This document shows, in pieces, positions 1-64,000 of a DNA stretch of 64,000 bases. The translations under genes and the position numbers were made by a program. The DNA comes from SAR202 cluster bacterium (GTDB taxonomy: Bacteria; Chloroflexota; Dehalococcoidia; Lucifugimonadales; VXLM01): NCBI GenBank assembly GCA_022448725.1, contig JAKUTR010000001.1:1-64000 (forward strand). Direction: 5' to 3'. The notes under the pieces were generated by a model. That model made no database searches and was not told the DNA's origin. It worked only from the letters and a program-made list of their open reading frames with translations. Numbering within the stretch: position 1 is the stretch's first letter; each line of letters begins with the position of its first letter.

Positions 1-14
1 ATAGTTTGAGATTA

Positions 15-365
15 TTAGCTTGCACTTTCTTTGTCATAGAATTCTGTGAGGATATGGATACCTCGTCGTGCAATGTAGAATTGGTGGAGGCGGGCAGTAC
101 CTATTATGACCCAGATGTTGAAGTAGGAGTAAAAGTACCCGGACGTAAATTCCGTGCGTGGACCAAAATCGCCACTATCACTTAAACCGTTATGGCGTAT
201 CCAGTCGAGCAACCGGTTAGCTGCGTTTGTTTCACCACAGACTTGTAGGGCAGCGGGTACTTTGTAGTAGTCGCTTAGCATGCCGTCCCCGAAGCTGCCG
301 TCGTCGTGTATTTGCCGTAGTAGGTATTCGCACCCTTTATCTCGCGCAGCCTTTAGATCACTCAT
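15..365 (-). CDS. Short prenyltransferase/terpene-cyclase-fold protein, probably truncated
   Basis: A 116-residue protein that resembles the N-terminal part of the alpha-toroid prenyltransferase/squalene-cyclase repeat family (for example residues 21-27 DDGSFGD, and later SDSGDFGPRTEF followed by an aromatic SGYFYSYFNIW stretch). Family members are usually about 300 residues or more, so this one ends early: after DKESAS, two consecutive TAA codons close the frame where a further repeat would be expected. It starts 8 bases after the stop of the ketopantoate reductase-like gene, so the two are probably co-transcribed. It may be a decayed gene, a frameshifted gene whose remainder lies outside the window, or a genuine short protein. 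No substrate can be assigned. Confidence 0.6.
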   Translation of the reverse strand: MSDLKAARDKGCEYLLRQIHDDGSFGDGMLSDYYKVPAALQVCGETNAANRLLDWIRHNGLSDSGDFGPRTEFTSGYFYSYFNIWVIIGTARLHQFYIARRGIHILTEFYDKESAS

Positions 366-373
366 TTACGGAG

Positions 374-1405
374 TTACTCAATTATGAGCCAGATGTTGTC
401 AAGGTGGGGGACCAGTTCTCCTGACTCAACGCGTTTTGTCAGATCCAGGATCGCCTCGTTCATTGGAGTAGGAACACCCGCCTCTCGTCCCTTATCGATT
501 ACGTAACCATTTAAGTAATCAATTTCAGTACGTCGACCCTTTGATATATCCTGGGCTAGTGAGGGGATGCCGTCCCCGAGTTTTTTACCGCTTTCAACCA
601 TCTCGGCTTCTAACTCAGTCTTCCTCGCCTGATCATGTTCTGCATCAAGGAACATTTGGGAGGGGATCCCACTAATTGCCCCGATTTCGACTCCATGAGC
701 TTTCGCAACATTGACAACTTCCGTAGCGATCATGATCGAAAGATCGCGAGTTACGGGGTGGTTTCTCATACCTTGCGAGGTTTGTCCTGTGACACCGGAG
801 ACCGAATTAGCCATGGAGTTAGTCGCAATTTTGGCCCAACGTTCTCCGAGGAGGTTTTTGGTGGTTCCGGTCTCTCCGATATCACTTAGGATGTCGGTCA
901 GCATGTGGATGCGTGGCGAGTCAGCATTCGATGGGTCCCCCAAGGTGAAGGATCGTTTGGAGGCTAGGGAACTTGTTCGCTCAACATGACCTGGCCCGCG
1001 AGTAGTTGCTCCGATGGTTACCACACAACCCATTGTTCTGCTCCAGCCAACAACGGATGCGATTATGTCCTCATTGATACTATTTTGGGCGGAGACGATA
1101 GTACCTCCAGGGGCGATGTGAGGCTCTATGAGCGTGCTCATCCATCTTGTGTCGTACGACTTAACCGAGAGGAAAACCACATCGTACTGGTTTCCTGTTG
1201 AGGTAATTTCGCCGATATGCAGAGCTGTAGGATTTGCTACGAACTCCTCTTCAACGGTCGTTACTTTTATTCCATCACTTTGAATCTTTTCAATATGAGC
1301 AGGCCAAGTGTCGATCAAGGTTATATCGTGGCCTGCTCGAGATAAGCTTCCACCCATAACTCCACCGATTGCTCCGGCTCCCAGAAATGCGATCTTTGTC
1401 CCCAT
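374..1405 (-). CDS. Ketopantoate reductase-like (PanE/ApbA family) oxidoreductase
   Basis: A 343-residue cytosolic protein. It opens with a Rossmann NADP-binding motif, GAGAIGGVMGG (residues 10-20), as in PanE/ApbA 2-dehydropantoate 2-reductases, which reduce ketopantoate to pantoate. The C-terminal helical domain carries the ERWAKIATNSMANSVSG-type region that holds the catalytic lysine (K in WAKI). Length is somewhat above the roughly 300 residues typical of PanE, and SAR202-like genomes carry many paralogues, so a different 2-oxo acid substrate is possible. It lies directly upstream of the short prenyltransferase-fold gene with an 8-base gap. The family is secure; pantothenate synthesis as the actual role is only a possibility. 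Confidence 0.85.
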   Translation of the reverse strand: MGTKIAFLGAGAIGGVMGGSLSRAGHDITLIDTWPAHIEKIQSDGIKVTTVEEEFVANPTALHIGEITSTGNQYDVVFLSVKSYDTRWMSTLIEPHIAPGGTIVSAQNSINEDIIASVVGWSRTMGCVVTIGATTRGPGHVERTSSLASKRSFTLGDPSNADSPRIHMLTDILSDIGETGTTKNLLGERWAKIATNSMANSVSGVTGQTSQGMRNHPVTRDLSIMIATEVVNVAKAHGVEIGAISGIPSQMFLDAEHDQARKTELEAEMVESGKKLGDGIPSLAQDISKGRRTEIDYLNGYVIDKGREAGVPTPMNEAILDLTKRVESGELVPHLDNIWLIIE

Positions 1406-1531
1406 TATTGCCTCTTTATTAGGATTGATGGGAACGTAGCCTATGCTGCGGGGTGCGTCAAGTAGCGACTCTTACCCATTGGCCATCGGAACTATCGGCG
1501 TCTATAAGACGTATAGCTAATACGTGCAGCC

Positions 1532-3076
1532 TTATTCGATTCGTTGTTCCTCCATTATGGAGTCGGCCGAATACACCCGGTACTGATTCTGTTTTTCGCG
1601 GGATTGGTGTAGTACATCCCATGCAACCTGTCCCTCCGGGGTGATCTCCATTATTTTGAACGGCCGAGGGTCTGGTAGAAAGTTACTACCGAAGAGCACA
1701 AGCGTATTTCCATTAGGAAGTCGTTCCACACTTGAACAACACACTGAGAAAATTATGGGATCGTGGACGAACTCCCATATCTTTCTCACTGTCTTATTTT
1801 TGTGGTCAACTTCAAGTTCTAAAGCTCTCGAATACTGCCCACCTTCTTCATTCGGTCGATCGTTACCGTTGTCGAACATGAGAATATGGCCGTTAGCAAG
1901 GGGAATCGCAGTATGTGGTTCATAGAAGCGATCGGATGCTTGGGGGAAGACGTAGTCACTTCCTGGCCCCCCGATGCGCCATTGGATTTTCTTGAAGTCG
2001 GGTGAAATTGAAACAATCTGATCAAGGTGACGTAGGCTGACTAGAACACTGCCGTCCTCTGCCATTACAGCTGAATTGGCGTGACTCCAGTCTTGTACGG
2101 ACCGGTCACGGTCACATCCACCCCAAACTGGGAAACCAGGAAGACGCCTGTCTGAATCTGGAGCAGTGCGGTCACTAGGAGCGATGTGGTCAAAGATGTT
2201 CCACATGATTTGATTCTTGCCGGTGGATGGGTTCCATATACCGATGGTGTCGCCTTCTTGTGGGTGCGCCGGATTACCAAAACCCTCCCATTGGATCTCA
2301 CGTGAGAGATACATGACTCGGCCATCACGAAGAATCTGTACCTCGTGATGGATCGGTCCATAAGGCGAACATTCGTCGACGAGTCTCGCTATTTCTTCGC
2401 CAGTAGGCTTGATTTCAACGAGGCCTTTGCCAGTCGTCCCACCCTGAAACCCTGCTATATAGACAATGTTACCGTTAGGACGTCGAGCCATTGAGTATGG
2501 TTGCTCACCGGTTGGTTCATCTGGTATGCCATCTGCCCCTTTGAAGTACCAAACTATTTCCCCTTCGCTATCAACCGCAGCGAGGCCCATGAAGCCTTTT
2601 TGACGATATTCGAGGAAGGTGATAGGGCGAGTAGGTTGCCCAGCATATACCTTGAACCTAGACTCCTCTAGCACTTTGGGTAGTGGACCAGTTTCGAAGG
2701 TGCCAGTTGGGCCTGTAGTCGTCCCGCCGTGAAGGTCAGTTCCAAATACTTGGTACTCGTAGATTGTATCCGCCCTTAGACGTGTAGCATGGACAGTGTA
2801 CGTGTTCTGGTTAGATCTAACTGGCCGCGATTGGAAACGCCCGTGGCTCGAGTTTGCATACTCCACATATATGTTTCCTGGTGCAGATAGAGTGCCCGTC
2901 AGTTCCACAACAAGCCCACTTGTCTCAAGTGTCCGAGCAGTGGCTGTCAACACTTTAGGAGCGGGTAGGGGTGTTGGGTTTGGTAGCCGTTCAGGTACGG
3001 ACTCGCTGCACGAGGTGCCTACAGCTACTATCAGGGTGATGGCTGGTAGGGTTACAGCAACTGAGAATGAGCGCAT
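1532..3076 (-). CDS. Arylsulfotransferase-like (ASST family) exported protein, His-containing copy
   Basis: A 514-residue exported protein with a hydrophobic N-terminal segment ending near Cys23 (possible lipoprotein, weak lipobox). A fibronectin-like domain follows (about residues 40-130), then an ASST-type beta-propeller. Propeller motifs include IHHEVQILRDGRVMYL (His243/244), QDWSHANS (His332) and FYEPHTAIPLANGHIL (His388), then FDNG. ASST enzymes transfer sulfate between phenolic compounds, using a histidine as acceptor in the E. coli enzyme; His332 sits in the HxNS-type motif and is the best candidate here. A paralogue lies 31 bases upstream on the same strand, suggesting an operon born from duplication. 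The substrate is unknown, and a sulfotransferase reaction is inferred from family only. Confidence 0.8.
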   Translation of the reverse strand: MRSFSVAVTLPAITLIVAVGTSCSESVPERLPNPTPLPAPKVLTATARTLETSGLVVELTGTLSAPGNIYVEYANSSHGRFQSRPVRSNQNTYTVHATRLRADTIYEYQVFGTDLHGGTTTGPTGTFETGPLPKVLEESRFKVYAGQPTRPITFLEYRQKGFMGLAAVDSEGEIVWYFKGADGIPDEPTGEQPYSMARRPNGNIVYIAGFQGGTTGKGLVEIKPTGEEIARLVDECSPYGPIHHEVQILRDGRVMYLSREIQWEGFGNPAHPQEGDTIGIWNPSTGKNQIMWNIFDHIAPSDRTAPDSDRRLPGFPVWGGCDRDRSVQDWSHANSAVMAEDGSVLVSLRHLDQIVSISPDFKKIQWRIGGPGSDYVFPQASDRFYEPHTAIPLANGHILMFDNGNDRPNEEGGQYSRALELEVDHKNKTVRKIWEFVHDPIIFSVCCSSVERLPNGNTLVLFGSNFLPDPRPFKIMEITPEGQVAWDVLHQSREKQNQYRVYSADSIMEEQRIE

Positions 3077-3107
3077 TTATTCATTGTTCGTCCAGGGGAG
3101 TAGATCG

Positions 3108-4613
3108 TTAATCGATACTAGTTTCGCCCATTACTGATGGGACAGTGTACGCGCGGAAGCTGCCCTGCATCCGCGGGCCACTGATCTGAACTTTGTACAC
3201 TTCATTTGCTTCTGGATCGACCTCAACGACGACTCGTGGATCAGTGACAAAGTTTAATAGAGTGTTGCCATTTTCAAGCCGGAATGCGCTACTTCGATTC
3301 TTGGCATATAAGTCAGGAGAGTGTCGGTATTCCCAAACCTTGGTTGCAACTAAATCGTAGTCACCCAGCACTAACTCAAGAGCGCGCGAGTACTCGCCAC
3401 CTTCCTCTTCCGGTCTGCCCCGGCCGTTGTCGAAGAGCAGTATGTTGCCGTTGGGAAGTTGTTGCGCACTATGTTGGCGATAAAACTTATTGGACGGGTC
3501 CTCGAAAATGTATGTGGATTCAGGCCCGCCAAGTGTCCACTCAACGCGTTCAAAATCCGGTGATATAGAGATGATTTTGCTGAGATTTACTATCGAGACA
3601 ATGATATTACCTCGCGGTCCGATCTGAACGCTATTGGCTCCGGTCCATCGAATAGGTTTGAGCGTTTCTTGTAATGTAATTTGACCAGGATAACGCTCGA
3701 CTCTGCCTGTATCCCAATCAACCCGGACATCGGTGCCGATGGAATCGAATGCGTTCCATACTTCTTGGGTAAGACCAGACTGTTGGTTCCATACCCGGAG
3801 GGTCAATCCTTCGACGAGTGTTTTGGCATCGCCACCATTCGGGCTATCGTCTATGAGTTGGTAGTTCCACGCTGGGTACAGCACGCGCCCATCTGGTAGG
3901 AGAGTCAAATCCCGATGTGGCACACCCGAGAAGGCTCCAGCATCGAGATTGTCTACGATCTCACCAAGGGGTGTGATTTCCCGGATACAGCACATCTCAA
4001 ATGGATTGCTGAGGTGGTACAGGATGTTGCCGTTAGCCTTTTGGACCAGACCGGTTGTTGGGTGTGGAGTTCCTTCGACAGGATTTGGGCTGATGTAGTA
4101 CCAGACAATCTTAGAATCCTGATTGAGCATAAATAAGACACTGCCCTCAACCTCTCGGTGATCTAGCAATAGCAATTCTGAGGTAGGACGCCCGTGGTGC
4201 TCGAACTGAAGTGTTGAGAGGGCTTCGGGCAGGACACCGGTGGTGAATGATCCTTCCTTACTCCGGAACTCGTTACCTTTATCATCGATCGATACTACGA
4301 TGTAGGCATAGGTTGTGCTTGGGGTTAATCGAACTATAGGTATTACGTGTTCCGCAGCTAACTCAGGAGTAGTTGGTGTACGGAATTTACCTGAATCCTG
4401 GCTTTGATACTCGACGTAAGCTAGCCCCTCTGAATCTAATGTCGCAGTAACCTGCGCGATTAGCGCGTTCCCTGACGTTATCTCGGCGGAGTGATCTAAG
4501 ACCTTAGGTGGCGTAGACGCAGAATTACCGCACGCAAACGATAGAAATACAATGCTATAGACAGTCCAACCGACTGCCTTACCGACTGCCTTACCAAGGA
4601 TAGAACTTAGCAT
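3108..4613 (-). CDS. Arylsulfotransferase-like paralogue lacking the motif histidine
   Basis: A 501-residue exported paralogue of the next gene downstream, with the same plan: hydrophobic leader ending at Cys28 (LSFACG, probable lipoprotein), a fibronectin-like domain, then an ASST-type propeller. The equivalent of the HANS motif reads RWTGANS, so Gly325 replaces the histidine, while His381 (FYRQHSAQQLPNGNILL) and the FDNG motif remain. The leader contains a short direct repeat, GKAVGKAVG, from repeated DNA near 4571-4600. Either the enzyme works differently, or it is a non-catalytic partner of the downstream copy. It is probably the first gene of the two-gene operon. Confidence 0.8.
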   Translation of the reverse strand: MLSSILGKAVGKAVGWTVYSIVFLSFACGNSASTPPKVLDHSAEITSGNALIAQVTATLDSEGLAYVEYQSQDSGKFRTPTTPELAAEHVIPIVRLTPSTTYAYIVVSIDDKGNEFRSKEGSFTTGVLPEALSTLQFEHHGRPTSELLLLDHREVEGSVLFMLNQDSKIVWYYISPNPVEGTPHPTTGLVQKANGNILYHLSNPFEMCCIREITPLGEIVDNLDAGAFSGVPHRDLTLLPDGRVLYPAWNYQLIDDSPNGGDAKTLVEGLTLRVWNQQSGLTQEVWNAFDSIGTDVRVDWDTGRVERYPGQITLQETLKPIRWTGANSVQIGPRGNIIVSIVNLSKIISISPDFERVEWTLGGPESTYIFEDPSNKFYRQHSAQQLPNGNILLFDNGRGRPEEEGGEYSRALELVLGDYDLVATKVWEYRHSPDLYAKNRSSAFRLENGNTLLNFVTDPRVVVEVDPEANEVYKVQISGPRMQGSFRAYTVPSVMGETSID

Positions 4614-4941
4614 GAGGGGATTTTCTCAAAGGTTGTTGTTGCGATACAAGTACTCTGGCAGCCGCGATTAACCAATCAGAGGCCAGTTGTTAGCCTCAAT
4701 TCTTGATAATCGTAGCTGCCCATCGATGTCTATATTGTCATGCTGCATAAATCATGTAATCTATCTCATGTGTGGTTATTCCTATGTTGCATTTTCGAAT
4801 ATGTGTCCCCCATAATAAGGAACTTGGTTAACAGAACGTTAAATTGAAGGTCTTTTAAGCGACTAGCCCACACTGGTGGGCTGTGTTCGTTTGGATGAGC
4901 AAAGCAACGGCAGTTAGCAAAACATGCGATGGAGGACAAAT
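4614..4941. promoter_or_regulatory. Intergenic region upstream of the ABC importer binding protein
   Basis: A 328-base, rather AT-rich gap between divergent genes that should hold both promoters. A possible but weak plus-strand promoter is TTGTCA (4735-4740), a 16-base spacer and TAATCT (4757-4762). A short inverted repeat, TTAAC-N5-GTTAA, lies at 4828-4842, and a clear hairpin lies at 4865-4882 (listed separately). GGAGG at 4931-4935 is the ribosome binding site for the binding protein. No ORF in the gap looks real. Confidence 0.4.
4865..4882 (+). other. Leader hairpin upstream of the solute-binding protein gene
   Basis: AGCCCAC, a 4-base loop (ACTG) and GTGGGCT form a perfect 7-bp stem 59 bases before the ATG at 4942. 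There is no T-run after it, so it is not an obvious terminator. It could stabilise the abundant binding-protein mRNA or be an operator; neither can be told from sequence alone. Confidence 0.4.
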
Positions 4942-7104
4942 ATGAGTTTTAAGACAATTGGCTTTGTTGCGGCAATAGCAGCACTGTTTCTGGTGTTGGC
5001 TTGCAGCAGCGATGACGATGCTGATAGCGGTGACGCTGCTGCCCCGGCACCTGCCCCGGCCCCTGCCCCGGCCCCTGCCCCGGCCCCGGCCCCTGCCCCG
5101 GCACCTGCACCAGCGCCAGCCCCCGAGGCGACCGCCAGTGATTTCTCTGGCACCTTCAAGGGCAGCTTTGTATGGGACGGCGACCACCCGACAAGCTTTG
5201 GGGAGTCCCCGGATCTAGCAGCGAAGGTCAAAGCTGGTGATCTACCGCCAGTGGAAGAGCGCTTACCTGACGCCGCCGACGTGATGGTTATCCCGGTCGT
5301 CGACCGAATCGGTGACTACGGCGGAACGTGGAGAAGAGCTTTCACAGGTCCGAATGATGGCCAGAACGCAGACCGTCTTATGATGGACTTCGTTTACTAC
5401 TATGACCTTAATGGCACGAACGTGATCCCGAACGTCTCCAAGGGCTGGTCGATTAGCGACGACGGTATGGTCTACCGATTTGACCTGCGTAAGGGTATGA
5501 AGTGGTCGGACGGTGTTGCATTTACTTCCGATGACTTCGTATGGCACTTTGAGAACGTTATCTCCAACCTCGAGTTGAACCCGACTCGCGATGGCGAGAT
5601 TGGTTGGTCCGGTGTGCAGGTTGATTCTGTGACCGCTGTTGACGATTACACGGTCAACGTCACTCTCCGAGAGCGCAAGGACGGTTTCCTTGACTCCTTG
5701 GCCAACTACACGACAGGTGGCTGGACGCTCCACGGTCGTATCGCTGATGGTATGTATGGGCCTACCCACTTCCTGAAGACGATTCACCGAGACTTTGCGG
5801 ACGACAAGGCTGCGTATGACAAGAAGGTCGCGGATGCCGGATATGAGGCATGGACGACTTATTTCAAGGACCTCTCCAGCCCGCTAAAGAGCACGGACAC
5901 CCCGGTCATCTCCCCGTGGAAGATGACGAGCCCGATTACGGCTGAGTTGTATGAGTGGGAGCGCAACCCCTACTACTGGGCAGTTGACCCCGCTGGTAAC
6001 CAGCTTCCGTACATGGACCGAGTGTCTATGACGCTAACTGGTGACAAAGAAGTACTGAACCTCAAGGCCGCAGCTGGTGAGATTGACTTCCAGCACCGTC
6101 ACATTGACATGGCCAAGGTTCCGGTCTTCAAGCAGAATGCTGAGAAGAGTAATATCGCGGTCCAGTTCTGGGGCTCACACGGCGCCCAGGCTGGTCTCGT
6201 TATTAATATGTCCTACGGTGTTGGGGAAAACCTTAACTATGAGGCGGATCCTGAGATCAAGAAGTGGATAAACAACTTCGATTTCAGGAAGGCACTCTCG
6301 ATCGCGATCGACCGAGAGAAGATCAACGAGGTTATGTTCCTGGGTTCTGGCGTACCCAACCAGGGTACCTTCTCGAAGGGTCACCCCTTCTACCCGGGTG
6401 ATGAAGTTGCATTGGCCTACACCGACCAAGACACCGCCGAGGCAAACAAGATTCTTGACGGTATTGGTCTAGACAAAAAGGACGGCGCTGGCTTCCGACT
6501 CCGGACGGACGGCAGTGGTGACGTACTTGGCTTCGAGATGATGTACATTGCTGAGTACTTCGTGGCTTACGATAAGTTGGCCGAACTACTAGCTGAAGAC
6601 TTTGGGAAGATCGGTATCAAGACCTATCTTAAGCCGCTCGACGTAAGCGTTATCGCAGAGCGCAGGAACAACAACGATATCGTGTTCCAGGCGTCCGGCG
6701 TAATGTCCGCTCGCTGGCCGAACCTGTTGGACAGGTGGCATAACACTGGCGCAGCCTATCGTAACTGGTACGTGGGTGGTCGCGACGTATATGCGGCTGC
6801 CGGTGTTGCGGCAGAGCCGACCGACGAAAACATCAAGCGACTTGGCGAGCTTGCTGACGCAGCGACCAAGAAGCGCTACGAGGATCGTGGTCCTGAGTAC
6901 ATTGAAGGTCAGACCATCTTCATTAATAACCTTTATTCCATTGGTGCTGTTGGCGGCACGCCTGCATTCAACGGTGTAATCGTTAAGAAGAACTACATGA
7001 AGAACATACCTGACGTTGCTCCGAACCAGTCTCCGCTTCAGAACCCCGGTATTGGGCGCACGCCTACGTGGTTCATTGAAGGTGGCAAGAACGACAGCGA
7101 GTAG
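4942..7104 (+). CDS. ABC importer solute-binding lipoprotein (SBP_bac_5, oligopeptide/dipeptide type)
   Basis: A secreted lipoprotein of 720 residues. The start is placed at 4942 because GGAGG lies 6 bases upstream; the ATG at 4924 would be poorly served. The leader MSFKTIGFVAAIAALF ends in lipobox LVLAC (lipidated Cys about residue 21). An acidic patch and an Ala-Pro repeat linker follow before the large binding domain with family 5 motifs such as GMVYRFDLRKGMKWSDGVAF and FDFRKALSIAIDRE. It should capture peptides or similar solutes for the permeases at 7275-9433. Length exceeds the usual 500-600 residues. A strong terminator follows immediately, so the binding protein is expressed separately from the permeases. 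Confidence 0.92.
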   Translation: MSFKTIGFVAAIAALFLVLACSSDDDADSGDAAAPAPAPAPAPAPAPAPAPAPAPAPAPAPEATASDFSGTFKGSFVWDGDHPTSFGESPDLAAKVKAGDLPPVEERLPDAADVMVIPVVDRIGDYGGTWRRAFTGPNDGQNADRLMMDFVYYYDLNGTNVIPNVSKGWSISDDGMVYRFDLRKGMKWSDGVAFTSDDFVWHFENVISNLELNPTRDGEIGWSGVQVDSVTAVDDYTVNVTLRERKDGFLDSLANYTTGGWTLHGRIADGMYGPTHFLKTIHRDFADDKAAYDKKVADAGYEAWTTYFKDLSSPLKSTDTPVISPWKMTSPITAELYEWERNPYYWAVDPAGNQLPYMDRVSMTLTGDKEVLNLKAAAGEIDFQHRHIDMAKVPVFKQNAEKSNIAVQFWGSHGAQAGLVINMSYGVGENLNYEADPEIKKWINNFDFRKALSIAIDREKINEVMFLGSGVPNQGTFSKGHPFYPGDEVALAYTDQDTAEANKILDGIGLDKKDGAGFRLRTDGSGDVLGFEMMYIAEYFVAYDKLAELLAEDFGKIGIKTYLKPLDVSVIAERRNNNDIVFQASGVMSARWPNLLDRWHNTGAAYRNWYVGGRDVYAAAGVAAEPTDENIKRLGELADAATKKRYEDRGPEYIEGQTIFINNLYSIGAVGGTPAFNGVIVKKNYMKNIPDVAPNQSPLQNPGIGRTPTWFIEGGKNDSE
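5041..5125 (+). repeat. GC-rich in-frame repeat encoding an Ala-Pro linker
   Basis: Imperfect tandem 6- and 12-base units (CCTGCCCCGGCC-like) encode about 14 Ala-Pro dipeptides between the lipidated cysteine and the binding domain. The translation makes an extended, protease-resistant tether holding the domain away from the membrane. Whole-unit slippage would change tether length without breaking the frame. The antisense and alternate frames through it yield Gly-Arg or Pro-Arg strings that are artefacts. Confidence 0.85.
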
Positions 7105-7129
7105 CGTAAAGAAAGTTTAAGTTTTAGTC

Positions 7130-7166
7130 TAAGAGCGCCCCCAGGTAACCCCTGGGGGCGCTCTTA
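7130..7166 (+). terminator. Strong intrinsic terminator after the binding-protein gene
   Basis: A perfect 16-bp stem (arms 7130-7145 and 7151-7166) with a 5-base loop, GC-rich at its tip, followed by a short T-rich stretch (AGTTTAT). It begins 25 bases after the stop codon of the solute-binding protein and separates it from the permease genes, which have their own promoter candidate. Confidence 0.9.
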
Positions 7167-7213
7167 GTTTATGCGGCGATTCCAGAGTACAGAGTCGAGG
7201 TACAGGGATCCAC

Positions 7214-7241
7214 TGGACAAATCGTGTCTAGTCGTTAGAAT
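7214..7241 (+). promoter_or_regulatory. Promoter candidate for the permease genes
   Basis: TGGACA (7214-7219), a 16-base spacer and TAGAAT (7236-7241) match the housekeeping sigma consensus at 5 of 6 positions in each box. It lies between the terminator at 7130-7166 and the permease ATG at 7275, so transcription would start near 7248. Its position makes functional sense because the terminator should block read-through. Confidence 0.55.
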
Positions 7242-7274
7242 GGCAGTAGATTCAGCTAAGTTTGGGACACTCAT

Positions 7275-8279
7275 ATGTTGGGCTTTTTAACCAGGCGAGT
7301 ACTTTATGGGATCTTTACCTTGTGGGTGCTGTCGATTGTCTCGTTCCTTGTTATCACATTGCCCCCTGGGGACTTTGTCGACATGTATGTTGAGACCCTG
7401 GTAGGGGAAGCTGGTGTGGGTACTCCTGCTGGCGACAAGATTGAAGAAGTTATTCGAGCTGAATATGGTCTCGACAAGCCAGTAATGGTTCAGTACGGGA
7501 AATGGATGCTCAAAGTGGTCCGAGGCAACTTTGGGATATCCGTCGAATTCAATAGGCCTGTATTGGAGGTTGTTTCGGACAAACTCCTGCTTACTGTGAT
7601 AGTCGCTGTCGCGACTATCGTCTTGACTTGGTTTGCGGCTATTCCTATTGGGATATACTCTGCTGTTAGGCATCACTCGATTGAGGATTACAGTCTGACG
7701 TTCCTCGGATTTCTCGGTCTAGCGATCCCTGATTTTCTTCTTGCGTTGATGCTAATGTGGATTGGGTACTTTTATTTTGATTTTAGTGTAGGTGGATTAT
7801 TTACCCGAGAGTATGCCGGCGCAAATGTTCCTTGGACCATGGGAAAGGTTGTTGACCTTCTCGCTCACCTATGGATACCGGCGATTGTACTCGGTACCTC
7901 CGGAACTGCCGCAATTATCAGGATTATGCGTGCTAACCTCCTTGATGAGCTTAGCAAACCGTATGTTGTTACGGCCCGTGCGAAAGGGCTTCATGAATGG
8001 AAGGCAGTTATGAAGTACCCAGTACGGGTTGCTCTCAACCCAATTTTGAGCCTTTCCGCATATATCTTCCCGGTGCTTATTTCCGGCAGTATCATCGTCT
8101 CGGTCGTGCTTGGTCTTCCTACTGTAGGGCCTCTACTGCTGCGAGCTTTGCTAGCTGAAGATCTATTTATGGCATCTTCAATAGTGCTAATGTTGGGCGG
8201 GATGACGGTCTTGGGTACCATAGTGTCAGACATACTTCTCGTAATTGCTGATCCTCGGATCCGAATGGTGAACCAGTAG
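7275..8279 (+). CDS. ABC importer permease, DppB/OppB type
   Basis: A 334-residue inner-membrane protein with the standard first-permease layout: an N-terminal membrane segment (LTRRVLYGIFTLWVLSIVSFLV), an extracytoplasmic loop, then five more membrane segments. The EAA-type cytoplasmic loop for ATPase docking is VVTARAKGLHEWKAVMKYPV. It is expected to pair with the downstream DppC-type protein and receive substrate from the 4942-7104 lipoprotein. Its TAG stop overlaps the GTG start of the next gene by one base (TAGTG), indicating translational coupling. Genes for the two ATPases are not in the window. Confidence 0.92.
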   Translation: MLGFLTRRVLYGIFTLWVLSIVSFLVITLPPGDFVDMYVETLVGEAGVGTPAGDKIEEVIRAEYGLDKPVMVQYGKWMLKVVRGNFGISVEFNRPVLEVVSDKLLLTVIVAVATIVLTWFAAIPIGIYSAVRHHSIEDYSLTFLGFLGLAIPDFLLALMLMWIGYFYFDFSVGGLFTREYAGANVPWTMGKVVDLLAHLWIPAIVLGTSGTAAIIRIMRANLLDELSKPYVVTARAKGLHEWKAVMKYPVRVALNPILSLSAYIFPVLISGSIIVSVVLGLPTVGPLLLRALLAEDLFMASSIVLMLGGMTVLGTIVSDILLVIADPRIRMVNQ

Positions 8280-9433
8280 TGGAAGAAAAACAGGATTTAA
8301 CCGCGGCTCAAGAAGATCTAGAAGCTTCTGAACTCTTCCTTGAGGATGAAGAGGTACTAGTTGCCGGTCAGTGGCGGCTAATGTGGTGGCGGTTTAAGAA
8401 GCACCGAATTGCCATGGTAGGGGCAATATTTGTAATAGCGTTCTACCTTGTCGCAATTTTTGCAGATATGATTGCTATCTCGGATCCCCGCGAGTCTGAT
8501 GTTCAACAAGCATACATGCCCCCTCAAACGGTTCATTGGTTTGACGGTGGGTTTTCCCCTCATGTCAAAGGAGTCATCGGTTCTAGAGATCCTGAGAGCT
8601 ACAAAAAGGTCTATGCGATTGATTCTGACGTGAAGATACCTGTGCGTTTCTTCGTTAGGGGGTATGAGTACCACCTATTTGGATTTATCCCGCTGGATTG
8701 GCATTTAATTGGCACTGACACCGGAGAAAACGAACGCGCAGCGCCTTATTTCCTCGGTACTGACATACTTGGTAGAGACCAATGGTCTCGCATTATCTTT
8801 GGTACGAGAGTTTCCCTTACCCTTGGGCTTGCTGGTGTAGGATTGAGCCTATTTTTGGGAGTATTTCTTGGCGGAATCTCAGGTTATTACGGCGGTTGGG
8901 TGGACACTGTAGTACAACGCTTAATTGAGATTACTCGTTCTGTGCCCACCATTCCCCTTTGGATATCGCTTGCCGCCGCTGTGCCGCGTGACTGGAGTGT
9001 TACGAAGATTTACTTTGCGATTACAATTATTCTTGCCCTTTTTATTTGGACTGACTTGGGGCGTGTTGTACGAGGACGTTTCCTGGCTCTCCGCGAAGAG
9101 GATTTTGTCACAGCAGCGCGGCTGGCAGGCGCGCGTGACTTGCGCGTCATTTACCGTCACATGCTCCCAAATTTCGTTAGCCACATCATCACAGCTACCA
9201 CGCTTGCCATACCAGTAATGATCATTAGTGAGACTGCACTAAGCTTCCTTGGGCTTGGCTTACGAGCGCCTGCTGTGAGCTGGGGTGTCTTATTGCAGGA
9301 GGCCCAGAATGTTCAGACGGTGGCAGTGTACCCGTGGCTGACTTTCCCCGCTGTCCCTGTAACTATCGCGGTGCTGGCTTTTAACTTTATGGGAGACGGC
9401 ATGCGTGACGCGGCCGACCCGTACGCGAACTAG
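8279..9433 (+). CDS. ABC importer permease, DppC/OppC type
   Basis: A 384-residue inner-membrane protein starting at a GTG that overlaps the previous stop. An acidic N-terminal extension of about 45 residues precedes the first membrane segment (IAMVGAIFVIAFYLVAIFAD). A long extracytoplasmic insert with the GTDILGRDQWSRIIFGTRVS motif of DppC proteins follows, then five membrane helices with the EAA loop DFVTAARLAGARDLRVIYRH. The insert between the first segment and GTD is longer than in textbook DppC, as in the extended permease subfamily. The gene ends 3 bases before the convergent acylase stop, with no terminator seen between them. Confidence 0.92.
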   Translation: MEEKQDLTAAQEDLEASELFLEDEEVLVAGQWRLMWWRFKKHRIAMVGAIFVIAFYLVAIFADMIAISDPRESDVQQAYMPPQTVHWFDGGFSPHVKGVIGSRDPESYKKVYAIDSDVKIPVRFFVRGYEYHLFGFIPLDWHLIGTDTGENERAAPYFLGTDILGRDQWSRIIFGTRVSLTLGLAGVGLSLFLGVFLGGISGYYGGWVDTVVQRLIEITRSVPTIPLWISLAAAVPRDWSVTKIYFAITIILALFIWTDLGRVVRGRFLALREEDFVTAARLAGARDLRVIYRHMLPNFVSHIITATTLAIPVMIISETALSFLGLGLRAPAVSWGVLLQEAQNVQTVAVYPWLTFPAVPVTIAVLAFNFMGDGMRDAADPYAN

Positions 9434-9436
9434 TAT

Positions 9437-11815
9437 TTAGTTAGTCGGTTCCAACCTTAGATGGTCCGCGGCTGTGCGTATTATTCGCTCATTGTCCATC
9501 GGCAAGTAGTGGTGCTTCCCCGTTCGCCATTCTTCGTACTGGTCTCCATAGTGAGGACTTCCCGGGTGGCCTGATTGACCTGACGCGTCCACTGCCCACA
9601 GACCTGGGGGATTGTCGGCTAGCTCTGCATTGTGTCTCCAATTGGCTCCGATAGATGCGAGATAGTTCGGATCAAACCCGGTGTTGCTGACTGTGATGCC
9701 GTTACCACCTACAGGTTTACCACCTCGTGCCAACAGATCGGCGATCTCTCCACGACCAGACAGTAAATGTTCCAATGATAAAGTATGGATCCTCCCCCAT
9801 TTCCACGTACCCATCTCTGATCCGAGCCTCTCCTCTATGATAGTGAGAGCCTTAGCCATAGAGGAGAGTACAGCGTCCTCTATGGTGGAACTCTCAAAGT
9901 AGCCAGTGCTTTTCCCATTCAGTAGTCTTACCGCAAACCCTGATATTGCACCTGCGACAAGATCAACTTGGTCTTCAGGGAACTTTTCCCCTGCGATGGT
10001 CTTCGTCCACTGTTCGAAGAAATATTCATAAATGGTCGCTGCAACACTGTCAGGGCTCATCTTATAGTCCCATGAACCAAGGTGTTCTCGAGCTTGTTGA
10101 ATATTTGCTTCACCCGATGTACTAAGTAACGCGTTTAGCTCCGGTACCGTGTCAGCAGCGCGTAAAGAAAGAGTGTCCATTTGCATCTGTGCAAAGTCGC
10201 TCCGGGATATGTTGTCGGATTCCTCTAGCATTTGTCTTATCCTGCGAGCTCGGTAGCCGCTACTCCATGTTCCAGACAATGGATATGGGAAGTCCTCCGG
10301 CGCGGCGCGGTTATTTGCCGAGTGTGCATAACCAGACGGTGGATCTGCTAGCGTAGGTAGGCCCTCAACAGGTATATACCCCTCCCACTGGTGGTTTGGT
10401 TCCCAGCCAGGTCGGTACTCGCGGTTCCATTGTTTTCGGAAAGGGATCCGACCGCAGGCCTGATAACCAATCTGCCCGTTAACGTCCCCAAAAACGTAAC
10501 TCCAGGTCGGTACAACCCATGGCGCCAGTGCTTCCCTTGCCGTATCACAATCACTCGCAGATGCGAGATCAAACATACAAGTGATCTCGTCGCCGTGACT
10601 TGCTCCGACCCACTTAACAGTGACTGGTCCAGTGTCTTTGAGTGGGTCGGGAAGTAGGTCCGTGACGATTGGTCCATTGCGAGTACGGACGATATCGAGT
10701 TTTACGGCATCGCTGTCCTTGACAACTATTTCGTCAACGAAAGTCTCTGCTTTTTCCCATCCATCACCAAATCTAAACCAGCCAGGTCGTTCTGGGTCCT
10801 CCTGTTCCTTATATATATCTCGTTGCGAGCAGATGTTATTGGTAACACCCCACGCTAGTGTCTCGTTTCGTCCGAATACGATCCCGGGCACGCCTGCGTA
10901 ACCGGCACCAGCTACATTGAATTCTGGCCCTGAGAGATGCGCTTCGTACCAACATGAAACAGCTCCGAATGCTATGTGAGGATCACTCGCAACGATAGGC
11001 TTCCCGTTGGCAGATTTGTTGCCAGAAATAACCCAGTTGTTACTTCCTAGCCCGTCCTGTGGGTCACCGATCACCTCTCCTACCTTCTCAACGCCCAAGG
11101 CTGAAGTGGGATACGACCCCGTGGGAATGATACTTTCATCCTCTGCTTCACCCGTTATGAAATCATCGAGAAGCGTTCCCTCTCCTAACACACGTTTGGC
11201 TAATTCCGGAATCGCTATGATTGGCAGACGACCTGTCAAATACCAACGGAAGTCCTGCCAAATAGCATATGAGTCCAAGGCAGACCAAGGCTTAGGTCGA
11301 TAGCCCAGTAGATCAAACTCAATCGGTAAATTGTTCTGGCTTTCAAGGATGACTGCGGTTACCCCCTTAGCGAAAGAATTAAGCCGATCTCTGGTACCAG
11401 CGTCAACCTTTGGAAGTCCACGCTCCGCTATTCTGCCGATTCCAATAGTTCTTGAGAGTGTGTCACTCTCGAGTCCATCTTCACCTAGGATCTCCGACAA
11501 AGTGCCATGTGCTTTGCGCCTGTAGTAGTCGAGCTGCCACAGGCGGTCTTGAGCCATGGCATATCCATAACCGAAAAAAAGAGCACTATCATCCTTTGCG
11601 ATTATATGAGGGACGCCCCAATCATCTCGGAAAATGTCAACTTCCGAATTTACGTTCGTCCTGTGAGTGCCGCTCATCTCTGGGACACGAGCTTGTGTAT
11701 GTGTTTGCCACCAATTGATGAACTCGGCACGGGTTATGTCAGCGTCGGCACAAATAGAGTCGATGCTTTCACCTGTGCCCAATCGTATGAAGATTTCTTG
11801 GTCAGCCAAGCTCAT
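9437..11815 (-). CDS. Penicillin-acylase-family Ntn hydrolase without a signal peptide
   Basis: A 792-residue N-terminal-nucleophile amidohydrolase. The precursor is expected to self-cleave before Ser258 in GLGSNNWVISG (Gly257-Ser258), making that serine the catalytic residue. Other family landmarks are DDWGVPHIIAKDD near residue 65 and the C-terminal GGNGITVSN. The family cleaves amide bonds in acylated amines, including acyl-homoserine lactones and beta-lactams. There is no signal peptide. Instead the first 45 residues (ESIDSICADADITRAEFINW) look like a small helix-turn-helix, so the enzyme is probably cytosolic. It begins 10 bases after the MFS transporter gene, suggesting uptake followed by hydrolysis of an amide. 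Confidence 0.88.
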   Translation of the reverse strand: MSLADQEIFIRLGTGESIDSICADADITRAEFINWWQTHTQARVPEMSGTHRTNVNSEVDIFRDDWGVPHIIAKDDSALFFGYGYAMAQDRLWQLDYYRRKAHGTLSEILGEDGLESDTLSRTIGIGRIAERGLPKVDAGTRDRLNSFAKGVTAVILESQNNLPIEFDLLGYRPKPWSALDSYAIWQDFRWYLTGRLPIIAIPELAKRVLGEGTLLDDFITGEAEDESIIPTGSYPTSALGVEKVGEVIGDPQDGLGSNNWVISGNKSANGKPIVASDPHIAFGAVSCWYEAHLSGPEFNVAGAGYAGVPGIVFGRNETLAWGVTNNICSQRDIYKEQEDPERPGWFRFGDGWEKAETFVDEIVVKDSDAVKLDIVRTRNGPIVTDLLPDPLKDTGPVTVKWVGASHGDEITCMFDLASASDCDTAREALAPWVVPTWSYVFGDVNGQIGYQACGRIPFRKQWNREYRPGWEPNHQWEGYIPVEGLPTLADPPSGYAHSANNRAAPEDFPYPLSGTWSSGYRARRIRQMLEESDNISRSDFAQMQMDTLSLRAADTVPELNALLSTSGEANIQQAREHLGSWDYKMSPDSVAATIYEYFFEQWTKTIAGEKFPEDQVDLVAGAISGFAVRLLNGKSTGYFESSTIEDAVLSSMAKALTIIEERLGSEMGTWKWGRIHTLSLEHLLSGRGEIADLLARGGKPVGGNGITVSNTGFDPNYLASIGANWRHNAELADNPPGLWAVDASGQSGHPGSPHYGDQYEEWRTGKHHYLPMDNERIIRTAADHLRLEPTN

Positions 11816-11825
11816 AATCTTTCTC

Positions 11826-13052
11826 CTAATTCTTAGCGTTCTTGAGATCCGGGTGTTTTAGTATACCGAGTAGGCCTATAGCTAATACAAAGGTAAATCC
11901 CGTGAAAACAAAAGCGGGAGCGTAGCTACCTAATGTATCTGATGATGTCCCAGCGATTAATGGGCCTGTAACGGTTGGGATTATACCGATTATGCCCGAA
12001 ATACCCGATATACTCCCAAAGTACCGTAGTCCGAAACACTCCTGAACCAATAAAGTTCCTAGGACCCCGAAAGCTCCAAAGAAAAAGCCAAACAGAGGAA
12101 CCACAATCCAGATTTGATTGCCAGTTGGGAAGTAGGCAATAAGGGTAATGAAAACGATTTGGCCGGCTAGGCTTAGTATCATAGCTTGCCGAGCAGAATA
12201 TCGATCAGCAAGATACCCGAATGCGAGCTTTCCTCCCATGCCGAAAGCAGCGAGAAGACTAGCAAGTGTGACCATAGCTTTGTTGCTGGTCCCCTCGTCC
12301 AGAAGATGTACCGAGATGTGCGGTAGAAGAATACTGTAGGTGAACGAGCCGAACGCTAGGGCAACGGTCATAATGTAAAAAGTGTTGGTTCTGAGAGCCT
12401 CTCTAACCGAGAAGCCAGGGAGTTCTTTGTTTAAGTTCACACCCTTACTTTGGTCTGCGGCTATTCTTTCATGAACGATAAAAAAGGCTAATAACGTGAT
12501 GCCGAGTGCTAACACTCCAGTAGCAACGTATGCGGATGCCCAGCCCCCTATTGCAATAAAGTAACCAGTCATCAAGGATATGGTTAAGCCACCGAAATTG
12601 TTCCCCATCATGACGATACCCATTACCCGGCCACGTTTGTGGGGAAACCAGATGCCCACAAGTCGCCCCGCAGGGAGTGTGTTCGCGCCGGCAAAAAAAA
12701 TGAATTGGACAACGCTGAGCGCGTAGAAGTGCCATAGCTCTGTCATGAGTGGTCGAACCAAGAAGCTAATGGCGAGGACCGTCAAGGAAAACACAAGCAC
12801 GGGCTTAGCCCCTTTTGTGTCCATGATTCTGCCCAATATGGGTGTGGTTAGGCTGCCGATTGCTGCAAATGACAACGCGCCTCCGATGGCAGTCCGACTC
12901 CACCCAAAATCGGCTTCAAGTGGTTCCACGAAAAATCCGAAGGTGTAGTTACTTGAACCGATTGAGAGAGCTGACGCCAAGAACGCGATTGCAACGATTG
13001 GTATACCGATGTGCCAGCGGCGCCTGACCGCAGAAAGAGCGGTTGTGTACAT
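11826..13052 (-). CDS. MFS transporter, monocarboxylate/oxalate-formate antiporter-like
   Basis: A 408-residue inner-membrane carrier with about 12 predicted helices. N-terminal FFVEPLEADFGWSRTAIGGA followed by a GRIMDTKGAKPVLV loop (the MFS loop 2-3 motif) is characteristic of monocarboxylate and oxalate/formate-type members. The central hydrophilic loop lies near residues 190-215. It is the first gene of a likely two-gene operon with the amidohydrolase, and is divergent from the hydroxyacid dehydrogenase at 13152. Substrate is unknown; an organic acid or acylated amine would fit the neighbours. Confidence 0.85.
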   Translation of the reverse strand: MYTTALSAVRRRWHIGIPIVAIAFLASALSIGSSNYTFGFFVEPLEADFGWSRTAIGGALSFAAIGSLTTPILGRIMDTKGAKPVLVFSLTVLAISFLVRPLMTELWHFYALSVVQFIFFAGANTLPAGRLVGIWFPHKRGRVMGIVMMGNNFGGLTISLMTGYFIAIGGWASAYVATGVLALGITLLAFFIVHERIAADQSKGVNLNKELPGFSVREALRTNTFYIMTVALAFGSFTYSILLPHISVHLLDEGTSNKAMVTLASLLAAFGMGGKLAFGYLADRYSARQAMILSLAGQIVFITLIAYFPTGNQIWIVVPLFGFFFGAFGVLGTLLVQECFGLRYFGSISGISGIIGIIPTVTGPLIAGTSSDTLGSYAPAFVFTGFTFVLAIGLLGILKHPDLKNAKN

Positions 13053-13151
13053 GATCCCATGTTATCACCGGTGTGCTTTGAGTGATGGCGCGAAACATAC
13101 CTTTCAGCTAGAATAGTGAGGCTGAAATCCCCGCTAATTTAGGAGCGTCTA

Positions 13152-14132
13152 TTGGCTAAACCCAGAGTGTTTGTTAGTCGTGAAATTTTCCCTGAATTCA
13201 TAGATTTAATAGCCACTGAGACTGATATGGAGTTGTGGCCAGATGAGTTACCGCCACCGCGTGATGTTCTGCTAGAGAAGACTCAAGGTGTTGACGGTAT
13301 TCTATGCCTACTAACGGACAAGATTGATCCCGAATTTATGGATAACGCCGGAACTCAACTTAAGGTGATCAGTCAGATCGCTGTGGGTTTTGACAACATC
13401 GATATCCATGAAGCCACCAAACGTGGTATTCCGGTAGGCAACACGCCCGAAGTGTTGACGCAAACTACAGCCGACGCCACATGGGCGCTTATGCTAGCCG
13501 CAGCTAGGCGTATTACCGAGAGCGAGCGTGCCATTCATGCGGGTAATTGGCGTACTTGGCACCCGTTACATTACCTTGGGTACGATGTATATGGTGCGAC
13601 TTTGGGCATCATAGGTATGGGCCGTATTGGATTCGAGGTCGCTAAGCGCTCGGTGGGATTCGATATGAAAATCCTTTACTACGATGTCAACCGACGTGAA
13701 GATCTCGAGGAAGAGTTGTCGATGGAATACGTTGATAAAGATACCCTTTTAGCTGAATCTGATTTTGTCACCTTACACACGGATTTGAACGATTCTACTT
13801 ATCACATGATGGATGACAAAGCGTTTGCGAAGATGAAGTCGAATGCGATCATTGTAAACGCAGCTCGGGGCCCTGTTATTGACCCGCAGGCACTATATAG
13901 GGCACTCAAAGATTCAAAGATCGCAGGAGCGGGCCTTGATGTCACCGATCCAGAACCCATTCTTATGGATGATCCGCTCTTACAACTAGAGAACTGTGTT
14001 ATTGTCCCGCATATTGCAAGTGCGAGCCATACTACCCGACGGGAGATGTCGAGTATTGCCGCTACGAACCTTCTCAATGGAGTTAAAGGTGAGCCCCTCA
14101 TCACTTGTGTTAACCCTGAGGTATATTCCTAG
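13152..14132 (+). CDS. D-2-hydroxyacid dehydrogenase (glyoxylate/hydroxypyruvate reductase type)
   Basis: A 326-residue cytosolic NAD(P)-dependent dehydrogenase. The start is TTG at 13152 with AGGAG 6 bases upstream. The nucleotide-binding loop is GIIGMGRIGFEVAKR. The catalytic triad of the family is visible: Arg239 (NAARGPVID), Glu268 (DVTDPEPI) and His287 (VPHIASAS). Such enzymes reduce glyoxylate or hydroxypyruvate, or oxidise D-glycerate and related acids. It lies upstream of the two CehA/McbA hydrolases, with an 80-base gap to the first, so it may handle an acid released in the same pathway. The exact substrate is not determinable. Confidence 0.9.
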   Translation: MAKPRVFVSREIFPEFIDLIATETDMELWPDELPPPRDVLLEKTQGVDGILCLLTDKIDPEFMDNAGTQLKVISQIAVGFDNIDIHEATKRGIPVGNTPEVLTQTTADATWALMLAAARRITESERAIHAGNWRTWHPLHYLGYDVYGATLGIIGMGRIGFEVAKRSVGFDMKILYYDVNRREDLEEELSMEYVDKDTLLAESDFVTLHTDLNDSTYHMMDDKAFAKMKSNAIIVNAARGPVIDPQALYRALKDSKIAGAGLDVTDPEPILMDDPLLQLENCVIVPHIASASHTTRREMSSIAATNLLNGVKGEPLITCVNPEVYS

Positions 14133-14212
14133 GCTGTTTGTGCTCTCGGATTGGGGTAGACGGGATATCGAGTTGTTGGAGTAAAGCTTTTTAGTTCACG
14201 TGGGAGTTAGAT

Positions 14213-16699
14213 ATGCGAGATTATGAAGCTATTGATATCTCAGATCACTGTAATATCGGGGCTGCAATTTTAGGTGACTTGGCTGAGGATGTAGAGACTG
14301 GCCAAGCGTTCTTCCGTGGGTTGCCGTTTCTTATCGGCGGAGCCGACGAAAATTGTTGGATTGCACCTGATAAAAATGTAACTATTGCTATCGGGAATAA
14401 AGCGAGGAACATCATTGTTGCTCATGCCATGCTGGAGACTAGTCTAGGTAAGGGAGGACCTGTCGGCGAGCCTGTTGCCAACTATATTCTTCACTACAGT
14501 GATGGCACTGAAGAAAGCCATACGATACGAGAAAGATTCGAGATAGCGGCTCGGCCCGGGTATCCACCTGGTAAACCAGGCGCTCCATATCTAGCGGTTA
14601 CTGACCAGAAGGCTCAATTGTTACCCAGGGCTGAAGGTCGTTGGGATGATGCTGGGCATCGCCAGACTGAGGCAGACCAGGCAAGAGCTGAACTCTACTG
14701 GCTTTGGGCTTGGGAGAATCCCAAACCAGATGTTGAGATTGAATCGTTAGAGATTGTTCCGATCGGACAGAAATTCATTATCGCTGCTGTAACGCTGGGT
14801 AGCCTTGATGAATACCCTTTCCACCGAGAGGGAAGGAGGCCAGTCAAGATTACTCTGAAGAACCAGTCCGATGCGCAGAAACCTTTTGATATTAATGTTG
14901 ATATTGATCGAGGGGATGCAACTTATGTGTTCCCGCTGCCAGCCCTTACAGCAGAGGAGTTTCTTGGTGCTCCTTACGCTTGGGGTCAGGATGCGAACGA
15001 GACTTCAAGTCCTTCTTACGTCGAGGTATCAGCGACTCCTTCAGCAACATTTACCGTGAAACAAGGAGATGATGAACTCGCTAGAGTTAATTGGGGGGAG
15101 GTGAGTGATGACACTTCCGCCGAAACCGACCGGGTTAAGATCGAGTTGATAGATCCAGGGAAAAACTGGGTCCATGTAACGATCGTAGACGATGATACGG
15201 GGCGTCAAGTACCGTGCCGTGTTCACTTTAGGTCACCTGACGGGGTTCCTTTCCAACCACACGGATATCATAACCAGGTCAACTCCAATAACGGAACTTG
15301 GCATATGGATGTGGGCGGAGACCTTCGCCTAGGCCAAATGTCTTGGGCGTACGTTGATGGTACCTGCCAGGGATGGCTACCTCGGGGAGAAGTGATAGTG
15401 GATGTGGCCCGTGGATTTGAATATGAACCGGTCCGTACCAAGGTGAACATCAATCCGGGACAGCGTGAATTGGAATTACGGATCAAGCGCTGGAGTGACA
15501 TGAACGCTCAGGGCTGGTACAGCGGTGATTCTCACGTGCACTTTTTATCACCTACAGGTGCTCATTTGGAGGCGCAAGGCGAAGATCTCGATGTAGTGAA
15601 TCTTCTTCAATCACAATGGGGAAGTTTGTTCACGAACACCGAGGATTTTACTGGTAGCGTTAGTACTTCCGATCGCAACGAAAGCATAGTTTATGTCTCG
15701 CAAGAAAACCGTCAGCATTTTATGGGGCATATGATTTTGTGGGGCCTCAAGCAACCAGTTATGCCTTGGTGTTCTGATGGTCTAGGGGAGGCGGAGATCG
15801 GAGGGTCGATGGAGACCACCTTGGCTCACTGGGCAGATGAAGCACACGCACAGGGTGGTTTTGTTATCAACCCGCACTTCCCTGCTCCGAATGGGGAACC
15901 TGCCGCACTTATTGCCACTAACCGGCTAGATGGAATTGAGATGATTCGTCAGACGGAGTTTAACCACACTGAGTACTATCGCTACCTGAATGGCGGGTAT
16001 CGCCTCCCTCTAGTTGGTGGTACCGATAAGATGTCGAGTGATGTTCCTGTAGGACTGTATAGGACCTACGTTAATATCCCAGACGGCGATGAATTCTCAT
16101 ATTACAACTGGTGTCGCAACGTCACTAAGGGAAGAACGTTTCTTTCCGGTGGACCCCTTATTGGGATTTCTGTGGAGGGACAAGGTATTGGTGATACTCT
16201 CAACATCTCAGGTCCCGGGACAGTTGAAGTTGATGCTTGGGCTGAGAGCATCTTTCCGATCAATGTTCTGCAAATCGTGGTGAATGGGAAAGTGGTCGCT
16301 CAGTCGGACTCGAAAGACGGAGTTCGCCGATTGGAACTGAGAGAGAGAATTACACTAGACGAGCATTCCTGGGTGGCAGCCCGATGTGGGGGGCCTAATT
16401 ACATGGGGAAAGTTTTCCATATTGATGCCATGAATCGTGGTCTCATGGCACATACCTCCCCTGTCTACGTTGCAGTAGGTGGGGACTGGTGGATGTTTAG
16501 TGAAGAAACGGCTCGTTATATGCTAACGATGATTGAGGGAGATATTGATTATATTAGGAATAACTCCACCCAACACACCCACGGTAATGTGACGCACCAT
16601 CATGGTGAAGAAGACCACATTGCTTTCTTGGAGCGCCCTTTCCATCAAGCACACGAAGCCATTCATGCTCGCGCTCGTAAATATGGAGTGAATCTGTGA
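14213..16699 (+). CDS. CehA/McbA-family metallohydrolase, copy 1
   Basis: An 828-residue protein. The N-terminal half looks like beta-rich carbohydrate-binding-like modules. The C-terminal half is a PHP-type metallohydrolase domain with WYSGDSHVHF (metal-binding His441 and His443), later FVINPHFPAPNGEP and LVGGTDKMSSDVP. CehA and McbA hydrolyse carbamate-type esters such as carbaryl, and the family acts broadly on esters or phosphoesters. The tail carries a His-rich motif, HTHGNVTHHHGEEDH (residues 788-802), shared with the next gene. No signal peptide is evident. It is probably transcribed with the downstream paralogue, from which it is separated by 150 bases. Natural substrate unknown. Confidence 0.82.
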   Translation: MRDYEAIDISDHCNIGAAILGDLAEDVETGQAFFRGLPFLIGGADENCWIAPDKNVTIAIGNKARNIIVAHAMLETSLGKGGPVGEPVANYILHYSDGTEESHTIRERFEIAARPGYPPGKPGAPYLAVTDQKAQLLPRAEGRWDDAGHRQTEADQARAELYWLWAWENPKPDVEIESLEIVPIGQKFIIAAVTLGSLDEYPFHREGRRPVKITLKNQSDAQKPFDINVDIDRGDATYVFPLPALTAEEFLGAPYAWGQDANETSSPSYVEVSATPSATFTVKQGDDELARVNWGEVSDDTSAETDRVKIELIDPGKNWVHVTIVDDDTGRQVPCRVHFRSPDGVPFQPHGYHNQVNSNNGTWHMDVGGDLRLGQMSWAYVDGTCQGWLPRGEVIVDVARGFEYEPVRTKVNINPGQRELELRIKRWSDMNAQGWYSGDSHVHFLSPTGAHLEAQGEDLDVVNLLQSQWGSLFTNTEDFTGSVSTSDRNESIVYVSQENRQHFMGHMILWGLKQPVMPWCSDGLGEAEIGGSMETTLAHWADEAHAQGGFVINPHFPAPNGEPAALIATNRLDGIEMIRQTEFNHTEYYRYLNGGYRLPLVGGTDKMSSDVPVGLYRTYVNIPDGDEFSYYNWCRNVTKGRTFLSGGPLIGISVEGQGIGDTLNISGPGTVEVDAWAESIFPINVLQIVVNGKVVAQSDSKDGVRRLELRERITLDEHSWVAARCGGPNYMGKVFHIDAMNRGLMAHTSPVYVAVGGDWWMFSEETARYMLTMIEGDIDYIRNNSTQHTHGNVTHHHGEEDHIAFLERPFHQAHEAIHARARKYGVNL

Positions 16700-16704
16700 A
16701 TTAG

Positions 16705-16718
16705 AGCGTCTAGACGCT
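16705..16718. other. 14-base perfect palindrome between the paralogous hydrolase genes
   Basis: AGCGTCTAGACGCT is fully self-complementary and begins 5 bases after the stop of copy 1. It could be an operator or a weak mRNA end structure; there is no T-run after it. The rest of the 150-base gap holds only the ribosome binding site (AGGAG at about 16841) of copy 2. Confidence 0.3.
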
Positions 16719-16849
16719 TTGAAAGTCGACTGGTCCGATTAACGCGTATAGAGTGACACAGGGACGAAGTTTCTTAAAGTAACGGTACCTCCGATGGGTG
16801 TGGAAGGTATCAATTGGCTGGGCATGTCATACCAAGCTAGGAGTTAAGA

Positions 16850-19354
16850 ATGTCAGACTATGAACCAATAAACATTACAAACTGGTGTACCGCGGGTGAA
16901 GAGGTACTGCGCGATGAAAATCCAACACTAGGCTTACAAACCATGCGAGGATTGCCTTTTCAGGTTGGATCTGTTGATGGTTCGCCAAATCAACGTTGCT
17001 ATGTGTCACTCCATAAAGGGCATGGCCCTGTTACTATTCCCATCGACAAAACGGCTTACCAAGTAGTTTTTGCACATAGGCTACTGGAAACCCAACAGCC
17101 AGTTGGAGGGCATCCGGGCGAGCAGGTCGCAGAATACGTTTTTAAGCTTGCAGACGGTGATGTAGTTCGCGTTCCGATACGCGAGCGTTACGAGATTAAT
17201 GCTGTAGGTGATAGACGTGGAGTAGATCGCTTCGCGGTTGGTTTCCCATATCTTGCTGTACCTGATAGAGCGGATGAGTTGATTTCCAGGGATCATGGCG
17301 AATGGAGTGAAGCGGGACGTCGACAGACAGAAACCCTGCAAGCCCAGCCAAGGATGTATTACCTATGGGCATGGGCAAATCCCAAGCCTAATGTCGCGAT
17401 AAAGTCGATTGAGATTATCTCTAAGGATCTGCACTTTATTGTTGCAGGAGTTACCCTTGGATATCTCGATGAACACCCATTCTCACGCACTGGGCGCCGA
17501 CCGGTTAAGGTGACTCTGAAAGAGGATGCCGATGCCGAGAAAGCTTTCGATGTTGAGGTGACTATTGACCGGGGTGAGGCAACTTACACGCACTCTCTTC
17601 CTGAACAGAGTTCTCGTGAATTCCTTGAGAGCAATTACAAAGGTTGGGGAGAACCACAAAATCAAGAATCAAGCCCGTCTTACGTTGAATTATCAGGCAC
17701 ATCATCTGCGACAGTCACTGTAAACCAGGGTGGCAATAAAATTGACAGTGTCAGTTGGGGCGAGATTGAAGATAAAGGTGTCGCTGAAACGGATCGCGTG
17801 CGTGTACAACTCGCTGAGCCAGGCAAAAACTGGGTGCGAGTCAGGGTACTAGACGATGATACTGGAAAGCCCGTGCCCTGCCGTGTACATTTTCGTTCTC
17901 CTGAAGGTATTCCGTATCAACCACACGGCCATCATAACCAGGTGAATTCTAACAACGATACTTGGCATATCGACGTCGGTGGCGATCTGAGGTTAGGGCA
18001 TATTACATACGCCTATATTGATGGTACGTGTGAGGGATGGCTACCACGTGGAGATGTGATCGTTGATCTAGCTAGAGGCTATGAATACGATCCAGTTCGA
18101 ACAAAGGTGACTATTGAGCCCGGGCAACAAAACCTAGACCTTCGAATCAAGCGCTGGACGGATATGAATGCGCAAGGATGGTACAGCGGCGATTCGCACG
18201 TCCATTTTTTGTCGACACAAGGGAGTCACTTTGAGTCGCAGGGCGAGGACGTCAATGTCGTGAATCTGCTGCAATCACAGTGGGGGAGTCTTTTTACCAA
18301 TACCGAAGATTTTACTGGTGAGCCAAGTGTAACGCGCGATGGGAACAACATTGTTTACACGTCGCAAGAGAACAGACAGCATCAGATGGGGCATATGATT
18401 CTCTGGGGTCTAAAGAAACCGGTTATGCCTTGGTGTTCTGATGGTCCTTCAGAAGGTGAAATTGGAGGATCAATGGAGACGACCTTGAGTTACTGGGCTG
18501 ATCAAGCTCATAGCCAGGGTGCTTATGTGATCAATCCACACTTCCCACACCCTAATGGAGAACCAGCGGCATTGGTTGCAACTGGTAGGCTCGATGGAAT
18601 TGAGATGATTCTTCAACGGGATTTTTTCCATAATGAGTGGTATCGCTATCTGAATAGTGGTTACAAACTTCCTCTTGTGGGGGGTACGGACAAAATGTCG
18701 TCTGACGTACCAGTGGGTCTCTACCGAACCTACGTACGAATCCCCGATGACGAGGAGTTCACTTACGAGAACTGGTGCCGTAACGTAGCTAAGGGCCGCA
18801 CGATGTTATCTGGTGGCCCAATACTTGGATTCACCGTTGACGGGTTTGAAGTGGGTGATACGCTCTCGATGTCTAGCTCGGGGACTGTAGAAGTTTACGC
18901 TTGGGCGGAGAGTGTAGTGCCGATGTCGACACTGGAAATAGTAAAAGACGGTCAAGTGATTGCGAGCGCACAGTCGTCCAAGCCTACTAGGCGTCTAGAA
19001 ATTCGCGAGAAAGTTCAAGTTTCTGGAAACTCATGGCTCGCTGCGCGCGCAGGGGGACCAAGCTACTTCAATGGGCCAACCTATTACGACGTTTGGCAAA
19101 GAGGCATTTTTTCCCATACGTCGCCCATCTATATAGCGGTTGGTGGGGACTGGTGGATGTTTGATGAGGCTACGGCGAAGTACATGCTGACCCTTATAGA
19201 TGGAGATCTAACGTACATTGAGAATAGTTCGCGACAGCACGTCCATGGACACGTTACCCACCATCATGGCGAGGATGATCATATTGAATACCTTAAACGA
19301 CCTTTTATCGAGGCGAGGACGGCTCTAGAGGAACGGCTCAGAAAGAGGCATTAA
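16850..19354 (+). CDS. CehA/McbA-family metallohydrolase, copy 2
   Basis: An 834-residue paralogue of the preceding gene, alignable along its whole length. It has the same PHP motif, WYSGDSHVHF (His450 and His452), the block VVNLLQSQWGSLFTNTEDFTG, GGTDKMSSDVP and the His-rich tail HVHGHVTHHHGEDDH (residues 797-811). Protein sequence is strongly conserved while the N-terminal 60 residues and the domain junctions diverge, as expected for an older tandem duplication with distinct substrates. AGGAG just upstream supports the ATG at 16850. It is the last gene before a convergent MoeB-like gene. Reaction: presumably metal-dependent ester or carbamate hydrolysis. Confidence 0.82.
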   Translation: MSDYEPINITNWCTAGEEVLRDENPTLGLQTMRGLPFQVGSVDGSPNQRCYVSLHKGHGPVTIPIDKTAYQVVFAHRLLETQQPVGGHPGEQVAEYVFKLADGDVVRVPIRERYEINAVGDRRGVDRFAVGFPYLAVPDRADELISRDHGEWSEAGRRQTETLQAQPRMYYLWAWANPKPNVAIKSIEIISKDLHFIVAGVTLGYLDEHPFSRTGRRPVKVTLKEDADAEKAFDVEVTIDRGEATYTHSLPEQSSREFLESNYKGWGEPQNQESSPSYVELSGTSSATVTVNQGGNKIDSVSWGEIEDKGVAETDRVRVQLAEPGKNWVRVRVLDDDTGKPVPCRVHFRSPEGIPYQPHGHHNQVNSNNDTWHIDVGGDLRLGHITYAYIDGTCEGWLPRGDVIVDLARGYEYDPVRTKVTIEPGQQNLDLRIKRWTDMNAQGWYSGDSHVHFLSTQGSHFESQGEDVNVVNLLQSQWGSLFTNTEDFTGEPSVTRDGNNIVYTSQENRQHQMGHMILWGLKKPVMPWCSDGPSEGEIGGSMETTLSYWADQAHSQGAYVINPHFPHPNGEPAALVATGRLDGIEMILQRDFFHNEWYRYLNSGYKLPLVGGTDKMSSDVPVGLYRTYVRIPDDEEFTYENWCRNVAKGRTMLSGGPILGFTVDGFEVGDTLSMSSSGTVEVYAWAESVVPMSTLEIVKDGQVIASAQSSKPTRRLEIREKVQVSGNSWLAARAGGPSYFNGPTYYDVWQRGIFSHTSPIYIAVGGDWWMFDEATAKYMLTLIDGDLTYIENSSRQHVHGHVTHHHGEDDHIEYLKRPFIEARTALEERLRKRH

Positions 19355-19392
19355 AAGTATCTAGGAGCCTGGCCACCAATAGAGTAAGGTGT

Positions 19393-20229
19393 TTACCCTG
19401 TGCCGGTTGTGGGTATTCCGCAAAACTGTTCGTAATCCACTAATTCAGTAACAGTTGGATTGTCTCCACAAAGTGGGCAATTGGGGTTTCTACGAACTTT
19501 AATTTCGCGAAATTCCATACTGAGTCCATCAATAAGCAGCATGCGTCCTGTGAGTGTATCGCCAATGCCCATGATCAGCTTGGCAGTTTCAGCAGCCTGA
19601 ATTGTCCCAACTAACCCCGGCATCATACCTAGAACGCCAGCCTCTGCACAGCTTGGCACTTCACCTGGGGGAGGTGGTTCGGGAAACACGCAGCGGTAGC
19701 ACCCTTTGCCTGGTTCGTAGACCGTTGCACGACCGTCGAAAATTAGTACGCTACCGTCCACAAGTGGTTTGCCGCTCAGGTAGGCTGCGTCATTGATCAG
19801 GTAGCGAGCTGCAAAGTTGTCTGCACCACTAATTACAATGTCGTAATCGGCGAAGATCTCCATGGCGTTCTCAGAGGTCAACGGTTCGGCGTGTACTTGG
19901 ACGTCAACATCCTTGTTGTAGGCGTTTAGGGTGTCTCGGGCGGAGTCGACCTTTGGTCTGCCAATATCGTTATCATGATGCAGGATTTGTCGCTGCAGAT
20001 TTGTGATATCAACGTCATCGAAATCCACTATTCCAAGTCTTCCAACACCTGCTAGGGCTAGGTATATAGAAACCGGTGATCCAAGTCCACCTGCGCCAAC
20101 AACTAGTACGCTTGCATTAAGCAGAGACCGCTGGCCCTGACTACCAACTTGGGGCATTATGATATGCCGGCTGTATCGCTGTACTTGGTACGGCGATAGC
20201 GTTTCTACCTGTTGTTTTGTAGTGACCAT
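19393..20229 (-). CDS. MoeB/ThiF-family E1-like sulfur-carrier adenylyltransferase
   Basis: A 278-residue cytosolic E1-like enzyme that adenylates the C-terminal Gly-Gly of MoaD- or ThiS-type sulfur carriers. ATP-binding GAGGLGSPVSIYLALAG lies near residues 46-62, followed by DFDDVDITNLQRQ with the conserved Arg and the DNF adenylate-binding region (GADNFAARYLIND). Zinc-binding cysteine pairs are CYRC and CPLC, and PSCAEAGVLG matches the E1 cysteine region. The only carrier protein seen in the window is the MoaD-like protein at 41634, about 21 kb away. Without a rhodanese domain or linked thi/moa genes, MoeB and ThiF cannot be told apart. Confidence 0.88.
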   Translation of the reverse strand: MVTTKQQVETLSPYQVQRYSRHIIMPQVGSQGQRSLLNASVLVVGAGGLGSPVSIYLALAGVGRLGIVDFDDVDITNLQRQILHHDNDIGRPKVDSARDTLNAYNKDVDVQVHAEPLTSENAMEIFADYDIVISGADNFAARYLINDAAYLSGKPLVDGSVLIFDGRATVYEPGKGCYRCVFPEPPPPGEVPSCAEAGVLGMMPGLVGTIQAAETAKLIMGIGDTLTGRMLLIDGLSMEFREIKVRRNPNCPLCGDNPTVTELVDYEQFCGIPTTGTG

Positions 20230-20472
20230 TCAATCCTCCGGTTCGGTTTTAGTACGTAGCCCCCATGAGCATGGATACTAACTAGTTCAGACACATACAA
20301 AGAATCAAGTTGGACTAGTAGTTTAACGCTCTATGCTGTAGTGAGGAAGTATTATGTTGGTTACGGTTTGGGGATCCAGTTCTTTTTTCTGTAGGATTAT
20401 ATTCGCTGCGGGTACTTTGACGAACTACCACCTGCTTGCTAATCTCGTGCCATACTATAAAGAGAGGTTCTT

Positions 20473-21813
20473 GTGACTGGTTCCACAGATGTTGACCTAA
20501 GTACAATCATGTCCCTTTGTAAAAGACGGGGATTTCTGTTTCAGAGTAGTGAAATATATGGCGGGCTTGCTAGTACCTGGGACTATGGTCCCTTGGGCGT
20601 CGAACTGAAGAATAAAGTCAAACGGGCGTGGTGGAGACGCTTTGTATGGGAGCGTAGCGATATGCTTGGCTTAGATGCAGCCATTCTTATGCACCCCCAA
20701 GTTTGGGTCGCTAGCGGTCATGTAGGGAACTTTACTGATCCTCTTGTTGACTGTACGAACTGCCGACATCGTTTCCGCTCTGATCACGTTGAAGCGGATA
20801 CATGTCCTAATTGTGGTGGTGTTGGTACGTTCACAGAAGCACGTGATTTCAACCTTATGTTCGAGACACATATGGGGCCGGTTCAGTCAGAAGAAAACAG
20901 GGTGCATCTGCGCCCTGAAACGGCCCAAGGTATATTCGTAAATTTTTTAAATGTGCTGAACTCTTCTCGCCGTAAACCTCCATTTGGGATTGCTCAGGCA
21001 GGTAAAGCTTTCCGTAACGAAATCACAACAGGTAACTTCATCTTTCGTACTCGCGAATTTGAAATGATGGAAATTGAGTTTTTTGTTAAGCCGGGTGAGG
21101 ACGAAGAATGGCATCAGCGTTGGATCCAAGATTGTATGAATTGGTACACTGATTTGGGTGTTGAGCCAACTAGGCTCCAACTGCGTGAGCATGAAGGTAG
21201 CGAACTAGCACATTATGCTAAGCGGACTGTCGATATTGAGTACAAGTATCCCTGGGGATGGGGTGAAATTCAGGGTATTGCAAATCGTACTGATTATGAC
21301 TTAGTAGCTCATTCTGAAGCTAGCGGTGAGTCACTGACGTATTTTGATGAACAAACCAAAGAACGGTATACACCATTTGTTATCGAACCATCTGCGGGCG
21401 TAGATCGAGCTGTGATGACCTTTCTTGTAGATGCATATACAGAAGAGCTTGTAACGAGCGCGAAAGGTAAATCAGAGAAACGGGTACTGCTTAAGCTACA
21501 CCCCAGCCTTGCTCCAATAAAAGTAGCTGTGCTTCCTCTGAGCCGTAACGAAAAGCTCAGTCCCCTTGCGCATGAAGTACACGAGATGATCCGTGGGGCC
21601 GGTATAGTCGATGGACTTGTTGAATATGACGATACTCAGAGTATTGGTCGACGCTACCGTAGACAAGATGAGATTGGAACGCCCATTTGTGTGACAGTAG
21701 ATTTCGATTCTCTTGACGATCGTGCCATTACGATTCGCGACCGTGACACCATGGAGCAGATCAGGGTTCCCATTGAAGGAATGATAGAAGAAATACGGGC
21801 ACACTTTGCCTGA
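20473..21813 (+). CDS. glyS: Glycine--tRNA ligase (alpha2, class II)
   Basis: A 446-residue class II synthetase charging tRNA-Gly, of the homodimeric eukaryote-like type rather than the alpha2-beta2 type. It begins at GTG 20473 after AGAGAGG. Visible parts: the N-terminal GFLFQSSEIYGG and WDYGPLG motifs, a zinc-binding insertion CTNCRHRF and CPNCGG, class II motif 2 in GKAFRNEITTGNFIFRTREF, motif 3 around EPSAGVDRAVM, and a C-terminal anticodon-binding domain (PIKVAVLPLSRNEKL). Length is normal. The 243-base gap upstream was checked for a T-box signature (TGGNACCGCG) and none is present, so regulation is unknown. Confidence 0.96.
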   Translation: MTGSTDVDLSTIMSLCKRRGFLFQSSEIYGGLASTWDYGPLGVELKNKVKRAWWRRFVWERSDMLGLDAAILMHPQVWVASGHVGNFTDPLVDCTNCRHRFRSDHVEADTCPNCGGVGTFTEARDFNLMFETHMGPVQSEENRVHLRPETAQGIFVNFLNVLNSSRRKPPFGIAQAGKAFRNEITTGNFIFRTREFEMMEIEFFVKPGEDEEWHQRWIQDCMNWYTDLGVEPTRLQLREHEGSELAHYAKRTVDIEYKYPWGWGEIQGIANRTDYDLVAHSEASGESLTYFDEQTKERYTPFVIEPSAGVDRAVMTFLVDAYTEELVTSAKGKSEKRVLLKLHPSLAPIKVAVLPLSRNEKLSPLAHEVHEMIRGAGIVDGLVEYDDTQSIGRRYRRQDEIGTPICVTVDFDSLDDRAITIRDRDTMEQIRVPIEGMIEEIRAHFA

Positions 21814-21898
21814 TTTGATTATGCCAGTTGAGAGTATCCTCAAAATAGAATTGATACGCTGTGGTACGCGGTTATGAGAATAGCGTTGGGCCCTAACC

Positions 21899-23131
21899 AT
21901 GCAGATACTTCACTTTTCTGACGTTCATATAGGAGTCGAGAACTATGGGCGTACGGATCCAGATACTGGCTTGTCGACAAGGCTTTTAGACTTTCTTCGA
22001 ACACTAGATGAGTGTGTTGACTACGCTATTGACAAGCAGGTCGACATTGTCGTGTTCGCTGGGGACGCTTACAAATCACGCGAACCAAGTCAGACCCATC
22101 AAAGGGAATTTGCTAAACGTGTCGCGAGGCTATCGGCGGCAGGTGTGCCAGTTTTTCTTCTAACTGGCAACCACGATATGCCTCACATCGCTGGAAAAGC
22201 AACGGCTCTTGAAATTTTCCGAACTCTTGAAGTCCCTAATGTTGTTATTGGAGACTCTTTGAAGACCTATGTTGTTGAAACCAGATCCGGGCCAGTGCAG
22301 ATTGTAGCGCTTCCATGGATACGGCGTAGTCAATTCCTTGCACGTGACGATATAAGGGGACGCTCCCCCCAAGAAATCACCAAGGCTATTGAGGACAATC
22401 TTACAGAGTTGATCAAGATAGAGGCGCAAGCGCTTGACTCCAATCTCCCTGCACTGTTTGTTGGGCACGTCTCTGTCGGTGACGCTAGCACGGGGTCTGA
22501 GCAATACATGATGCTCGGCACGGACCACCATTTGCTGCTGAGTGCTGTAGCTCTTCCTCAATTTGACTATATTGCTCTTGGTCACATACACAGGCACCAG
22601 GTTTTGCACGAAAACCCGCTCGTTGTTTACTCGGGTAGTCTTGAGCGGGTTGATTTTGGAGAGGAGCATGATCAGAAAGGATTTTGCATTGTTGAACTGG
22701 ACCTAACTCAACCGATTGGTAATCGCCAGTTGGCCTTTGACTTTGTTCCGGTGAATGCACGGCGGTTTGTAACTATTAAAATGGAACTGGGAATCGACGA
22801 TCCGTCTCCGATGGAGACGGTTTTGAGGTCGATAAGGGCAGTAGAGATTGAAGACGCGATTGTAAAAATGCTTATTACTATGCCGCGATCAATTGAGGGT
22901 CATATCAACGATTCTGTAATACATACAGCCCTCGGTGAAGCTTACTATGTTGCTGCTGTATCGAAGGAAATAAAGGAAGAAATAAGAACGCGGCTTGGAG
23001 AGGCAAATCCTAACTTGTTAAGTCCCCAAGAGGCTTTAAGAAAATACCTGGAAGCGCGTGAAGTACCAAGGGATCGTATAGAGAATTTGGTAGATCGGGC
23101 AGCATATCTGATGCTGCGTAATGATAATTAA
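21899..23131 (+). CDS. sbcD: SbcD/Mre11-type DNA repair nuclease
   Basis: A 410-residue calcineurin-like nuclease. Metal-binding motifs in order are FSDVHIG (residues 6-12), FAGDAYKSREPSQTHQREF, TGNHDMPH, GHVSV and LGHIHRHQ. These are the five phosphoesterase motifs of SbcD/Mre11, which with the SbcC/Rad50 ATPase opens hairpins and processes double-strand ends. GDAYKS is a small departure from the common GDLFD form. No sbcC gene follows; the next gene is a thioredoxin-like protein, so the partner must be encoded elsewhere. The C-terminal capping domain is present. Confidence 0.88.
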   Translation: MQILHFSDVHIGVENYGRTDPDTGLSTRLLDFLRTLDECVDYAIDKQVDIVVFAGDAYKSREPSQTHQREFAKRVARLSAAGVPVFLLTGNHDMPHIAGKATALEIFRTLEVPNVVIGDSLKTYVVETRSGPVQIVALPWIRRSQFLARDDIRGRSPQEITKAIEDNLTELIKIEAQALDSNLPALFVGHVSVGDASTGSEQYMMLGTDHHLLLSAVALPQFDYIALGHIHRHQVLHENPLVVYSGSLERVDFGEEHDQKGFCIVELDLTQPIGNRQLAFDFVPVNARRFVTIKMELGIDDPSPMETVLRSIRAVEIEDAIVKMLITMPRSIEGHINDSVIHTALGEAYYVAAVSKEIKEEIRTRLGEANPNLLSPQEALRKYLEAREVPRDRIENLVDRAAYLMLRNDN

Positions 23132-23237
23132 TACTTACATAAACCTATTGTATGTATTGCAGAATACGATTGGTTTGTGACCAATTGAGCGGTGACGAAG
23201 ATGGGAAATAGTGATAGCAATATTGTAGAGATTATTC

Positions 23238-23765
23238 TTGAACGCCCGCGAAAGTCTTAGAGATCTGAGCCATATTGTTGCTGTACTGGGGGTCCTGATT
23301 ACAGCAGTCGCATGTGACGACACTTTGAATACCGCACCCGATTTTGAAATGGATACATTTTCCAACGTAAACTTCGAAGCGGGTCAAGTGGTGACTCTTG
23401 CAACTTTTGAGGGTAAGCCGGTAGTGCTAAATTTTTGGTATCCGTCATGTCCACCTTGCCGGCTAGAGATGCCACACTTTGAGAACGTGTTCAATGCCTA
23501 CAAGGACCAAGGAGTGAACTTTGTTGGGATCCAGCAAGTCGGCATCGATACTCCTGAGGATGGCCAGAAATTCATTGATGAATTTGGTCTGACGTATGCC
23601 CTAGGTGTGGATTACTCCACTGATGTCATGAAGGCTTATGGTGTTGTTTCCTATCCTACGACAATTTTCCTAAATGACAGGCATGAGATAGTCCGGCAAT
23701 GGATAGGTTTACTAGACGAAGCAAAGCTGCGCGAACTGGTTAAAGAGCTTCTCATTGGTCATTGA
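23238..23765 (+). CDS. TlpA/ResA-like membrane-anchored thioredoxin
   Basis: A 175-residue extracytoplasmic thiol-disulfide oxidoreductase. It begins with TTG at 23238. A hydrophobic leader (IVAVLGVLITAVAC) suggests a lipoprotein lipidated near residue 30. The thioredoxin active site is CPPC in NFWYPSCPPCRLEMP, and the cis-Pro loop is VVSYPTTIFL. Family members reduce apocytochrome c or other envelope disulfides. The absence of neighbouring cytochrome maturation genes leaves the partner open. Its ribosome binding site is weak. Confidence 0.87.
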   Translation: MNARESLRDLSHIVAVLGVLITAVACDDTLNTAPDFEMDTFSNVNFEAGQVVTLATFEGKPVVLNFWYPSCPPCRLEMPHFENVFNAYKDQGVNFVGIQQVGIDTPEDGQKFIDEFGLTYALGVDYSTDVMKAYGVVSYPTTIFLNDRHEIVRQWIGLLDEAKLRELVKELLIGH

Positions 23766-23817
23766 GATGCTACCATGCGCCGTGCCTATATTGGCAATAC
23801 CTGATCCGTAACAATAT

Positions 23818-25566
23818 TTACGGTTGGGCCAGTTGTTCTTCTTGTGGTTGGAGTTGTAGGTCGTGAATCTTGCGGTAAAAGCCATTGGATTTGATCAAAT
23901 CGTCATGACTTCCTTGTTCGACGATCTGACCTTTCTCAAGAACTAGAATTAGATCCGCTTGACGAACTGTTGAAAGTCGATGCGCAATTACAAAGGTGGT
24001 ACGGCCTTCAATTATCGTATTGAGAGATCGTTGGATTTGGTACTCAGTGATCGTATCCACGCTAGAGGTTGAATCATCAAGTATCAGAAGCGGCGGGTTT
24101 AGCAAGATAGTCCGCGCTATTGATAGTCGTTGACGTTGGCCACCAGAGAGCCTAACCCCGCGCTCACCTATCCACGTTTCATAACCCATGGGAGTTTGCT
24201 CAATGAAATCGTGGAGTTGGGCCGCTCTTGCGGCATCTGTGATGTCTTCTACACTTGCGTTTTTTACACCGTAAGAAATGTTGTCTTTGATGGATGCTCC
24301 AAATACAAAGATATCTTGCATAACAATGCCGATCTTTTTGCGCAGAGAATGGAGTGTCACATCCCTTATATCTATGCCGTCGATAGTGATGGATCCATCA
24401 GTTACATCGTAGAAGCGGGGAATTAAGTGTGCCAAGGTGCTCTTACCAGAACCCGACGCTCCCAGAAGGGCGACCATTTGCCCTGGCTCTACCTGAAAAC
24501 TTACGTTATTAACAGCGGGCGTATTCGTATTTTGGTATGACATAGAAACGTTAGAGAACCGGACGGTTCCGTCCACTTCACCCATTCTTTGAGCATTCGG
24601 TCGGTCGACCACTTCTGAGTGTGAGTCGAGGACGTCAAAGATGCGTTTCCCTGCGGCATGCGCCCTTGAGAACATATTTACCATCCAGCCGATCATCCGT
24701 ACAGGCATAGTCATCATACCGACGTAGAGGATGAAGGTTGCTAATTCTCCTGGGGTTAGGCGCTCACTTGCGACCTCGTGCGCCCCTAGCCATAGGACTG
24801 CTCCAGTTGCACATGTAAAAATGAACGTCATCAGTGAGCCGTGGAAAACAAACTGTTTAGTTGCACTGTATGTTAAGTCGCGTACGGCACCTGATCGATT
24901 TGCGAACTGGCGCTCAACGTGCTCACTAGCTCCAAACGCTTTGACTACTTTGATACCTGCAATACTCTCCTGAAGTACTGTAGTCATGTTACCTGTCTCA
25001 CGTTGGACGGCCCCCCACGTACTTCGAAGCCGGCGTGACATGTGCATTGCACGCCAGAGTACAGGCACGGCGAACAAGGTTGTGACGATTCCGAGTCGCC
25101 AGTTGGTGCTTATCATGACGATTGCGATGATGAGAAAGGTAGCAATCATTGAGGCACCCCGGAGCAGGGCGGTATTCACGAGCCGCTGCACAGCACCGAC
25201 ATCGGCTGTCACTTTTGACATCAGGGCCCCTGTATTCTGCCGATCATGGAACCCATAGCGGTCGCTAGCGAGTTTCTGAAAAAGGTCGCTGCGAATTTCG
25301 AACGCTGTTTTTTGTGATATAGCCTCAGCGAGGTAACTTTGCCAATATGCGAACAGGCCACGAGCAGCACCTGTGATGAGAATAAGAGTACCTAGAGAAA
25401 AGAGAGCGGACCGGACGCCAGTTTCTAAGGCTTCGTCAATGGCTGTGCCAATAATCCACGGCATTGCGAGCCCTGCTGCTGTTGACAATACCATAGCTAA
25501 ATAGGCGGCGAGAACGTAGGTCCGATGCCTCCATCCATAACCGAGCAGCCTCAGGATTATTTTCAC
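23818..25566 (-). CDS. ABC exporter half-transporter with aspartate in the catalytic position
   Basis: A 582-residue fusion of a six-helix membrane domain (about residues 1-310) and a nucleotide-binding domain. The latter has Walker A GASGSGKST, signature LSGGQRQR, Walker B LLILDDSTSSVD and the switch AHRLS. The residue after the Walker B aspartate is Asp498, where most exporters have Glu. This substitution is known from the degenerate site of heterodimeric exporters such as TM287/288 and BmrCD. No second half-transporter lies nearby. It is likely an exporter of lipids or hydrophobic compounds. Confidence 0.9.
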   Translation of the reverse strand: MKIILRLLGYGWRHRTYVLAAYLAMVLSTAAGLAMPWIIGTAIDEALETGVRSALFSLGTLILITGAARGLFAYWQSYLAEAISQKTAFEIRSDLFQKLASDRYGFHDRQNTGALMSKVTADVGAVQRLVNTALLRGASMIATFLIIAIVMISTNWRLGIVTTLFAVPVLWRAMHMSRRLRSTWGAVQRETGNMTTVLQESIAGIKVVKAFGASEHVERQFANRSGAVRDLTYSATKQFVFHGSLMTFIFTCATGAVLWLGAHEVASERLTPGELATFILYVGMMTMPVRMIGWMVNMFSRAHAAGKRIFDVLDSHSEVVDRPNAQRMGEVDGTVRFSNVSMSYQNTNTPAVNNVSFQVEPGQMVALLGASGSGKSTLAHLIPRFYDVTDGSITIDGIDIRDVTLHSLRKKIGIVMQDIFVFGASIKDNISYGVKNASVEDITDAARAAQLHDFIEQTPMGYETWIGERGVRLSGGQRQRLSIARTILLNPPLLILDDSTSSVDTITEYQIQRSLNTIIEGRTTFVIAHRLSTVRQADLILVLEKGQIVEQGSHDDLIKSNGFYRKIHDLQLQPQEEQLAQP

Positions 25567-25789
25567 TAGGTACGTTCCCTATTCAGGTATTTCTCTACAC
25601 AGTCAAGTTTCTAAATACGTATTTTGTAACCTATTGCCGTAAGTGTCAAAATCATTAGCTAGTTGTGGGCATGTAATTGGGAGGTTGTGTCTGAGTAATT
25701 CAAACAATCGAACAGCCATTACCTGGAGTCCGACTTTGTTTATAGCGTTTGGTAGAACCTTCTAGATGTGGTTTTGCCCGTTTCTATTA

Positions 25790-25819
25790 TTGACTAGCAA
25801 GGGTACCGCTCCATACAAT
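25790..25819 (+). promoter_or_regulatory. groESL promoter
   Basis: TTGACT (25790-25795), an 18-base spacer and TACAAT (25814-25819) each match the sigma-70/SigA consensus at 5 of 6 positions. The -10 box abuts the CIRCE-like operator, which begins at 25823, so the predicted start (about 25826) falls within it. This geometry is classical for HrcA-repressed heat-shock promoters. Confidence 0.75.
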
Positions 25820-25822
25820 AAG

Positions 25823-25849
25823 TTAGCAGTCTGGCAACTAGGCTGCTAA
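25823..25849. promoter_or_regulatory. CIRCE-like HrcA operator
   Basis: TTAGCAGTC, a 9-base spacer and GGCTGCTAA. The CIRCE consensus is TTAGCACTC-N9-GAGTGCTAA, so spacing is exact with one mismatch in the left arm and two in the right. The palindrome is longer than the consensus: AATAAGTTAGCAG (25817-25829) is matched perfectly by CTGCTAACTTATT (25843-25855). HrcA binding here would block transcription start and give heat-shock derepression. No hrcA gene is in the window. Confidence 0.85.
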
Positions 25850-25909
25850 CTTATTATTGGTGTGTCACCGTTTAGACACCGAGTAATCTATAACAGGAGG
25901 TCCTGATCT

Positions 25910-26206
25910 TTGGCAGACGTCACATTTAACCCGTTAGGAAATAGGATCGTAGTTGAGCCAAGTGAGGAAGAAGCATCGATGAGTGCAGGTGGAATTTACA
26001 TTCCAGATACTGCGAAAGAGAAGCCGCAAGAAGGTAAAGTTGTTGCTGTTGGGCCGGGGAAGCTTAATGATGATGGTTCACGCAGCCCGATGGAGTTAGC
26101 GGTTGGGGATACAGTGGTTTATTCAAAGTACGGGGGGACTGAATACCGCGAAGGCGATATTGAGTACCTGGTACTTCGTGAAGATGACGTGTTACTGAAA
26201 AAATAA
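25910..26206 (+). CDS. groES: Co-chaperonin GroES
   Basis: A 98-residue co-chaperonin that caps GroEL. The TTG start at 25910 is fixed by AGGAGG 9 bases upstream and by family length. Typical features are NPLGNRIVVEP at the N-terminus, the mobile loop region SAGGIYIPD and a C-terminal DILLKK-like end (DDVLLKK). It is the first gene of the groES-groEL operon, under the CIRCE-like operator. Confidence 0.97.
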   Translation: MADVTFNPLGNRIVVEPSEEEASMSAGGIYIPDTAKEKPQEGKVVAVGPGKLNDDGSRSPMELAVGDTVVYSKYGGTEYREGDIEYLVLREDDVLLKK

Positions 26207-26267
26207 GCTTAAGGTTCATAACGAATATTTGAGCTAGCTAATTCATACAAGCTAAGGAGAGAAGAAA

Positions 26268-27878
26268 TTGCCCAAACAAATTTCATTCGGTGAAGAGGCC
26301 CGAGCCGCTATGAAGCGTGGCATCGATACAATGGCTGACACCGTCGGTGTCACCTTAGGCCCACGAGGTAGGAATGTCATCCTAGACAAAAAGTTTGGCC
26401 CGCCTCAGGTTTCGAGTGACGGAGTCTCTATTGCTAAGGAGATCGAGCTCGAAGACGTATACGAGAACATGGGAGCACAGTTGCTCAAAGAAGCAGCGAG
26501 CAAGACAGCCGATGTAGCTGGGGATGGTACCACGACTGCTACGGTTCTTGCGCAAGCTATCGTCCATGAAGGGTTTCGGAATATTGCCGCAGGATCTGAC
26601 CCGATGGCTCTCAAGCGAGGTATTGAGAAGGGGGTTGCTGCTCTAAAGCAAGCTGTCTTGGATATGTCAACTCCTGTTGTAGGGAAAGAACAGATAACTC
26701 AGGTTGCATCTTTATCTGCTCACGATGATGAGATGGGCAGCTTAATTGCAGAGGTGATGGAGAAAGTCGGCAAGGACGGGGTTATTACCGTTGAGGAGTC
26801 TAAAGGCATATCTTACGAGCAAGAGTTCGTAGAGGGTATGCAGATCGATCGCGGCTATATCTCCCCGTATTTTGTTTCAAACCAAGAGCGCATGGTTGCT
26901 GAAATTGAAGAACCGTACGTTCTGATCACCGACAAAAAGCTCTCCTCTATCCAAGAGTTATTGCCAGCACTTGAGAAGATTCTTCAACAGGGTAAGAACT
27001 TAGTACTCATTGGGGAAGATGTAGAGGGCGAGGCTCTTGCAACTCTGGTGGTTAACAAGCTACGTGGAACTCTGAACATCCTAGCTGTCAAGGCACCAGG
27101 ATTTGGTGATCGACGTAAGGAAATGCTTCAGGATATGGCGATTCTCACAGGTGCACAGGTCATCAGTGAAGAAGTCGGCCGCAAGCTTGATTCAGTTACC
27201 ATTGAGGATCTTGGACGATGTCGTAGAGTTGTTTCATCCAAGGAAGACACAACTTTTGTAGATGGCGCGGGATCTGACGATGCTATTCAAGGTCGTATTA
27301 ACCAGATCAAGCAGCAGATCGAAGAGACCACATCTGATTATGACCGCGAGAAGCTACAGGAACGCTTGGCGAAGCTGTCCGGTGGTGTTGCCATTATTAA
27401 AGTGGGAGCTGCGACGGAAGTGGAACTGAAGGAAAAGAAGCTGCGAGTTGAGGATGCGTTGTCAGCTACTCGTGCAGCTGTTGAGGAAGGTATTGTCCCC
27501 GGTGGGGGTCTTACCCTTATCCGAGCTAGTGCTGCACTTGACTCGCTTGGATTAACTGGAGATGAAGGAACGGGGGTCAGTATCTTAGGGAAGGCCTTAG
27601 AGCGTCCTATAAAGCTGATAGCTGAGAATACTGGAGTTGCTGGTGAGGTAATCTTAGCTGAGAGTCGCAAGGGTGAGGATGATTGGGGCTATGATGCTGA
27701 AGCTGGTGAGTTCGGTCCCCTGCTAGATCGCGGTATCATGGATCCAACCAAGGTTACACGCGCAGCGATTGAAAACGCTGCTAGCGTAGCCGCTATGGTG
27801 TTGACGACGGAGTCGTTGATCGCTGATATGCCAGAGGAAACACCTGCTGCACCTCCTGCTCCTCCTATGGACTACTAG
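26268..27878 (+). CDS. groL: Chaperonin GroEL
   Basis: A 536-residue 60-kDa chaperonin subunit that refolds proteins with ATP and GroES. It begins at TTG 26268 after AAGGAGA. Conserved blocks include [13 protein letters not shown], the ATPase region [17 protein letters not shown] and [15 protein letters not shown]. The C-terminus ends in a Pro/Ala-rich [14 protein letters not shown] rather than the Gly-Gly-Met repeats of E. coli GroEL, so the cavity tail differs in chemistry. It lies 61 bases after groES and is followed by a strong terminator. Confidence 0.98.
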
Positions 27879-27907
27879 ACCGAATCGGCTTATTTAAGAT
27901 ATGTTGG

Positions 27908-27946
27908 AAAAGCAAGGGCCCTGCTTCTCGCAGGGCCCTTGCTTTT
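27908..27946 (+). terminator. Intrinsic terminator of the groESL operon
   Basis: A perfect 17-bp stem (27908-27924 with 27930-27946) with loop TTCTC. The right arm ends in GCTTTT. It begins 29 bases after the groEL stop. Confidence 0.92.
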
Positions 27947-28123
27947 CTGCTTACGCATTTGGTAAGTCAGTAGATACCAGTTCGTGGCAACTGGTTATAG
28001 CGCTCCTTTATTTTGAAGATGTTCCGCGCTGGTTATACGTGGTCTTATTCTGGCTGCTCTACACCCCCATAATGAGGAAAGGATCGGAAGATGGCTGATA
28101 GGTGGGTGTCGAAGTGAGGCAAA

Positions 28124-28666
28124 ATGTGGTTTTTTAGAGTAGCCAAGAAACAACGACGCAGGATCCCTCCACGGATAAAAGAAGAACTCTACAAACGTCA
28201 AGATGGACGGTGTTCGTATTGTAGAATTCCATTTGAGTTGCCTTATTTTGATATTGACCACAAATTGCCCGTGGTGATTGGCGGCGCTGATCGGATCAAT
28301 AATCTTCAGTTGCTTTGTGGTCCTTGCAATCGGCGGAAAGGTGCACTCACTGACCATGAGTTCCGGCACATATATGAACTGTTACCGGCTTGGCTTACGT
28401 GGTTGCCACAAAGAGAGAAGCCTCAAGCTCGGTTTGTCGAGATCGAGAAACGAAAGGTCGCGGAACTACGCTTAGCTCGCGAGCGAGGGAGGCGTAAGCG
28501 ATTCAGGTCAGCCAGGAAAGTGATCGTAATAGTTGGAACTTTGGCTGCAATTGGTCTAACTGCGTTTCCAAGTGGTGTCTCCGGGGGTATCTTCGAGAGT
28601 GTAGCCGAGTTCAGTCAGGCGGTCGCGAATATGGTCAGCAGCCTCAAATTGCTTGGCAGACCGTAG
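28124..28666 (+). CDS. HNH endonuclease-like protein with C-terminal membrane segment
   Basis: A 180-residue protein; GAGG 5-8 bases upstream supports the ATG at 28124. A basic N-terminus precedes a zinc-supported HNH domain: Cys30/Cys33 (CSYC), the catalytic-type DIDH (His46), Asn60 (NNLQLLC) and Cys65/Cys68 with Asn69 (CGPCN). A long basic helix (about 100-131) leads to a hydrophobic stretch, VIVIVGTLAAIGLTAF (133-148), that would place the nuclease domain on the cytosolic face if it is a membrane anchor. The last 37 codons overlap the 3' end of cysS on the other strand by 111 bases. Family function ranges from restriction to repair; the role here is unknown. Confidence 0.75.
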   Translation: MWFFRVAKKQRRRIPPRIKEELYKRQDGRCSYCRIPFELPYFDIDHKLPVVIGGADRINNLQLLCGPCNRRKGALTDHEFRHIYELLPAWLTWLPQREKPQARFVEIEKRKVAELRLARERGRRKRFRSARKVIVIVGTLAAIGLTAFPSGVSGGIFESVAEFSQAVANMVSSLKLLGRP

Positions 28667-29911
28667 CCCTGCTCGCGTTTTTATGAGCAATTCTACTAAT
28701 GGGGCAACGTCCCCTGAGTTATCCGTTACGTAATCTAGTTGGAGACCTAGCACACTCCCAAGATGTGCCAGGAGGGACTGGGCCGACGTGACGTCTTGGT
28801 TATCATCCCGCGCCCGATTTATTTCACGACGTAGGTCAAATAGCACGGCAAGCGCTCGAGGAGTATTGAGATCGTCGTCCATTGCTTGTACAAATCTGTC
28901 CTCAAACCCAGTTACGTCTAACATCCCGCTAGTACTATCTGATGGTTCAAGCGCGTTTTGAAGGCGCTCGAGGGCACGCTCTTGCGATTCTAGGATATCC
29001 TCTCTGTAGATGAGAGGACTTCGGTAATGCGAGTTTAAGAAGAACAATCTTAAAGCGTTGGGTGAATGGGAATCGAAGGCATCTTGAAGCGAGACTATGT
29101 TTCCTAGCGATTTGCTCATTTTGTCCTCGCCGAGCTGTACCATCCCGTTGTGCACCCAGAATCTAGCCATTGGAGGTTGATCACTGAAGGATTCTGTCTG
29201 GGCGATCTCGTTCTCATGGTGAGGGAAAATCAGATCTTGTCCACCACCGTGTATATCTATGTTGTTGCCCAAGTACTTTGAGACCATAGCGCTGCATTCG
29301 ATATGCCACCCAGGTCGTCCCTTTCCCCAAGGACTATCCCATGCTGGCTCGTCCGGCTTTTGCGATTTCCATAGTGCAAAATCCATACTGTCTTCTTTAC
29401 GCTTGTCGATTTCCATTCGGGCCCCAGCTCTCATACCATCAACTGTCCGGTGACTAAGTTTGCCGTAGTCTTTGTTCAAGCGGACGCGAAAGTAGACATC
29501 ACCACTTATATCGTATGCGATACCTTTCGTTTCTAGGCGTTGGATCATCTCAATTATGGTAGGGATTTCCTCAGTTGCCTTTGGATAGATGTGAGCTGGC
29601 AGTACGTTCAGGAGTGCCATCTGCCTCATGTAAAGTTTCATGTTGCGTTCGCTCAGTTCTTTGACAGTGATATCTTCCTCGGCTGCACGAGCTATCATCT
29701 TGTCGTCAATGTCCGTGACGTTCTCAACGTGTTTCACGTCGTGCCCTTGGTACTCCAGATAGCGGCGCAATACGTCGAAAATAACCGCGCGCATAGCGTG
29801 ACCTACATGAGCTTCAGAGTAGGGTGTCAGGCCACAGACGTAGAGTGTTATCGTATCAGCGATAGGTATGAGCGGTTCCATGGTGCCCGACAGAGTGCTG
29901 TAGAGCTTCAT
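28556..29911 (-). CDS. cysS: Cysteine--tRNA ligase
   Basis: A 451-residue class I synthetase that charges tRNA-Cys. Features: the zinc cysteine in YVCGLTPYSEAHVGHA (with AHVGHA as the HIGH motif), the zinc-binding GWHIECSAM and HGGGQDLIFPHHENEIAQ blocks, and the KMSKS loop EDKMSKSLGN. The start overlaps the ispF stop by one base (TAATG), making it the third gene of ispD-ispF-cysS. The 3' end overlaps the convergent HNH gene by 111 bases; the family-like ending LEDTPGDTTWKRS shows that the overlap is genuine cysS sequence. Confidence 0.97.
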   Translation of the reverse strand: MKLYSTLSGTMEPLIPIADTITLYVCGLTPYSEAHVGHAMRAVIFDVLRRYLEYQGHDVKHVENVTDIDDKMIARAAEEDITVKELSERNMKLYMRQMALLNVLPAHIYPKATEEIPTIIEMIQRLETKGIAYDISGDVYFRVRLNKDYGKLSHRTVDGMRAGARMEIDKRKEDSMDFALWKSQKPDEPAWDSPWGKGRPGWHIECSAMVSKYLGNNIDIHGGGQDLIFPHHENEIAQTESFSDQPPMARFWVHNGMVQLGEDKMSKSLGNIVSLQDAFDSHSPNALRLFFLNSHYRSPLIYREDILESQERALERLQNALEPSDSTSGMLDVTGFEDRFVQAMDDDLNTPRALAVLFDLRREINRARDDNQDVTSAQSLLAHLGSVLGLQLDYVTDNSGDVAPLVELLIKTRAGLRSAKQFEAADHIRDRLTELGYTLEDTPGDTTWKRS

Positions 29912-30390
29912 TAAATGGATTCCAGCGTGGCCACACAGATTGCAGCGATGCCGTCGCCTCGACCGGTAAACCCCAAGCCATCAGTCGTTTTCGCTTTGAT
30001 ATTTACCTCTGTACACTCAAGTCCCAGCCGTTCACTGACGTTTTTCTCCATGTCTGCAATAAACGGCCGGAGAGGTGGGAACTGAGCGATGATTGTAGCA
30101 TCGAGATATGTAGCTCGCCAGCCATTGGTGGATAACTTACAGACGGTTTTCTCAAGTAATCTCATGCTAAGGATGTTCTTGTATTTGGGGTCCTGCGATG
30201 GGAAATGGAGCCCAATGTCTCCAAGCCCGGCTCCCCCTAGCATCGCGTCAATGATCGCGTGTACCAGTACGTCTCCATCGCTGTGTCCATCTAGTCCGCT
30301 GTCGGATGGTATGGTGATTCCTCCGAGTATCAGCGTCCGGTCCCTCACCAATTTGTGGGTATCAAATCCAATGCCGGATCGTACAGCCAT
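29911..30390 (-). CDS. ispF: 2-C-methyl-D-erythritol 2,4-cyclodiphosphate synthase
   Basis: A 159-residue trimeric enzyme of the MEP isoprenoid pathway that cyclises CDP-methylerythritol phosphate with loss of CMP. Metal ligands are in GIGFDTHKL (Asp and His) and in SDGDVLVHAIIDA (His). The C-terminal KAKTTDGLGFTGRGDGIAAI block is the CDP-binding signature. It is coupled to ispD upstream and to cysS downstream through TAATG overlaps. Confidence 0.97.
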   Translation of the reverse strand: MAVRSGIGFDTHKLVRDRTLILGGITIPSDSGLDGHSDGDVLVHAIIDAMLGGAGLGDIGLHFPSQDPKYKNILSMRLLEKTVCKLSTNGWRATYLDATIIAQFPPLRPFIADMEKNVSERLGLECTEVNIKAKTTDGLGFTGRGDGIAAICVATLESI

Positions 30391-31112
30391 TATCCAAGCC
30401 TCATTTGGCGGGATTTCAGGATACCCTGAGCGATGGCCCAGTCCTCGGGTGTTGTGACCTTTATGTTTTCGTTTGAGCCCCCAAATACCTTAACCGTACC
30501 CCCAATTGCTTCAACCATAGCTGCATCGTCCGTCACATCACCATGGATTTCACGGTGAGCCTTTTGCAAAAGATCACAGTTAAACACCTGTGGAGTTTGT
30601 ATTGCCCATAGCCTGTCGCGAGGGAGGGTTTTTATCACCGTTGCCGCGTTATTTACAAGTTTAATCGTATCACTGACCGGAATGGCGGCGACAGCTGCGC
30701 CGTGCTCTGTGGCAACTGCTACGCCAGTTGCAATTATTTCGTCACTGACAAATGGACGAGCCCCGTCATGGACAACGATTAAATCGCAGTCACTTAAGTG
30801 TTCCAAGCCCGCTCGTACCGAATCTTGTCGCCGTGCACCGCCGATGCAGACGTTGGTTACTTTACGCCATCCGTTCCCCTGCACAAGACCAGTGACTCTA
30901 TGAACGTTATGGCTCGCTACTACAACCACGATTAAATCAATGAAAGAGGATTGCTCAAACGTATCTGTACTGTGGGATATCAGCGGTCGATCGGCAAGGG
31001 GAGTAACGATTTTGTCAATGTCCCTCATACGAGCACTGTGTCCTGCTCCAAGCAAAATCGCTCCAACACGTGGTTTTTTGGCGGTATCAATCGGGTTTTC
31101 TGGTGGGCTCAT
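30390..31112 (-). CDS. ispD: 2-C-methyl-D-erythritol 4-phosphate cytidylyltransferase
   Basis: A 240-residue nucleotidyltransferase making CDP-methylerythritol in the MEP pathway. The N-terminal CTP loop reads ILLGAGHSARMRDIDKIVTPL, a looser form of the usual AAGxGxRMG...PKQ signature with Lys retained. VHDGARPFVSDEII and the late TDDAAMVEAIG block are typical. The product feeds ispF directly; the genes overlap by one base. In many bacteria ispD and ispF are neighbours or fused, which supports the call despite the divergent N-terminal loop. Confidence 0.93.
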   Translation of the reverse strand: MSPPENPIDTAKKPRVGAILLGAGHSARMRDIDKIVTPLADRPLISHSTDTFEQSSFIDLIVVVVASHNVHRVTGLVQGNGWRKVTNVCIGGARRQDSVRAGLEHLSDCDLIVVHDGARPFVSDEIIATGVAVATEHGAAVAAIPVSDTIKLVNNAATVIKTLPRDRLWAIQTPQVFNCDLLQKAHREIHGDVTDDAAMVEAIGGTVKVFGGSNENIKVTTPEDWAIAQGILKSRQMRLG

Positions 31113-31240
31113 AATAAATCCGTGTAAGTATGATACACGTTTGGTTGGCTACTTCAGAAAAGTCAGGTTAAGTGTGATATCGGTGGTTGGTGGTAAGATA
31201 GAGTGAGCATAAAGTTTACTGGGATATGCGAAAGGCGACC

Positions 31241-31816
31241 ATGGCCAATAACTACTGGATGGTCGTTCAGACACCGGACAACTTCGAAGTATCTAAGGGA
31301 CGGGGATTTACGATACATGGGTTGACGTCTCGCCAAAAGCGCCGTGCACGCAGGATGGAACCAAACGATAGAATTCTATTCTACATCGGTGGTTCAGTAA
31401 GGAAATGGAGTGCGACTGCGACGGTAACCTCAAAATTCTTTGAGGATCGTGAGCCCATCTGGAATGTCAATGAAACTAGCCGAGAACTATTTCCATACCG
31501 CGTAAATATCTCACCTGCTCTGGTTCTGGACGAAGGCGACTACATAGAAGGCTTGGAAGTGGCCCCAAGGCTCGAGTACTTAAAGCGCTGGCCTCCGGAT
31601 CTTTGGCCGCTCGCCTTCATCGATACGTTGCATTTGTTACCACAGAAGGACTTCCGGCTAATTGAGTCAGAGATGAAACGTGTCCTTAGAAAAGGCCATA
31701 GGTATACCGGGCCGCGTTCTCAGAGCCAATGGCGACGTGATGATACATCGCAAGAGGGGCCCTCTATTGAAGTGGATTCTGAGATTACTGCGGGCGAAAA
31801 TTCTGTTACTACCTAG
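31241..31816 (+). CDS. EVE-domain (PUA-like) protein
   Basis: About 191 residues when started at ATG 31241 (an ATG at 31226 would add 5 residues). The sequence NNYWMVVQTPDNFEVSKGRG followed by RMEPNDRILFYIGG and the aromatic WPPDLWPLAFIDTLHLLP fits the EVE/PUA-like fold, which reads modified bases in nucleic acids. The C-terminal 40 residues are polar and probably disordered. It stands alone between ispD (divergent) and queC (convergent). EVE domains often accompany restriction systems, but no such partner is nearby. Confidence 0.7.
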   Translation: MANNYWMVVQTPDNFEVSKGRGFTIHGLTSRQKRRARRMEPNDRILFYIGGSVRKWSATATVTSKFFEDREPIWNVNETSRELFPYRVNISPALVLDEGDYIEGLEVAPRLEYLKRWPPDLWPLAFIDTLHLLPQKDFRLIESEMKRVLRKGHRYTGPRSQSQWRRDDTSQEGPSIEVDSEITAGENSVTT

Positions 31817-31861
31817 GTAGTATAGATCCCACCCAGTTTTGGCCAAGAAATCAAAGTCCAT

Positions 31862-32512
31862 TTATTCAGTGTAGTCTGTTATATCGGTGACACCTGCGTA
31901 TTTAAACGATATTTGTCGTTCTTCACATTTCTGGCACTCACCACAGTGGGCGCCTTGCTTTGGCGCCATACAGGTAAGTGTTAGGTGTATTGGGAGTTCC
32001 TGATTCTGACGGATAATTTGGGGCTTTGTGAGATTCCTATACGGTGCGGTAATCGTGATTGTGTGCGCCATTCCTTGACTAAGAGAGCGACCGAAATCAC
32101 CGAAAAATTGATGAGACGCGTCGGGGAAAGGGTTACCCAATAATGAACCAATTGCAATGTTGTGCACATGATTGATGCTGCACCAAGTTGCGGCCATGCT
32201 CAGCAGGATGATGTTTCTTCCTGGGAGGAAGACGCTTTCGTCTGGCTCACCGGCGGCAGGAACGTTAATTTCGGTTATCGCCCAATGGTTTTTGTAGACG
32301 GCGCTGATGGAGACTTGGAGTTCAACCAGACGGGCCACGTTTTTGTTCGAGATTTCTTCAATGAATGCGTTCAGGGCGTCTAGTTCTTGATCTTCCCATG
32401 GTAGGCCAAAGCGCACGTAAATCGGGTGTATAACCGTTGTTTTTGCAAGATTGGCAAGTAGAATGGAACTGTCTAACCCGCCGCTTGTCAGCACAGCAAC
32501 CTCGTCATTCAT
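31862..32512 (-). CDS. queC: 7-cyano-7-deazaguanine synthase (QueC)
   Basis: A 216-residue PP-loop ATPase converting 7-carboxy-7-deazaguanine to preQ0, a queuosine precursor. The PP-loop is LTSGGLDSSILLA (residues 8-20), followed by FLPGRNIILLS, typical of QueC. The C-terminal zinc site has four cysteines in CMAPKQGAHCGECQKC. No queD, queE or queF is in the window, so it is a scattered pathway gene or serves another deazapurine product. Confidence 0.92.
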   Translation of the reverse strand: MNDEVAVLTSGGLDSSILLANLAKTTVIHPIYVRFGLPWEDQELDALNAFIEEISNKNVARLVELQVSISAVYKNHWAITEINVPAAGEPDESVFLPGRNIILLSMAATWCSINHVHNIAIGSLLGNPFPDASHQFFGDFGRSLSQGMAHTITITAPYRNLTKPQIIRQNQELPIHLTLTCMAPKQGAHCGECQKCEERQISFKYAGVTDITDYTE

Positions 32513-32612
32513 TTCTTTCCTCCCAATTCTAGGCTAGGAGTAGTTGTCAAAGTAAGGCAGGTGAGAATACATGGCATGTCTGCAAAGTATGCCAAGGCAA
32601 ATTAAATCCTAC

Positions 32613-33371
32613 CTATGATTTAAAGGCTCGGATACGGATCCGCTTGTAATCTGCGATCCAAGTCCCTTCTTGGAACAGTACGGGCCGGGCCAATTCTTCT
32701 ACCCGAGCAATTAGGTCGTCTCGGTGGCATGGATGCGTTAGTGATATGGAGTCAGTCCTAAATACCTTGAGCCATCTGCGAAGTCCGGTCTCACCTCCAT
32801 CTAATGGTGTGGGACGATCCACATATTCAGCATGATCAACATTCATTCCTTGCTTCTCCAACAAGGTTTTGTAAGAGCCTACCCTGGGGTAAAAAAACTT
32901 TGATTCTGTGTCAGTAACTCCCTGCTCGTTAAGCGCAGTACTCAGTGCCTTCAATATCGCACTAATGTTACCGAATGCTCCGAACTCTGCTACGAAACGC
33001 CCCCCAGGTTTCGTGGCGGTATAAACTGATTCCACCACTTTCCCAGGTGGACGAATCCAATGTAGTACAGCATTGGAGAACACAGCATCGAAATCAGATT
33101 TGAAAGGGAGACATCTAGCGTCACCGATTTCGAAATCTAAGTCAGGGTAGTTAGCCTTCGCCTTTGATACCATCTCAGGTGATTGGTCGATACCCACTAC
33201 TGAAGCACCGGTTTTTGCAATTTCTGCTGTTAGATGGCCAGTCCCGCAGCCTAGATCAAGAACCCACTCATTAGGCTGCGGGTCAAGAAGTTGCAGGATT
33301 TTGTTGGCATATCGCCAGACGAAGGAATGGTCTTCATCATACCGTCCTGGGTCCCAACTGTTCTTGGGCAT
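32613..33371 (-). CDS. SAM-dependent class I methyltransferase
   Basis: A 252-residue cytosolic methyltransferase. Motif I is VLDLGCGTGHLTAEIAKTG, followed by GIDQSPEMVSKAKANYP (acidic residue at strand 2) and FDAVFSNAVLHWIRPP. This resembles trans-aconitate methyltransferase-like and small-molecule methyltransferases. Its start overlaps the aroC stop by one base (TGATG), so the two are co-translated. The substrate is not recognisable. Confidence 0.87.
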   Translation of the reverse strand: MPKNSWDPGRYDEDHSFVWRYANKILQLLDPQPNEWVLDLGCGTGHLTAEIAKTGASVVGIDQSPEMVSKAKANYPDLDFEIGDARCLPFKSDFDAVFSNAVLHWIRPPGKVVESVYTATKPGGRFVAEFGAFGNISAILKALSTALNEQGVTDTESKFFYPRVGSYKTLLEKQGMNVDHAEYVDRPTPLDGGETGLRRWLKVFRTDSISLTHPCHRDDLIARVEELARPVLFQEGTWIADYKRIRIRAFKS

Positions 33372-34456
33372 CAGCCCATACCGGATTGTCCTCGTTGACG
33401 GAGAGTGTGGTCAACTAGAACTAGTGCAATCATTGCTTCCACCATTGGTACAGCCCGTGGTAGGACACACGGGTCGTGCCGTCCCCTGCCAGCAAGTTCA
33501 GTCGAATTCCCTTCCTCGTCTACAGTCTCCTGCGGTGTCATAATAGTTGCTACAGGTTTGAAAGCAGCTCGGATGACAATGTTCTCGCCGTTGGAGATAC
33601 CTCCCTGTACACCACCAGAGTTGTTTGTCCGAGTCCGTATACGCTCCCCATCATTGTAAAAAGAGTCGTTGTGTTGTGATCCGGTCATGCTTGTACTATT
33701 GAACCCAGAACCAATCTCAAAGCCCTTGCATGCTGGTAGGGACAGTAGTCCTTTCGCGAGATCTGCCTCAAGTTTATCGAACACAGGTTCACCAAGTCCG
33801 ACTGGGACCTGACGCGCTATAGCCTCCACTACTCCACCTAGAGTGTCACCGTCTTTTCGGGCCTGTTCAATATGATCGATCATCTTCGCTGCCATATCTT
33901 GGTCAGGACACCGAACGATGTTGGACTCGACTTGGGAGAGTGTTACGTTATCAGCGTTGATGTTTGCGATTAGTTCCCGCACCTGTTTTACGTACGCTAC
34001 TATTTCAACACCGTACTGCATTGCGAGGATCTTTTTTGCAACGGCACCAGCTGCAACTCGGCCAATTGTTTCTCGAGCACTTGACCGGCCGCCCCCTTTC
34101 CAGTTTCGAATGCCATATTTTGCTTGGTAGCTGTAATCTGCATGCGAAGGTCGGAATTTGGTACGCATGTGTTCGTAGTCCTTAGCACGCTGGTCGGTAT
34201 TCCATACACCGATCATGATAGGTGTGCCTAAGGTTTTGCCATCAAAGATACCTGAAAGGATTTGGGCCTCGTCAGCTTCGCGGCGTTGTGTTGTTATGTG
34301 ACTTTGGCCTGGTCGTCTCCGGTCCAGTTCTTTTTGGATGTCTGTGATGTCGATATCAATTAAAGGAGGGCAACCATCGATAACGACTCCAACGGCATCG
34401 CCATGTGATTCTCCCCATGTCGTGACTCGAAACAAGTGGCCAAACGTGTTGCCCAT
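33371..34456 (-). CDS. aroC: Chorismate synthase
   Basis: Catalyses the last common step of aromatic amino acid biosynthesis, converting EPSP to chorismate with reduced FMN. The start is placed at 34456 ([18 protein letters not shown]), where GAGGT lies a few bases upstream and where the family begins; the ATG at 34474 would add 6 residues. Signatures include [33 protein letters not shown] and [15 protein letters not shown]. Length (361) is normal. It is transcribed ahead of the methyltransferase gene. A structured element lies just upstream. Confidence 0.96.
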
Positions 34457-34535
34457 AGTTACCTCGTGAACCAAGACTACCTATACATGCTACCACCATG
34501 GTCTGCTAAGATCAGTTATAGGTATCTGTTATGCA

Positions 34536-34604
34536 GGGCCTGGGATGAACACCTGCGAGAGCCTTTTCTCATTAGGGAAATGAGTGCACTCGTAGCCCAG
34601 GCCC
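34536..34604. other. Predicted long hairpin with nested stems in the aroC/MFS divergent region
   Basis: Three nested helices: P1 GGGCCTGGG (34536-34544) with CCCAGGCCC (34596-34604), P2 CTGCGAG (34553-34559) with CTCGTAG (34589-34595, one G-U pair) and P3 CTCATT (34568-34573) with AATGAG (34579-34584). P1 and P2 are contiguous on one side and separated by an 8-base bulge on the other. Read on the minus strand it would be the 5' leader of aroC; on the plus strand it lies upstream of the MFS gene. No known riboswitch, SRP or 6S signature was recognised. Confidence 0.45.
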
Positions 34605-34621
34605 CCTCGGCCTCTTGATTA

Positions 34622-34644
34622 GTGTAATCAGTGTGTGATTACAC
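34622..34644. promoter_or_regulatory. Perfect 9-bp inverted repeat, probable operator
   Basis: GTGTAATCA, spacer GTGTG, TGATTACAC. The dyad is typical in size for a dimeric helix-turn-helix regulator of the GntR or Crp/Fnr kind. It lies in the divergent region between aroC and the MFS transporter, about 80 bases upstream of the MFS promoter candidate. No cognate regulator is visible in the window. Confidence 0.5.
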
Positions 34645-34701
34645 GGAGGTTGGCGACTCCCTCTAGGAATTCGATGTAGCCGCAGCGTTTCTCTGTGCAG
34701 T

Positions 34702-34730
34702 TTTACGTTTCCCTTTTTGCAAGGTAGACT
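34702..34730 (+). promoter_or_regulatory. Promoter candidate placing transcription start at the MFS start codon
   Basis: TTTACG (34702-34707), a 17-base spacer and TAGACT (34725-34730), 4 of 6 matches in each box. The ATG at 34737 is 7 bases after the -10 box, so the transcript may be leaderless. There is no well-spaced Shine-Dalgarno sequence: AAGG at 34721-34724 is 12 bases away and inside the promoter. Confidence 0.4.
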
Positions 34731-34736
34731 GGCGTT

Positions 34737-36041
34737 ATGGACTCCGACCCTTCGTCTCCGGCCTCAACGCCTAGCACCGGGGGTATGCCTGCAACAAATT
34801 TGGACGCCAAATTACAAACTCCAGCCCCTTCTGGATGGCGTTCGACCTTCCGCTCCCTAGGTAACCCCGTTTTTTTAAGGTTCTGGGGAGGCATGATGTT
34901 TCTTATGGCTGGTGTCCAGATGCAGATGTTGGTACGTAGTTATCTTACGTACGAATTGACTGGGTCTGCTAGTCTTGTAGGAATGGTAGCGGTCGGAGGA
35001 AGTGTACCTATGCTGGCCTTGTCGCTCTTTGGGGGTGCAATTGCTGATCGCGTAGAACGTAAAAGGCTTGTACAGGTCGGCCAAATCCTCAACGCTGTGA
35101 TTGCTCTTTCCGTTGGGTCTGCTGTGTTGTTGGGCGTCATAGTCTGGTATCACTTGATGATTGCTTCATTAATACAAGGCATTAGCTGGGCCTTTATTGG
35201 ACCTGCGCGGCAAGCAATGATTCCGCAGATTGTAGGGACTGAGAATCTGTCAAACGCGATTGCAATGAATGCTTCTGGTATGAGTGCGATCACAGTAGTG
35301 GCTCCGGCTATAGCAGGTATTCTGTACGCGTTAGTTGGACCAGGTTTTGTGTATATCATTATCTTAGTGCTAGCGATAGCTGCTGTTACCCTAACTACTT
35401 CGCTACCGCGGATGCCCCTGGCCTCGTCGTCAGGCGAACGGAACTCCGTTTTGCATGATGTTGGGGAAGGCCTGAGATACATGTATTCAAATAAGTTGGT
35501 TCTGGTGATTCTACTATTCGGTCTGGGGTCAGTACTTATAGTGATGCCGTATCGTTTCCTTCTGCCAGTTTTCGTGGTAGAGGTATATGAGCGTCAGTCT
35601 GACTCACTGGGTCTTTTACTCAGTGTAGTCGGTATAGGTTCTTTGGTTGGATCACTGTTTGTCGCTTCGTTTGGAAGACGTTCCCGTGGTCTGCTATTAC
35701 TGATTGGGGGATTCTCATCAGGACTTGCGTTGGCACTAATATCAGCAATACCGCTGTATTATGTGGCTGCTATCTTTATGCTATTTCTTGGGCTTGGAGA
35801 TGCTGGTCTTCGTGCTCTGAACCAGGCTTTAGTGATGGAACAGGTTGAAGACCGATACCGTGGTCGGGTCATGAGTATCTGGATGCTTAACTTCGGTTTA
35901 ATGCCTTTAGGTATTTTACCGTTGGGACTTGCAGCGGACGCCTTCGGCCCCAGATTAACATTTGCGTTCATGGGTACGTTGATGATGCTTGTTGTCATTT
36001 TGCTAATGATATTCCAGAAGCGGCTGCGAGCCGTTCAGTAA
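34737..36041 (+). CDS. MFS transporter (drug/enterobactin-exporter-like)
   Basis: A 434-residue inner-membrane carrier with about 12 helices. A Pro/Ser/Thr-rich cytosolic N-terminus of 40 residues precedes FLRFWGGMMFLMAGVQMQML. The loop 2-3 motif is GGAIADRVERKRLV, and QGISWAFIGPARQAMIPQIV is characteristic of the MFS_3/EntS-like exporters. It probably exports a small molecule. It is divergent from aroC and lies 59 bases upstream of fhs, which has its own promoter candidate. Confidence 0.85.
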   Translation: MDSDPSSPASTPSTGGMPATNLDAKLQTPAPSGWRSTFRSLGNPVFLRFWGGMMFLMAGVQMQMLVRSYLTYELTGSASLVGMVAVGGSVPMLALSLFGGAIADRVERKRLVQVGQILNAVIALSVGSAVLLGVIVWYHLMIASLIQGISWAFIGPARQAMIPQIVGTENLSNAIAMNASGMSAITVVAPAIAGILYALVGPGFVYIIILVLAIAAVTLTTSLPRMPLASSSGERNSVLHDVGEGLRYMYSNKLVLVILLFGLGSVLIVMPYRFLLPVFVVEVYERQSDSLGLLLSVVGIGSLVGSLFVASFGRRSRGLLLLIGGFSSGLALALISAIPLYYVAAIFMLFLGLGDAGLRALNQALVMEQVEDRYRGRVMSIWMLNFGLMPLGILPLGLAADAFGPRLTFAFMGTLMMLVVILLMIFQKRLRAVQ

Positions 36042-36060
36042 TTCCATATAAGGATAGCTA

Positions 36061-36069
36061 TGCTACAAT
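36061..36069 (+). promoter_or_regulatory. Extended -10 element upstream of fhs
   Basis: TGCTACAAT: an extended TGN followed by TACAAT (5 of 6 to the -10 consensus), 31 bases before the fhs ATG at 36101. No good -35 box is seen, which an extended -10 can compensate. GGGAG near 36091 is the ribosome binding site. This could start the whole folate/cofactor/formate gene run. Confidence 0.45.
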
Positions 36070-36100
36070 CCTGCGCGGCGAAATTATCAAGGGAGACCAG

Positions 36101-37720
36101 ATGAAGCCTATAACTCAGCTTGCAGATGAGATTGGTATTGAAGCTGCCCATGTGAGTCCACAGGGGCGGTACAAAGCCAAGCTTCGACTTGAAGCGATCA
36201 AGGATAATCCTAAGGGTAAGCTCGTTCTGATGACGGGGATGACACCTACGCGAGCTGGCGAAGGTAAGACCACAACGACCGTTGGGTTGACCCAGGCGAT
36301 GGGCAGGCTAGGGCATAATGCAGCAGCCACGCTGCGTGAGCCATCTCTTGGCCCCATATTTGGTATTAAAGGGGGTGGCACTGGTGGCGGGAAAGCTCTT
36401 GTGGAACCTCAAAGTGAAGTAAACATACATTTCACGGGTGACGCCCATGCAGTTGCGTCAGCACACAACTTGCTTGCTGCCCTTACTGATAACGCTGCAG
36501 ATAGAGGACAGATTCCAGGTTTTACAGCTGCCGACATAACGTGGAGACGGGTTGTTGATGTAGAAGAGCGTGCGCTCCGACAAATCGTAACTGGCCTGGG
36601 AGGTTCGACGAATGGGCCTATCCGAGAGTCTGGTTTTGATATCGTAACGGCATCGGAGATTATGGCGATACTGGCCCTATCTTCAAGTCTCGAAGATTTG
36701 CGGTCTAGGTTGAGTCGCGTTGTTGTGGGTTTTACCGAAGAAGACAAACCCGTTACTGCGGATGATGTTGGTGCTGTTGGCTCTTTGATGGCTCTACTAC
36801 GACTAGCCATCCGGCCGAATATGGTGCAGACAACAGAAGGACAGCCCGTTTTTGTTCACGCGGGCCCTTTTGGAAATATCGCACATGGATGTAATTCAGT
36901 CTTGGCCGATCGGGTAGCATTAAGTTACAGCGACTATGTTTTTACCGAAGCCGGGTTCGGAGCCGATCTTGGCTTTGAAAAATTCATGCATATAAAGGCT
37001 AGGTTTAATGATCTTGAACCCCATGCGGCGGTTATTGTTGTCACCGCAAAAGCGATTAAGTCTCATGGAGGAGTTCGTCTTAAAGATCTAGACCAGACGA
37101 ACGTTGATGCTGTGGAGAAAGGTCTTGCTAACGTCGAACACCTCGTTGGGATGATTCGATCATTTGGGCTTCCTGTTGTGGTAGCGGTTAATCGATTCCC
37201 AACGGACTCAGCGGAGGAAGTTGAACTGATTCAGACACGATCTAAAGCCGCTGGCGCCGTTGCTGCGCCGGAAAGCTTCGTATATGAAAAAGGTGGTGAG
37301 GGGGGTATTGAACTGGCTGAGGCAGTTATAGAGGCAACACGTGGTGATAAGCCGCAGATTAAATACCTCTATGAAACAGGTGCATCAATTCAAGACAAAG
37401 TGCTGTCACTAGCCCAAAATGTGTACAACGCGAAAGACGTGTCATGGAGCTCTAGCGCCAGGCGTAAGCTACGTATATTCGAAGAACAAGGTTGGGGTAA
37501 CTTGCCCGTCTGTGTGGCCAAGACCAACTTGTCCATTTCTGATAAACCAAGATTAAAAGGAGCTCCCTCAGGATATACATTCAACGTTACTGACGTGCGA
37601 GCTTCCATTGGAGCTGGCTTCATCTACCCGATTTCGGGGACTATTGTCACGATGCCTGGCCTGCCTAGTAACCCTAGACAACTTGATGTTGACTCTGCAG
37701 GAGATGTTGTGGGCTTGTAG
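36101..37720 (+). CDS. fhs: Formate--tetrahydrofolate ligase
   Basis: A 539-residue cytosolic enzyme joining formate to tetrahydrofolate with ATP to give 10-formyl-THF. The P-loop is MTPTRAGEGKTTTTVGL (about residues 46-62). REPSLGPIFGIKGGGTGGGKA and FTGDAHAVASAHNLLAA are family signatures. It heads the run of pterin-cofactor and formate dehydrogenase genes on the same strand. It may therefore draw on formate made by the dehydrogenase at 43795-48636, or pass excess one-carbon units to it. Which direction operates cannot be read from sequence. Confidence 0.97.
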   Translation: MKPITQLADEIGIEAAHVSPQGRYKAKLRLEAIKDNPKGKLVLMTGMTPTRAGEGKTTTTVGLTQAMGRLGHNAAATLREPSLGPIFGIKGGGTGGGKALVEPQSEVNIHFTGDAHAVASAHNLLAALTDNAADRGQIPGFTAADITWRRVVDVEERALRQIVTGLGGSTNGPIRESGFDIVTASEIMAILALSSSLEDLRSRLSRVVVGFTEEDKPVTADDVGAVGSLMALLRLAIRPNMVQTTEGQPVFVHAGPFGNIAHGCNSVLADRVALSYSDYVFTEAGFGADLGFEKFMHIKARFNDLEPHAAVIVVTAKAIKSHGGVRLKDLDQTNVDAVEKGLANVEHLVGMIRSFGLPVVVAVNRFPTDSAEEVELIQTRSKAAGAVAAPESFVYEKGGEGGIELAEAVIEATRGDKPQIKYLYETGASIQDKVLSLAQNVYNAKDVSWSSSARRKLRIFEEQGWGNLPVCVAKTNLSISDKPRLKGAPSGYTFNVTDVRASIGAGFIYPISGTIVTMPGLPSNPRQLDVDSAGDVVGL

Positions 37721-37777
37721 CACACGGATTCGATTGTTAGTCTGAGTGTCAACGATATCCTCTTTAGTCGGAATCTT

Positions 37778-39010
37778 ATGCCTGAGTTCTTCAACGTCAA
37801 GCCTCCTAGATGTGCTCTTGAGGGATTGCTCTCTCGACTGAAAATTGATACCCGCTCTGAGCTTGTGCCCACCACAGAGGCGCTTGGTCGGGTTACTACT
37901 GGGGATATCATCTCGTCGGAACAACTACCTGCTTTTCCTCGGTCTTCGATGGATGGTTATTCCGTGCGCGCCAAGGATACCTTTGGAGCCACTGAGTCTT
38001 TACCTGCATACCTTGAGGTATCTGGAGAAGTGTTAATGGGTGCATCACCCGAGGTACGTGTCCGACCTGGCTATGCTGCGATTGCCTACACAGGTGGTCT
38101 TTTGGGGGAAGGGGCAGATGCAGTTGTAATGATCGAACATACGAACCGGGTTAACGATAAAACCGTAGAAATCGTGCGGCCGGTTGCACCTGGTGAGAAT
38201 GTCATTCAGCAAGGTGAGGATATTGGGACAAGAGACACAGTTTTGAAAAAAGGCCATCAAATTCGTCCTCAAGATATTGGTGCTCTAATGGCCCTTGGAA
38301 TTACGGAGATCGCAGTCGCTGCGCGGCCACGGGTTGCTATCGTATCAACGGGTGATGAACTTGTTTCACCTGAAATGACACCATCTCCTGGCCAAATTCG
38401 CGATATCAACACCTACACGATAGCTGCTGCTGTAACTCAGGCCGGGGGAGTTCCGGTGCCCATAGGTTTGGTTCAAGATGACTATGACGCTCAGCGTGAG
38501 GCGGCACTAACCGGACTCACTAATAGTGACATATTGGTTTTTTCTGCTGGTAGTTCAGTTAGCAGCCGTGACATGACGGCACAGGTACTTGATGCGATAG
38601 GAAAGCCGGGGATCTTAACTCATGGGATTGCCCACAAACCTGGAAAGCCGACGGTCATAGCTCTAATTGACAATAAGCCAGCGTTTGGTCTCCCAGGAAA
38701 TCCAGTCTCAGCTTTCGTAGTGTTTGGAATTCTGGTTCGTCCTACTATCCACTCTCTTATGGGTTATAAGATGCCCTTAAGAAGTTCAACGGTCGTTGCG
38801 CGATTATCTCGTAACGTGTCCTCTATGACTGGGAGGGAGGACCATGTGCCGGTGAATCTATATGAACAAGATGACGTTTTGATTGCGGAGCCGGTTTTTG
38901 GCAAGTCAAATCTTATCTATACACTCGTGCGATCTGAGGGCGTGGTTGTCGTACCGCTGGATAGCGGAGGGCTTTACTCTGGAGATGAGGTGACAGTTAC
39001 ACTGTACTGA
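37778..39010 (+). CDS. moeA: Molybdopterin molybdenumtransferase MoeA, copy 1
   Basis: A 410-residue enzyme that inserts molybdate (or tungstate) into adenylated molybdopterin. The four MoeA domains are present: FPRSSMDGYSVRAKDT (N-terminal catalytic region), GADAVVMIEHT, the MoCF-like domain with STGDELVSP and FSAGSSVSSRDMTAQV, and GLPGNPVSAFVVF near the end. It is followed after 2 bases by a second, larger MoeA. Paired MoeA paralogues may separate molybdenum from tungsten insertion, which would fit the AOR-type and formate dehydrogenase enzymes downstream. Confidence 0.93.
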   Translation: MPEFFNVKPPRCALEGLLSRLKIDTRSELVPTTEALGRVTTGDIISSEQLPAFPRSSMDGYSVRAKDTFGATESLPAYLEVSGEVLMGASPEVRVRPGYAAIAYTGGLLGEGADAVVMIEHTNRVNDKTVEIVRPVAPGENVIQQGEDIGTRDTVLKKGHQIRPQDIGALMALGITEIAVAARPRVAIVSTGDELVSPEMTPSPGQIRDINTYTIAAAVTQAGGVPVPIGLVQDDYDAQREAALTGLTNSDILVFSAGSSVSSRDMTAQVLDAIGKPGILTHGIAHKPGKPTVIALIDNKPAFGLPGNPVSAFVVFGILVRPTIHSLMGYKMPLRSSTVVARLSRNVSSMTGREDHVPVNLYEQDDVLIAEPVFGKSNLIYTLVRSEGVVVVPLDSGGLYSGDEVTVTLY

Positions 39011-39012
39011 CT

Positions 39013-40971
39013 GTGGTTGATACGAAGCCGAATAAAGATGGTCGGGAGTACTACCTCAACGATATTGCATTCGATGAGGCCACACGTCTCTATACCTCAG
39101 CGCTTGGTCGAGCAGGTACGGCGCTGACTGCTTCTGAGCTAGTCCCCATTGAGTCAGCTAATGGTCGTGTGACGGCTGAAGGAATATGGGCGAAACGCTC
39201 GTCGCCAAACTACGATGCGTCAGCAATGGACGGGGTCGCGGTCAGGGCTAGTCAAACTGTTGGAGCTACTGAGACATCTCCTCTCCGACTACAGATACCC
39301 ACACAGGCAGTTTGGATCGATACTGGTGACCCGATGCCTGCCGACTATGATGCTGTGATTATGGTTGAAAACGTTGTCCAGGTGGACGATAACACGATCG
39401 AAATTCAGTCATCTGTCCCTCCGTATCACCACGTTCGTCCACTTGGGGAAGATATTGTAGCTACGGAGTTGATTCTCCCTCAAGGACACGTTCTAAGACC
39501 TCAAGACCTTGCAGCGTGTGCTGCTGCTGGGTTCACCGCAATCTCTGTTAGGCAGGCTCCACGTGTTCCCATTGTCCCTACGGGAAATGAACTCGTACCA
39601 ATAGGAGACACACTAAAGCCTGGTGATATTCCTGAATTCAACTCAGTCATGCTTGGTGCAATGGTTGATGAGTGGGGCGGTAGTGCCTTCAGGCAACCGC
39701 CTGTACGCGATGATCTGGAGCAGATAAAAAAAGCTATCGTTGATGCGTTGCAAGAATCTGACGTAATTATTCTAAACGCGGGCTCCTCTGCTGGTAGCGA
39801 AGATTTCACCGCAATGGCCATTAGCGACTTGGGCGAGGTAGTCACTCATGGGGTGGCGATCCGACCTGGTCACCCAGTGGTTCTAGGGATTGTTAAAGAC
39901 AAGCCCGTTCTAGGGATACCTGGCTACCCAGTTTCAGCAGTAGTGACGATGGAACTGTTTGTGCGGCCGTTGATTGAACGTCTTCTCGGCATTCCTCCGC
40001 TTAACAATCAAGTGGTGAGTGCAACACTTGCTAGGAAAGTTGTATCCCCAATGGGGGAGGATGAGTATTTACGAGTTCGGCTTGGCCGCGTCCGAGACAA
40101 AGTGATTGCTTCGCCGATACAACGCGGGGCAGGAATTACCATGTCTCTTGTCCGTGCTGACGGGGTGTTGAAGATCCCAAGATTTTCCGAAGGGATAGAT
40201 GCTGGAGACAAAATCAATGTTGAATTGATTAGACCGGACACGCGTTTGAAGGACTCTATCATTGCGACTGGTAGCCACGACGTAGTTTTGGATCTGATTG
40301 CGTCTGAACTAAGTAGAATTAAGCCCGGACTGACATTGGTGTCGAGCAATGTTGGGAGTATAGGCGGATTACTTGCTCTGGCACGAGAGGAAGCTCACAT
40401 TGCTGGATGCCACTTACTGGATGATACTACCGGGGAATACAACGTTTCGTACGTTGAACGTTATTTGCGTGATCGACATGTAGTGTTAGTGAATCTAGTT
40501 CATCGAGTTCAGGGATTTGTTGTTTCTCCTGATAACCCGAGATCGATTTATCAATTCGAAGACCTTACTAGGCCAGATCTCAAATTCGTCAACCGTCAGC
40601 GTGGATCAGGCACCCGTGTACTTCTCGATTTCAAACTACAAAATCTTGGTATCAAGCCTGAAGAGATAAGAGGCTATCAGCGTGAGGAGTTCACTCACCT
40701 AGCTGTCGCTGCTGCTGTTGCGGGAGGCCGTGCTGACACTGGACTCTGTATTCTGTCTGCTGCTATAGCTTTGGGAATGGACTTCGTCCCTCTCGTACAC
40801 GAGCGATACGATCTAGTGATTCCCGAAGATGTTTATAGGGGTAAGGAAATCCAGCCGCTACTTACCCTTATCCGATCGAAGGACTTTTGTGATCAAGTGG
40901 ACAAGATCGGAGGGTACGATACAACCTCAATGGGAGAGGTGATGGCACAAGTTGGTGGCAATACCATTTGA
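39013..40971 (+). CDS. MoeA fused to a C-terminal periplasmic-binding-protein-like domain
   Basis: A 652-residue protein starting at GTG 39013. Residues 1 to about 410 form a second MoeA (NYDASAMDGVAVRASQT, VPTGNELVPIGDTLKPGD, LNAGSSAGSEDFTA, GIPGYPVSAVVTMELF). Residues about 420-652 are a binding-protein-like fold (GSHDVVLDLIASEL, NRQRGSGTRVLLDF, EFTHLAVAAAVAGGRADTG), which in free form binds molybdate, tungstate or related ligands. The fusion lacks a signal peptide, so the binding domain is cytosolic and may sense or deliver the metal oxyanion or the cofactor. It is tightly coupled to moeA copy 1. Confidence 0.9.
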   Translation: MVDTKPNKDGREYYLNDIAFDEATRLYTSALGRAGTALTASELVPIESANGRVTAEGIWAKRSSPNYDASAMDGVAVRASQTVGATETSPLRLQIPTQAVWIDTGDPMPADYDAVIMVENVVQVDDNTIEIQSSVPPYHHVRPLGEDIVATELILPQGHVLRPQDLAACAAAGFTAISVRQAPRVPIVPTGNELVPIGDTLKPGDIPEFNSVMLGAMVDEWGGSAFRQPPVRDDLEQIKKAIVDALQESDVIILNAGSSAGSEDFTAMAISDLGEVVTHGVAIRPGHPVVLGIVKDKPVLGIPGYPVSAVVTMELFVRPLIERLLGIPPLNNQVVSATLARKVVSPMGEDEYLRVRLGRVRDKVIASPIQRGAGITMSLVRADGVLKIPRFSEGIDAGDKINVELIRPDTRLKDSIIATGSHDVVLDLIASELSRIKPGLTLVSSNVGSIGGLLALAREEAHIAGCHLLDDTTGEYNVSYVERYLRDRHVVLVNLVHRVQGFVVSPDNPRSIYQFEDLTRPDLKFVNRQRGSGTRVLLDFKLQNLGIKPEEIRGYQREEFTHLAVAAAVAGGRADTGLCILSAAIALGMDFVPLVHERYDLVIPEDVYRGKEIQPLLTLIRSKDFCDQVDKIGGYDTTSMGEVMAQVGGNTI

Positions 40972-41019
40972 TCGTATGCTAGTCTGACCTCAGAGACAGT
41001 TCACGGTGGGCACCATACG

Positions 41020-41634
41020 ATGGCTATTGATAGAGTAGCAGGAGTGGTATTAGCTGGTGGATTGAGCCGTAGACTTGGTCGAGATAAGGCTGTTGAAGTA
41101 TTTGATGGGGAACCTCTTGTTCACAGGGTCATAGGTAGGCTTTCAGAACTTGTGGACGAGGTGGTGGTTGTGGCCAACAATAGTGAACGTGCTGGTGCTC
41201 TTCCCCTACCGGATGGGGTTAACACTGCAGTCGATATTTACCCGGATACGGGTTCACTAGGGGGGATCTTTACCGGGGTAAGCTTTGTTGAAAGCGAGTG
41301 GAGTATCGTAGTTGCTTGCGACATGCCATTTCTTAACATGGATCTTTTCACCCACATGCTCACGTTGTGTCCTGATCGAGATGTTGTTGTGCCAGTTTTG
41401 GATGGACGACCTGAGCCAACGCACGCGATATATTCCAAATCCTGCCTAGAACATATAGAGACTCGTCTCAGGGTCAATGATCTGAAGATCACACGATTCT
41501 TTGATGACGTTCGTGTTCAATATGTCCTACAGGAAACCATTGACCTCTATGACCCTAGGCGCATCAGTTTTTTTAACGTTAATACGCCTACCGACTTGGC
41601 ATGCGCACTAAGCTTGTTGGCAGAGGGGTATTGA
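41020..41634 (+). CDS. mobA: Molybdenum cofactor guanylyltransferase MobA
   Basis: A 204-residue GTP transferase converting Mo-molybdopterin to the guanine dinucleotide form, required by the formate dehydrogenase family. The signature VLAGGLSRRLGRDKAVE lies at residues 10-26. The second conserved block is VACDMPFLNMDLF, with the metal-binding aspartate. The TGA stop overlaps the ATG of the MoaD-like gene by one base. Its location between MoeA and the molybdoenzyme genes fits a dedicated cofactor operon. Confidence 0.93.
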   Translation: MAIDRVAGVVLAGGLSRRLGRDKAVEVFDGEPLVHRVIGRLSELVDEVVVVANNSERAGALPLPDGVNTAVDIYPDTGSLGGIFTGVSFVESEWSIVVACDMPFLNMDLFTHMLTLCPDRDVVVPVLDGRPEPTHAIYSKSCLEHIETRLRVNDLKITRFFDDVRVQYVLQETIDLYDPRRISFFNVNTPTDLACALSLLAEGY

Positions 41635-41930
41635 TGGGATCGCCCCATGAAAATGTGAATGTAACAGTAGAATTTTTCGGTTCAGCACGGTTAGCCGTTG
41701 GCCAACCAGAAGCCAGGCTTGAGGTTCCATCAAAATCCAACGTAGGAATTATCTCTCGTATCTTAGTTGGCGAACTCCCAGGCTTAAGGGGTATCGTGGT
41801 AGATGACACGGGAGCGCTTCTCAGTAGTCATACCCTGAGTATAGGCGGTACTATTTTTCTCGACGATAGCCTGATCGAATTAAATGACGGTGATCGGATG
41901 CTGTTGTTCTCTAGTCAGATGGGTGGATAA
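41634..41930 (+). CDS. MoaD/ThiS-like sulfur carrier
   Basis: A 98-residue beta-grasp protein if started at ATG 41634, which overlaps the mobA stop (TGATG); the frame is open back to 41601 but that would overlap mobA. The C-terminus ends in QMGG, the Gly-Gly that is thiocarboxylated and adenylated by a MoeB-type E1, perhaps that at 19393. LNDGDRMLLFSSQMGG resembles MoaD. AOR clusters often carry their own MoaD homologue, and the AOR gene starts 3 bases after this one. Confidence 0.82.
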   Translation: MGSPHENVNVTVEFFGSARLAVGQPEARLEVPSKSNVGIISRILVGELPGLRGIVVDDTGALLSSHTLSIGGTIFLDDSLIELNDGDRMLLFSSQMGG

Positions 41931-41932
41931 AG

Positions 41933-43747
41933 ATGCACGGGTACCACGGCAAGCTTTTACTGGTTGATCTTACGTCACGATCGGCGGAATCTAAGATCCT
42001 TGATGAGGATGTGTTACTGAATTTTATCGGCGGTACTGGTCTAGCAACTTACCTACTATACAATTACTGTCCTGTGGGGGTTGACCCGTTGAGTCCAGGT
42101 AACCCCCTTATCTTCGCCACTAGTCCCCTTGTTGGTAGCAGGCTTACCACATCGAGTAAGTTTGCAGTTGCTGCGAAATCGCCTTTGACTGGTTTGATCG
42201 GGGATTCACTATCATCTAGTTTCTTAGCTACCGAGCTAAAGAATACCGGCCATGATGCTCTCATTATTGTTGGGGCATCGGATTTTCCCACATTACTCTC
42301 TATTACAGATGATCAAGTTGAATTTATTGATGCTACTGATCTTTTGGGACTGAACACCTTTGAGACAGAGCAGGCAGTTAAAGATCGACTTGGTAGGAGG
42401 TACCGAGTTGCCTGTATTGGGCCGGCTGGTGAGAATCTTGTGAAATTCGCCAGTATTTCTAATGATGGAGGGAGACAAGCAGGCCGTACGGGACCAGGCG
42501 CGGTAATGGGCTCTAAGAACCTCAAAGCGATCGGTCTACGCGGGCATTCCAGTTGCTCAGTGTTTGCACCGGATGCGCTAAATGTTGTGGCTGAGGATCT
42601 AAGTCGCCGTAGCTTAGGTCCTGCAACGGAGAAATACCGTACGATCGGGACAGTAGAGAACCTCTCGGTCTTTGATCGCCTGGGTACGCTCCCAACACTA
42701 AATTTCCAACAGTCGACTTTCGATGCCGTTGAGGCAATTAGTGGCGAGACTTTTAGTCGATCCCACCACGTAAAGAACGCTCATTGTGCCAACTGCACGA
42801 TCGGCTGTGAGCATGTGATGTCAACGACAGATGGTACCGTGAAGGGCCGCATGGAATATGAGAGTGCTTTTGCCTTAGGTTCACTAGTGGGTGTTATGGA
42901 TCCCAATTCTGTTATCAAAGCTTCCGTTTTCTGCGATGAGATGGGTATGGATACAATCAGCGCCGGAGGTACGATAGCCTGGGCAATGGAGACCGCTGGT
43001 GCGGGGCTGATTGACTCTGATCTGAGGTTTGGTGACTCAGATATGGTCCTCGACACTCTTGAGAAAATCAGCAATCGAGAGGGTATTGGAGACTTGCTAG
43101 CTGACGGCACTCGTATTGCTTCAGAGACCGTTGGAGGGGGCTCTGGGGACTGGGCGATGCATGTGAAAGGGCTAGAGATGCCTGGGTATGAGCCTCGGAG
43201 TCTCAAAACCATGGCTCTGGCTCTCTCCGTTTCTACAAGGGGTGCGTGTCATAACCGCTCTTCGGCTTATGAGGCTGATTTTTCAAACCGGGTTGATCGA
43301 TTGAGTGTTGATGATGGCCGAGGCCGTATAGCGATGGAAGGCGAGGACCGCTCTGCCGTGATGGACTCTCTTATTTGGTGCAAGTTCCTTCGTAAGGCAT
43401 TCACAGATTTCTATGCAGAGTCAGCTGAAATCTATACAAATATTACTGGCATGAACGTGACGCCCGAGATGTTGCAGGAAGCTGGTGAGCGGATCAATAA
43501 CGTAAAGAAGCTTTTCAATATTCGTGAGGGATGGACTCGGGCTGACGACACGCTGCCTAGACGCGTGTTGACGGAGGCGTTACCAACAGGAATTGTAAAA
43601 GGCATCGGATTGGGCCAAGATGAACTCGACGTAATGATCACAAGTTATTATGAGGCTCGAGGTTGGGACGAGGATGGGATGATTCCCCCAGAGAAACTAC
43701 ACGAACTTGGGATACGGATCTCGGAGAACGTTCTTGCCGCTATGTGA
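41933..43747 (+). CDS. Aldehyde ferredoxin oxidoreductase (AOR) family enzyme
   Basis: A 604-residue cytosolic oxidoreductase with tungsto- or molybdobispterin and a 4Fe-4S cluster, typically oxidising aldehydes to acids or reducing acids with ferredoxin. The N-terminal domain shows FIGGTGLATYLLYNYC and AGRTGPGAVMGSKNLKAI (pterin binding). Cluster ligands are Cys285, Cys288 and Cys292 (CANCTIGC), with Cys483 (LIWCKF) as the fourth. Length matches the family. It is preceded at 3 bases by the MoaD-like gene and followed by formate dehydrogenase genes, suggesting an aldehyde-formate redox module. Confidence 0.93.
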   Translation: MHGYHGKLLLVDLTSRSAESKILDEDVLLNFIGGTGLATYLLYNYCPVGVDPLSPGNPLIFATSPLVGSRLTTSSKFAVAAKSPLTGLIGDSLSSSFLATELKNTGHDALIIVGASDFPTLLSITDDQVEFIDATDLLGLNTFETEQAVKDRLGRRYRVACIGPAGENLVKFASISNDGGRQAGRTGPGAVMGSKNLKAIGLRGHSSCSVFAPDALNVVAEDLSRRSLGPATEKYRTIGTVENLSVFDRLGTLPTLNFQQSTFDAVEAISGETFSRSHHVKNAHCANCTIGCEHVMSTTDGTVKGRMEYESAFALGSLVGVMDPNSVIKASVFCDEMGMDTISAGGTIAWAMETAGAGLIDSDLRFGDSDMVLDTLEKISNREGIGDLLADGTRIASETVGGGSGDWAMHVKGLEMPGYEPRSLKTMALALSVSTRGACHNRSSAYEADFSNRVDRLSVDDGRGRIAMEGEDRSAVMDSLIWCKFLRKAFTDFYAESAEIYTNITGMNVTPEMLQEAGERINNVKKLFNIREGWTRADDTLPRRVLTEALPTGIVKGIGLGQDELDVMITSYYEARGWDEDGMIPPEKLHELGIRISENVLAAM

Positions 43748-43794
43748 GACGACGGCTATACTCACGAGCAATTCATCCAGTGTAATAGGGTCGC

Positions 43795-44265
43795 GTGGTT
43801 ATCTCAGATAGAAATACTCTTCGTGCGGAACTCCGTAAGGAGTTTCCCCGTGATCGTGGACAGCTTCTCCCAGCGCTGCATTTCTTGCAGCACGAATTTG
43901 GCTACCTGCCCGATTGGGGGATGGAGGTGGTAAGTTGGCATCTGGGTATCCCAGCAAGCGAAGTCTACGGCGCTGCCACGAGCTATACGGAGTTACGTAT
44001 CCGTCGGCCTGGCGAACATGTCTTGCGTGTATGTCGCGGGATCAGTTGTACGTTGAATGGTGCCGATGAGCTTTACGACTCTGCTTCTGGCTACCTGTTC
44101 TCTAACAGTACCGAGGCAGACGGAACCGAATGTGTCACACTGGAAGAGGTTGGTTGTGCGTACATGTGTGGTCTAGCACCAGTTATTGAGTGGGATCATC
44201 AACTTATCGGTCGAGCGACTGTTGCATCAATCGATCAATTGCTTCCAGAGGTATCTGATCGGTGA
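43795..44265 (+). CDS. NuoE-like [2Fe-2S] subunit of NAD-dependent formate dehydrogenase
   Basis: A 156-residue thioredoxin-like ferredoxin subunit starting at GTG 43795. The N-terminal helical region (QLLPALHFLQHEFGYLP) is typical of NuoE/HoxE/FdsG. Four cysteines carry the [2Fe-2S] cluster: CRGISC and, after about 35 residues, CAYMC. It passes electrons between the FMN subunit (next gene) and the catalytic subunit. Its stop overlaps the next start (GTGA, 4 bases). Confidence 0.93.
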   Translation: MVISDRNTLRAELRKEFPRDRGQLLPALHFLQHEFGYLPDWGMEVVSWHLGIPASEVYGAATSYTELRIRRPGEHVLRVCRGISCTLNGADELYDSASGYLFSNSTEADGTECVTLEEVGCAYMCGLAPVIEWDHQLIGRATVASIDQLLPEVSDR

Positions 44266-45842
44266 GTTCACCAACTGAAGTACTCAATGATGTTCAGTCC
44301 CGTGCACTCGATCGCGAGCTGACTAATAGGGAAAAGACTCGTGTGGTTGTGCAGGTTGATCATGGTTCGGTTGCAGTAGGTGCCAACTTGGTTGCGTCGA
44401 CCCTTGCAGACACGCTCCCTGAGTCTGCATATCTAGTGGTGGCAGGTTCGGACGGAGCCAGTTTTGAGGCGCCGAAGATTCTTGTAACCTCTCCTGAAGG
44501 TCAGGGATCGGTGTATACCAACGTCTCGCCCGATTTCGCAGGTAAGCTTGCTGGGAATCTAAATATGCGTTCTGAACACGACCAATCCTTCTTTGATAGC
44601 CAAAAACGCGTTGCTCTCGATCTCGCTGGAGAGATTAGTTCGACTGTGGTTGACGATTATCTTGCCAACAATGGTTATTCCGGTTTGGCAAAAGCTCTCA
44701 CGATGTCACCTGCGGATGTAATCGAGCAAGTTAAATTATCAGGGCTAAGAGGCCGAGGAGGGGCATACTTCCCAGCAGCCCTAAAATGGGAAGGGGCGAG
44801 TAAGGCAATCGGGACTCCCAAGTACTTTGTTGTCAATGCGGAAGAAGGTGAGCCTGGAATATTTAAAGATAGGCACCTGATGGAAAGTGTCCCTCACCGA
44901 ATACTTGAAGGGATGATCATCGCTGCCTACGCTACTGGAGTTGAGCGAGCCTATTTTTATATCAATGCAGAGGCGAACCTTTCAGCCAGTCGCATCAGAT
45001 TGGCTGTGGATCAGGCTTATGCTAACGGATTCTTGGGTCGAAACATTCTTGGCAGTGGGTACGAATTAGAAGTTGAAATTTGTCGTGGTGCAGGAGGATA
45101 TGTCTGTGGTGAAGAGACAACCCTTTTGAACACCTTGGAAGGCTACCGTCGTGAACCACGTCTTCGCCCGCCGTTTCCAACTGAGGCGGGTCTTTGGAGC
45201 AAACCCACAGTCATTAACAATCCTGAAACTTTGTGTAGCGTACCATTTATCCTTACTAATGGACCGGATGAGTTCCGAAACATTGGTACCGATCAAGCAA
45301 GCGGCACAAAGATTGTCAGTCTCAGTGGTTCAGTTGGTCGGCCTGGTGTCGTCGAGGTTCCCATGGGGACTACCCTCCGTGACATTATTTACGATATTGG
45401 AGGAGGTACGGTCAATGGACGAGAACTAACGGGTGTCGCTGTTGGCGGCCCGTCTAGCGGTGTTCTGCCACCTTCAGAACTCAGTACAAGGATTGCGCCG
45501 GGGCTTTTACATGAGGCAGGTGTCATGCTAGGTGCAGGAGGAGTGATAGCCTTGGATGAGCGGCTCAGCGTATTGGAAACTATCCGTAGCCTTGCTTCGT
45601 ATAACGCGCAGGAATCATGCGGTAAATGCACGCCATGCCGCGAAGGCACTCCTCGCATAGTTGATACTCTTGACCGGCTCATCGCAGGTACAGGATCTAG
45701 GAGTGATCTGGACGAGTTACGTTACCTAGCTGATGTGGTGAAGACCGCTTCTTTGTGTGGTCTAGGTCAAGCTGCAGGTGGGCCAATAACCAGTGGGCTA
45801 AAGTTTTTCGAATCTGAATTTAACAACCTCGTACCTTACTAG
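44262..45842 (+). CDS. NuoF-like FMN/NADH-binding subunit of formate dehydrogenase
   Basis: A 526-residue flavoprotein, beginning at GTG 44262. An N-terminal thioredoxin-like domain of about 120 residues precedes the NADH/FMN module: LRGRGGAYFPAALKW, NAEEGEPGIFKDRHLM and GAGGYVCGEETTLLNTLEG. The 4Fe-4S ligands are in ESCGKCTPCREGT and ASLCGLGQAAGGP. It lets the complex reduce NAD+ with formate electrons or the reverse. No membrane anchor is seen, so the complex is soluble. Confidence 0.95.
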   Translation: MSSPTEVLNDVQSRALDRELTNREKTRVVVQVDHGSVAVGANLVASTLADTLPESAYLVVAGSDGASFEAPKILVTSPEGQGSVYTNVSPDFAGKLAGNLNMRSEHDQSFFDSQKRVALDLAGEISSTVVDDYLANNGYSGLAKALTMSPADVIEQVKLSGLRGRGGAYFPAALKWEGASKAIGTPKYFVVNAEEGEPGIFKDRHLMESVPHRILEGMIIAAYATGVERAYFYINAEANLSASRIRLAVDQAYANGFLGRNILGSGYELEVEICRGAGGYVCGEETTLLNTLEGYRREPRLRPPFPTEAGLWSKPTVINNPETLCSVPFILTNGPDEFRNIGTDQASGTKIVSLSGSVGRPGVVEVPMGTTLRDIIYDIGGGTVNGRELTGVAVGGPSSGVLPPSELSTRIAPGLLHEAGVMLGAGGVIALDERLSVLETIRSLASYNAQESCGKCTPCREGTPRIVDTLDRLIAGTGSRSDLDELRYLADVVKTASLCGLGQAAGGPITSGLKFFESEFNNLVPY

Positions 45843-45879
45843 TAACTAGCGCGGCACCGATTTTGTATCAGGAGGTAGT

Positions 45880-48636
45880 ATGAGCATCAATATCACGATA
45901 GACGGACATGATGTTGCTGTAAGCAAAGGAGCATCAGTGTTGGATGCGATAAATATCTCTGGGGCTTATATATCGCAACTGTGTAAAGACCAAGATATGG
46001 GAGCGATAGGTGCTTGCAGAACGTGTCTAGTCGAGATTGAAGGTCAGTCTGGTATGCCGGCTTCATGTTCAGTTCCGGCCGTGGATGGAATGGTGGTACG
46101 GACGTCCTCGTCAGAGCTTTCCCGGATTCGAAATGGAGTGCTGGAACTTACTGGAGCAATGCTTGGCTCTAGTGACGATAAACAGCAATTGAAACGGCAC
46201 CGTGAGCTAAGTGGTGCGCTCGATCATTATGGCGTAACGTCGTTGCGTTGGGAAAACCGTGAACGAGAACCCATTGATGTAAGTAACCCCATATTCAATA
46301 TCAATATGGCTGACTGCATCCTCTGCGGGCGTTGCGCACAAGCTTGTCAGGATGGTCACCAGTTCATCGGCGCGATCGATTTTATTGGTACCGGGACGGA
46401 TGGCCGTATTGGCACTTATATGGATAAGCCTCTAATCGAGTCAGTGTGTACTACTTGTGGACAATGGCTCTCGGTGTGCCCGACGGGGGCCATCGATACC
46501 AAAGTACCGGTGTCGAACCCGGTACGGACAGTCACAACCACCTGTCCGTACTGCGGCGTTGGTTGTGGAATCAAAGCCGAAGTTAATCAGGAAGAGCAAA
46601 TCATGGCGATGCTAGATGATCCAGATAATCAGTCTAGTGTTGGTATGCTCTGTGTCAAAGGCCGCTTCGGATACACGTTTGTTCATCATGGTGACCGATT
46701 AACTGTCCCTTTGATCCGTAAGGATGATGAGTTTGTGGAGTCGTCGTGGGAGGAGGCACTGGACCTGATTGCAGACCGTTTATCCGGCTACAGTGGCGAT
46801 GAGTTTGCGACCCTGTGCTCGGCTAAAGCAACCAATGAGGACGGGTATGTCCAACAGAAATTCTCGCGTCTTCTCATGGGGTCTAATAATATTGACCACT
46901 GCACACGACTTTGCCACTCGCCATCTGTCGAAGCTATGTTAGTGTCTTTGGGCAGCGGTGCAACCAGTAACTCGTATATAGACTACGAAGATGCAGGATG
47001 TATTGTTATCACAGGTTCTGATGCCAACTCTAACCACCCCGTAGCTGCTGCTAGGATGCGTCGAGCAGTTCTGGAACACGGCGCAAAGTTAATTGTTATC
47101 AACCCACGTCGGATAGAGATGTGTGATTTTGCTGAACTGTGGTTGCGGCCTAGGCCAGGTACCGACGTTGCTCTGTATAACGGTATGGCAAAGGTGATTC
47201 TTGATGAAGGATTGGCTAACGATACCTTTATTCAGAACCGTACAGAGGGTTTTGAACCATGGAGACAAGTTATCGACAAATATGACCTAGAGTCCGTCGA
47301 AAAGCTTACCGGTGTGCCGGCTTCTGACATTGCTAATGCGGCACGCATTTATGCCAGCCCTCCCTTTAGTGGATCATGCCTTGTGTGGGGTATGGGTATT
47401 ACCCAACATACCAATGGCACAGCAAACGCTCATGGTCTCCTTAACCTCGCGTTTGTAACCGGTCAATTAGGCAGCCCAGGTAGCGGGATATCACCTTTGA
47501 GAGGTCAGAACAATGTCCAAGGTTGTGGGGACGCTGGATGTGTCCCGAACTCGTTTCCTGGATATCAATCACTTAACGATGACACGGTGCTGAAGTTTAG
47601 CGAGGCGTGGGGTTCCAAACCATTGAACCCTATCAAAGGTCTGGTTGTCACCGAGATGGTTGAAGCGGCTATAAGCGGTCAGATTAAAGCAATGTACGTG
47701 ACTGGAGAGAATCCTCTCCTGAGTGAACCGGATCTAAACCATGCACAGAAAGCGTTCAAAAACCTTGAGTTTTTAGTCGTTCAAGATATCTTTATGCACG
47801 AAACAGCTCAGATCGCTGACGTTGTACTCCCAGCTACCAGTTTTGCGGAAAAGGAAGGCACGTTTACTAATAGTGAACGCCGAGTCCAACGTGTGCGTAA
47901 GATTGTGGAGCCGATTGGGAGCAGTCGTCCAGATTGGGAAATTATTAGTGACCTTGGTCGACGAATTAGTACAAAGAGAGACCTCGATGTGGAGACGGAG
48001 TTTGAGTATGCTGACGCCTCCCAGATCTGGGAAGAGATGGCTAGCTTGACCCCATTGATTGCAGGGATCTCCTATGAACGTCTGGACAGGGAAGGTGGCA
48101 TCCAGTGGCCTTGTCCAACCCCCGATCATCCTGGGACACGTTTTTTGTACGCGAAAGATTTCCCCCGCGGCTCTCGTGCCAAATTCGTGCCGTTCGAGCA
48201 AGGTCCAGCGGCGGAGGAATTGCCGACCAAGCGTTTCCCACTGATACTAAATACTGGACGTGTTCTCTACCATTGGCATGGTGGAACCATAACTCGTCGA
48301 GCTGAGGGGCTGTTGGCTCGTTCACCGATACTTGAGATAGCGATGAGTGCTAGTGATGGTGAGAAATATGAGGTTGAGAATGGTGAATGGATCCGAGTTC
48401 GGTCAAGGCGAGGCAACCTTGAGGGCAGTGTGAGATATAGCGATAAAATGCGTCCGGGTGAAATATTTATCCCCTTTGTAAAGCTTCGTGATCATGCTGC
48501 TAACTTCTTAACCAATGCAGTATTTGATCCGGATTCGAAGATCCCTGAGTATAAGGTGTGCGCCGTGCGTATTGAAAAGATACTTGATACTGGAAGTGGG
48601 CAGCCGAAAGTTTCTGAAGCGGCAGGTGTAAATTAA
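45880..48636 (+). CDS. Formate dehydrogenase catalytic subunit (molybdopterin, Cys type)
   Basis: A 918-residue iron-sulfur molybdoprotein (FdhA/FdsA type) after AGGAGG. N-terminal [2Fe-2S] ligands are Cys35, 46, 49 and 63. A ferredoxin pair follows: cluster 1 Cys146/149/152/156 is complete; cluster 2 has Cys190/193/200 but Trp196 in the third position. The proximal 4Fe-4S site is CPYCGVGC (222-229) with Cys258. The active site is CTRLCHSPSV, where Cys345 occupies the position that is selenocysteine in E. coli FdhF. The NuoG-type HxxxCxxC cluster motif expected near residue 110 is absent. Oxidises formate to CO2, or the reverse, with NuoE/F-like partners. Confidence 0.94.
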   Translation: MSINITIDGHDVAVSKGASVLDAINISGAYISQLCKDQDMGAIGACRTCLVEIEGQSGMPASCSVPAVDGMVVRTSSSELSRIRNGVLELTGAMLGSSDDKQQLKRHRELSGALDHYGVTSLRWENREREPIDVSNPIFNINMADCILCGRCAQACQDGHQFIGAIDFIGTGTDGRIGTYMDKPLIESVCTTCGQWLSVCPTGAIDTKVPVSNPVRTVTTTCPYCGVGCGIKAEVNQEEQIMAMLDDPDNQSSVGMLCVKGRFGYTFVHHGDRLTVPLIRKDDEFVESSWEEALDLIADRLSGYSGDEFATLCSAKATNEDGYVQQKFSRLLMGSNNIDHCTRLCHSPSVEAMLVSLGSGATSNSYIDYEDAGCIVITGSDANSNHPVAAARMRRAVLEHGAKLIVINPRRIEMCDFAELWLRPRPGTDVALYNGMAKVILDEGLANDTFIQNRTEGFEPWRQVIDKYDLESVEKLTGVPASDIANAARIYASPPFSGSCLVWGMGITQHTNGTANAHGLLNLAFVTGQLGSPGSGISPLRGQNNVQGCGDAGCVPNSFPGYQSLNDDTVLKFSEAWGSKPLNPIKGLVVTEMVEAAISGQIKAMYVTGENPLLSEPDLNHAQKAFKNLEFLVVQDIFMHETAQIADVVLPATSFAEKEGTFTNSERRVQRVRKIVEPIGSSRPDWEIISDLGRRISTKRDLDVETEFEYADASQIWEEMASLTPLIAGISYERLDREGGIQWPCPTPDHPGTRFLYAKDFPRGSRAKFVPFEQGPAAEELPTKRFPLILNTGRVLYHWHGGTITRRAEGLLARSPILEIAMSASDGEKYEVENGEWIRVRSRRGNLEGSVRYSDKMRPGEIFIPFVKLRDHAANFLTNAVFDPDSKIPEYKVCAVRIEKILDTGSGQPKVSEAAGVN

Positions 48637-48682
48637 GAATTTGAATAAGAAAGGCTCAGTTGATTTTGATTAGTTATCAAGT

Positions 48683-49339
48683 ATGAGTACCCCCATAGCA
48701 GAAATACCAAAGCCGGAAGCTTCCAAATTTGCGGGAGACCGTAAACTACTGTTAGTTCCACTATTCATAGCTATGCCTGGTATCCCTGAGGAGGGACAGA
48801 AACTAATAGATAGTTATTGGACTGAGGTCCGGGCGCAGATTGAAAACTTGGAGGCAAGGTTAGGTGTTATAAAACACATTTTTCATGAAGGAGTTCATCT
48901 TGGTGGCGATGCAGGTCTCAAGGTCGTTGACCAAATGAACCCCTCCCTTGGGCCCTTCATCCGTGTTCTGTTTCGTTCGGGGGCTACGTTAGAGCCCACT
49001 GACGACCGTGAGCTTTTGGCGGAGACTACAGACTGGCAACGCTGCCTAAGCATAGGGTTGATGAGCGAAAATGCCCAAAAAATTGTCCGAGATGGTTACG
49101 AACAAGCAAGTAAAAAACGATATGAAAAAATCGGAGAGCGGATAAATACGCAAATCGGAGATAACGAGGTTGCAGCGTTATTTATCAGCCAAGACCATCG
49201 AGTTCAGTTCCCTTCAGATATTCAGGTGTTTTACGTATCACCCCCCAGCCTTGATGCGTATAAACGCTGGGCAGATGAGCAGATACGACAAGCTACGGCC
49301 AATGTACAGGAATCCGTTTCAGATGAGAATGCTACCTAA
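48683..49339 (+). CDS. Conserved-looking hypothetical protein downstream of formate dehydrogenase
   Basis: A 218-residue soluble protein that I do not recognise. It is well behaved as a coding sequence (normal composition, no shadow gene). It has charged helical segments (ENLEARLGVIKHIFHEG, KKRYEKIGERINTQIG) and an apparent alpha/beta N-terminus, LLLVPLFIAMPGIPEE. It has no signal peptide or membrane segment. It lies 46 bases after the catalytic subunit on the same strand with no terminator between, so it may be co-expressed. No clear ribosome binding site precedes the ATG. Confidence 0.75.
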   Translation: MSTPIAEIPKPEASKFAGDRKLLLVPLFIAMPGIPEEGQKLIDSYWTEVRAQIENLEARLGVIKHIFHEGVHLGGDAGLKVVDQMNPSLGPFIRVLFRSGATLEPTDDRELLAETTDWQRCLSIGLMSENAQKIVRDGYEQASKKRYEKIGERINTQIGDNEVAALFISQDHRVQFPSDIQVFYVSPPSLDAYKRWADEQIRQATANVQESVSDENAT

Positions 49340-49362
49340 GTAATGTGGGGCTGGTCTATTGC

Positions 49363-50520
49363 TTAGAGGGAGCGACTTACTTTGCCGCCGGCAGTAGTTA
49401 AGTCTAACGCTGAATGGCGATGCTGAATCGGTACTAGGCCAATATCCGCTGTAGTTACAATCGTTTGTTCATAGCCGGTTGCGCGTTCCAATACTTGTGA
49501 TCTGCGGGTGGTGTCTAGTTCGGAGAGGACATCATCGAGAAGGATGATCGGTTTACTACCTCGGACTTCCTGTAGATGCTGCGCTTCAGCAAGCTTTAAC
49601 GCTAGTATCACCGTCCGTGCTTGTCCCCGTGACGCGTAGTCATTAACACTAGTGTCACCCAGCAGTAGCATGAAATCGTCACGGTGGGGTCCGCGAAGAC
49701 ATACCCCTTGGGCAATCTCTTTAGACCTGACTACCTCCAACATTTTTCGTATTTCGTCTCCAATTTGTTGGGGTGATGAGCCAGTGCTAGGTATGCTCGC
49801 TTGGTACTTGACCATTAGGATTTCATCTACATTGCTTAGGTCTTTGTGTGTTTGAGTCGCTGTGTCTGAAAGTCGGGCCAATGTATTCGCGCGTCGAGTT
49901 AGAATAAGTGCTCCTGCATCTGCGAGTTGGTCGTCCCAGATGGTTAGTTCGGACTCTTTTGAGCGGCGATCCCGAATTTCTTTTAGTAAATGGTTTCGGT
50001 TAGTAACGATTCGTTGATACCTCTGCAGGGTTTTCAAATACTCACGATCTGTCTGAGAAATCAAAATGTCGAGATACCGCCTGCGAATGGTAGGTGATCC
50101 GTACACTAGATTAAGATCATCTGCAGTGAAAAGAACAGCGTTCATTTCACCGACAAGTTCGGAGCCCCGTCTACGAATACCATTAATATGGACGTATTTT
50201 TTGACTCTGAGATCATGATATTCGCTGCTTGGTGATGTCATCCAGCTAAAATCGACTTGTAGTTTGGTTGTATCACCTTCTCGATTTATCGAACCTGCGA
50301 TTTGTGCGAAGGACTCGTTTGTGATTGACTGGCGGCGAATCAGCTGCCGTTCTGTTGACGCACGATGGGACTTTGCTACAGCCAAGATATAAATTGCTTC
50401 TAGAAGGTTGCTCTTACCTTGGCCATTCGCACCTTGTACGAGAACCATGCCCGGCTCAAACTTGAGCTCTAGGTGTGGGTAGTTCCGAAAGTTTAGTAAC
50501 GAGAGATTACTAAGGTAAAT
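49363..50520 (-). CDS. recF: DNA replication/repair protein RecF, probable AUU start
   Basis: A SMC-like ATPase that loads RecA at gaps. Walker A is GANGQGKSNLLEA; the signature and Walker B are RGQARTVILALKLAEAQ and IILLDDVLSELD. The first ATG (50448) lies immediately before Walker A and would delete the first strand. In the same frame upstream, 24 codons encode IYLSNLSLLNFRNY and HLELKFEPG, a standard RecF N-terminus. The frame opens after TAG at 50524-50526 with two ATT codons. GGGAG is well placed (about 7 bases) for ATT at 50520. There is no ATG, GTG or TTG in that stretch, so the start is most likely AUU. Confidence 0.9.
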   Translation of the reverse strand: MYLSNLSLLNFRNYPHLELKFEPGMVLVQGANGQGKSNLLEAIYILAVAKSHRASTERQLIRRQSITNESFAQIAGSINREGDTTKLQVDFSWMTSPSSEYHDLRVKKYVHINGIRRRGSELVGEMNAVLFTADDLNLVYGSPTIRRRYLDILISQTDREYLKTLQRYQRIVTNRNHLLKEIRDRRSKESELTIWDDQLADAGALILTRRANTLARLSDTATQTHKDLSNVDEILMVKYQASIPSTGSSPQQIGDEIRKMLEVVRSKEIAQGVCLRGPHRDDFMLLLGDTSVNDYASRGQARTVILALKLAEAQHLQEVRGSKPIILLDDVLSELDTTRRSQVLERATGYEQTIVTTADIGLVPIQHRHSALDLTTAGGKVSRSL

Positions 50521-50591
50521 AATCTAACTCCCTAGAAAAGGATCTGTCTTGAAACTATTGCCTTAATGTTTATAAGGTGAATAGTACTCGT

Positions 50592-51272
50592 TCATAGACC
50601 TCGGCAAGCAGCATCCCGGATAGCTTTAATCGCCGATGCTACTCCGTCGACACTGGAATAAACCGCTGATCCTGCAACCAGCACTCTTGCTCCTGCCGTT
50701 ACTACATCTTCAGCATTATCCGGCCCAATGCCACCGTCGACTTCAAGTTTTGCGGTAAGCCCATTATCGTCGAGCATTCTTCTGACTTGCTCGATCTTGC
50801 CAATGGTATTAGGAATAAACGATTGGCCGCCAAAACCAGGATTCACACTCATAATCAACACTAGATCCAACTCAGGTAGTATGTCTTGCAACGTGGTTAC
50901 TGGAGTTGCTGGGCTTAGTGCTAGGCCCGCCAAAGTACCTGAGTCCTTGATTTGCTTAATCACCTGGTGCAGTTGATCAACCGCTTCTACATGAACCGTT
51001 ATTATGTCGGCTCCGGCTGCTGCGAGTTCATCTATGTAGTCTTCTGGACTGTCAACCATCATATGGACGTCAAATACTGCTTCTGTTGAGCCACGGACAG
51101 CCGCAATAATAGGTACACCAAACGTCAAGTTAGGGACGAAGTGACCGTCCATGACATCAAGGTGAATGTAATCTGCGCCACCTTCATCTGCTTCGGCGAT
51201 TTGGTCTCCAAGTCGAGCAAAGTCAGCTGCGAGTACCGACGGCGCTATCTCAATGTTTTGTGTGAGGTTCAC
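50592..51272 (-). CDS. rpe: Ribulose-phosphate 3-epimerase
   Basis: A 226-residue TIM-barrel enzyme interconverting ribulose 5-phosphate and xylulose 5-phosphate. Motifs include APSVLAADFARLGDQI, the metal-binding YIHLDVMDGHFVPN and VNPGFGGQSFIPN. The GTG start overlaps the argH stop by 4 bases (GTGA). It is the third gene of the run maoC-like, argH, rpe, recF. Confidence 0.97.
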   Translation of the reverse strand: MNLTQNIEIAPSVLAADFARLGDQIAEADEGGADYIHLDVMDGHFVPNLTFGVPIIAAVRGSTEAVFDVHMMVDSPEDYIDELAAAGADIITVHVEAVDQLHQVIKQIKDSGTLAGLALSPATPVTTLQDILPELDLVLIMSVNPGFGGQSFIPNTIGKIEQVRRMLDDNGLTAKLEVDGGIGPDNAEDVVTAGARVLVAGSAVYSSVDGVASAIKAIRDAACRGL

Positions 51273-52618
51273 GCTTTAAGGCCCAGTGCCATTTTTGCGT
51301 CGGAGAGGGCTTGCTGTACGCGCTTGGGTGCTGTACCACCAGGGATGTCCCTTGCAGCTATGGATGAATCTATAGAGATATCGAGGACGTCGGATTCAAA
51401 TACTTCCGAGAATTCGAGGTATTTTTCCAGCGGCAGGTCATGAAGTTGCACCCGCTGCGATTCACAATACGCGGACATACAGCTTACGATGCCATGAGCT
51501 TTTCTAAAAGGGACCCCCTTCATTACCAGATAATCAGCTATGTCCGTAGCTAAGGAACCACTGTCTTCAGCGGCTTTCCGCATCTGGTCTGGTAGAAGTT
51601 CCACTGTTGAAATCATTTGACCCATTACATTAAGTGTCGGCAGTAAGGTATCAATCGTGTCAAAGAGAGGTTCTTTGTCCTCCTGTAAATCACGGTTATA
51701 AGTAAGAGGAAGACCTTTCATGGTTGTCAGTAAAGACAACAGGTTGCCATAAACCCGGCCTGTCTTACCCCGCGCAATCTCCGCAAAGTCGGGGTTACGC
51801 TTTTGTGGCATCATGCTACTGCCCGTAGTGTATTCATCAGCGATGCGTATGAAACCGAACTCGGTAGATGACCATAACACTAAATCTTCTGCTAGACGTG
51901 ACATATGCATCCCACATATGGCAGATGCAGAGTGAAAGTCTAATAGGAAGTCTCTGTTAGAAACAGAATCCATACTGTTGGAGCTAATTTTTCTAAATCC
52001 GAGCTCCTCTTTTGTTACGGCACGATCAATTGGGTAAGGTGTGCCAGCGATCGCTCCACTGCCTAGGTGCATGACGTCAGCTTGGTCGTATGTGAATTGA
52101 AACCGGTCCGCATCCCGCTCTAGCATTTCATAGTAGGCCAACATGTGGTGAGCAAAGAGAACTGGTTGTGCACGCTGGACATGAGTGTATCCAGGCATGA
52201 TTACGTCAATATTGTCTTCAGCTTTGAGAACCAGGGCTTTTTGCAACCCACGAATCGAGTTCAATACATCCTTTGTAGCAAGTTTCAGGTACATACTGAC
52301 GTCTGTCGCGACTTGGTCGTTACGTGACCTCGCCGTATGTAATTTGCCAGCTACCTCGCCGATCTTCTCATGGAGCCGGGCTTCAATGTTCATGTGGATA
52401 TCTTCGAGTTTGGGTTGCCAGACAAATACGCCTGATTCAATCTCGGTCTGAATGTCCTCAAGTCCACTGATTATCGCCTGGGCATCAGTGTTAGCAATTA
52501 TTCCTTGGCGACCCAGCATTTTGACGTGCGCGACTGAGCCGGCGATATCCTGCTTGTAAAGACGTTTGTCGTATTGGATCGAAACAGTGTAGTTGGAGAC
52601 TAGGTCGTCCTGGCTCAT
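51269..52618 (-). CDS. argH: Argininosuccinate lyase
   Basis: A 449-residue enzyme cleaving argininosuccinate to arginine and fumarate. The fumarase/aspartase-superfamily signature is GSSMMPQKRNPD. Other blocks are HTARSRNDQVATDVSMYL and GYTHVQRAQPVLFAHH. The N-terminus begins MSQDDLVSNYTVSIQYDKRL, missing the LWGGRF motif with which most family members start; an in-frame stop lies 15 bases upstream, so no longer form exists. The start lies 12 bases after the maoC-like stop. Confidence 0.95.
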   Translation of the reverse strand: MSQDDLVSNYTVSIQYDKRLYKQDIAGSVAHVKMLGRQGIIANTDAQAIISGLEDIQTEIESGVFVWQPKLEDIHMNIEARLHEKIGEVAGKLHTARSRNDQVATDVSMYLKLATKDVLNSIRGLQKALVLKAEDNIDVIMPGYTHVQRAQPVLFAHHMLAYYEMLERDADRFQFTYDQADVMHLGSGAIAGTPYPIDRAVTKEELGFRKISSNSMDSVSNRDFLLDFHSASAICGMHMSRLAEDLVLWSSTEFGFIRIADEYTTGSSMMPQKRNPDFAEIARGKTGRVYGNLLSLLTTMKGLPLTYNRDLQEDKEPLFDTIDTLLPTLNVMGQMISTVELLPDQMRKAAEDSGSLATDIADYLVMKGVPFRKAHGIVSCMSAYCESQRVQLHDLPLEKYLEFSEVFESDVLDISIDSSIAARDIPGGTAPKRVQQALSDAKMALGLKA

Positions 52619-52630
52619 GTTGCGTGGTCC

Positions 52631-53101
52631 CTATGAGGTTTTTTTGGGAACTAGGAACCGGCGTCGAAGGTTCAACACCTGGGTACCATCTTGGTTAAAG
52701 CCTCGGCTTTCCATATAAACTATACCGCGGTCAGGTTTGCTGCGTGATTCACGGACCTCCAAGATCTCACTCTCAGCATAGATTGTGTCACCTTGGAATA
52801 CCGGAGCAGTGTGCTTTATATTTTCGTATTCTAGATTCGCAAAAGCCTTTCCAGAAGTATCAGGTACGCTCATTCCAACGACAAGACTTAAAACCAAAGG
52901 TCCTACCACTAAAATCTGGCCGTGCGGGTGCTGGCTCATGTATTTTTCGTCGATGTGTAATGGATTGGTATTCATCGTAATCAAAGTGAAGATGTGATTG
53001 TCTGCCTCAGTGATTGTCTTACCAGGCCAATGTTTATAAACATCACCTGGGGTGAAGTCTTCAAAATAACCCCCGTAATTGTCCTTCGCGTCATGGATCA
53101 C
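52631..53101 (-). CDS. MaoC-family (R)-enoyl-CoA hydratase-like protein
   Basis: A 156-residue hot-dog-fold hydratase. The active-site Asp/His region is DNHIFTLITMNTNPLHID, close to mesaconyl- or itaconyl-CoA hydratase-type MaoC proteins, which add water to the double bond of a CoA thioester. It is the first gene of the run with argH, rpe and recF, divergent from the membrane glycosyltransferase gene. Substrate is uncertain. Confidence 0.87.
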   Translation of the reverse strand: MIHDAKDNYGGYFEDFTPGDVYKHWPGKTITEADNHIFTLITMNTNPLHIDEKYMSQHPHGQILVVGPLVLSLVVGMSVPDTSGKAFANLEYENIKHTAPVFQGDTIYAESEILEVRESRSKPDRGIVYMESRGFNQDGTQVLNLRRRFLVPKKTS

Positions 53102-53227
53102 CGCAAAACTCCCTTAAGTGATACTACAAGGATATGATACGCAATCCTCCAGTAAGGCGCACGGTATGAGTAAATTGAGACTTTCGCGTTGTAGATATCA
53201 GTGGAATGAGACGCTACCATAATCCCA

Positions 53228-54826
53228 ATGAGTACCCCTGTACCTGCCCTTGATAACCCGTTGCTACAAAGCCTTAATTTGAAGGTATTTGCCCGCATCA
53301 TTACCTTGATCATCATCTTGGTGTACCCATTGGTGTTTGCCGGAATGTACGCGGGAGATGCGGAGATTCACCTAGTTTACGGGGAGAGCGCCTCAAAGGG
53401 TCACTTCTTTGAGTTCAACCCTGGGGAAAAATCATCAGGGGTTACAAGTATCGGATACATGATGGTTGTGAGTGCTCTTTTTAAGTTATTTCCTTCTTTC
53501 TATGTACCTCTGGTTCTGAAACTGATCAATGTAGCAGCCTGGTACGCGCTTGTAGGATTGGTATATTTGATTGCACGAAGGCTGCTGACCAGTGAGTGGT
53601 GGGCCCTTGCTGCTACATCTGTATCAGGTCTACTTCCTGGCTCTGCATACAACTCAACCATCGGGATGGAGAATGGACTGTTCGCAGCGGTTATATTTGG
53701 ATCGATCTACCTGATTATTCGTTGGAGGTGGCTTGATCCTGACTCCCAGTCCGGCGCCGGTAGAGATATCGTTATTGGTACCTGTCTCGCAATTAGCGCT
53801 AGTCTTCGACCGGAAGGATTGCTACTTGTCCCGCTAATTATCGGCTATCGTTGCTGGATAATGAGAGGGTCGATTCTACGGCCCCTGGTGATTCTATCTC
53901 ATGGTCTCACAGCCACCCCCTTTGTTCTAATAGCAGGAGCCATGGTGCTCTTTCATATCTCACAGACGGGGGATGTACTTCCGAGTTCTGGATTGTCACG
54001 TATGGTGAGTTCAACCAGAGACGCCATTTATTTGGGGCCTTTCTGGTTCAACCCAAAATTTGCAGAACGGCTAGTTTATTACCTGCCTGTGACTGTTTTT
54101 TGGCTGGTTGGTAACGCGGTTATTTTGCGAACTCATATGATGCAGGGGATTCATACAGAACGACTACTAGTTATTCTATTCTGGACGTTCTTTTTGCTTT
54201 ACAGTACGGTCCTTGGTTCAGCACACCTGGCGCGTTACGTAATTTTCCTCATGCCTATGTTCGTCTTGATCGCGACAGTCGGTGCACGCTGGTTCTGGGA
54301 GCATGGCCCTGAGATCATTAGACAGAACAATGCCCTCAGATGGACAGGTCTTGCTGTTGGAGCCATAGGTATTAGCCTAATCTTTGCGATTGAAACAGAT
54401 ATCAGGAGAGATCTTGGTGCACATGATGAGTTAATCCGAGCTATGCGGGCCCCCGAGCAACGTACTGAATTTAGCGACGCGATGATGACCAACCTGGGTA
54501 ATCCGACAGAGAGACCTATTTCTTTGGCCTACCAAGAAGTTCAACTACGCTATTGGCTTGACCAACGGTTTGTAGTGCGTTCTTTGGATGGGCGAGTTGA
54601 TAAAGTAATGATGGACTTTGTCCAAGATGGGACGTTTGATCACATCGGTTACCTAAAGCAGCGTGACGTCGACTTTGTCGTGGATCTTGTGAACTACAAT
54701 CGTGATGATACCCAATGGTCACTGGCCCGCCTGAACAGTCTTGATCCTGGAGATGTAGAGACCCGTAATGGCATCACCTTCCGAAAGTTGGACAGCGGAG
54801 TGATAGAGGTTGTTTACAATCCTTAG
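53228..54826 (+). CDS. Membrane glycosyltransferase-like protein (ArnT/PMT type)
   Basis: A 532-residue integral membrane protein with about 10 to 12 helices. The first extracytoplasmic loop contains an acidic motif, YAGDAEIHLVYGESASKG, as in GT-C fold enzymes where the aspartate acts on lipid-linked sugars. FEFNPGEKSSGVTSIGYMMV and the C-terminal soluble domain (residues about 400-532) fit this type. It likely glycosylates envelope components using polyprenyl-phosphate sugars. No neighbouring sugar genes are seen. There is no good ribosome binding site before the ATG; TACCAT lies 8 bases upstream. Confidence 0.75.
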   Translation: MSTPVPALDNPLLQSLNLKVFARIITLIIILVYPLVFAGMYAGDAEIHLVYGESASKGHFFEFNPGEKSSGVTSIGYMMVVSALFKLFPSFYVPLVLKLINVAAWYALVGLVYLIARRLLTSEWWALAATSVSGLLPGSAYNSTIGMENGLFAAVIFGSIYLIIRWRWLDPDSQSGAGRDIVIGTCLAISASLRPEGLLLVPLIIGYRCWIMRGSILRPLVILSHGLTATPFVLIAGAMVLFHISQTGDVLPSSGLSRMVSSTRDAIYLGPFWFNPKFAERLVYYLPVTVFWLVGNAVILRTHMMQGIHTERLLVILFWTFFLLYSTVLGSAHLARYVIFLMPMFVLIATVGARWFWEHGPEIIRQNNALRWTGLAVGAIGISLIFAIETDIRRDLGAHDELIRAMRAPEQRTEFSDAMMTNLGNPTERPISLAYQEVQLRYWLDQRFVVRSLDGRVDKVMMDFVQDGTFDHIGYLKQRDVDFVVDLVNYNRDDTQWSLARLNSLDPGDVETRNGITFRKLDSGVIEVVYNP

Positions 54827-55012
54827 AGTATCTAGTGGAACGTCTAGTTAAATCACTCATCACTGGGTGACCACTGGCAATCTCTTATTGACGTCCCATT
54901 CCTTATGCTAATCCGTTTTGTAGGGAATTGAACCTGATTATATGGTGTGCTCAAACGGCATAGCCAAGGTGTTCAAGAGGGGTGGATATCGGATGGAGCG
55001 TTGTTATCACTA

Positions 55013-55021
55013 TGGTAAAAT
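55013..55021 (+). promoter_or_regulatory. Extended -10 of the tRNA-Thr gene
   Basis: TGGTAAAAT: a TGN extension followed by TAAAAT (5 of 6 to consensus). The predicted start falls about 4 bases before the tRNA 5' end at 55032, a usual spacing. No strong -35 box was found. Confidence 0.5.
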
Positions 55022-55031
55022 CAGGTATTGA

Positions 55032-55106
55032 GCCAACGTAGCTCAGTGGTAGAGCAGCTGTTTCGTAAACAGCAGGCCGGCAGTTCGATCCTGCCCGTTG
55101 GCTCCA
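55032..55106 (+). tRNA. tRNA-Thr (anticodon CGT)
   Basis: A complete cloverleaf of 75 bases including encoded CCA. The acceptor arm GCCAACG pairs with CGTTGGC, then T-CCA. The D-arm is GCTC-AGTGGTA-GAGC. The anticodon stem GCTGT/ACAGC encloses TTCGTAA with anticodon CGT, reading ACG. The T-arm GGCAG-TTCGATC-CTGCC has the expected TTCGA. It stands alone, 205 bases after the glycosyltransferase gene. Confidence 0.95.
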
Positions 55107-55364
55107 TACTCTTAGCCCCTTGGTCATGACCTTCCTATTTGCCCCTAACCTCGCTCACCCGCCCGCACTATTTACTAGATTTACTATCGGGTTCCCTCCT
55201 TGTGGAGTAGTTATTTCTGCTTAAACCAAGACGCGTTACAGCATTGTTATTATGCAATATTAAAGATATAAATAGGCGTTGTAAAAGTACAAACAAGCGA
55301 TATAAACTTGAGAACTCAATACGGAATAGTTGGCTGTCAACTCAATCTACTGTAGTGGAAGCAA

Positions 55365-56204
55365 ATGCCCAAGTTAAACCGTGGATTTAAATCTCGCCTG
55401 AATGAGACACAACAACGAGAATTGTTCTTAGTGTTTTCTCAGAGCGGCTGGAAAAACCAAGCCGCCAAAGAGCTTTTACATGTTTACTACGGAATTGCAC
55501 TTCCCCCTAGAACCTTAGCTGACTATAAAAAACGTTTGAAAAGTGAATGGGATCGAAGTACCCAACGTTCGGAAGAGGACAAAGCGGTAGACTGGGCGAA
55601 CTTTGGCAAATTGACGGACCAGAGTATCCCGGATCGCCATTTGCGTGATTTGCACAAACTTTGGGAGTTGATAGAGAAAGCGTATGTGGCGTTAGGGATA
55701 TTTGCCATAAAGCCTACTTACCGTAGCTTACGTTGGGCTGCGTACATCCTTGAATACTATGGGGATGTTGTCAGTGAGTCAGTGGATCTTTATTTTCTGG
55801 CCGAACAATACGCTACAAGGGAGTCAATCGCAGAATGGTTTGGTGGTGATATCGAAAGAGATGATCTTGATAAGTGGCTGCTTTACCGTCCATGGCTTGG
55901 TGCTCAACAAGAGGCTACTTATCTACAAAATACTCACGATGGTGTAATCCCACCCGTAAATCGAAATTATGGCTGGTGTTCGGCCATTCCATTCATTGAT
56001 AGCCCTGGATCGGTGGGTGGCATCGCAATCCCATATGGGAACTTGATCACGCTGAACAAAGTTATTGCTGACTCTTCAAAACCTCACCTACTCCCGTCCA
56101 AAATCGTTAAAGAAGATACAGAGCACACGTCGAGATCTTCAGTTGAGCTCTACTACCGCAGGCAGTGGCGGAGGCGGCAACTAAAACAAGATGGTACTAG
56201 TTAA
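55365..56204 (+). CDS. Unrecognised protein next to tRNA-Thr, possible helix-turn-helix N-terminus
   Basis: A 279-residue soluble protein of unknown family. The N-terminal 60 residues (NETQQRELFLVFSQSGWKNQ, then AAKELLHVYYGIALPPRTLA) have the helical pattern and basic ending of a DNA-binding helix-turn-helix. The middle is aromatic and helical (YRSLRWAAYILEYYGDVV), and the C-terminus is very basic (YYRRQWRRRQLKQ). It lies 259 bases downstream of a tRNA gene in AT-rich surroundings. No integrase or second copy of the tRNA 3' end was found within about 1.2 kb. Possibly a relic of, or cargo from, an integrated element. Confidence 0.65.
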   Translation: MPKLNRGFKSRLNETQQRELFLVFSQSGWKNQAAKELLHVYYGIALPPRTLADYKKRLKSEWDRSTQRSEEDKAVDWANFGKLTDQSIPDRHLRDLHKLWELIEKAYVALGIFAIKPTYRSLRWAAYILEYYGDVVSESVDLYFLAEQYATRESIAEWFGGDIERDDLDKWLLYRPWLGAQQEATYLQNTHDGVIPPVNRNYGWCSAIPFIDSPGSVGGIAIPYGNLITLNKVIADSSKPHLLPSKIVKEDTEHTSRSSVELYYRRQWRRRQLKQDGTS

Positions 56205-56337
56205 AGATGATGTCCTTGGCTTTTTAAAGTTTTACATAGAGATAGCGCATAATTAGGCGCATATGTGCGAAGTTAACTAAGTAATTCTTATACTTGGAGG
56301 TCTGGGTATCTTAGGCGGCAAACTAAATACGATTATA

Positions 56338-58998
56338 GTGTGCATAGCATTCGCATCACTTGCAGGTACCTTGTATGCCTGTGGTAACAATGCGCAATCT
56401 GTGACTCCATCCCCGATCCCACCTAAAGTAAGTTTATTCACCACTACCCCGACACCAGATGTCGAAGCTACCGTGCAATCCCGCTTGACAGAGGAACGTG
56501 CGTTAGAGGCCACCGTGGAAGCTAAAGCTCTTGATCTGGCTAAAGTAATGGTTGAATTAACTGCTCAGGCCATTCCCACAATTCCTCCTACGCCGGTACC
56601 GCCATCAGTAACTCCTGCTTCTACCCAAACTCCCACCGTTGAACCGACCCCTACACCCTTACCTCCAACTCCAACTCCAACTCCAACTCCAACTCCAACT
56701 CCAACTCCAACTCCAACTCCAACTCCAACTCCAACTCCAACTCCAATCCCAACGTCAACCGCAACAGAGACACCTAGCCCGACTCCAACGCCATTGCCCT
56801 CCACCAGCACTGCCACCCCAACTTTGATACCTACTCCTTTAACAGCGCCAACGGTCGTGGTTGCGGAACCCACGTCAACGTCAATATCGGATCAGCCCAA
56901 GACTTATGTGGAAATTGCTGAAACCCTTCGTCCTTCGGTAGTTCGCATCCAGTCATCTGGTGGGACAGGTACCGGTTTTATCATCCACTCGAATGGCTGG
57001 ATTGTTACCAATGCTCATGTTGTTGGGAATGATTCGGTTGTGGATGTGGAGTTAAGCAGTGGTGTCGTTCGCGGAGCTCGAGTTTTGGGACGTGACCAGT
57101 CACAAGACTTAGCAGTATTGGTGATGGATGGGTATCAACTACCAACTGTTCAACTCAATGCTTCGGAAAGACCAAAAGTGGGAGACGAGGTAGTCGCCAT
57201 GGGGTATGCACTCGATTTGCCCGGTACCGCAACTTTTACAAGGGGAATGGTATCTGCTTTTCGTGCAGATATGTTTGGTTCATTGACCGCTTTACAAACG
57301 GATACTGCAATCAATCCAGGGAATAGCGGGGGGCCGTTGGTGGACCTCAATGGGCGGGTCGTTGGAGTAAACACCGCGGGTGCGTTGGAGGCTGTAGGGA
57401 TTAACTTCGCTATTGTAATGGACGAAGCTGTGGAGGTGATAGAGCATTTGAGAGCGGGAGAAACTTTAACTGGAGGCCAGTTTGTTAGTGGTGCTTACCC
57501 GTTCACCATTACTTTGCCGGAAGGATGGAGAGCTTACCAGATCACTTCTTCTCGGGTGTATTTCAGACACGATCAATCTGGTGCCGAGGTCGTTGTAGAC
57601 GTCACGGTGCTTCCAACTGGGCTTACTCCAGTTCAGTTCGCTACCTCACAAATTAAACTCGGTGCTGATCAAGATTTCGAGTTTTATGAAAGGGATGCTA
57701 CTCGAAATATCACGATTGCAACGCTGCCTGCTTGGGAGGTTACGGAGCGGTGGAAGAGGCCCGAGAACGATTTTTCCCAAATCGGAGTTGAGTATTTCAT
57801 GGCAATTGGAGGGATTGGCTACAGCCTCTACACACAAAGCCCATCTGATGAATGGGATAATGTGAAATCTGTAGTCGCTGAGATCATTGGTAGCTTTACC
57901 ATCGATCTGTCCGCTTCAAATACCACAATAGTATCAACTGATACTCCGACCTCGGTGCCATCTGCTACGCCCCAGTCATCTGGAGCTAGAGTTTATTTTG
58001 GTCCGGTGGACGGTACCCTTGAGCACACACCAGATGATAACCGTGTGCCTGGGTACGACAGTGGTACTACTCTCCTTGACTCTGTAATAGAAGCAACTTT
58101 CGTACCTCCGCACTACGACTCATCACGCTTATGGAGTTTAGGCTTCGTTTTCCGGAATTCCGGGCCACTTGAGTACCACGCATTGGCAATTAGGAGTAAT
58201 GGGTACTGGTATCACCGTGTTAGGAAAGGGGATCGTAATTTAGTGAGTGTTGATTCCCAGTACTCCTCATATATATCGACCAGCCCGGGCAGCATTAACC
58301 ACATACGTGTATTAGCTTTGGGGGATCTGGGGTCACTATTTATAAATGGTAAGTATGTCTCCGAACTCGATTTAAGCGGATGGTCAAGGGCTGGTACGGT
58401 AAGTGTAATAGGGGCCTGGTTTGCAGATGATGAATATAGTGGTGAGACGACGATTTACAGAGAATTCACAGTCCGTTCGCTCCAGATAGCGAGTGGTCCA
58501 ATATCAGATTCCATTCCTCACATCCTTGATGATGGACTTATGGATGCCTATCCAAACCCTACCTCTATCAGTTTCAGGGATGCAGTCGTTCAAGCAAATT
58601 TCAAAAATCCCTATTCAGCTGATCTTGGGAAATGGAGTCCTGGGTTTATGCTAAGACACAGCAAATCACATGCTCTGCATAGCATCGGCGTAGGTAGCAG
58701 AGGGAATTGGTATCACTATGTAGGTCAGGGAACCATAGCCTCCATAAAAGGTGTTACGAATAAACTCTCACCCTATGTTGACACAAGTCCCACAGGCACT
58801 AACTTTCTAAGGCTCATCGCCTTAGGGGACAAGGGGTGGTTTTTTGTGAACCGCAATTATGTTGCGGAACTTGATTTGAGCGGCTGGACGCAAAGAGGTA
58901 ACGTCCAGGCGTTTGCGAACCATTTCACTGGACATGGGCTTTCCAATAAATCGACTGAGTTTGACCAATTTGTGATTTGGTCTGTAGGTAAAGAGTAG
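56338..58998 (+). CDS. Secreted trypsin-like serine protease with Thr-Pro linker and duplicated C-terminal domain
   Basis: An envelope protein of 886 residues or slightly more. The hydrophobic leader ends at Cys16 (GTLYACGN, probable lipoprotein). A Thr-Pro linker (about 100-165) precedes a DegP/HtrA-like protease: His in TNAHVV, Asp in SQDLAVL and Ser in GNSGGPLV. No PDZ domain is evident. The C-terminal third holds two copies of a roughly 165-residue beta-rich domain ending in ELDLSGW. The GTG at 56338 has no ribosome binding site and gives a leader without positive charge. In frame, GGAGG at 56296-56300 suits a start near ATC 56308, restoring GGKLNTIIV. Confidence 0.82.
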   Translation: MCIAFASLAGTLYACGNNAQSVTPSPIPPKVSLFTTTPTPDVEATVQSRLTEERALEATVEAKALDLAKVMVELTAQAIPTIPPTPVPPSVTPASTQTPTVEPTPTPLPPTPTPTPTPTPTPTPTPTPTPTPTPTPIPTSTATETPSPTPTPLPSTSTATPTLIPTPLTAPTVVVAEPTSTSISDQPKTYVEIAETLRPSVVRIQSSGGTGTGFIIHSNGWIVTNAHVVGNDSVVDVELSSGVVRGARVLGRDQSQDLAVLVMDGYQLPTVQLNASERPKVGDEVVAMGYALDLPGTATFTRGMVSAFRADMFGSLTALQTDTAINPGNSGGPLVDLNGRVVGVNTAGALEAVGINFAIVMDEAVEVIEHLRAGETLTGGQFVSGAYPFTITLPEGWRAYQITSSRVYFRHDQSGAEVVVDVTVLPTGLTPVQFATSQIKLGADQDFEFYERDATRNITIATLPAWEVTERWKRPENDFSQIGVEYFMAIGGIGYSLYTQSPSDEWDNVKSVVAEIIGSFTIDLSASNTTIVSTDTPTSVPSATPQSSGARVYFGPVDGTLEHTPDDNRVPGYDSGTTLLDSVIEATFVPPHYDSSRLWSLGFVFRNSGPLEYHALAIRSNGYWYHRVRKGDRNLVSVDSQYSSYISTSPGSINHIRVLALGDLGSLFINGKYVSELDLSGWSRAGTVSVIGAWFADDEYSGETTIYREFTVRSLQIASGPISDSIPHILDDGLMDAYPNPTSISFRDAVVQANFKNPYSADLGKWSPGFMLRHSKSHALHSIGVGSRGNWYHYVGQGTIASIKGVTNKLSPYVDTSPTGTNFLRLIALGDKGWFFVNRNYVAELDLSGWTQRGNVQAFANHFTGHGLSNKSTEFDQFVIWSVGKE
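56665..56742 (+). repeat. Hexamer tandem repeat, (CCAACT)13
   Basis: Thirteen perfect CCAACT units, in frame, encode the core of the Pro-Thr linker of the protease gene. Perfect identity at the DNA level, beyond what the protein requires, implies recent slippage; gain or loss of units would change linker length without a frameshift. It is not a CRISPR array, as there are no spacers. Confidence 0.95.
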
Positions 58999-59318
58999 TG
59001 GAACGGGTTGGGTTCTTATTAAAGGTTCGTAAAGAGAGAATGGGCCACTATAAAAAGCATCATGAAGCCGTATGGCCAGAGATGCTTGCTGCCCTTCGGA
59101 GACACGGTTGGCATAATTACTCCCTTTTTCTAACGGATGACGGCTTGCTCTTTGGATATTTCGAAGCCTCGGAGTCATTTGAGTCAAGTCGTGCAGGTAT
59201 GAGTACTGAAGAAATTAACACTAAATGGCAAACGTTTATGACAGACTATTTTGAGGATCTTCCTGGGCTACCCGACGAGGGGATGGTGAAACTGGATCAA
59301 GTGTTTTACCTGGAGTGA
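58998..59318 (+). CDS. L-rhamnose mutarotase-like (RhaM family) protein
   Basis: A 106-residue protein with the RhaM/DUF718 pattern: GFLLKVRKERMGHYKKHHEAVWPEML with the conserved catalytic-type His, then HNYSLFLTDDGLLFGYFEA and a C-terminal KLDQVFYL. The family interconverts alpha and beta anomers of rhamnose or related deoxysugars. The GTG start overlaps the protease stop by one base (TAGTG), and the amidohydrolase follows after 3 bases, so it is coupled to both. Confidence 0.88.
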   Translation: MERVGFLLKVRKERMGHYKKHHEAVWPEMLAALRRHGWHNYSLFLTDDGLLFGYFEASESFESSRAGMSTEEINTKWQTFMTDYFEDLPGLPDEGMVKLDQVFYLE

Positions 59319-59321
59319 ATT

Positions 59322-60194
59322 ATGGAAAAGCTGGATTTCGTCGACTCCCATATCCATCTCTATGATATGCAACACCCCCATTTGACTTATGGGCATTGGG
59401 CGCCGAATTTTATACACCCAGTACTCGGTGCTCAAATTCAAGTCCTTGGTGAACGTAACTTTATAGCTGAGGACTATTTGGAGATTACCAAGGATGCTAA
59501 TGTCACCAAGGCTATTCACGTCCAGGCAGCCATTGGTTCGGAGGATCCTGTAAAAGAAACAGAGTGGTTGCAAGAGGCATCTGATCGAACGGGGCTCCCC
59601 CACGGGATAGTTGCTTTTGCTGACTTCGGTGCGAAGAATATCCAGGAGACCCTTGAACGGCACTGTGTGTTTGAGAATATGCGAGGCATCAGGGACTTCG
59701 AAGCAGCCGATCACTTTGAAGACCCATCTTTCAAACAGGGTTTTGGCCTGATGGAGCGCTACGACCTAATCGCTAGTATGGGTGTAGAGTGGATGCAGAT
59801 GGCGCAACTGAAGGCTGTAGCCAGCGAGTTTCCTAGCGTCAAGATGGTTTTGGATCATACCGGTACCCCTCTAAAGCGAGATAATGAATATGTGGACGGG
59901 TGGCGTAAGGGTATCTCTTCTCTAGGTGAAGTGGACAATCTCTGGTGCAAAATATCTGGTTTGGGTATGGGGGATCATGAGTGGACCACCGAGCGAATTC
60001 GGAGCTTTGTTATGCACTGCATAGAAACGTTTGGAACGGATCGCTGTTTCTTTGGAACTAATTGGCCCGTTGATAGCCTATGGAGTAGTTATGACTCTAT
60101 TGTAGATGCTTATGCAGAGATTGTTTCTGACTTCTCTGATCAAGAGCGACAATCCCTATTTTCTACTAATGCTGAGAACCTTTATCGCATTTAG
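59322..60194 (+). CDS. Amidohydrolase-2 family (fuconolactonase-like) hydrolase
   Basis: A 290-residue TIM-barrel metal-dependent hydrolase. Metal-binding DSHIHLYD is near residue 9, KMVLDHTGTP near residue 180 and the catalytic Asp in FGTNWPVDSL near 250. This is the L-fuconolactonase/2-pyrone-4,6-dicarboxylate lactonase group. With the mutarotase immediately upstream, hydrolysis of a deoxysugar lactone (rhamnono- or fuconolactone) is a reasonable proposal. No sugar dehydrogenase is adjacent. Confidence 0.87.
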   Translation: MEKLDFVDSHIHLYDMQHPHLTYGHWAPNFIHPVLGAQIQVLGERNFIAEDYLEITKDANVTKAIHVQAAIGSEDPVKETEWLQEASDRTGLPHGIVAFADFGAKNIQETLERHCVFENMRGIRDFEAADHFEDPSFKQGFGLMERYDLIASMGVEWMQMAQLKAVASEFPSVKMVLDHTGTPLKRDNEYVDGWRKGISSLGEVDNLWCKISGLGMGDHEWTTERIRSFVMHCIETFGTDRCFFGTNWPVDSLWSSYDSIVDAYAEIVSDFSDQERQSLFSTNAENLYRI

Positions 60195-60283
60195 CTGCAC
60201 CCACTTATCTTGATGGGAACACCCATGTATTTCTTACTCTAGACGCTCTCCAGGCTTGGGTATCTTCCTGTACCCTGTGCCGA

Positions 60284-60826
60284 ATGACGCTTGAAGAGAT
60301 AATCGTCGCAGTTGCAAGGGTAATTGGCTCTTTGCCAGTTATTAGATGGGCTTTCGCTGGAGCCATCATTGCTGTGCTTACCGATTTTTCAGATCTCTTC
60401 ATGATGAATCTGTTGGATCTAGGAGGTCTTCGTAACTACCAGGCATTCGACAAATGGGTTGACCTTGTATATATGGGAACTTTTCTTTTAGCGTCACTCC
60501 GATGGTCAGGTGTTCCTAAAAAGGTTTCAATCGGATTATTTAGTTATCGGATATTGGGCGTGATTCTCTTTGAAATCACTTCACAGCGAAGTATTCTGCT
60601 ACTGTTCCCAAACGTATTTGAGTTTTGGTTCATCTTTGTTGCTGGTATCAGGCTGTTTAAACCTAAATACGAAATCAATTGGCCACGCGCGGTACTCTGG
60701 CTACTTCCACTTCTTATCTTGAAAGAGTTTCAGGAATATGTTCTTCACCAAGGGCAATGGCTTGAACAATATAGAGCGGTTGACGTAGTTGTAGACTGGT
60801 GGCAGTTTTTGACTGGGTTATTGTAA
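60284..60826 (+). CDS. Hypothetical polytopic membrane protein
   Basis: A 180-residue protein with about four or five hydrophobic segments (AFAGAIIAVLTDF, VYMGTFLLASL, ILLLFPNVFEFWFIFVAGI, AVLWLLPLLILKEF). I do not recognise the family. It has no ribosome binding site in the usual place and stands alone, convergent with a small lipoprotein gene whose stop is 4 bases away. Confidence 0.72.
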   Translation: MTLEEIIVAVARVIGSLPVIRWAFAGAIIAVLTDFSDLFMMNLLDLGGLRNYQAFDKWVDLVYMGTFLLASLRWSGVPKKVSIGLFSYRILGVILFEITSQRSILLLFPNVFEFWFIFVAGIRLFKPKYEINWPRAVLWLLPLLILKEFQEYVLHQGQWLEQYRAVDVVVDWWQFLTGLL

Positions 60827-60830
60827 ACAC

Positions 60831-61292
60831 TTACCGCAGGCTAATGCCCTCTATCAGCCACTTGACGGTTGCGGTTGCTGGCAGGGCAGCTAATGTACAT
60901 TCACGGTTCTCGAATTCGAGAGAGTAATCTCCACTGGCGGCCGCATAAAAAGCAAACCGCGAATGATACAAATACTGTTGTGGGCTAGTTTTTTGGCTCT
61001 CTTGGCGCGGTTGTAGAGTGGCAAGAACATTGCCAAACGGGTCTTTGAGCAATGGTAATCCACATATCAACTGCTCATCCTTCTGTTGTCGTACTTCAAC
61101 AGTTACCTCAGCCCTGGCCCCAACATTCAACGTAACTGAGGAGTTGGGAAATGTTACTTCCAGTAGATCAAATTGCTCAGCCGGGAGATTTCGTGTCGTG
61201 CTAGTAATAGGTTCGTATGATGAATCACTAATCGAACCACAAGCCGAAGTGCTGATGGTGACGCCGATTAGGATTAGACACCGGAGCAGCAT
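60831..61292 (-). CDS. Small putative lipoprotein
   Basis: A 153-residue exported protein. The leader LLRCLILIGVTISTSAC ends at a lipobox-like TSAC, then a Ser-rich linker. The mature part is beta-rich, with Ig/emp24-like spacing (SVTLNVGARAEVTVEVRQQ, and YSLEFENRECTLAALPATATVKW). One disulfide pair is possible from the two cysteines. Function unknown. It is downstream of the aspartoacylase-like gene, 13 bases apart, probably in one transcript. Confidence 0.75.
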   Translation of the reverse strand: MLLRCLILIGVTISTSACGSISDSSYEPITSTTRNLPAEQFDLLEVTFPNSSVTLNVGARAEVTVEVRQQKDEQLICGLPLLKDPFGNVLATLQPRQESQKTSPQQYLYHSRFAFYAAASGDYSLEFENRECTLAALPATATVKWLIEGISLR

Positions 61293-61305
61293 TATTTTTC
61301 TAGTG

Positions 61306-62304
61306 TTAACCCTGATACTCTTTTGTGACTAGGAAAACTGTGTCTCCAGGTACAACTGATGGTGTCGCTCGGATCATGATAACGACTCCATCGGAGTCAG
61401 AGTAGATCGTGTCGTGGGTCTCACCGGCTAGGCCCACGACACGACCTATCAGATCACCCTTGTTGACGCGGTCTAGAACCTTGACCTTTGGGATGAAATA
61501 TCCCCCCGCGCTCGTCGTAGGCACGATATCGACATTTCCGTCTCCTATAAGATGGTGTGTGGGGTTTTCCTTCTCGATTTCTCCATCGATGATATTCAGG
61601 TGACGCATGAGGTTAAGTACACCACGTGTATAGCGGGTAGACTCATCCAGATGAAGCCAGTTACCTCCTGGAGACTCAGTGTATAACCCAGGTATTCGGT
61701 TCTCGTACGCGAAGGATAGGGTTCGTCCTTTTGATACGTTGGGGTGCCCCCAGAGAACCGGCATCCCAAATGCAAAAGCAGCTTCGCGTGACTGCTTGGC
61801 TAAGACACTCTCACCCTCGTGATAGCCTATGAGACTTGGCATGTTCATGTTAGGGCCTGGACGTTGGAGGTCGACCAATAAGTCGGCATGGCTAATCACA
61901 TGCTTTCCTAGGTAATAGGCGATACGTTCGGTAACCGTGCCGTCCAATGTTCCAGGAAAAACTCTCGCAAGATTAAGTCCATCTATTGGACTTGTTCGTG
62001 TTCCAGCTAAGAACGCGGGTACGTTGCATTGAGGGACACCGATAAAATCCCCCTGCATTTGTGATGGGTCAATATGTTTGAATGCTTCTCGGATGGCATG
62101 TGGGCCTTCGTATTCGTCCCCGTGGACTCCCCCAAGGGCGACTAAAGTCTTACCTGGTTGGGTCCCCTTCGCGACCAGTACGGCAAGTCTTAGCGGGTCT
62201 CCATTTGCTAAAGTTGCTATGTGATAGTACTGACTCAGTTTCGAACCTGCCGGTATCGACGAGGGATCGAATTCTCGGAAATGTTCTGATGTTATCTGGC
62301 TCAT
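61306..62304 (-). CDS. Succinylglutamate desuccinylase/aspartoacylase-like protein with altered zinc site
   Basis: A 332-residue member of the M14-like AstE/AspA family. The first zinc motif GGVHGDEYEG gives His61 and Glu64. The third ligand is usually the His of a DLH motif; here the site reads VDLQRPGP, with Gln147. The C-terminal beta-barrel domain is present (KVKVLDRVNKGDLIGRVVG). The family hydrolyses N-acyl amino acids or esters. Loss of a ligand would weaken zinc binding, unless another residue replaces it. Confidence 0.83.
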   Translation of the reverse strand: MSQITSEHFREFDPSSIPAGSKLSQYYHIATLANGDPLRLAVLVAKGTQPGKTLVALGGVHGDEYEGPHAIREAFKHIDPSQMQGDFIGVPQCNVPAFLAGTRTSPIDGLNLARVFPGTLDGTVTERIAYYLGKHVISHADLLVDLQRPGPNMNMPSLIGYHEGESVLAKQSREAAFAFGMPVLWGHPNVSKGRTLSFAYENRIPGLYTESPGGNWLHLDESTRYTRGVLNLMRHLNIIDGEIEKENPTHHLIGDGNVDIVPTTSAGGYFIPKVKVLDRVNKGDLIGRVVGLAGETHDTIYSDSDGVVIMIRATPSVVPGDTVFLVTKEYQG

Positions 62305-62404
62305 TTACCCTCTACCCGAGACTGGTTTTTAACTAGGTGACCATTTATTTTCAGGCGAACTAGCTTGTCTTGTGTATGCGTCCAGCTGTTTACGCCCCAT
62401 GACC

Positions 62405-63550
62405 TTATTCGGTAAAGGCGGCTAATAAGCGGTCCGCTATTCTTTGCTCTTGGCCATCATGCAAAGTGTGAAGCGCCAGATGTAATAAGGTGTCGCTACC
62501 ACCGAGGAGTATTGATGGATTCTCAGATGCGAGTATTTCCTTAATTTGTAGCCCTGTTTTCCCAATAGTTCCAGGGTCGAATGTAATAGAGAGTGAAGCG
62601 CCCGTATGGCTATTTGTTAGCGCTACCTCGCTCGAGAGAGATGGCAATGTTTTGATGGCTTCTTGTACCACCCGTGCTTTGGCGAGATATCCCAGTATAC
62701 GATCCTCATGGTCGATGGTGAGCCATTCCTCTAGTGCGACTACCATTCCAACGATTTCCTGGCGATCCACCTTCATCGAGCGCCCAAATGATCGAGGGCG
62801 ATCACCTGATTGCGAAGCTACGAACCCTTGGCGGGAGGCGGCTTGAACTAGATCAGATCGTCCACAGAGAAATCCTGTAGAACTGGGCGCCCCAAAATAT
62901 TTACCTCCGAAACAGACGATGTCAGCTGCTCCGGCAATCCATCGAAGTTTCTCGATTGGAAAAGACTGATATGCCGCATCGACAATAACTGGTAGTCCGT
63001 GGGTTCCCCCTATAGCCATCGCTTCCTCAATCGAAACGAGCGAGGAGTCGGAATTGCCACGTGTTTTGTCAACGTAGCCAATTGCAGCGGTATTCGGCCC
63101 AATTGCAGCTTCCATCTCTTCGATGGTACAACCGTGTTCGTCTCCTGCGATAACAAGTTGCCCGCCGGGGACCACGTAGCAGCGATCATAGAAGTATCTC
63201 TGCTTCTGCTGGAAAATGAACTCGTTTCTCATGCCTGTGGTGTCGGGTAACCTGCCGATCATCTCCTTGTCAGTACCGGCCATTACTCCGGCTGCCGCAT
63301 GAACGATTGCTGAAGCACACCCAGATGTAACAAAAGCGGCCTCAACATCCAGTAGAGTCGCTATTCGCTCGCCAGAAACTTCCATCAATTCAGGCATGTC
63401 GACATAGTATTCATTGGCAGCGTCCATAGCAGCCCTAACCTTGGTTGTTGCTGTTGAGCCACCGAGGGTAGTCTTGTTGCCAATAGCGTTTATGACAGGT
63501 GTTAAACCCAAGTCATTGTAGATATCGATTTGCTCTTCGGTGTTATGTGA
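62405..63550 (-). CDS. SelA-like PLP-dependent enzyme
   Basis: About 381 residues if started at GTG 63550; the frame is open to a TTG at 63595, but that overlaps the upstream gene by 34 bases. The fold-type I PLP enzyme family of SelA/DgaE is indicated by LGLTPVINAIGNKTTLGGS, TSGCASAIVHAAAGVMAG, VIVDAAYQSFP and the PLP-lysine in CFGGKYFGAPSSTGF. Paralogues include D-glucosaminate-6-phosphate ammonia-lyase rather than true selenium transferases. The DapA-like aldolase gene directly upstream makes a sugar-acid or amino-acid catabolic pair plausible; no selC or selB is present. Confidence 0.85.
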   Translation of the reverse strand, partial: SHNTEEQIDIYNDLGLTPVINAIGNKTTLGGSTATTKVRAAMDAANEYYVDMPELMEVSGERIATLLDVEAAFVTSGCASAIVHAAAGVMAGTDKEMIGRLPDTTGMRNEFIFQQKQRYFYDRCYVVPGGQLVIAGDEHGCTIEEMEAAIGPNTAAIGYVDKTRGNSDSSLVSIEEAMAIGGTHGLPVIVDAAYQSFPIEKLRWIAGAADIVCFGGKYFGAPSSTGFLCGRSDLVQAASRQGFVASQSGDRPRSFGRSMKVDRQEIVGMVVALEEWLTIDHEDRILGYLAKARVVQEAIKTLPSLSSEVALTNSHTGASLSITFDPGTIGKTGLQIKEILASENPSILLGGSDTLLHLALHTLHDGQEQRIADRLLAAFTE

Positions 63551-63561
63551 CACGGGCTTTA

Positions 63562-64000
63562 TCAGTCCAGAATCGACTGGTCCCAATCGACCCAATCACG
63601 AATACCACTTGCATCGACAGTTTTTTTATAGGCATCAATGTGTGATTGGGGATATCCAACCTGCGCAGGGAAGTGTGGCCCGGTTTCCATGCCGAGGACA
63701 GATAGACGAAGCCGTGCATCCGGTCCTTCTCCCATTCCGGGTGCACTCATATCCCCAGGCTCAACCGCGAACGCCGGATCATAACGCATGCTTACCTCGA
63801 GTTCATCAAACTCAGTCCAACGCTGCTCTTTTACTAGTTGCCAACGAAGTAGAGAGAGTCTTGGGGCGACATTAACCATAAAATCAGTAAAGCCCCGGGC
63901 GCCCATCTGATAACCAATCGACATCACACCCCCATTGCTAACGAAGCTAATGCGATCACCGAAATGGCGAATCATGCTGATGTAATCGTCAGCGCGGGTT
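63562..64000 (-). CDS. DapA-family aldolase, C-terminal part (gene continues past the right edge)
   Basis: The frame is open to the window edge: upstream of the Met at 63975 it reads TRADDYIS. The visible 145 or so residues fit the C-terminal half of a dihydrodipicolinate synthase/N-acetylneuraminate lyase-type TIM barrel: ISFVSNGGVMSIGYQMGARG is the glycine-rich strand after the catalytic lysine, which is outside the window. The protein ends DWVDWDQSILD. It is upstream of the SelA-like gene with an 11-base gap, likely an operon. The reaction (aldol cleavage or condensation with pyruvate) is a family inference. Confidence 0.8.
   Translation of the reverse strand, partial: TRADDYISMIRHFGDRISFVSNGGVMSIGYQMGARGFTDFMVNVAPRLSLLRWQLVKEQRWTEFDELEVSMRYDPAFAVEPGDMSAPGMGEGPDARLRLSVLGMETGPHFPAQVGYPQSHIDAYKKTVDASGIRDWVDWDQSILD

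Follow-up and report, generated by a model that had tools for sequence, protein, structure and literature searches.

The recF gene of this SAR202 cluster bacterium, encoded in the window of 64,000 nucleotides that makes up the whole stretch analyzed here, appears to initiate at an AUU codon, which would add a new gene to those known to initiate at AUH codons. Throughout, ATH denotes ATA, ATC or ATT (H = A, C or T) and NTG the canonical-type starts. We regard it as probable that this AUU-started recF, placed by a Shine–Dalgarno (SD) motif, is kept low and responds to IF3. Where the start lies, how far it is conserved, how it associates with SD motifs and how specific it is to certain genes are read from sequence comparison, and the low output, the IF3 sensitivity and the purpose of the arrangement are what we infer.

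The recF coding sequence spans 49363..50520 on the minus strand (385 codons from the ATT at 50520, stop included in the range), and its frame is open from a TAG at 50524..50526 down to the stop at 49363. Read 5' to 3' on the minus strand, which also carries all features named below for this locus, the region around the start is ..ctaGGGAGttagattATTtaccttagt.., with the TAG followed by two tandem ATT codons (50523-50518) and by TAC CTT AGT AAT, and the TAG itself rules out any start farther upstream in frame. No ATG, GTG, TTG or CTG occurs in the recF frame between this TAG (50526-50524) and the first in-frame ATG, at 50446..50448. The second ATT, at 50518..50520, aligns with the recF starts of relatives from the order, the class and the phylum and would be decoded as fMet. 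The first one, at 50521..50523, lies 4 nt from the SD motif and one codon 5' of the aligned start, and both the alignment of homologues and the spacing make it the less likely start of the pair. An AUH codon at the homologue-aligned start, with no canonical in-frame alternative, is what characterizes AUH starts, and recF presents both features.

The predicted product is a full RecF from its first residues onward. It scores 308 bits against the NCBIfam profile TIGR00611 (cut-off 172) over profile positions 1-338, its N-terminal strand and Walker A motif show the spacing normal for RecF (LSLLNFRNY...GANGQGKSN), and the RecF chains 5z67 and 2o5v of the PDB align with it from residue 2. Compared with order relatives, codons 2-24 have an identity of 0.54, 0.72 and 0.33 at the first, second and third codon positions, and the DNA immediately before the start one of 0.25, 0.28 and 0.26. 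Since this codon-position pattern is absent upstream, the 23 codons following the ATT at 50520 are evidently coding, that is, sequence of the translated type, which the adjoining upstream DNA is not. These results largely bear out a first-pass annotation made from the window alone. Rereading the minus strand confirmed the lack of ATG, GTG, TTG and CTG before 50448 and found no NTG codon at all; the normal spacing claimed between GGGAG (50528..50532) and the ATT at 50520 measures 7 nt; and the profile and structure matches agree with a canonical RecF N-terminus encoded upstream of 50448. The described stretch between the TAG and that ATG exists as well, but it holds 25 codons with the tandem ATT rather than the 24 reported.

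We searched for recF in relatives from the order, the rest of the class and the phylum, and compared the 5' regions at the codon aligned with the ATT at 50520. This codon is ATG, GTG, TTG, ATA, ATC or ATT in 154 of 158 loci, in agreement with the earlier placement of the ATT at the family's initiating Met. Within the order (56 loci), ATC was found 16 times, ATT nine, ATA five, ATG 11, GTG nine, TTG three and other codons three, totaling 30 ATH and 23 ATG/GTG/TTG loci. In the rest of the class, ten of 77 loci carry ATH and 67 NTG; in the other classes of the phylum, none of 25 loci carries ATH, 24 being NTG and one another codon; and in other phyla, ATH was absent from the recF start of all 23 loci. 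All four genomes of the window's genus have ATT, ATC or ATA at this position. The first-pass annotation had proposed checking whether the ATT is conserved among relatives, and what is kept turned out to be the AUH class and not AUU itself. In most ATH loci of the order (26/30), a stop closes the frame and the 30 codons upstream contain no canonical codon; outside the order, only four of 11 class-level ATH loci (a Lake Baikal MAG counted) are as strict, and several have canonical codons upstream, so that the class-level ATH starts are less certain and these several ambiguous. That MAG (Dehalococcoidia, SHYL01000001.1) has a recF with ATT and GAGG upstream, and is the best named match, at 38% identity. 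With ATG, GTG or TTG at 23 of the 56 loci of the order, the weak start is evidently dispensable in some lineages. In one family of the class (f52; seven genomes: G070, G099, G117, G131, G143, G165 and G250), the search for RecF returned none, just weak P-loop matches. Overall, support for a recF start at AUU 50520 comes near the best that comparative sequence can give, and we hold this start to be highly probable.

The age of the ATH start was examined on a RecF tree computed without residue 1. The ATH label changes seven times on this tree, versus 23.8 times when shuffled, and none of 500 shuffles was as low. A clade of 20 order members from 14 families (SH-aLRT 98%) is uniformly ATH (20/20), with a third base that is C, T or A but never G, though AUG is one substitution away. 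Because the third base varies among these three and is never G, we suggest that the weak start is under selection in this clade. Its retention as AUC, AUU or AUA across at least 14 families of the order marks it as evidently old.

An SD motif, scored 4-11 nt upstream of the recF start, accompanies 38 of 41 ATH loci versus 43 of 114 NTG loci (Fisher p 3e-10, a value that is only indicative, the related sequences not being independent). Within the order, the corresponding proportions are 28/30 and 11/23 (p 3e-4), and spacings of 6 and 7 nt are the commonest among the recF loci. This association could merely offset the weak codon and by itself is no proof of regulation.

The search for other AUH-started genes covered 1.19 Mb of the window's genome, of which 1.12 Mb lie outside the window (the fetched part is ~57%), and, for comparison, 0.8 Mb from G036, a relative in the order. 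Ranking 5' extensions by coding potential was too weak alone in the window's genome, and homology was used instead. Among 247 ortholog pairs, the scoring used assigned a shared canonical start to 176 and no common call to 68. The other three scored better with ATH, namely infC, an oxidoreductase-like gene (C1:138327), for which the copy of the window's genome is ambiguous (ATA then GTG), and a gene at C1:157785, where the ATH call looks false. A separate homology screen flagged hflX and prfB. Within the limited power of the screening, AUH starts are rare and gene-specific, not genome-wide. Inspected by eye, and hence less securely than recF, infC has an ATA, ATC or ATT start at almost every one of 30 order loci (ATA at C1:172825 in the window's genome), so that the parallel with infC drawn at first reading is apt. 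The ribosome-splitting GTPase gene hflX (minus strand, C7 ~25073 in the window's genome) starts, again by eye, with one of the same three codons in ~26 of 30 order loci (L314-L343), usually with an SD motif. By eye, ATH starts of hflX also occur in many other class members, and they are likely in some cases in other classes. Additionally, rsfS, encoding the ribosome silencing factor, starts with ATC, preceded by an SD motif, in the genus of the window (loci L284-L287: the window's own genome, with the gene at L273:5892-6236 on the minus strand, and G001-G003), and with a canonical codon, often right after a TATAAT-like box, in most other order loci, all as judged by eye. A family 2 glycosyltransferase gene (C1:146267, L228:2267, plus strand) appears to start at an ATT that follows AAAGGAGG by six nt; a search for close orthologs returned none. 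The prfB-like gene flagged above (C15 ~25101, L276, plus strand) shows no canonical start near the homology start and a TTTGAC site, and by inspection it reads as an ordinary programmed +1 frameshift.

Mechanistically, we propose that fMet-tRNA initiates recF at the AUU at 50520, positioned and rescued by SD pairing at the GGGAG 7 nt upstream, and that mispairing of the third base at the start codon would yield a weak initiation that is open to rejection by IF3. RecF synthesis would then be low and would rise as IF3 activity per 30S subunit drops, as for infC, which together with hflX of the same genomes appears to share this weak start class with recF. Excess RecF is harmful in E. coli, which could be the reason for keeping it low. 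Given that the class of start codon is conserved, the weak start probably acts as an intrinsic brake on RecF synthesis, which may respond to IF3. Weak translation and a response to IF3 are suggested by analogy with infC and sigR: IF3 destabilizes 30S complexes at start codons other than AUG, GUG and UUG and represses non-canonical starts in E. coli and Streptomyces, among them the GTC start of sigR, and infC is described as autocontrolled via its AUU codon (PMC5472188, for infC through the work cited there). It is tentatively conceivable, if rather doubtful, that IF3 governs a small cross-process set of genes via conserved AUH starts in the order, comprising infC, the ribosome-splitting gene hflX and, for replication-fork repair, recF, joined by rsfS in the window's genus.

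The comparison with known systems sets out how far these analogies extend. The infC gene (AUU, AUC or AUA, under translational autocontrol) resembles recF in combining AUH with an SD motif, conserved over long distances and in the same genomes; however, infC controls its own regulator, whereas recF is a DNA-repair gene on which any IF3 control would be one-way, and the control of infC is experimental in E. coli (according to literature cited in PMC5472188) and that of recF is deduced. In E. coli pcnB, a nucleic-acid enzyme is held low by AUU (Binns and Masters 2002, as cited in PMC13009471), as may likewise be the case for RecF, although pcnB is a different gene from another phylum and its case, as cited there, is experimental. 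The sigR gene of Streptomyces (PMC5472188) shares with recF a lineage-conserved non-canonical start missed by gene finders, but its start is GTC and not AUH, it encodes a sigma factor, and its repression by IF3 is a property of sigR that was shown experimentally. Lastly, ccpN (AUA) and cvfC1 (AUU) of Staphylococcus aureus, where non-canonical starts are paired with strong SD motifs, likewise have a conserved AUH codon with a strong SD; these are other genes, with starts mapped by ribosome profiling and an AUH reporter output well under that of AUG (PMC13009471).

Three alternatives dispute the start itself. Translation could begin at the ATG at 50448, the first canonical codon and the one that an NTG-only gene finder would output, leaving the upstream codons untranslated or as a decayed N-terminus. 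Codons 2-24, however, are under coding constraint, the RecF structures contain the N-terminal stretch before that Met, and the column is ATG in only ten of 41 ATH loci, in which the first canonical codon ranges from codon 5 to 78. A start at 50448, which the first-pass annotation had also disfavored, therefore lacks comparative support and is very unlikely; coding constraint, alignment and structures led us to reject it. Entry through an out-of-frame upstream start followed by a programmed frameshift into recF is more improbable still, even though programmed frameshifting is apparently present, by inspection, at prfB in the window's genome: the SD motif is normally spaced to the ATT, visual inspection revealed no slippery site, and sister lineages have ATG, GTG or TTG at the aligned codon. 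The SD spacing and these canonical starts dismiss it. An error of sequencing or assembly concealing a true ATG might be suspected in a fragmented draft of 75 contigs, and the earlier annotation had named canonical codons in relatives as the sign of one. The relatives refute this reading, whose probability is next to nil, since ATH is found in the three other genomes of the genus (4/4 with the window's own) and in 26 further order loci (30/56 in all), including those of G036, a 2.7 Mb genome in a single contig, and of G013, in two contigs.

With the AUU at 50520 as the start, two further alternatives concern what it does. An altered IF3 or initiator tRNA could allow free AUH initiation in this lineage, making recF one of many such genes and unregulated, and AUH starts are indeed present in hflX, infC, the rsfS of the genus and perhaps two genes more. 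This is improbable, because, hflX aside, ATH in both genomes scored better for no more than infC and at most one or two others of the 247 pairs, as opposed to the 176 with a joint canonical start, and IF3 of the window's genome aligns full-length with ordinary bacterial IF3 of known structure. The AUU could, alternatively, be real and set a fixed low level without physiological variation of IF3, in the manner of pcnB, a known AUU gene whose translation the title of its paper describes as limited by the start codon (Binns and Masters 2002, as cited in PMC13009471). This is quite possible, although short of probable: IF3 is reported to repress non-canonical starts in both E. coli and Streptomyces (PMC5472188), and the AUH class that recF has in common with infC and hflX points to a shared input.

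Characterized examples of non-canonical starts are few, and most come from one species or genus; the recF case spans families of an order and concerns a widespread repair gene. Gene finders restricted to ATG, GTG and TTG would trim dozens of residues off many such RecF proteins, and with them the first strand, ahead of Walker A. Taken with infC and hflX, recF provides a testable case for IF3 regulating several genes; if this is true, the availability of IF3 would couple ribosome-subunit status to RecF-dependent repair. Members of SAR202 are reported to have been cultivated (PMC10444878). Our literature searches, with subscription journals mostly outside their range, found nothing linking recF to an AUU start and, by title and abstract on hflX and non-canonical starts, nothing on the start codon of recF or hflX.

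Several minor signals were noted around the recF start. In a predicted hairpin (window 50480-50600, minus strand; z -1.95), the start region with its tandem ATT is paired; as start-region RNA structure showed no trend across 39 ATH loci (mean z 0.06), it was left out of the case. Promoter scanning upstream of recF gave matches at or below chance level. A 10-codon ORF (ATG AAC GAG TAC TAT TCA CCT TAT AAA CAT TAA; ~50565-50600 of the window, minus strand) overlaps the rpe stop 5' of recF and is probably due to chance. Under strict scoring in the order and class, a -10 box lies just 5' of the recF start in ten of 90 NTG versus none of 40 ATH loci, a difference that, with regard to leaderless mRNA, is a lead only. 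In four class loci (L184, L186, L195 and L213), recF has TATAAT or TACAAT a few nt 5' of its GTG or ATG, which suggests leaderless recF mRNAs in these canonical-start relatives.
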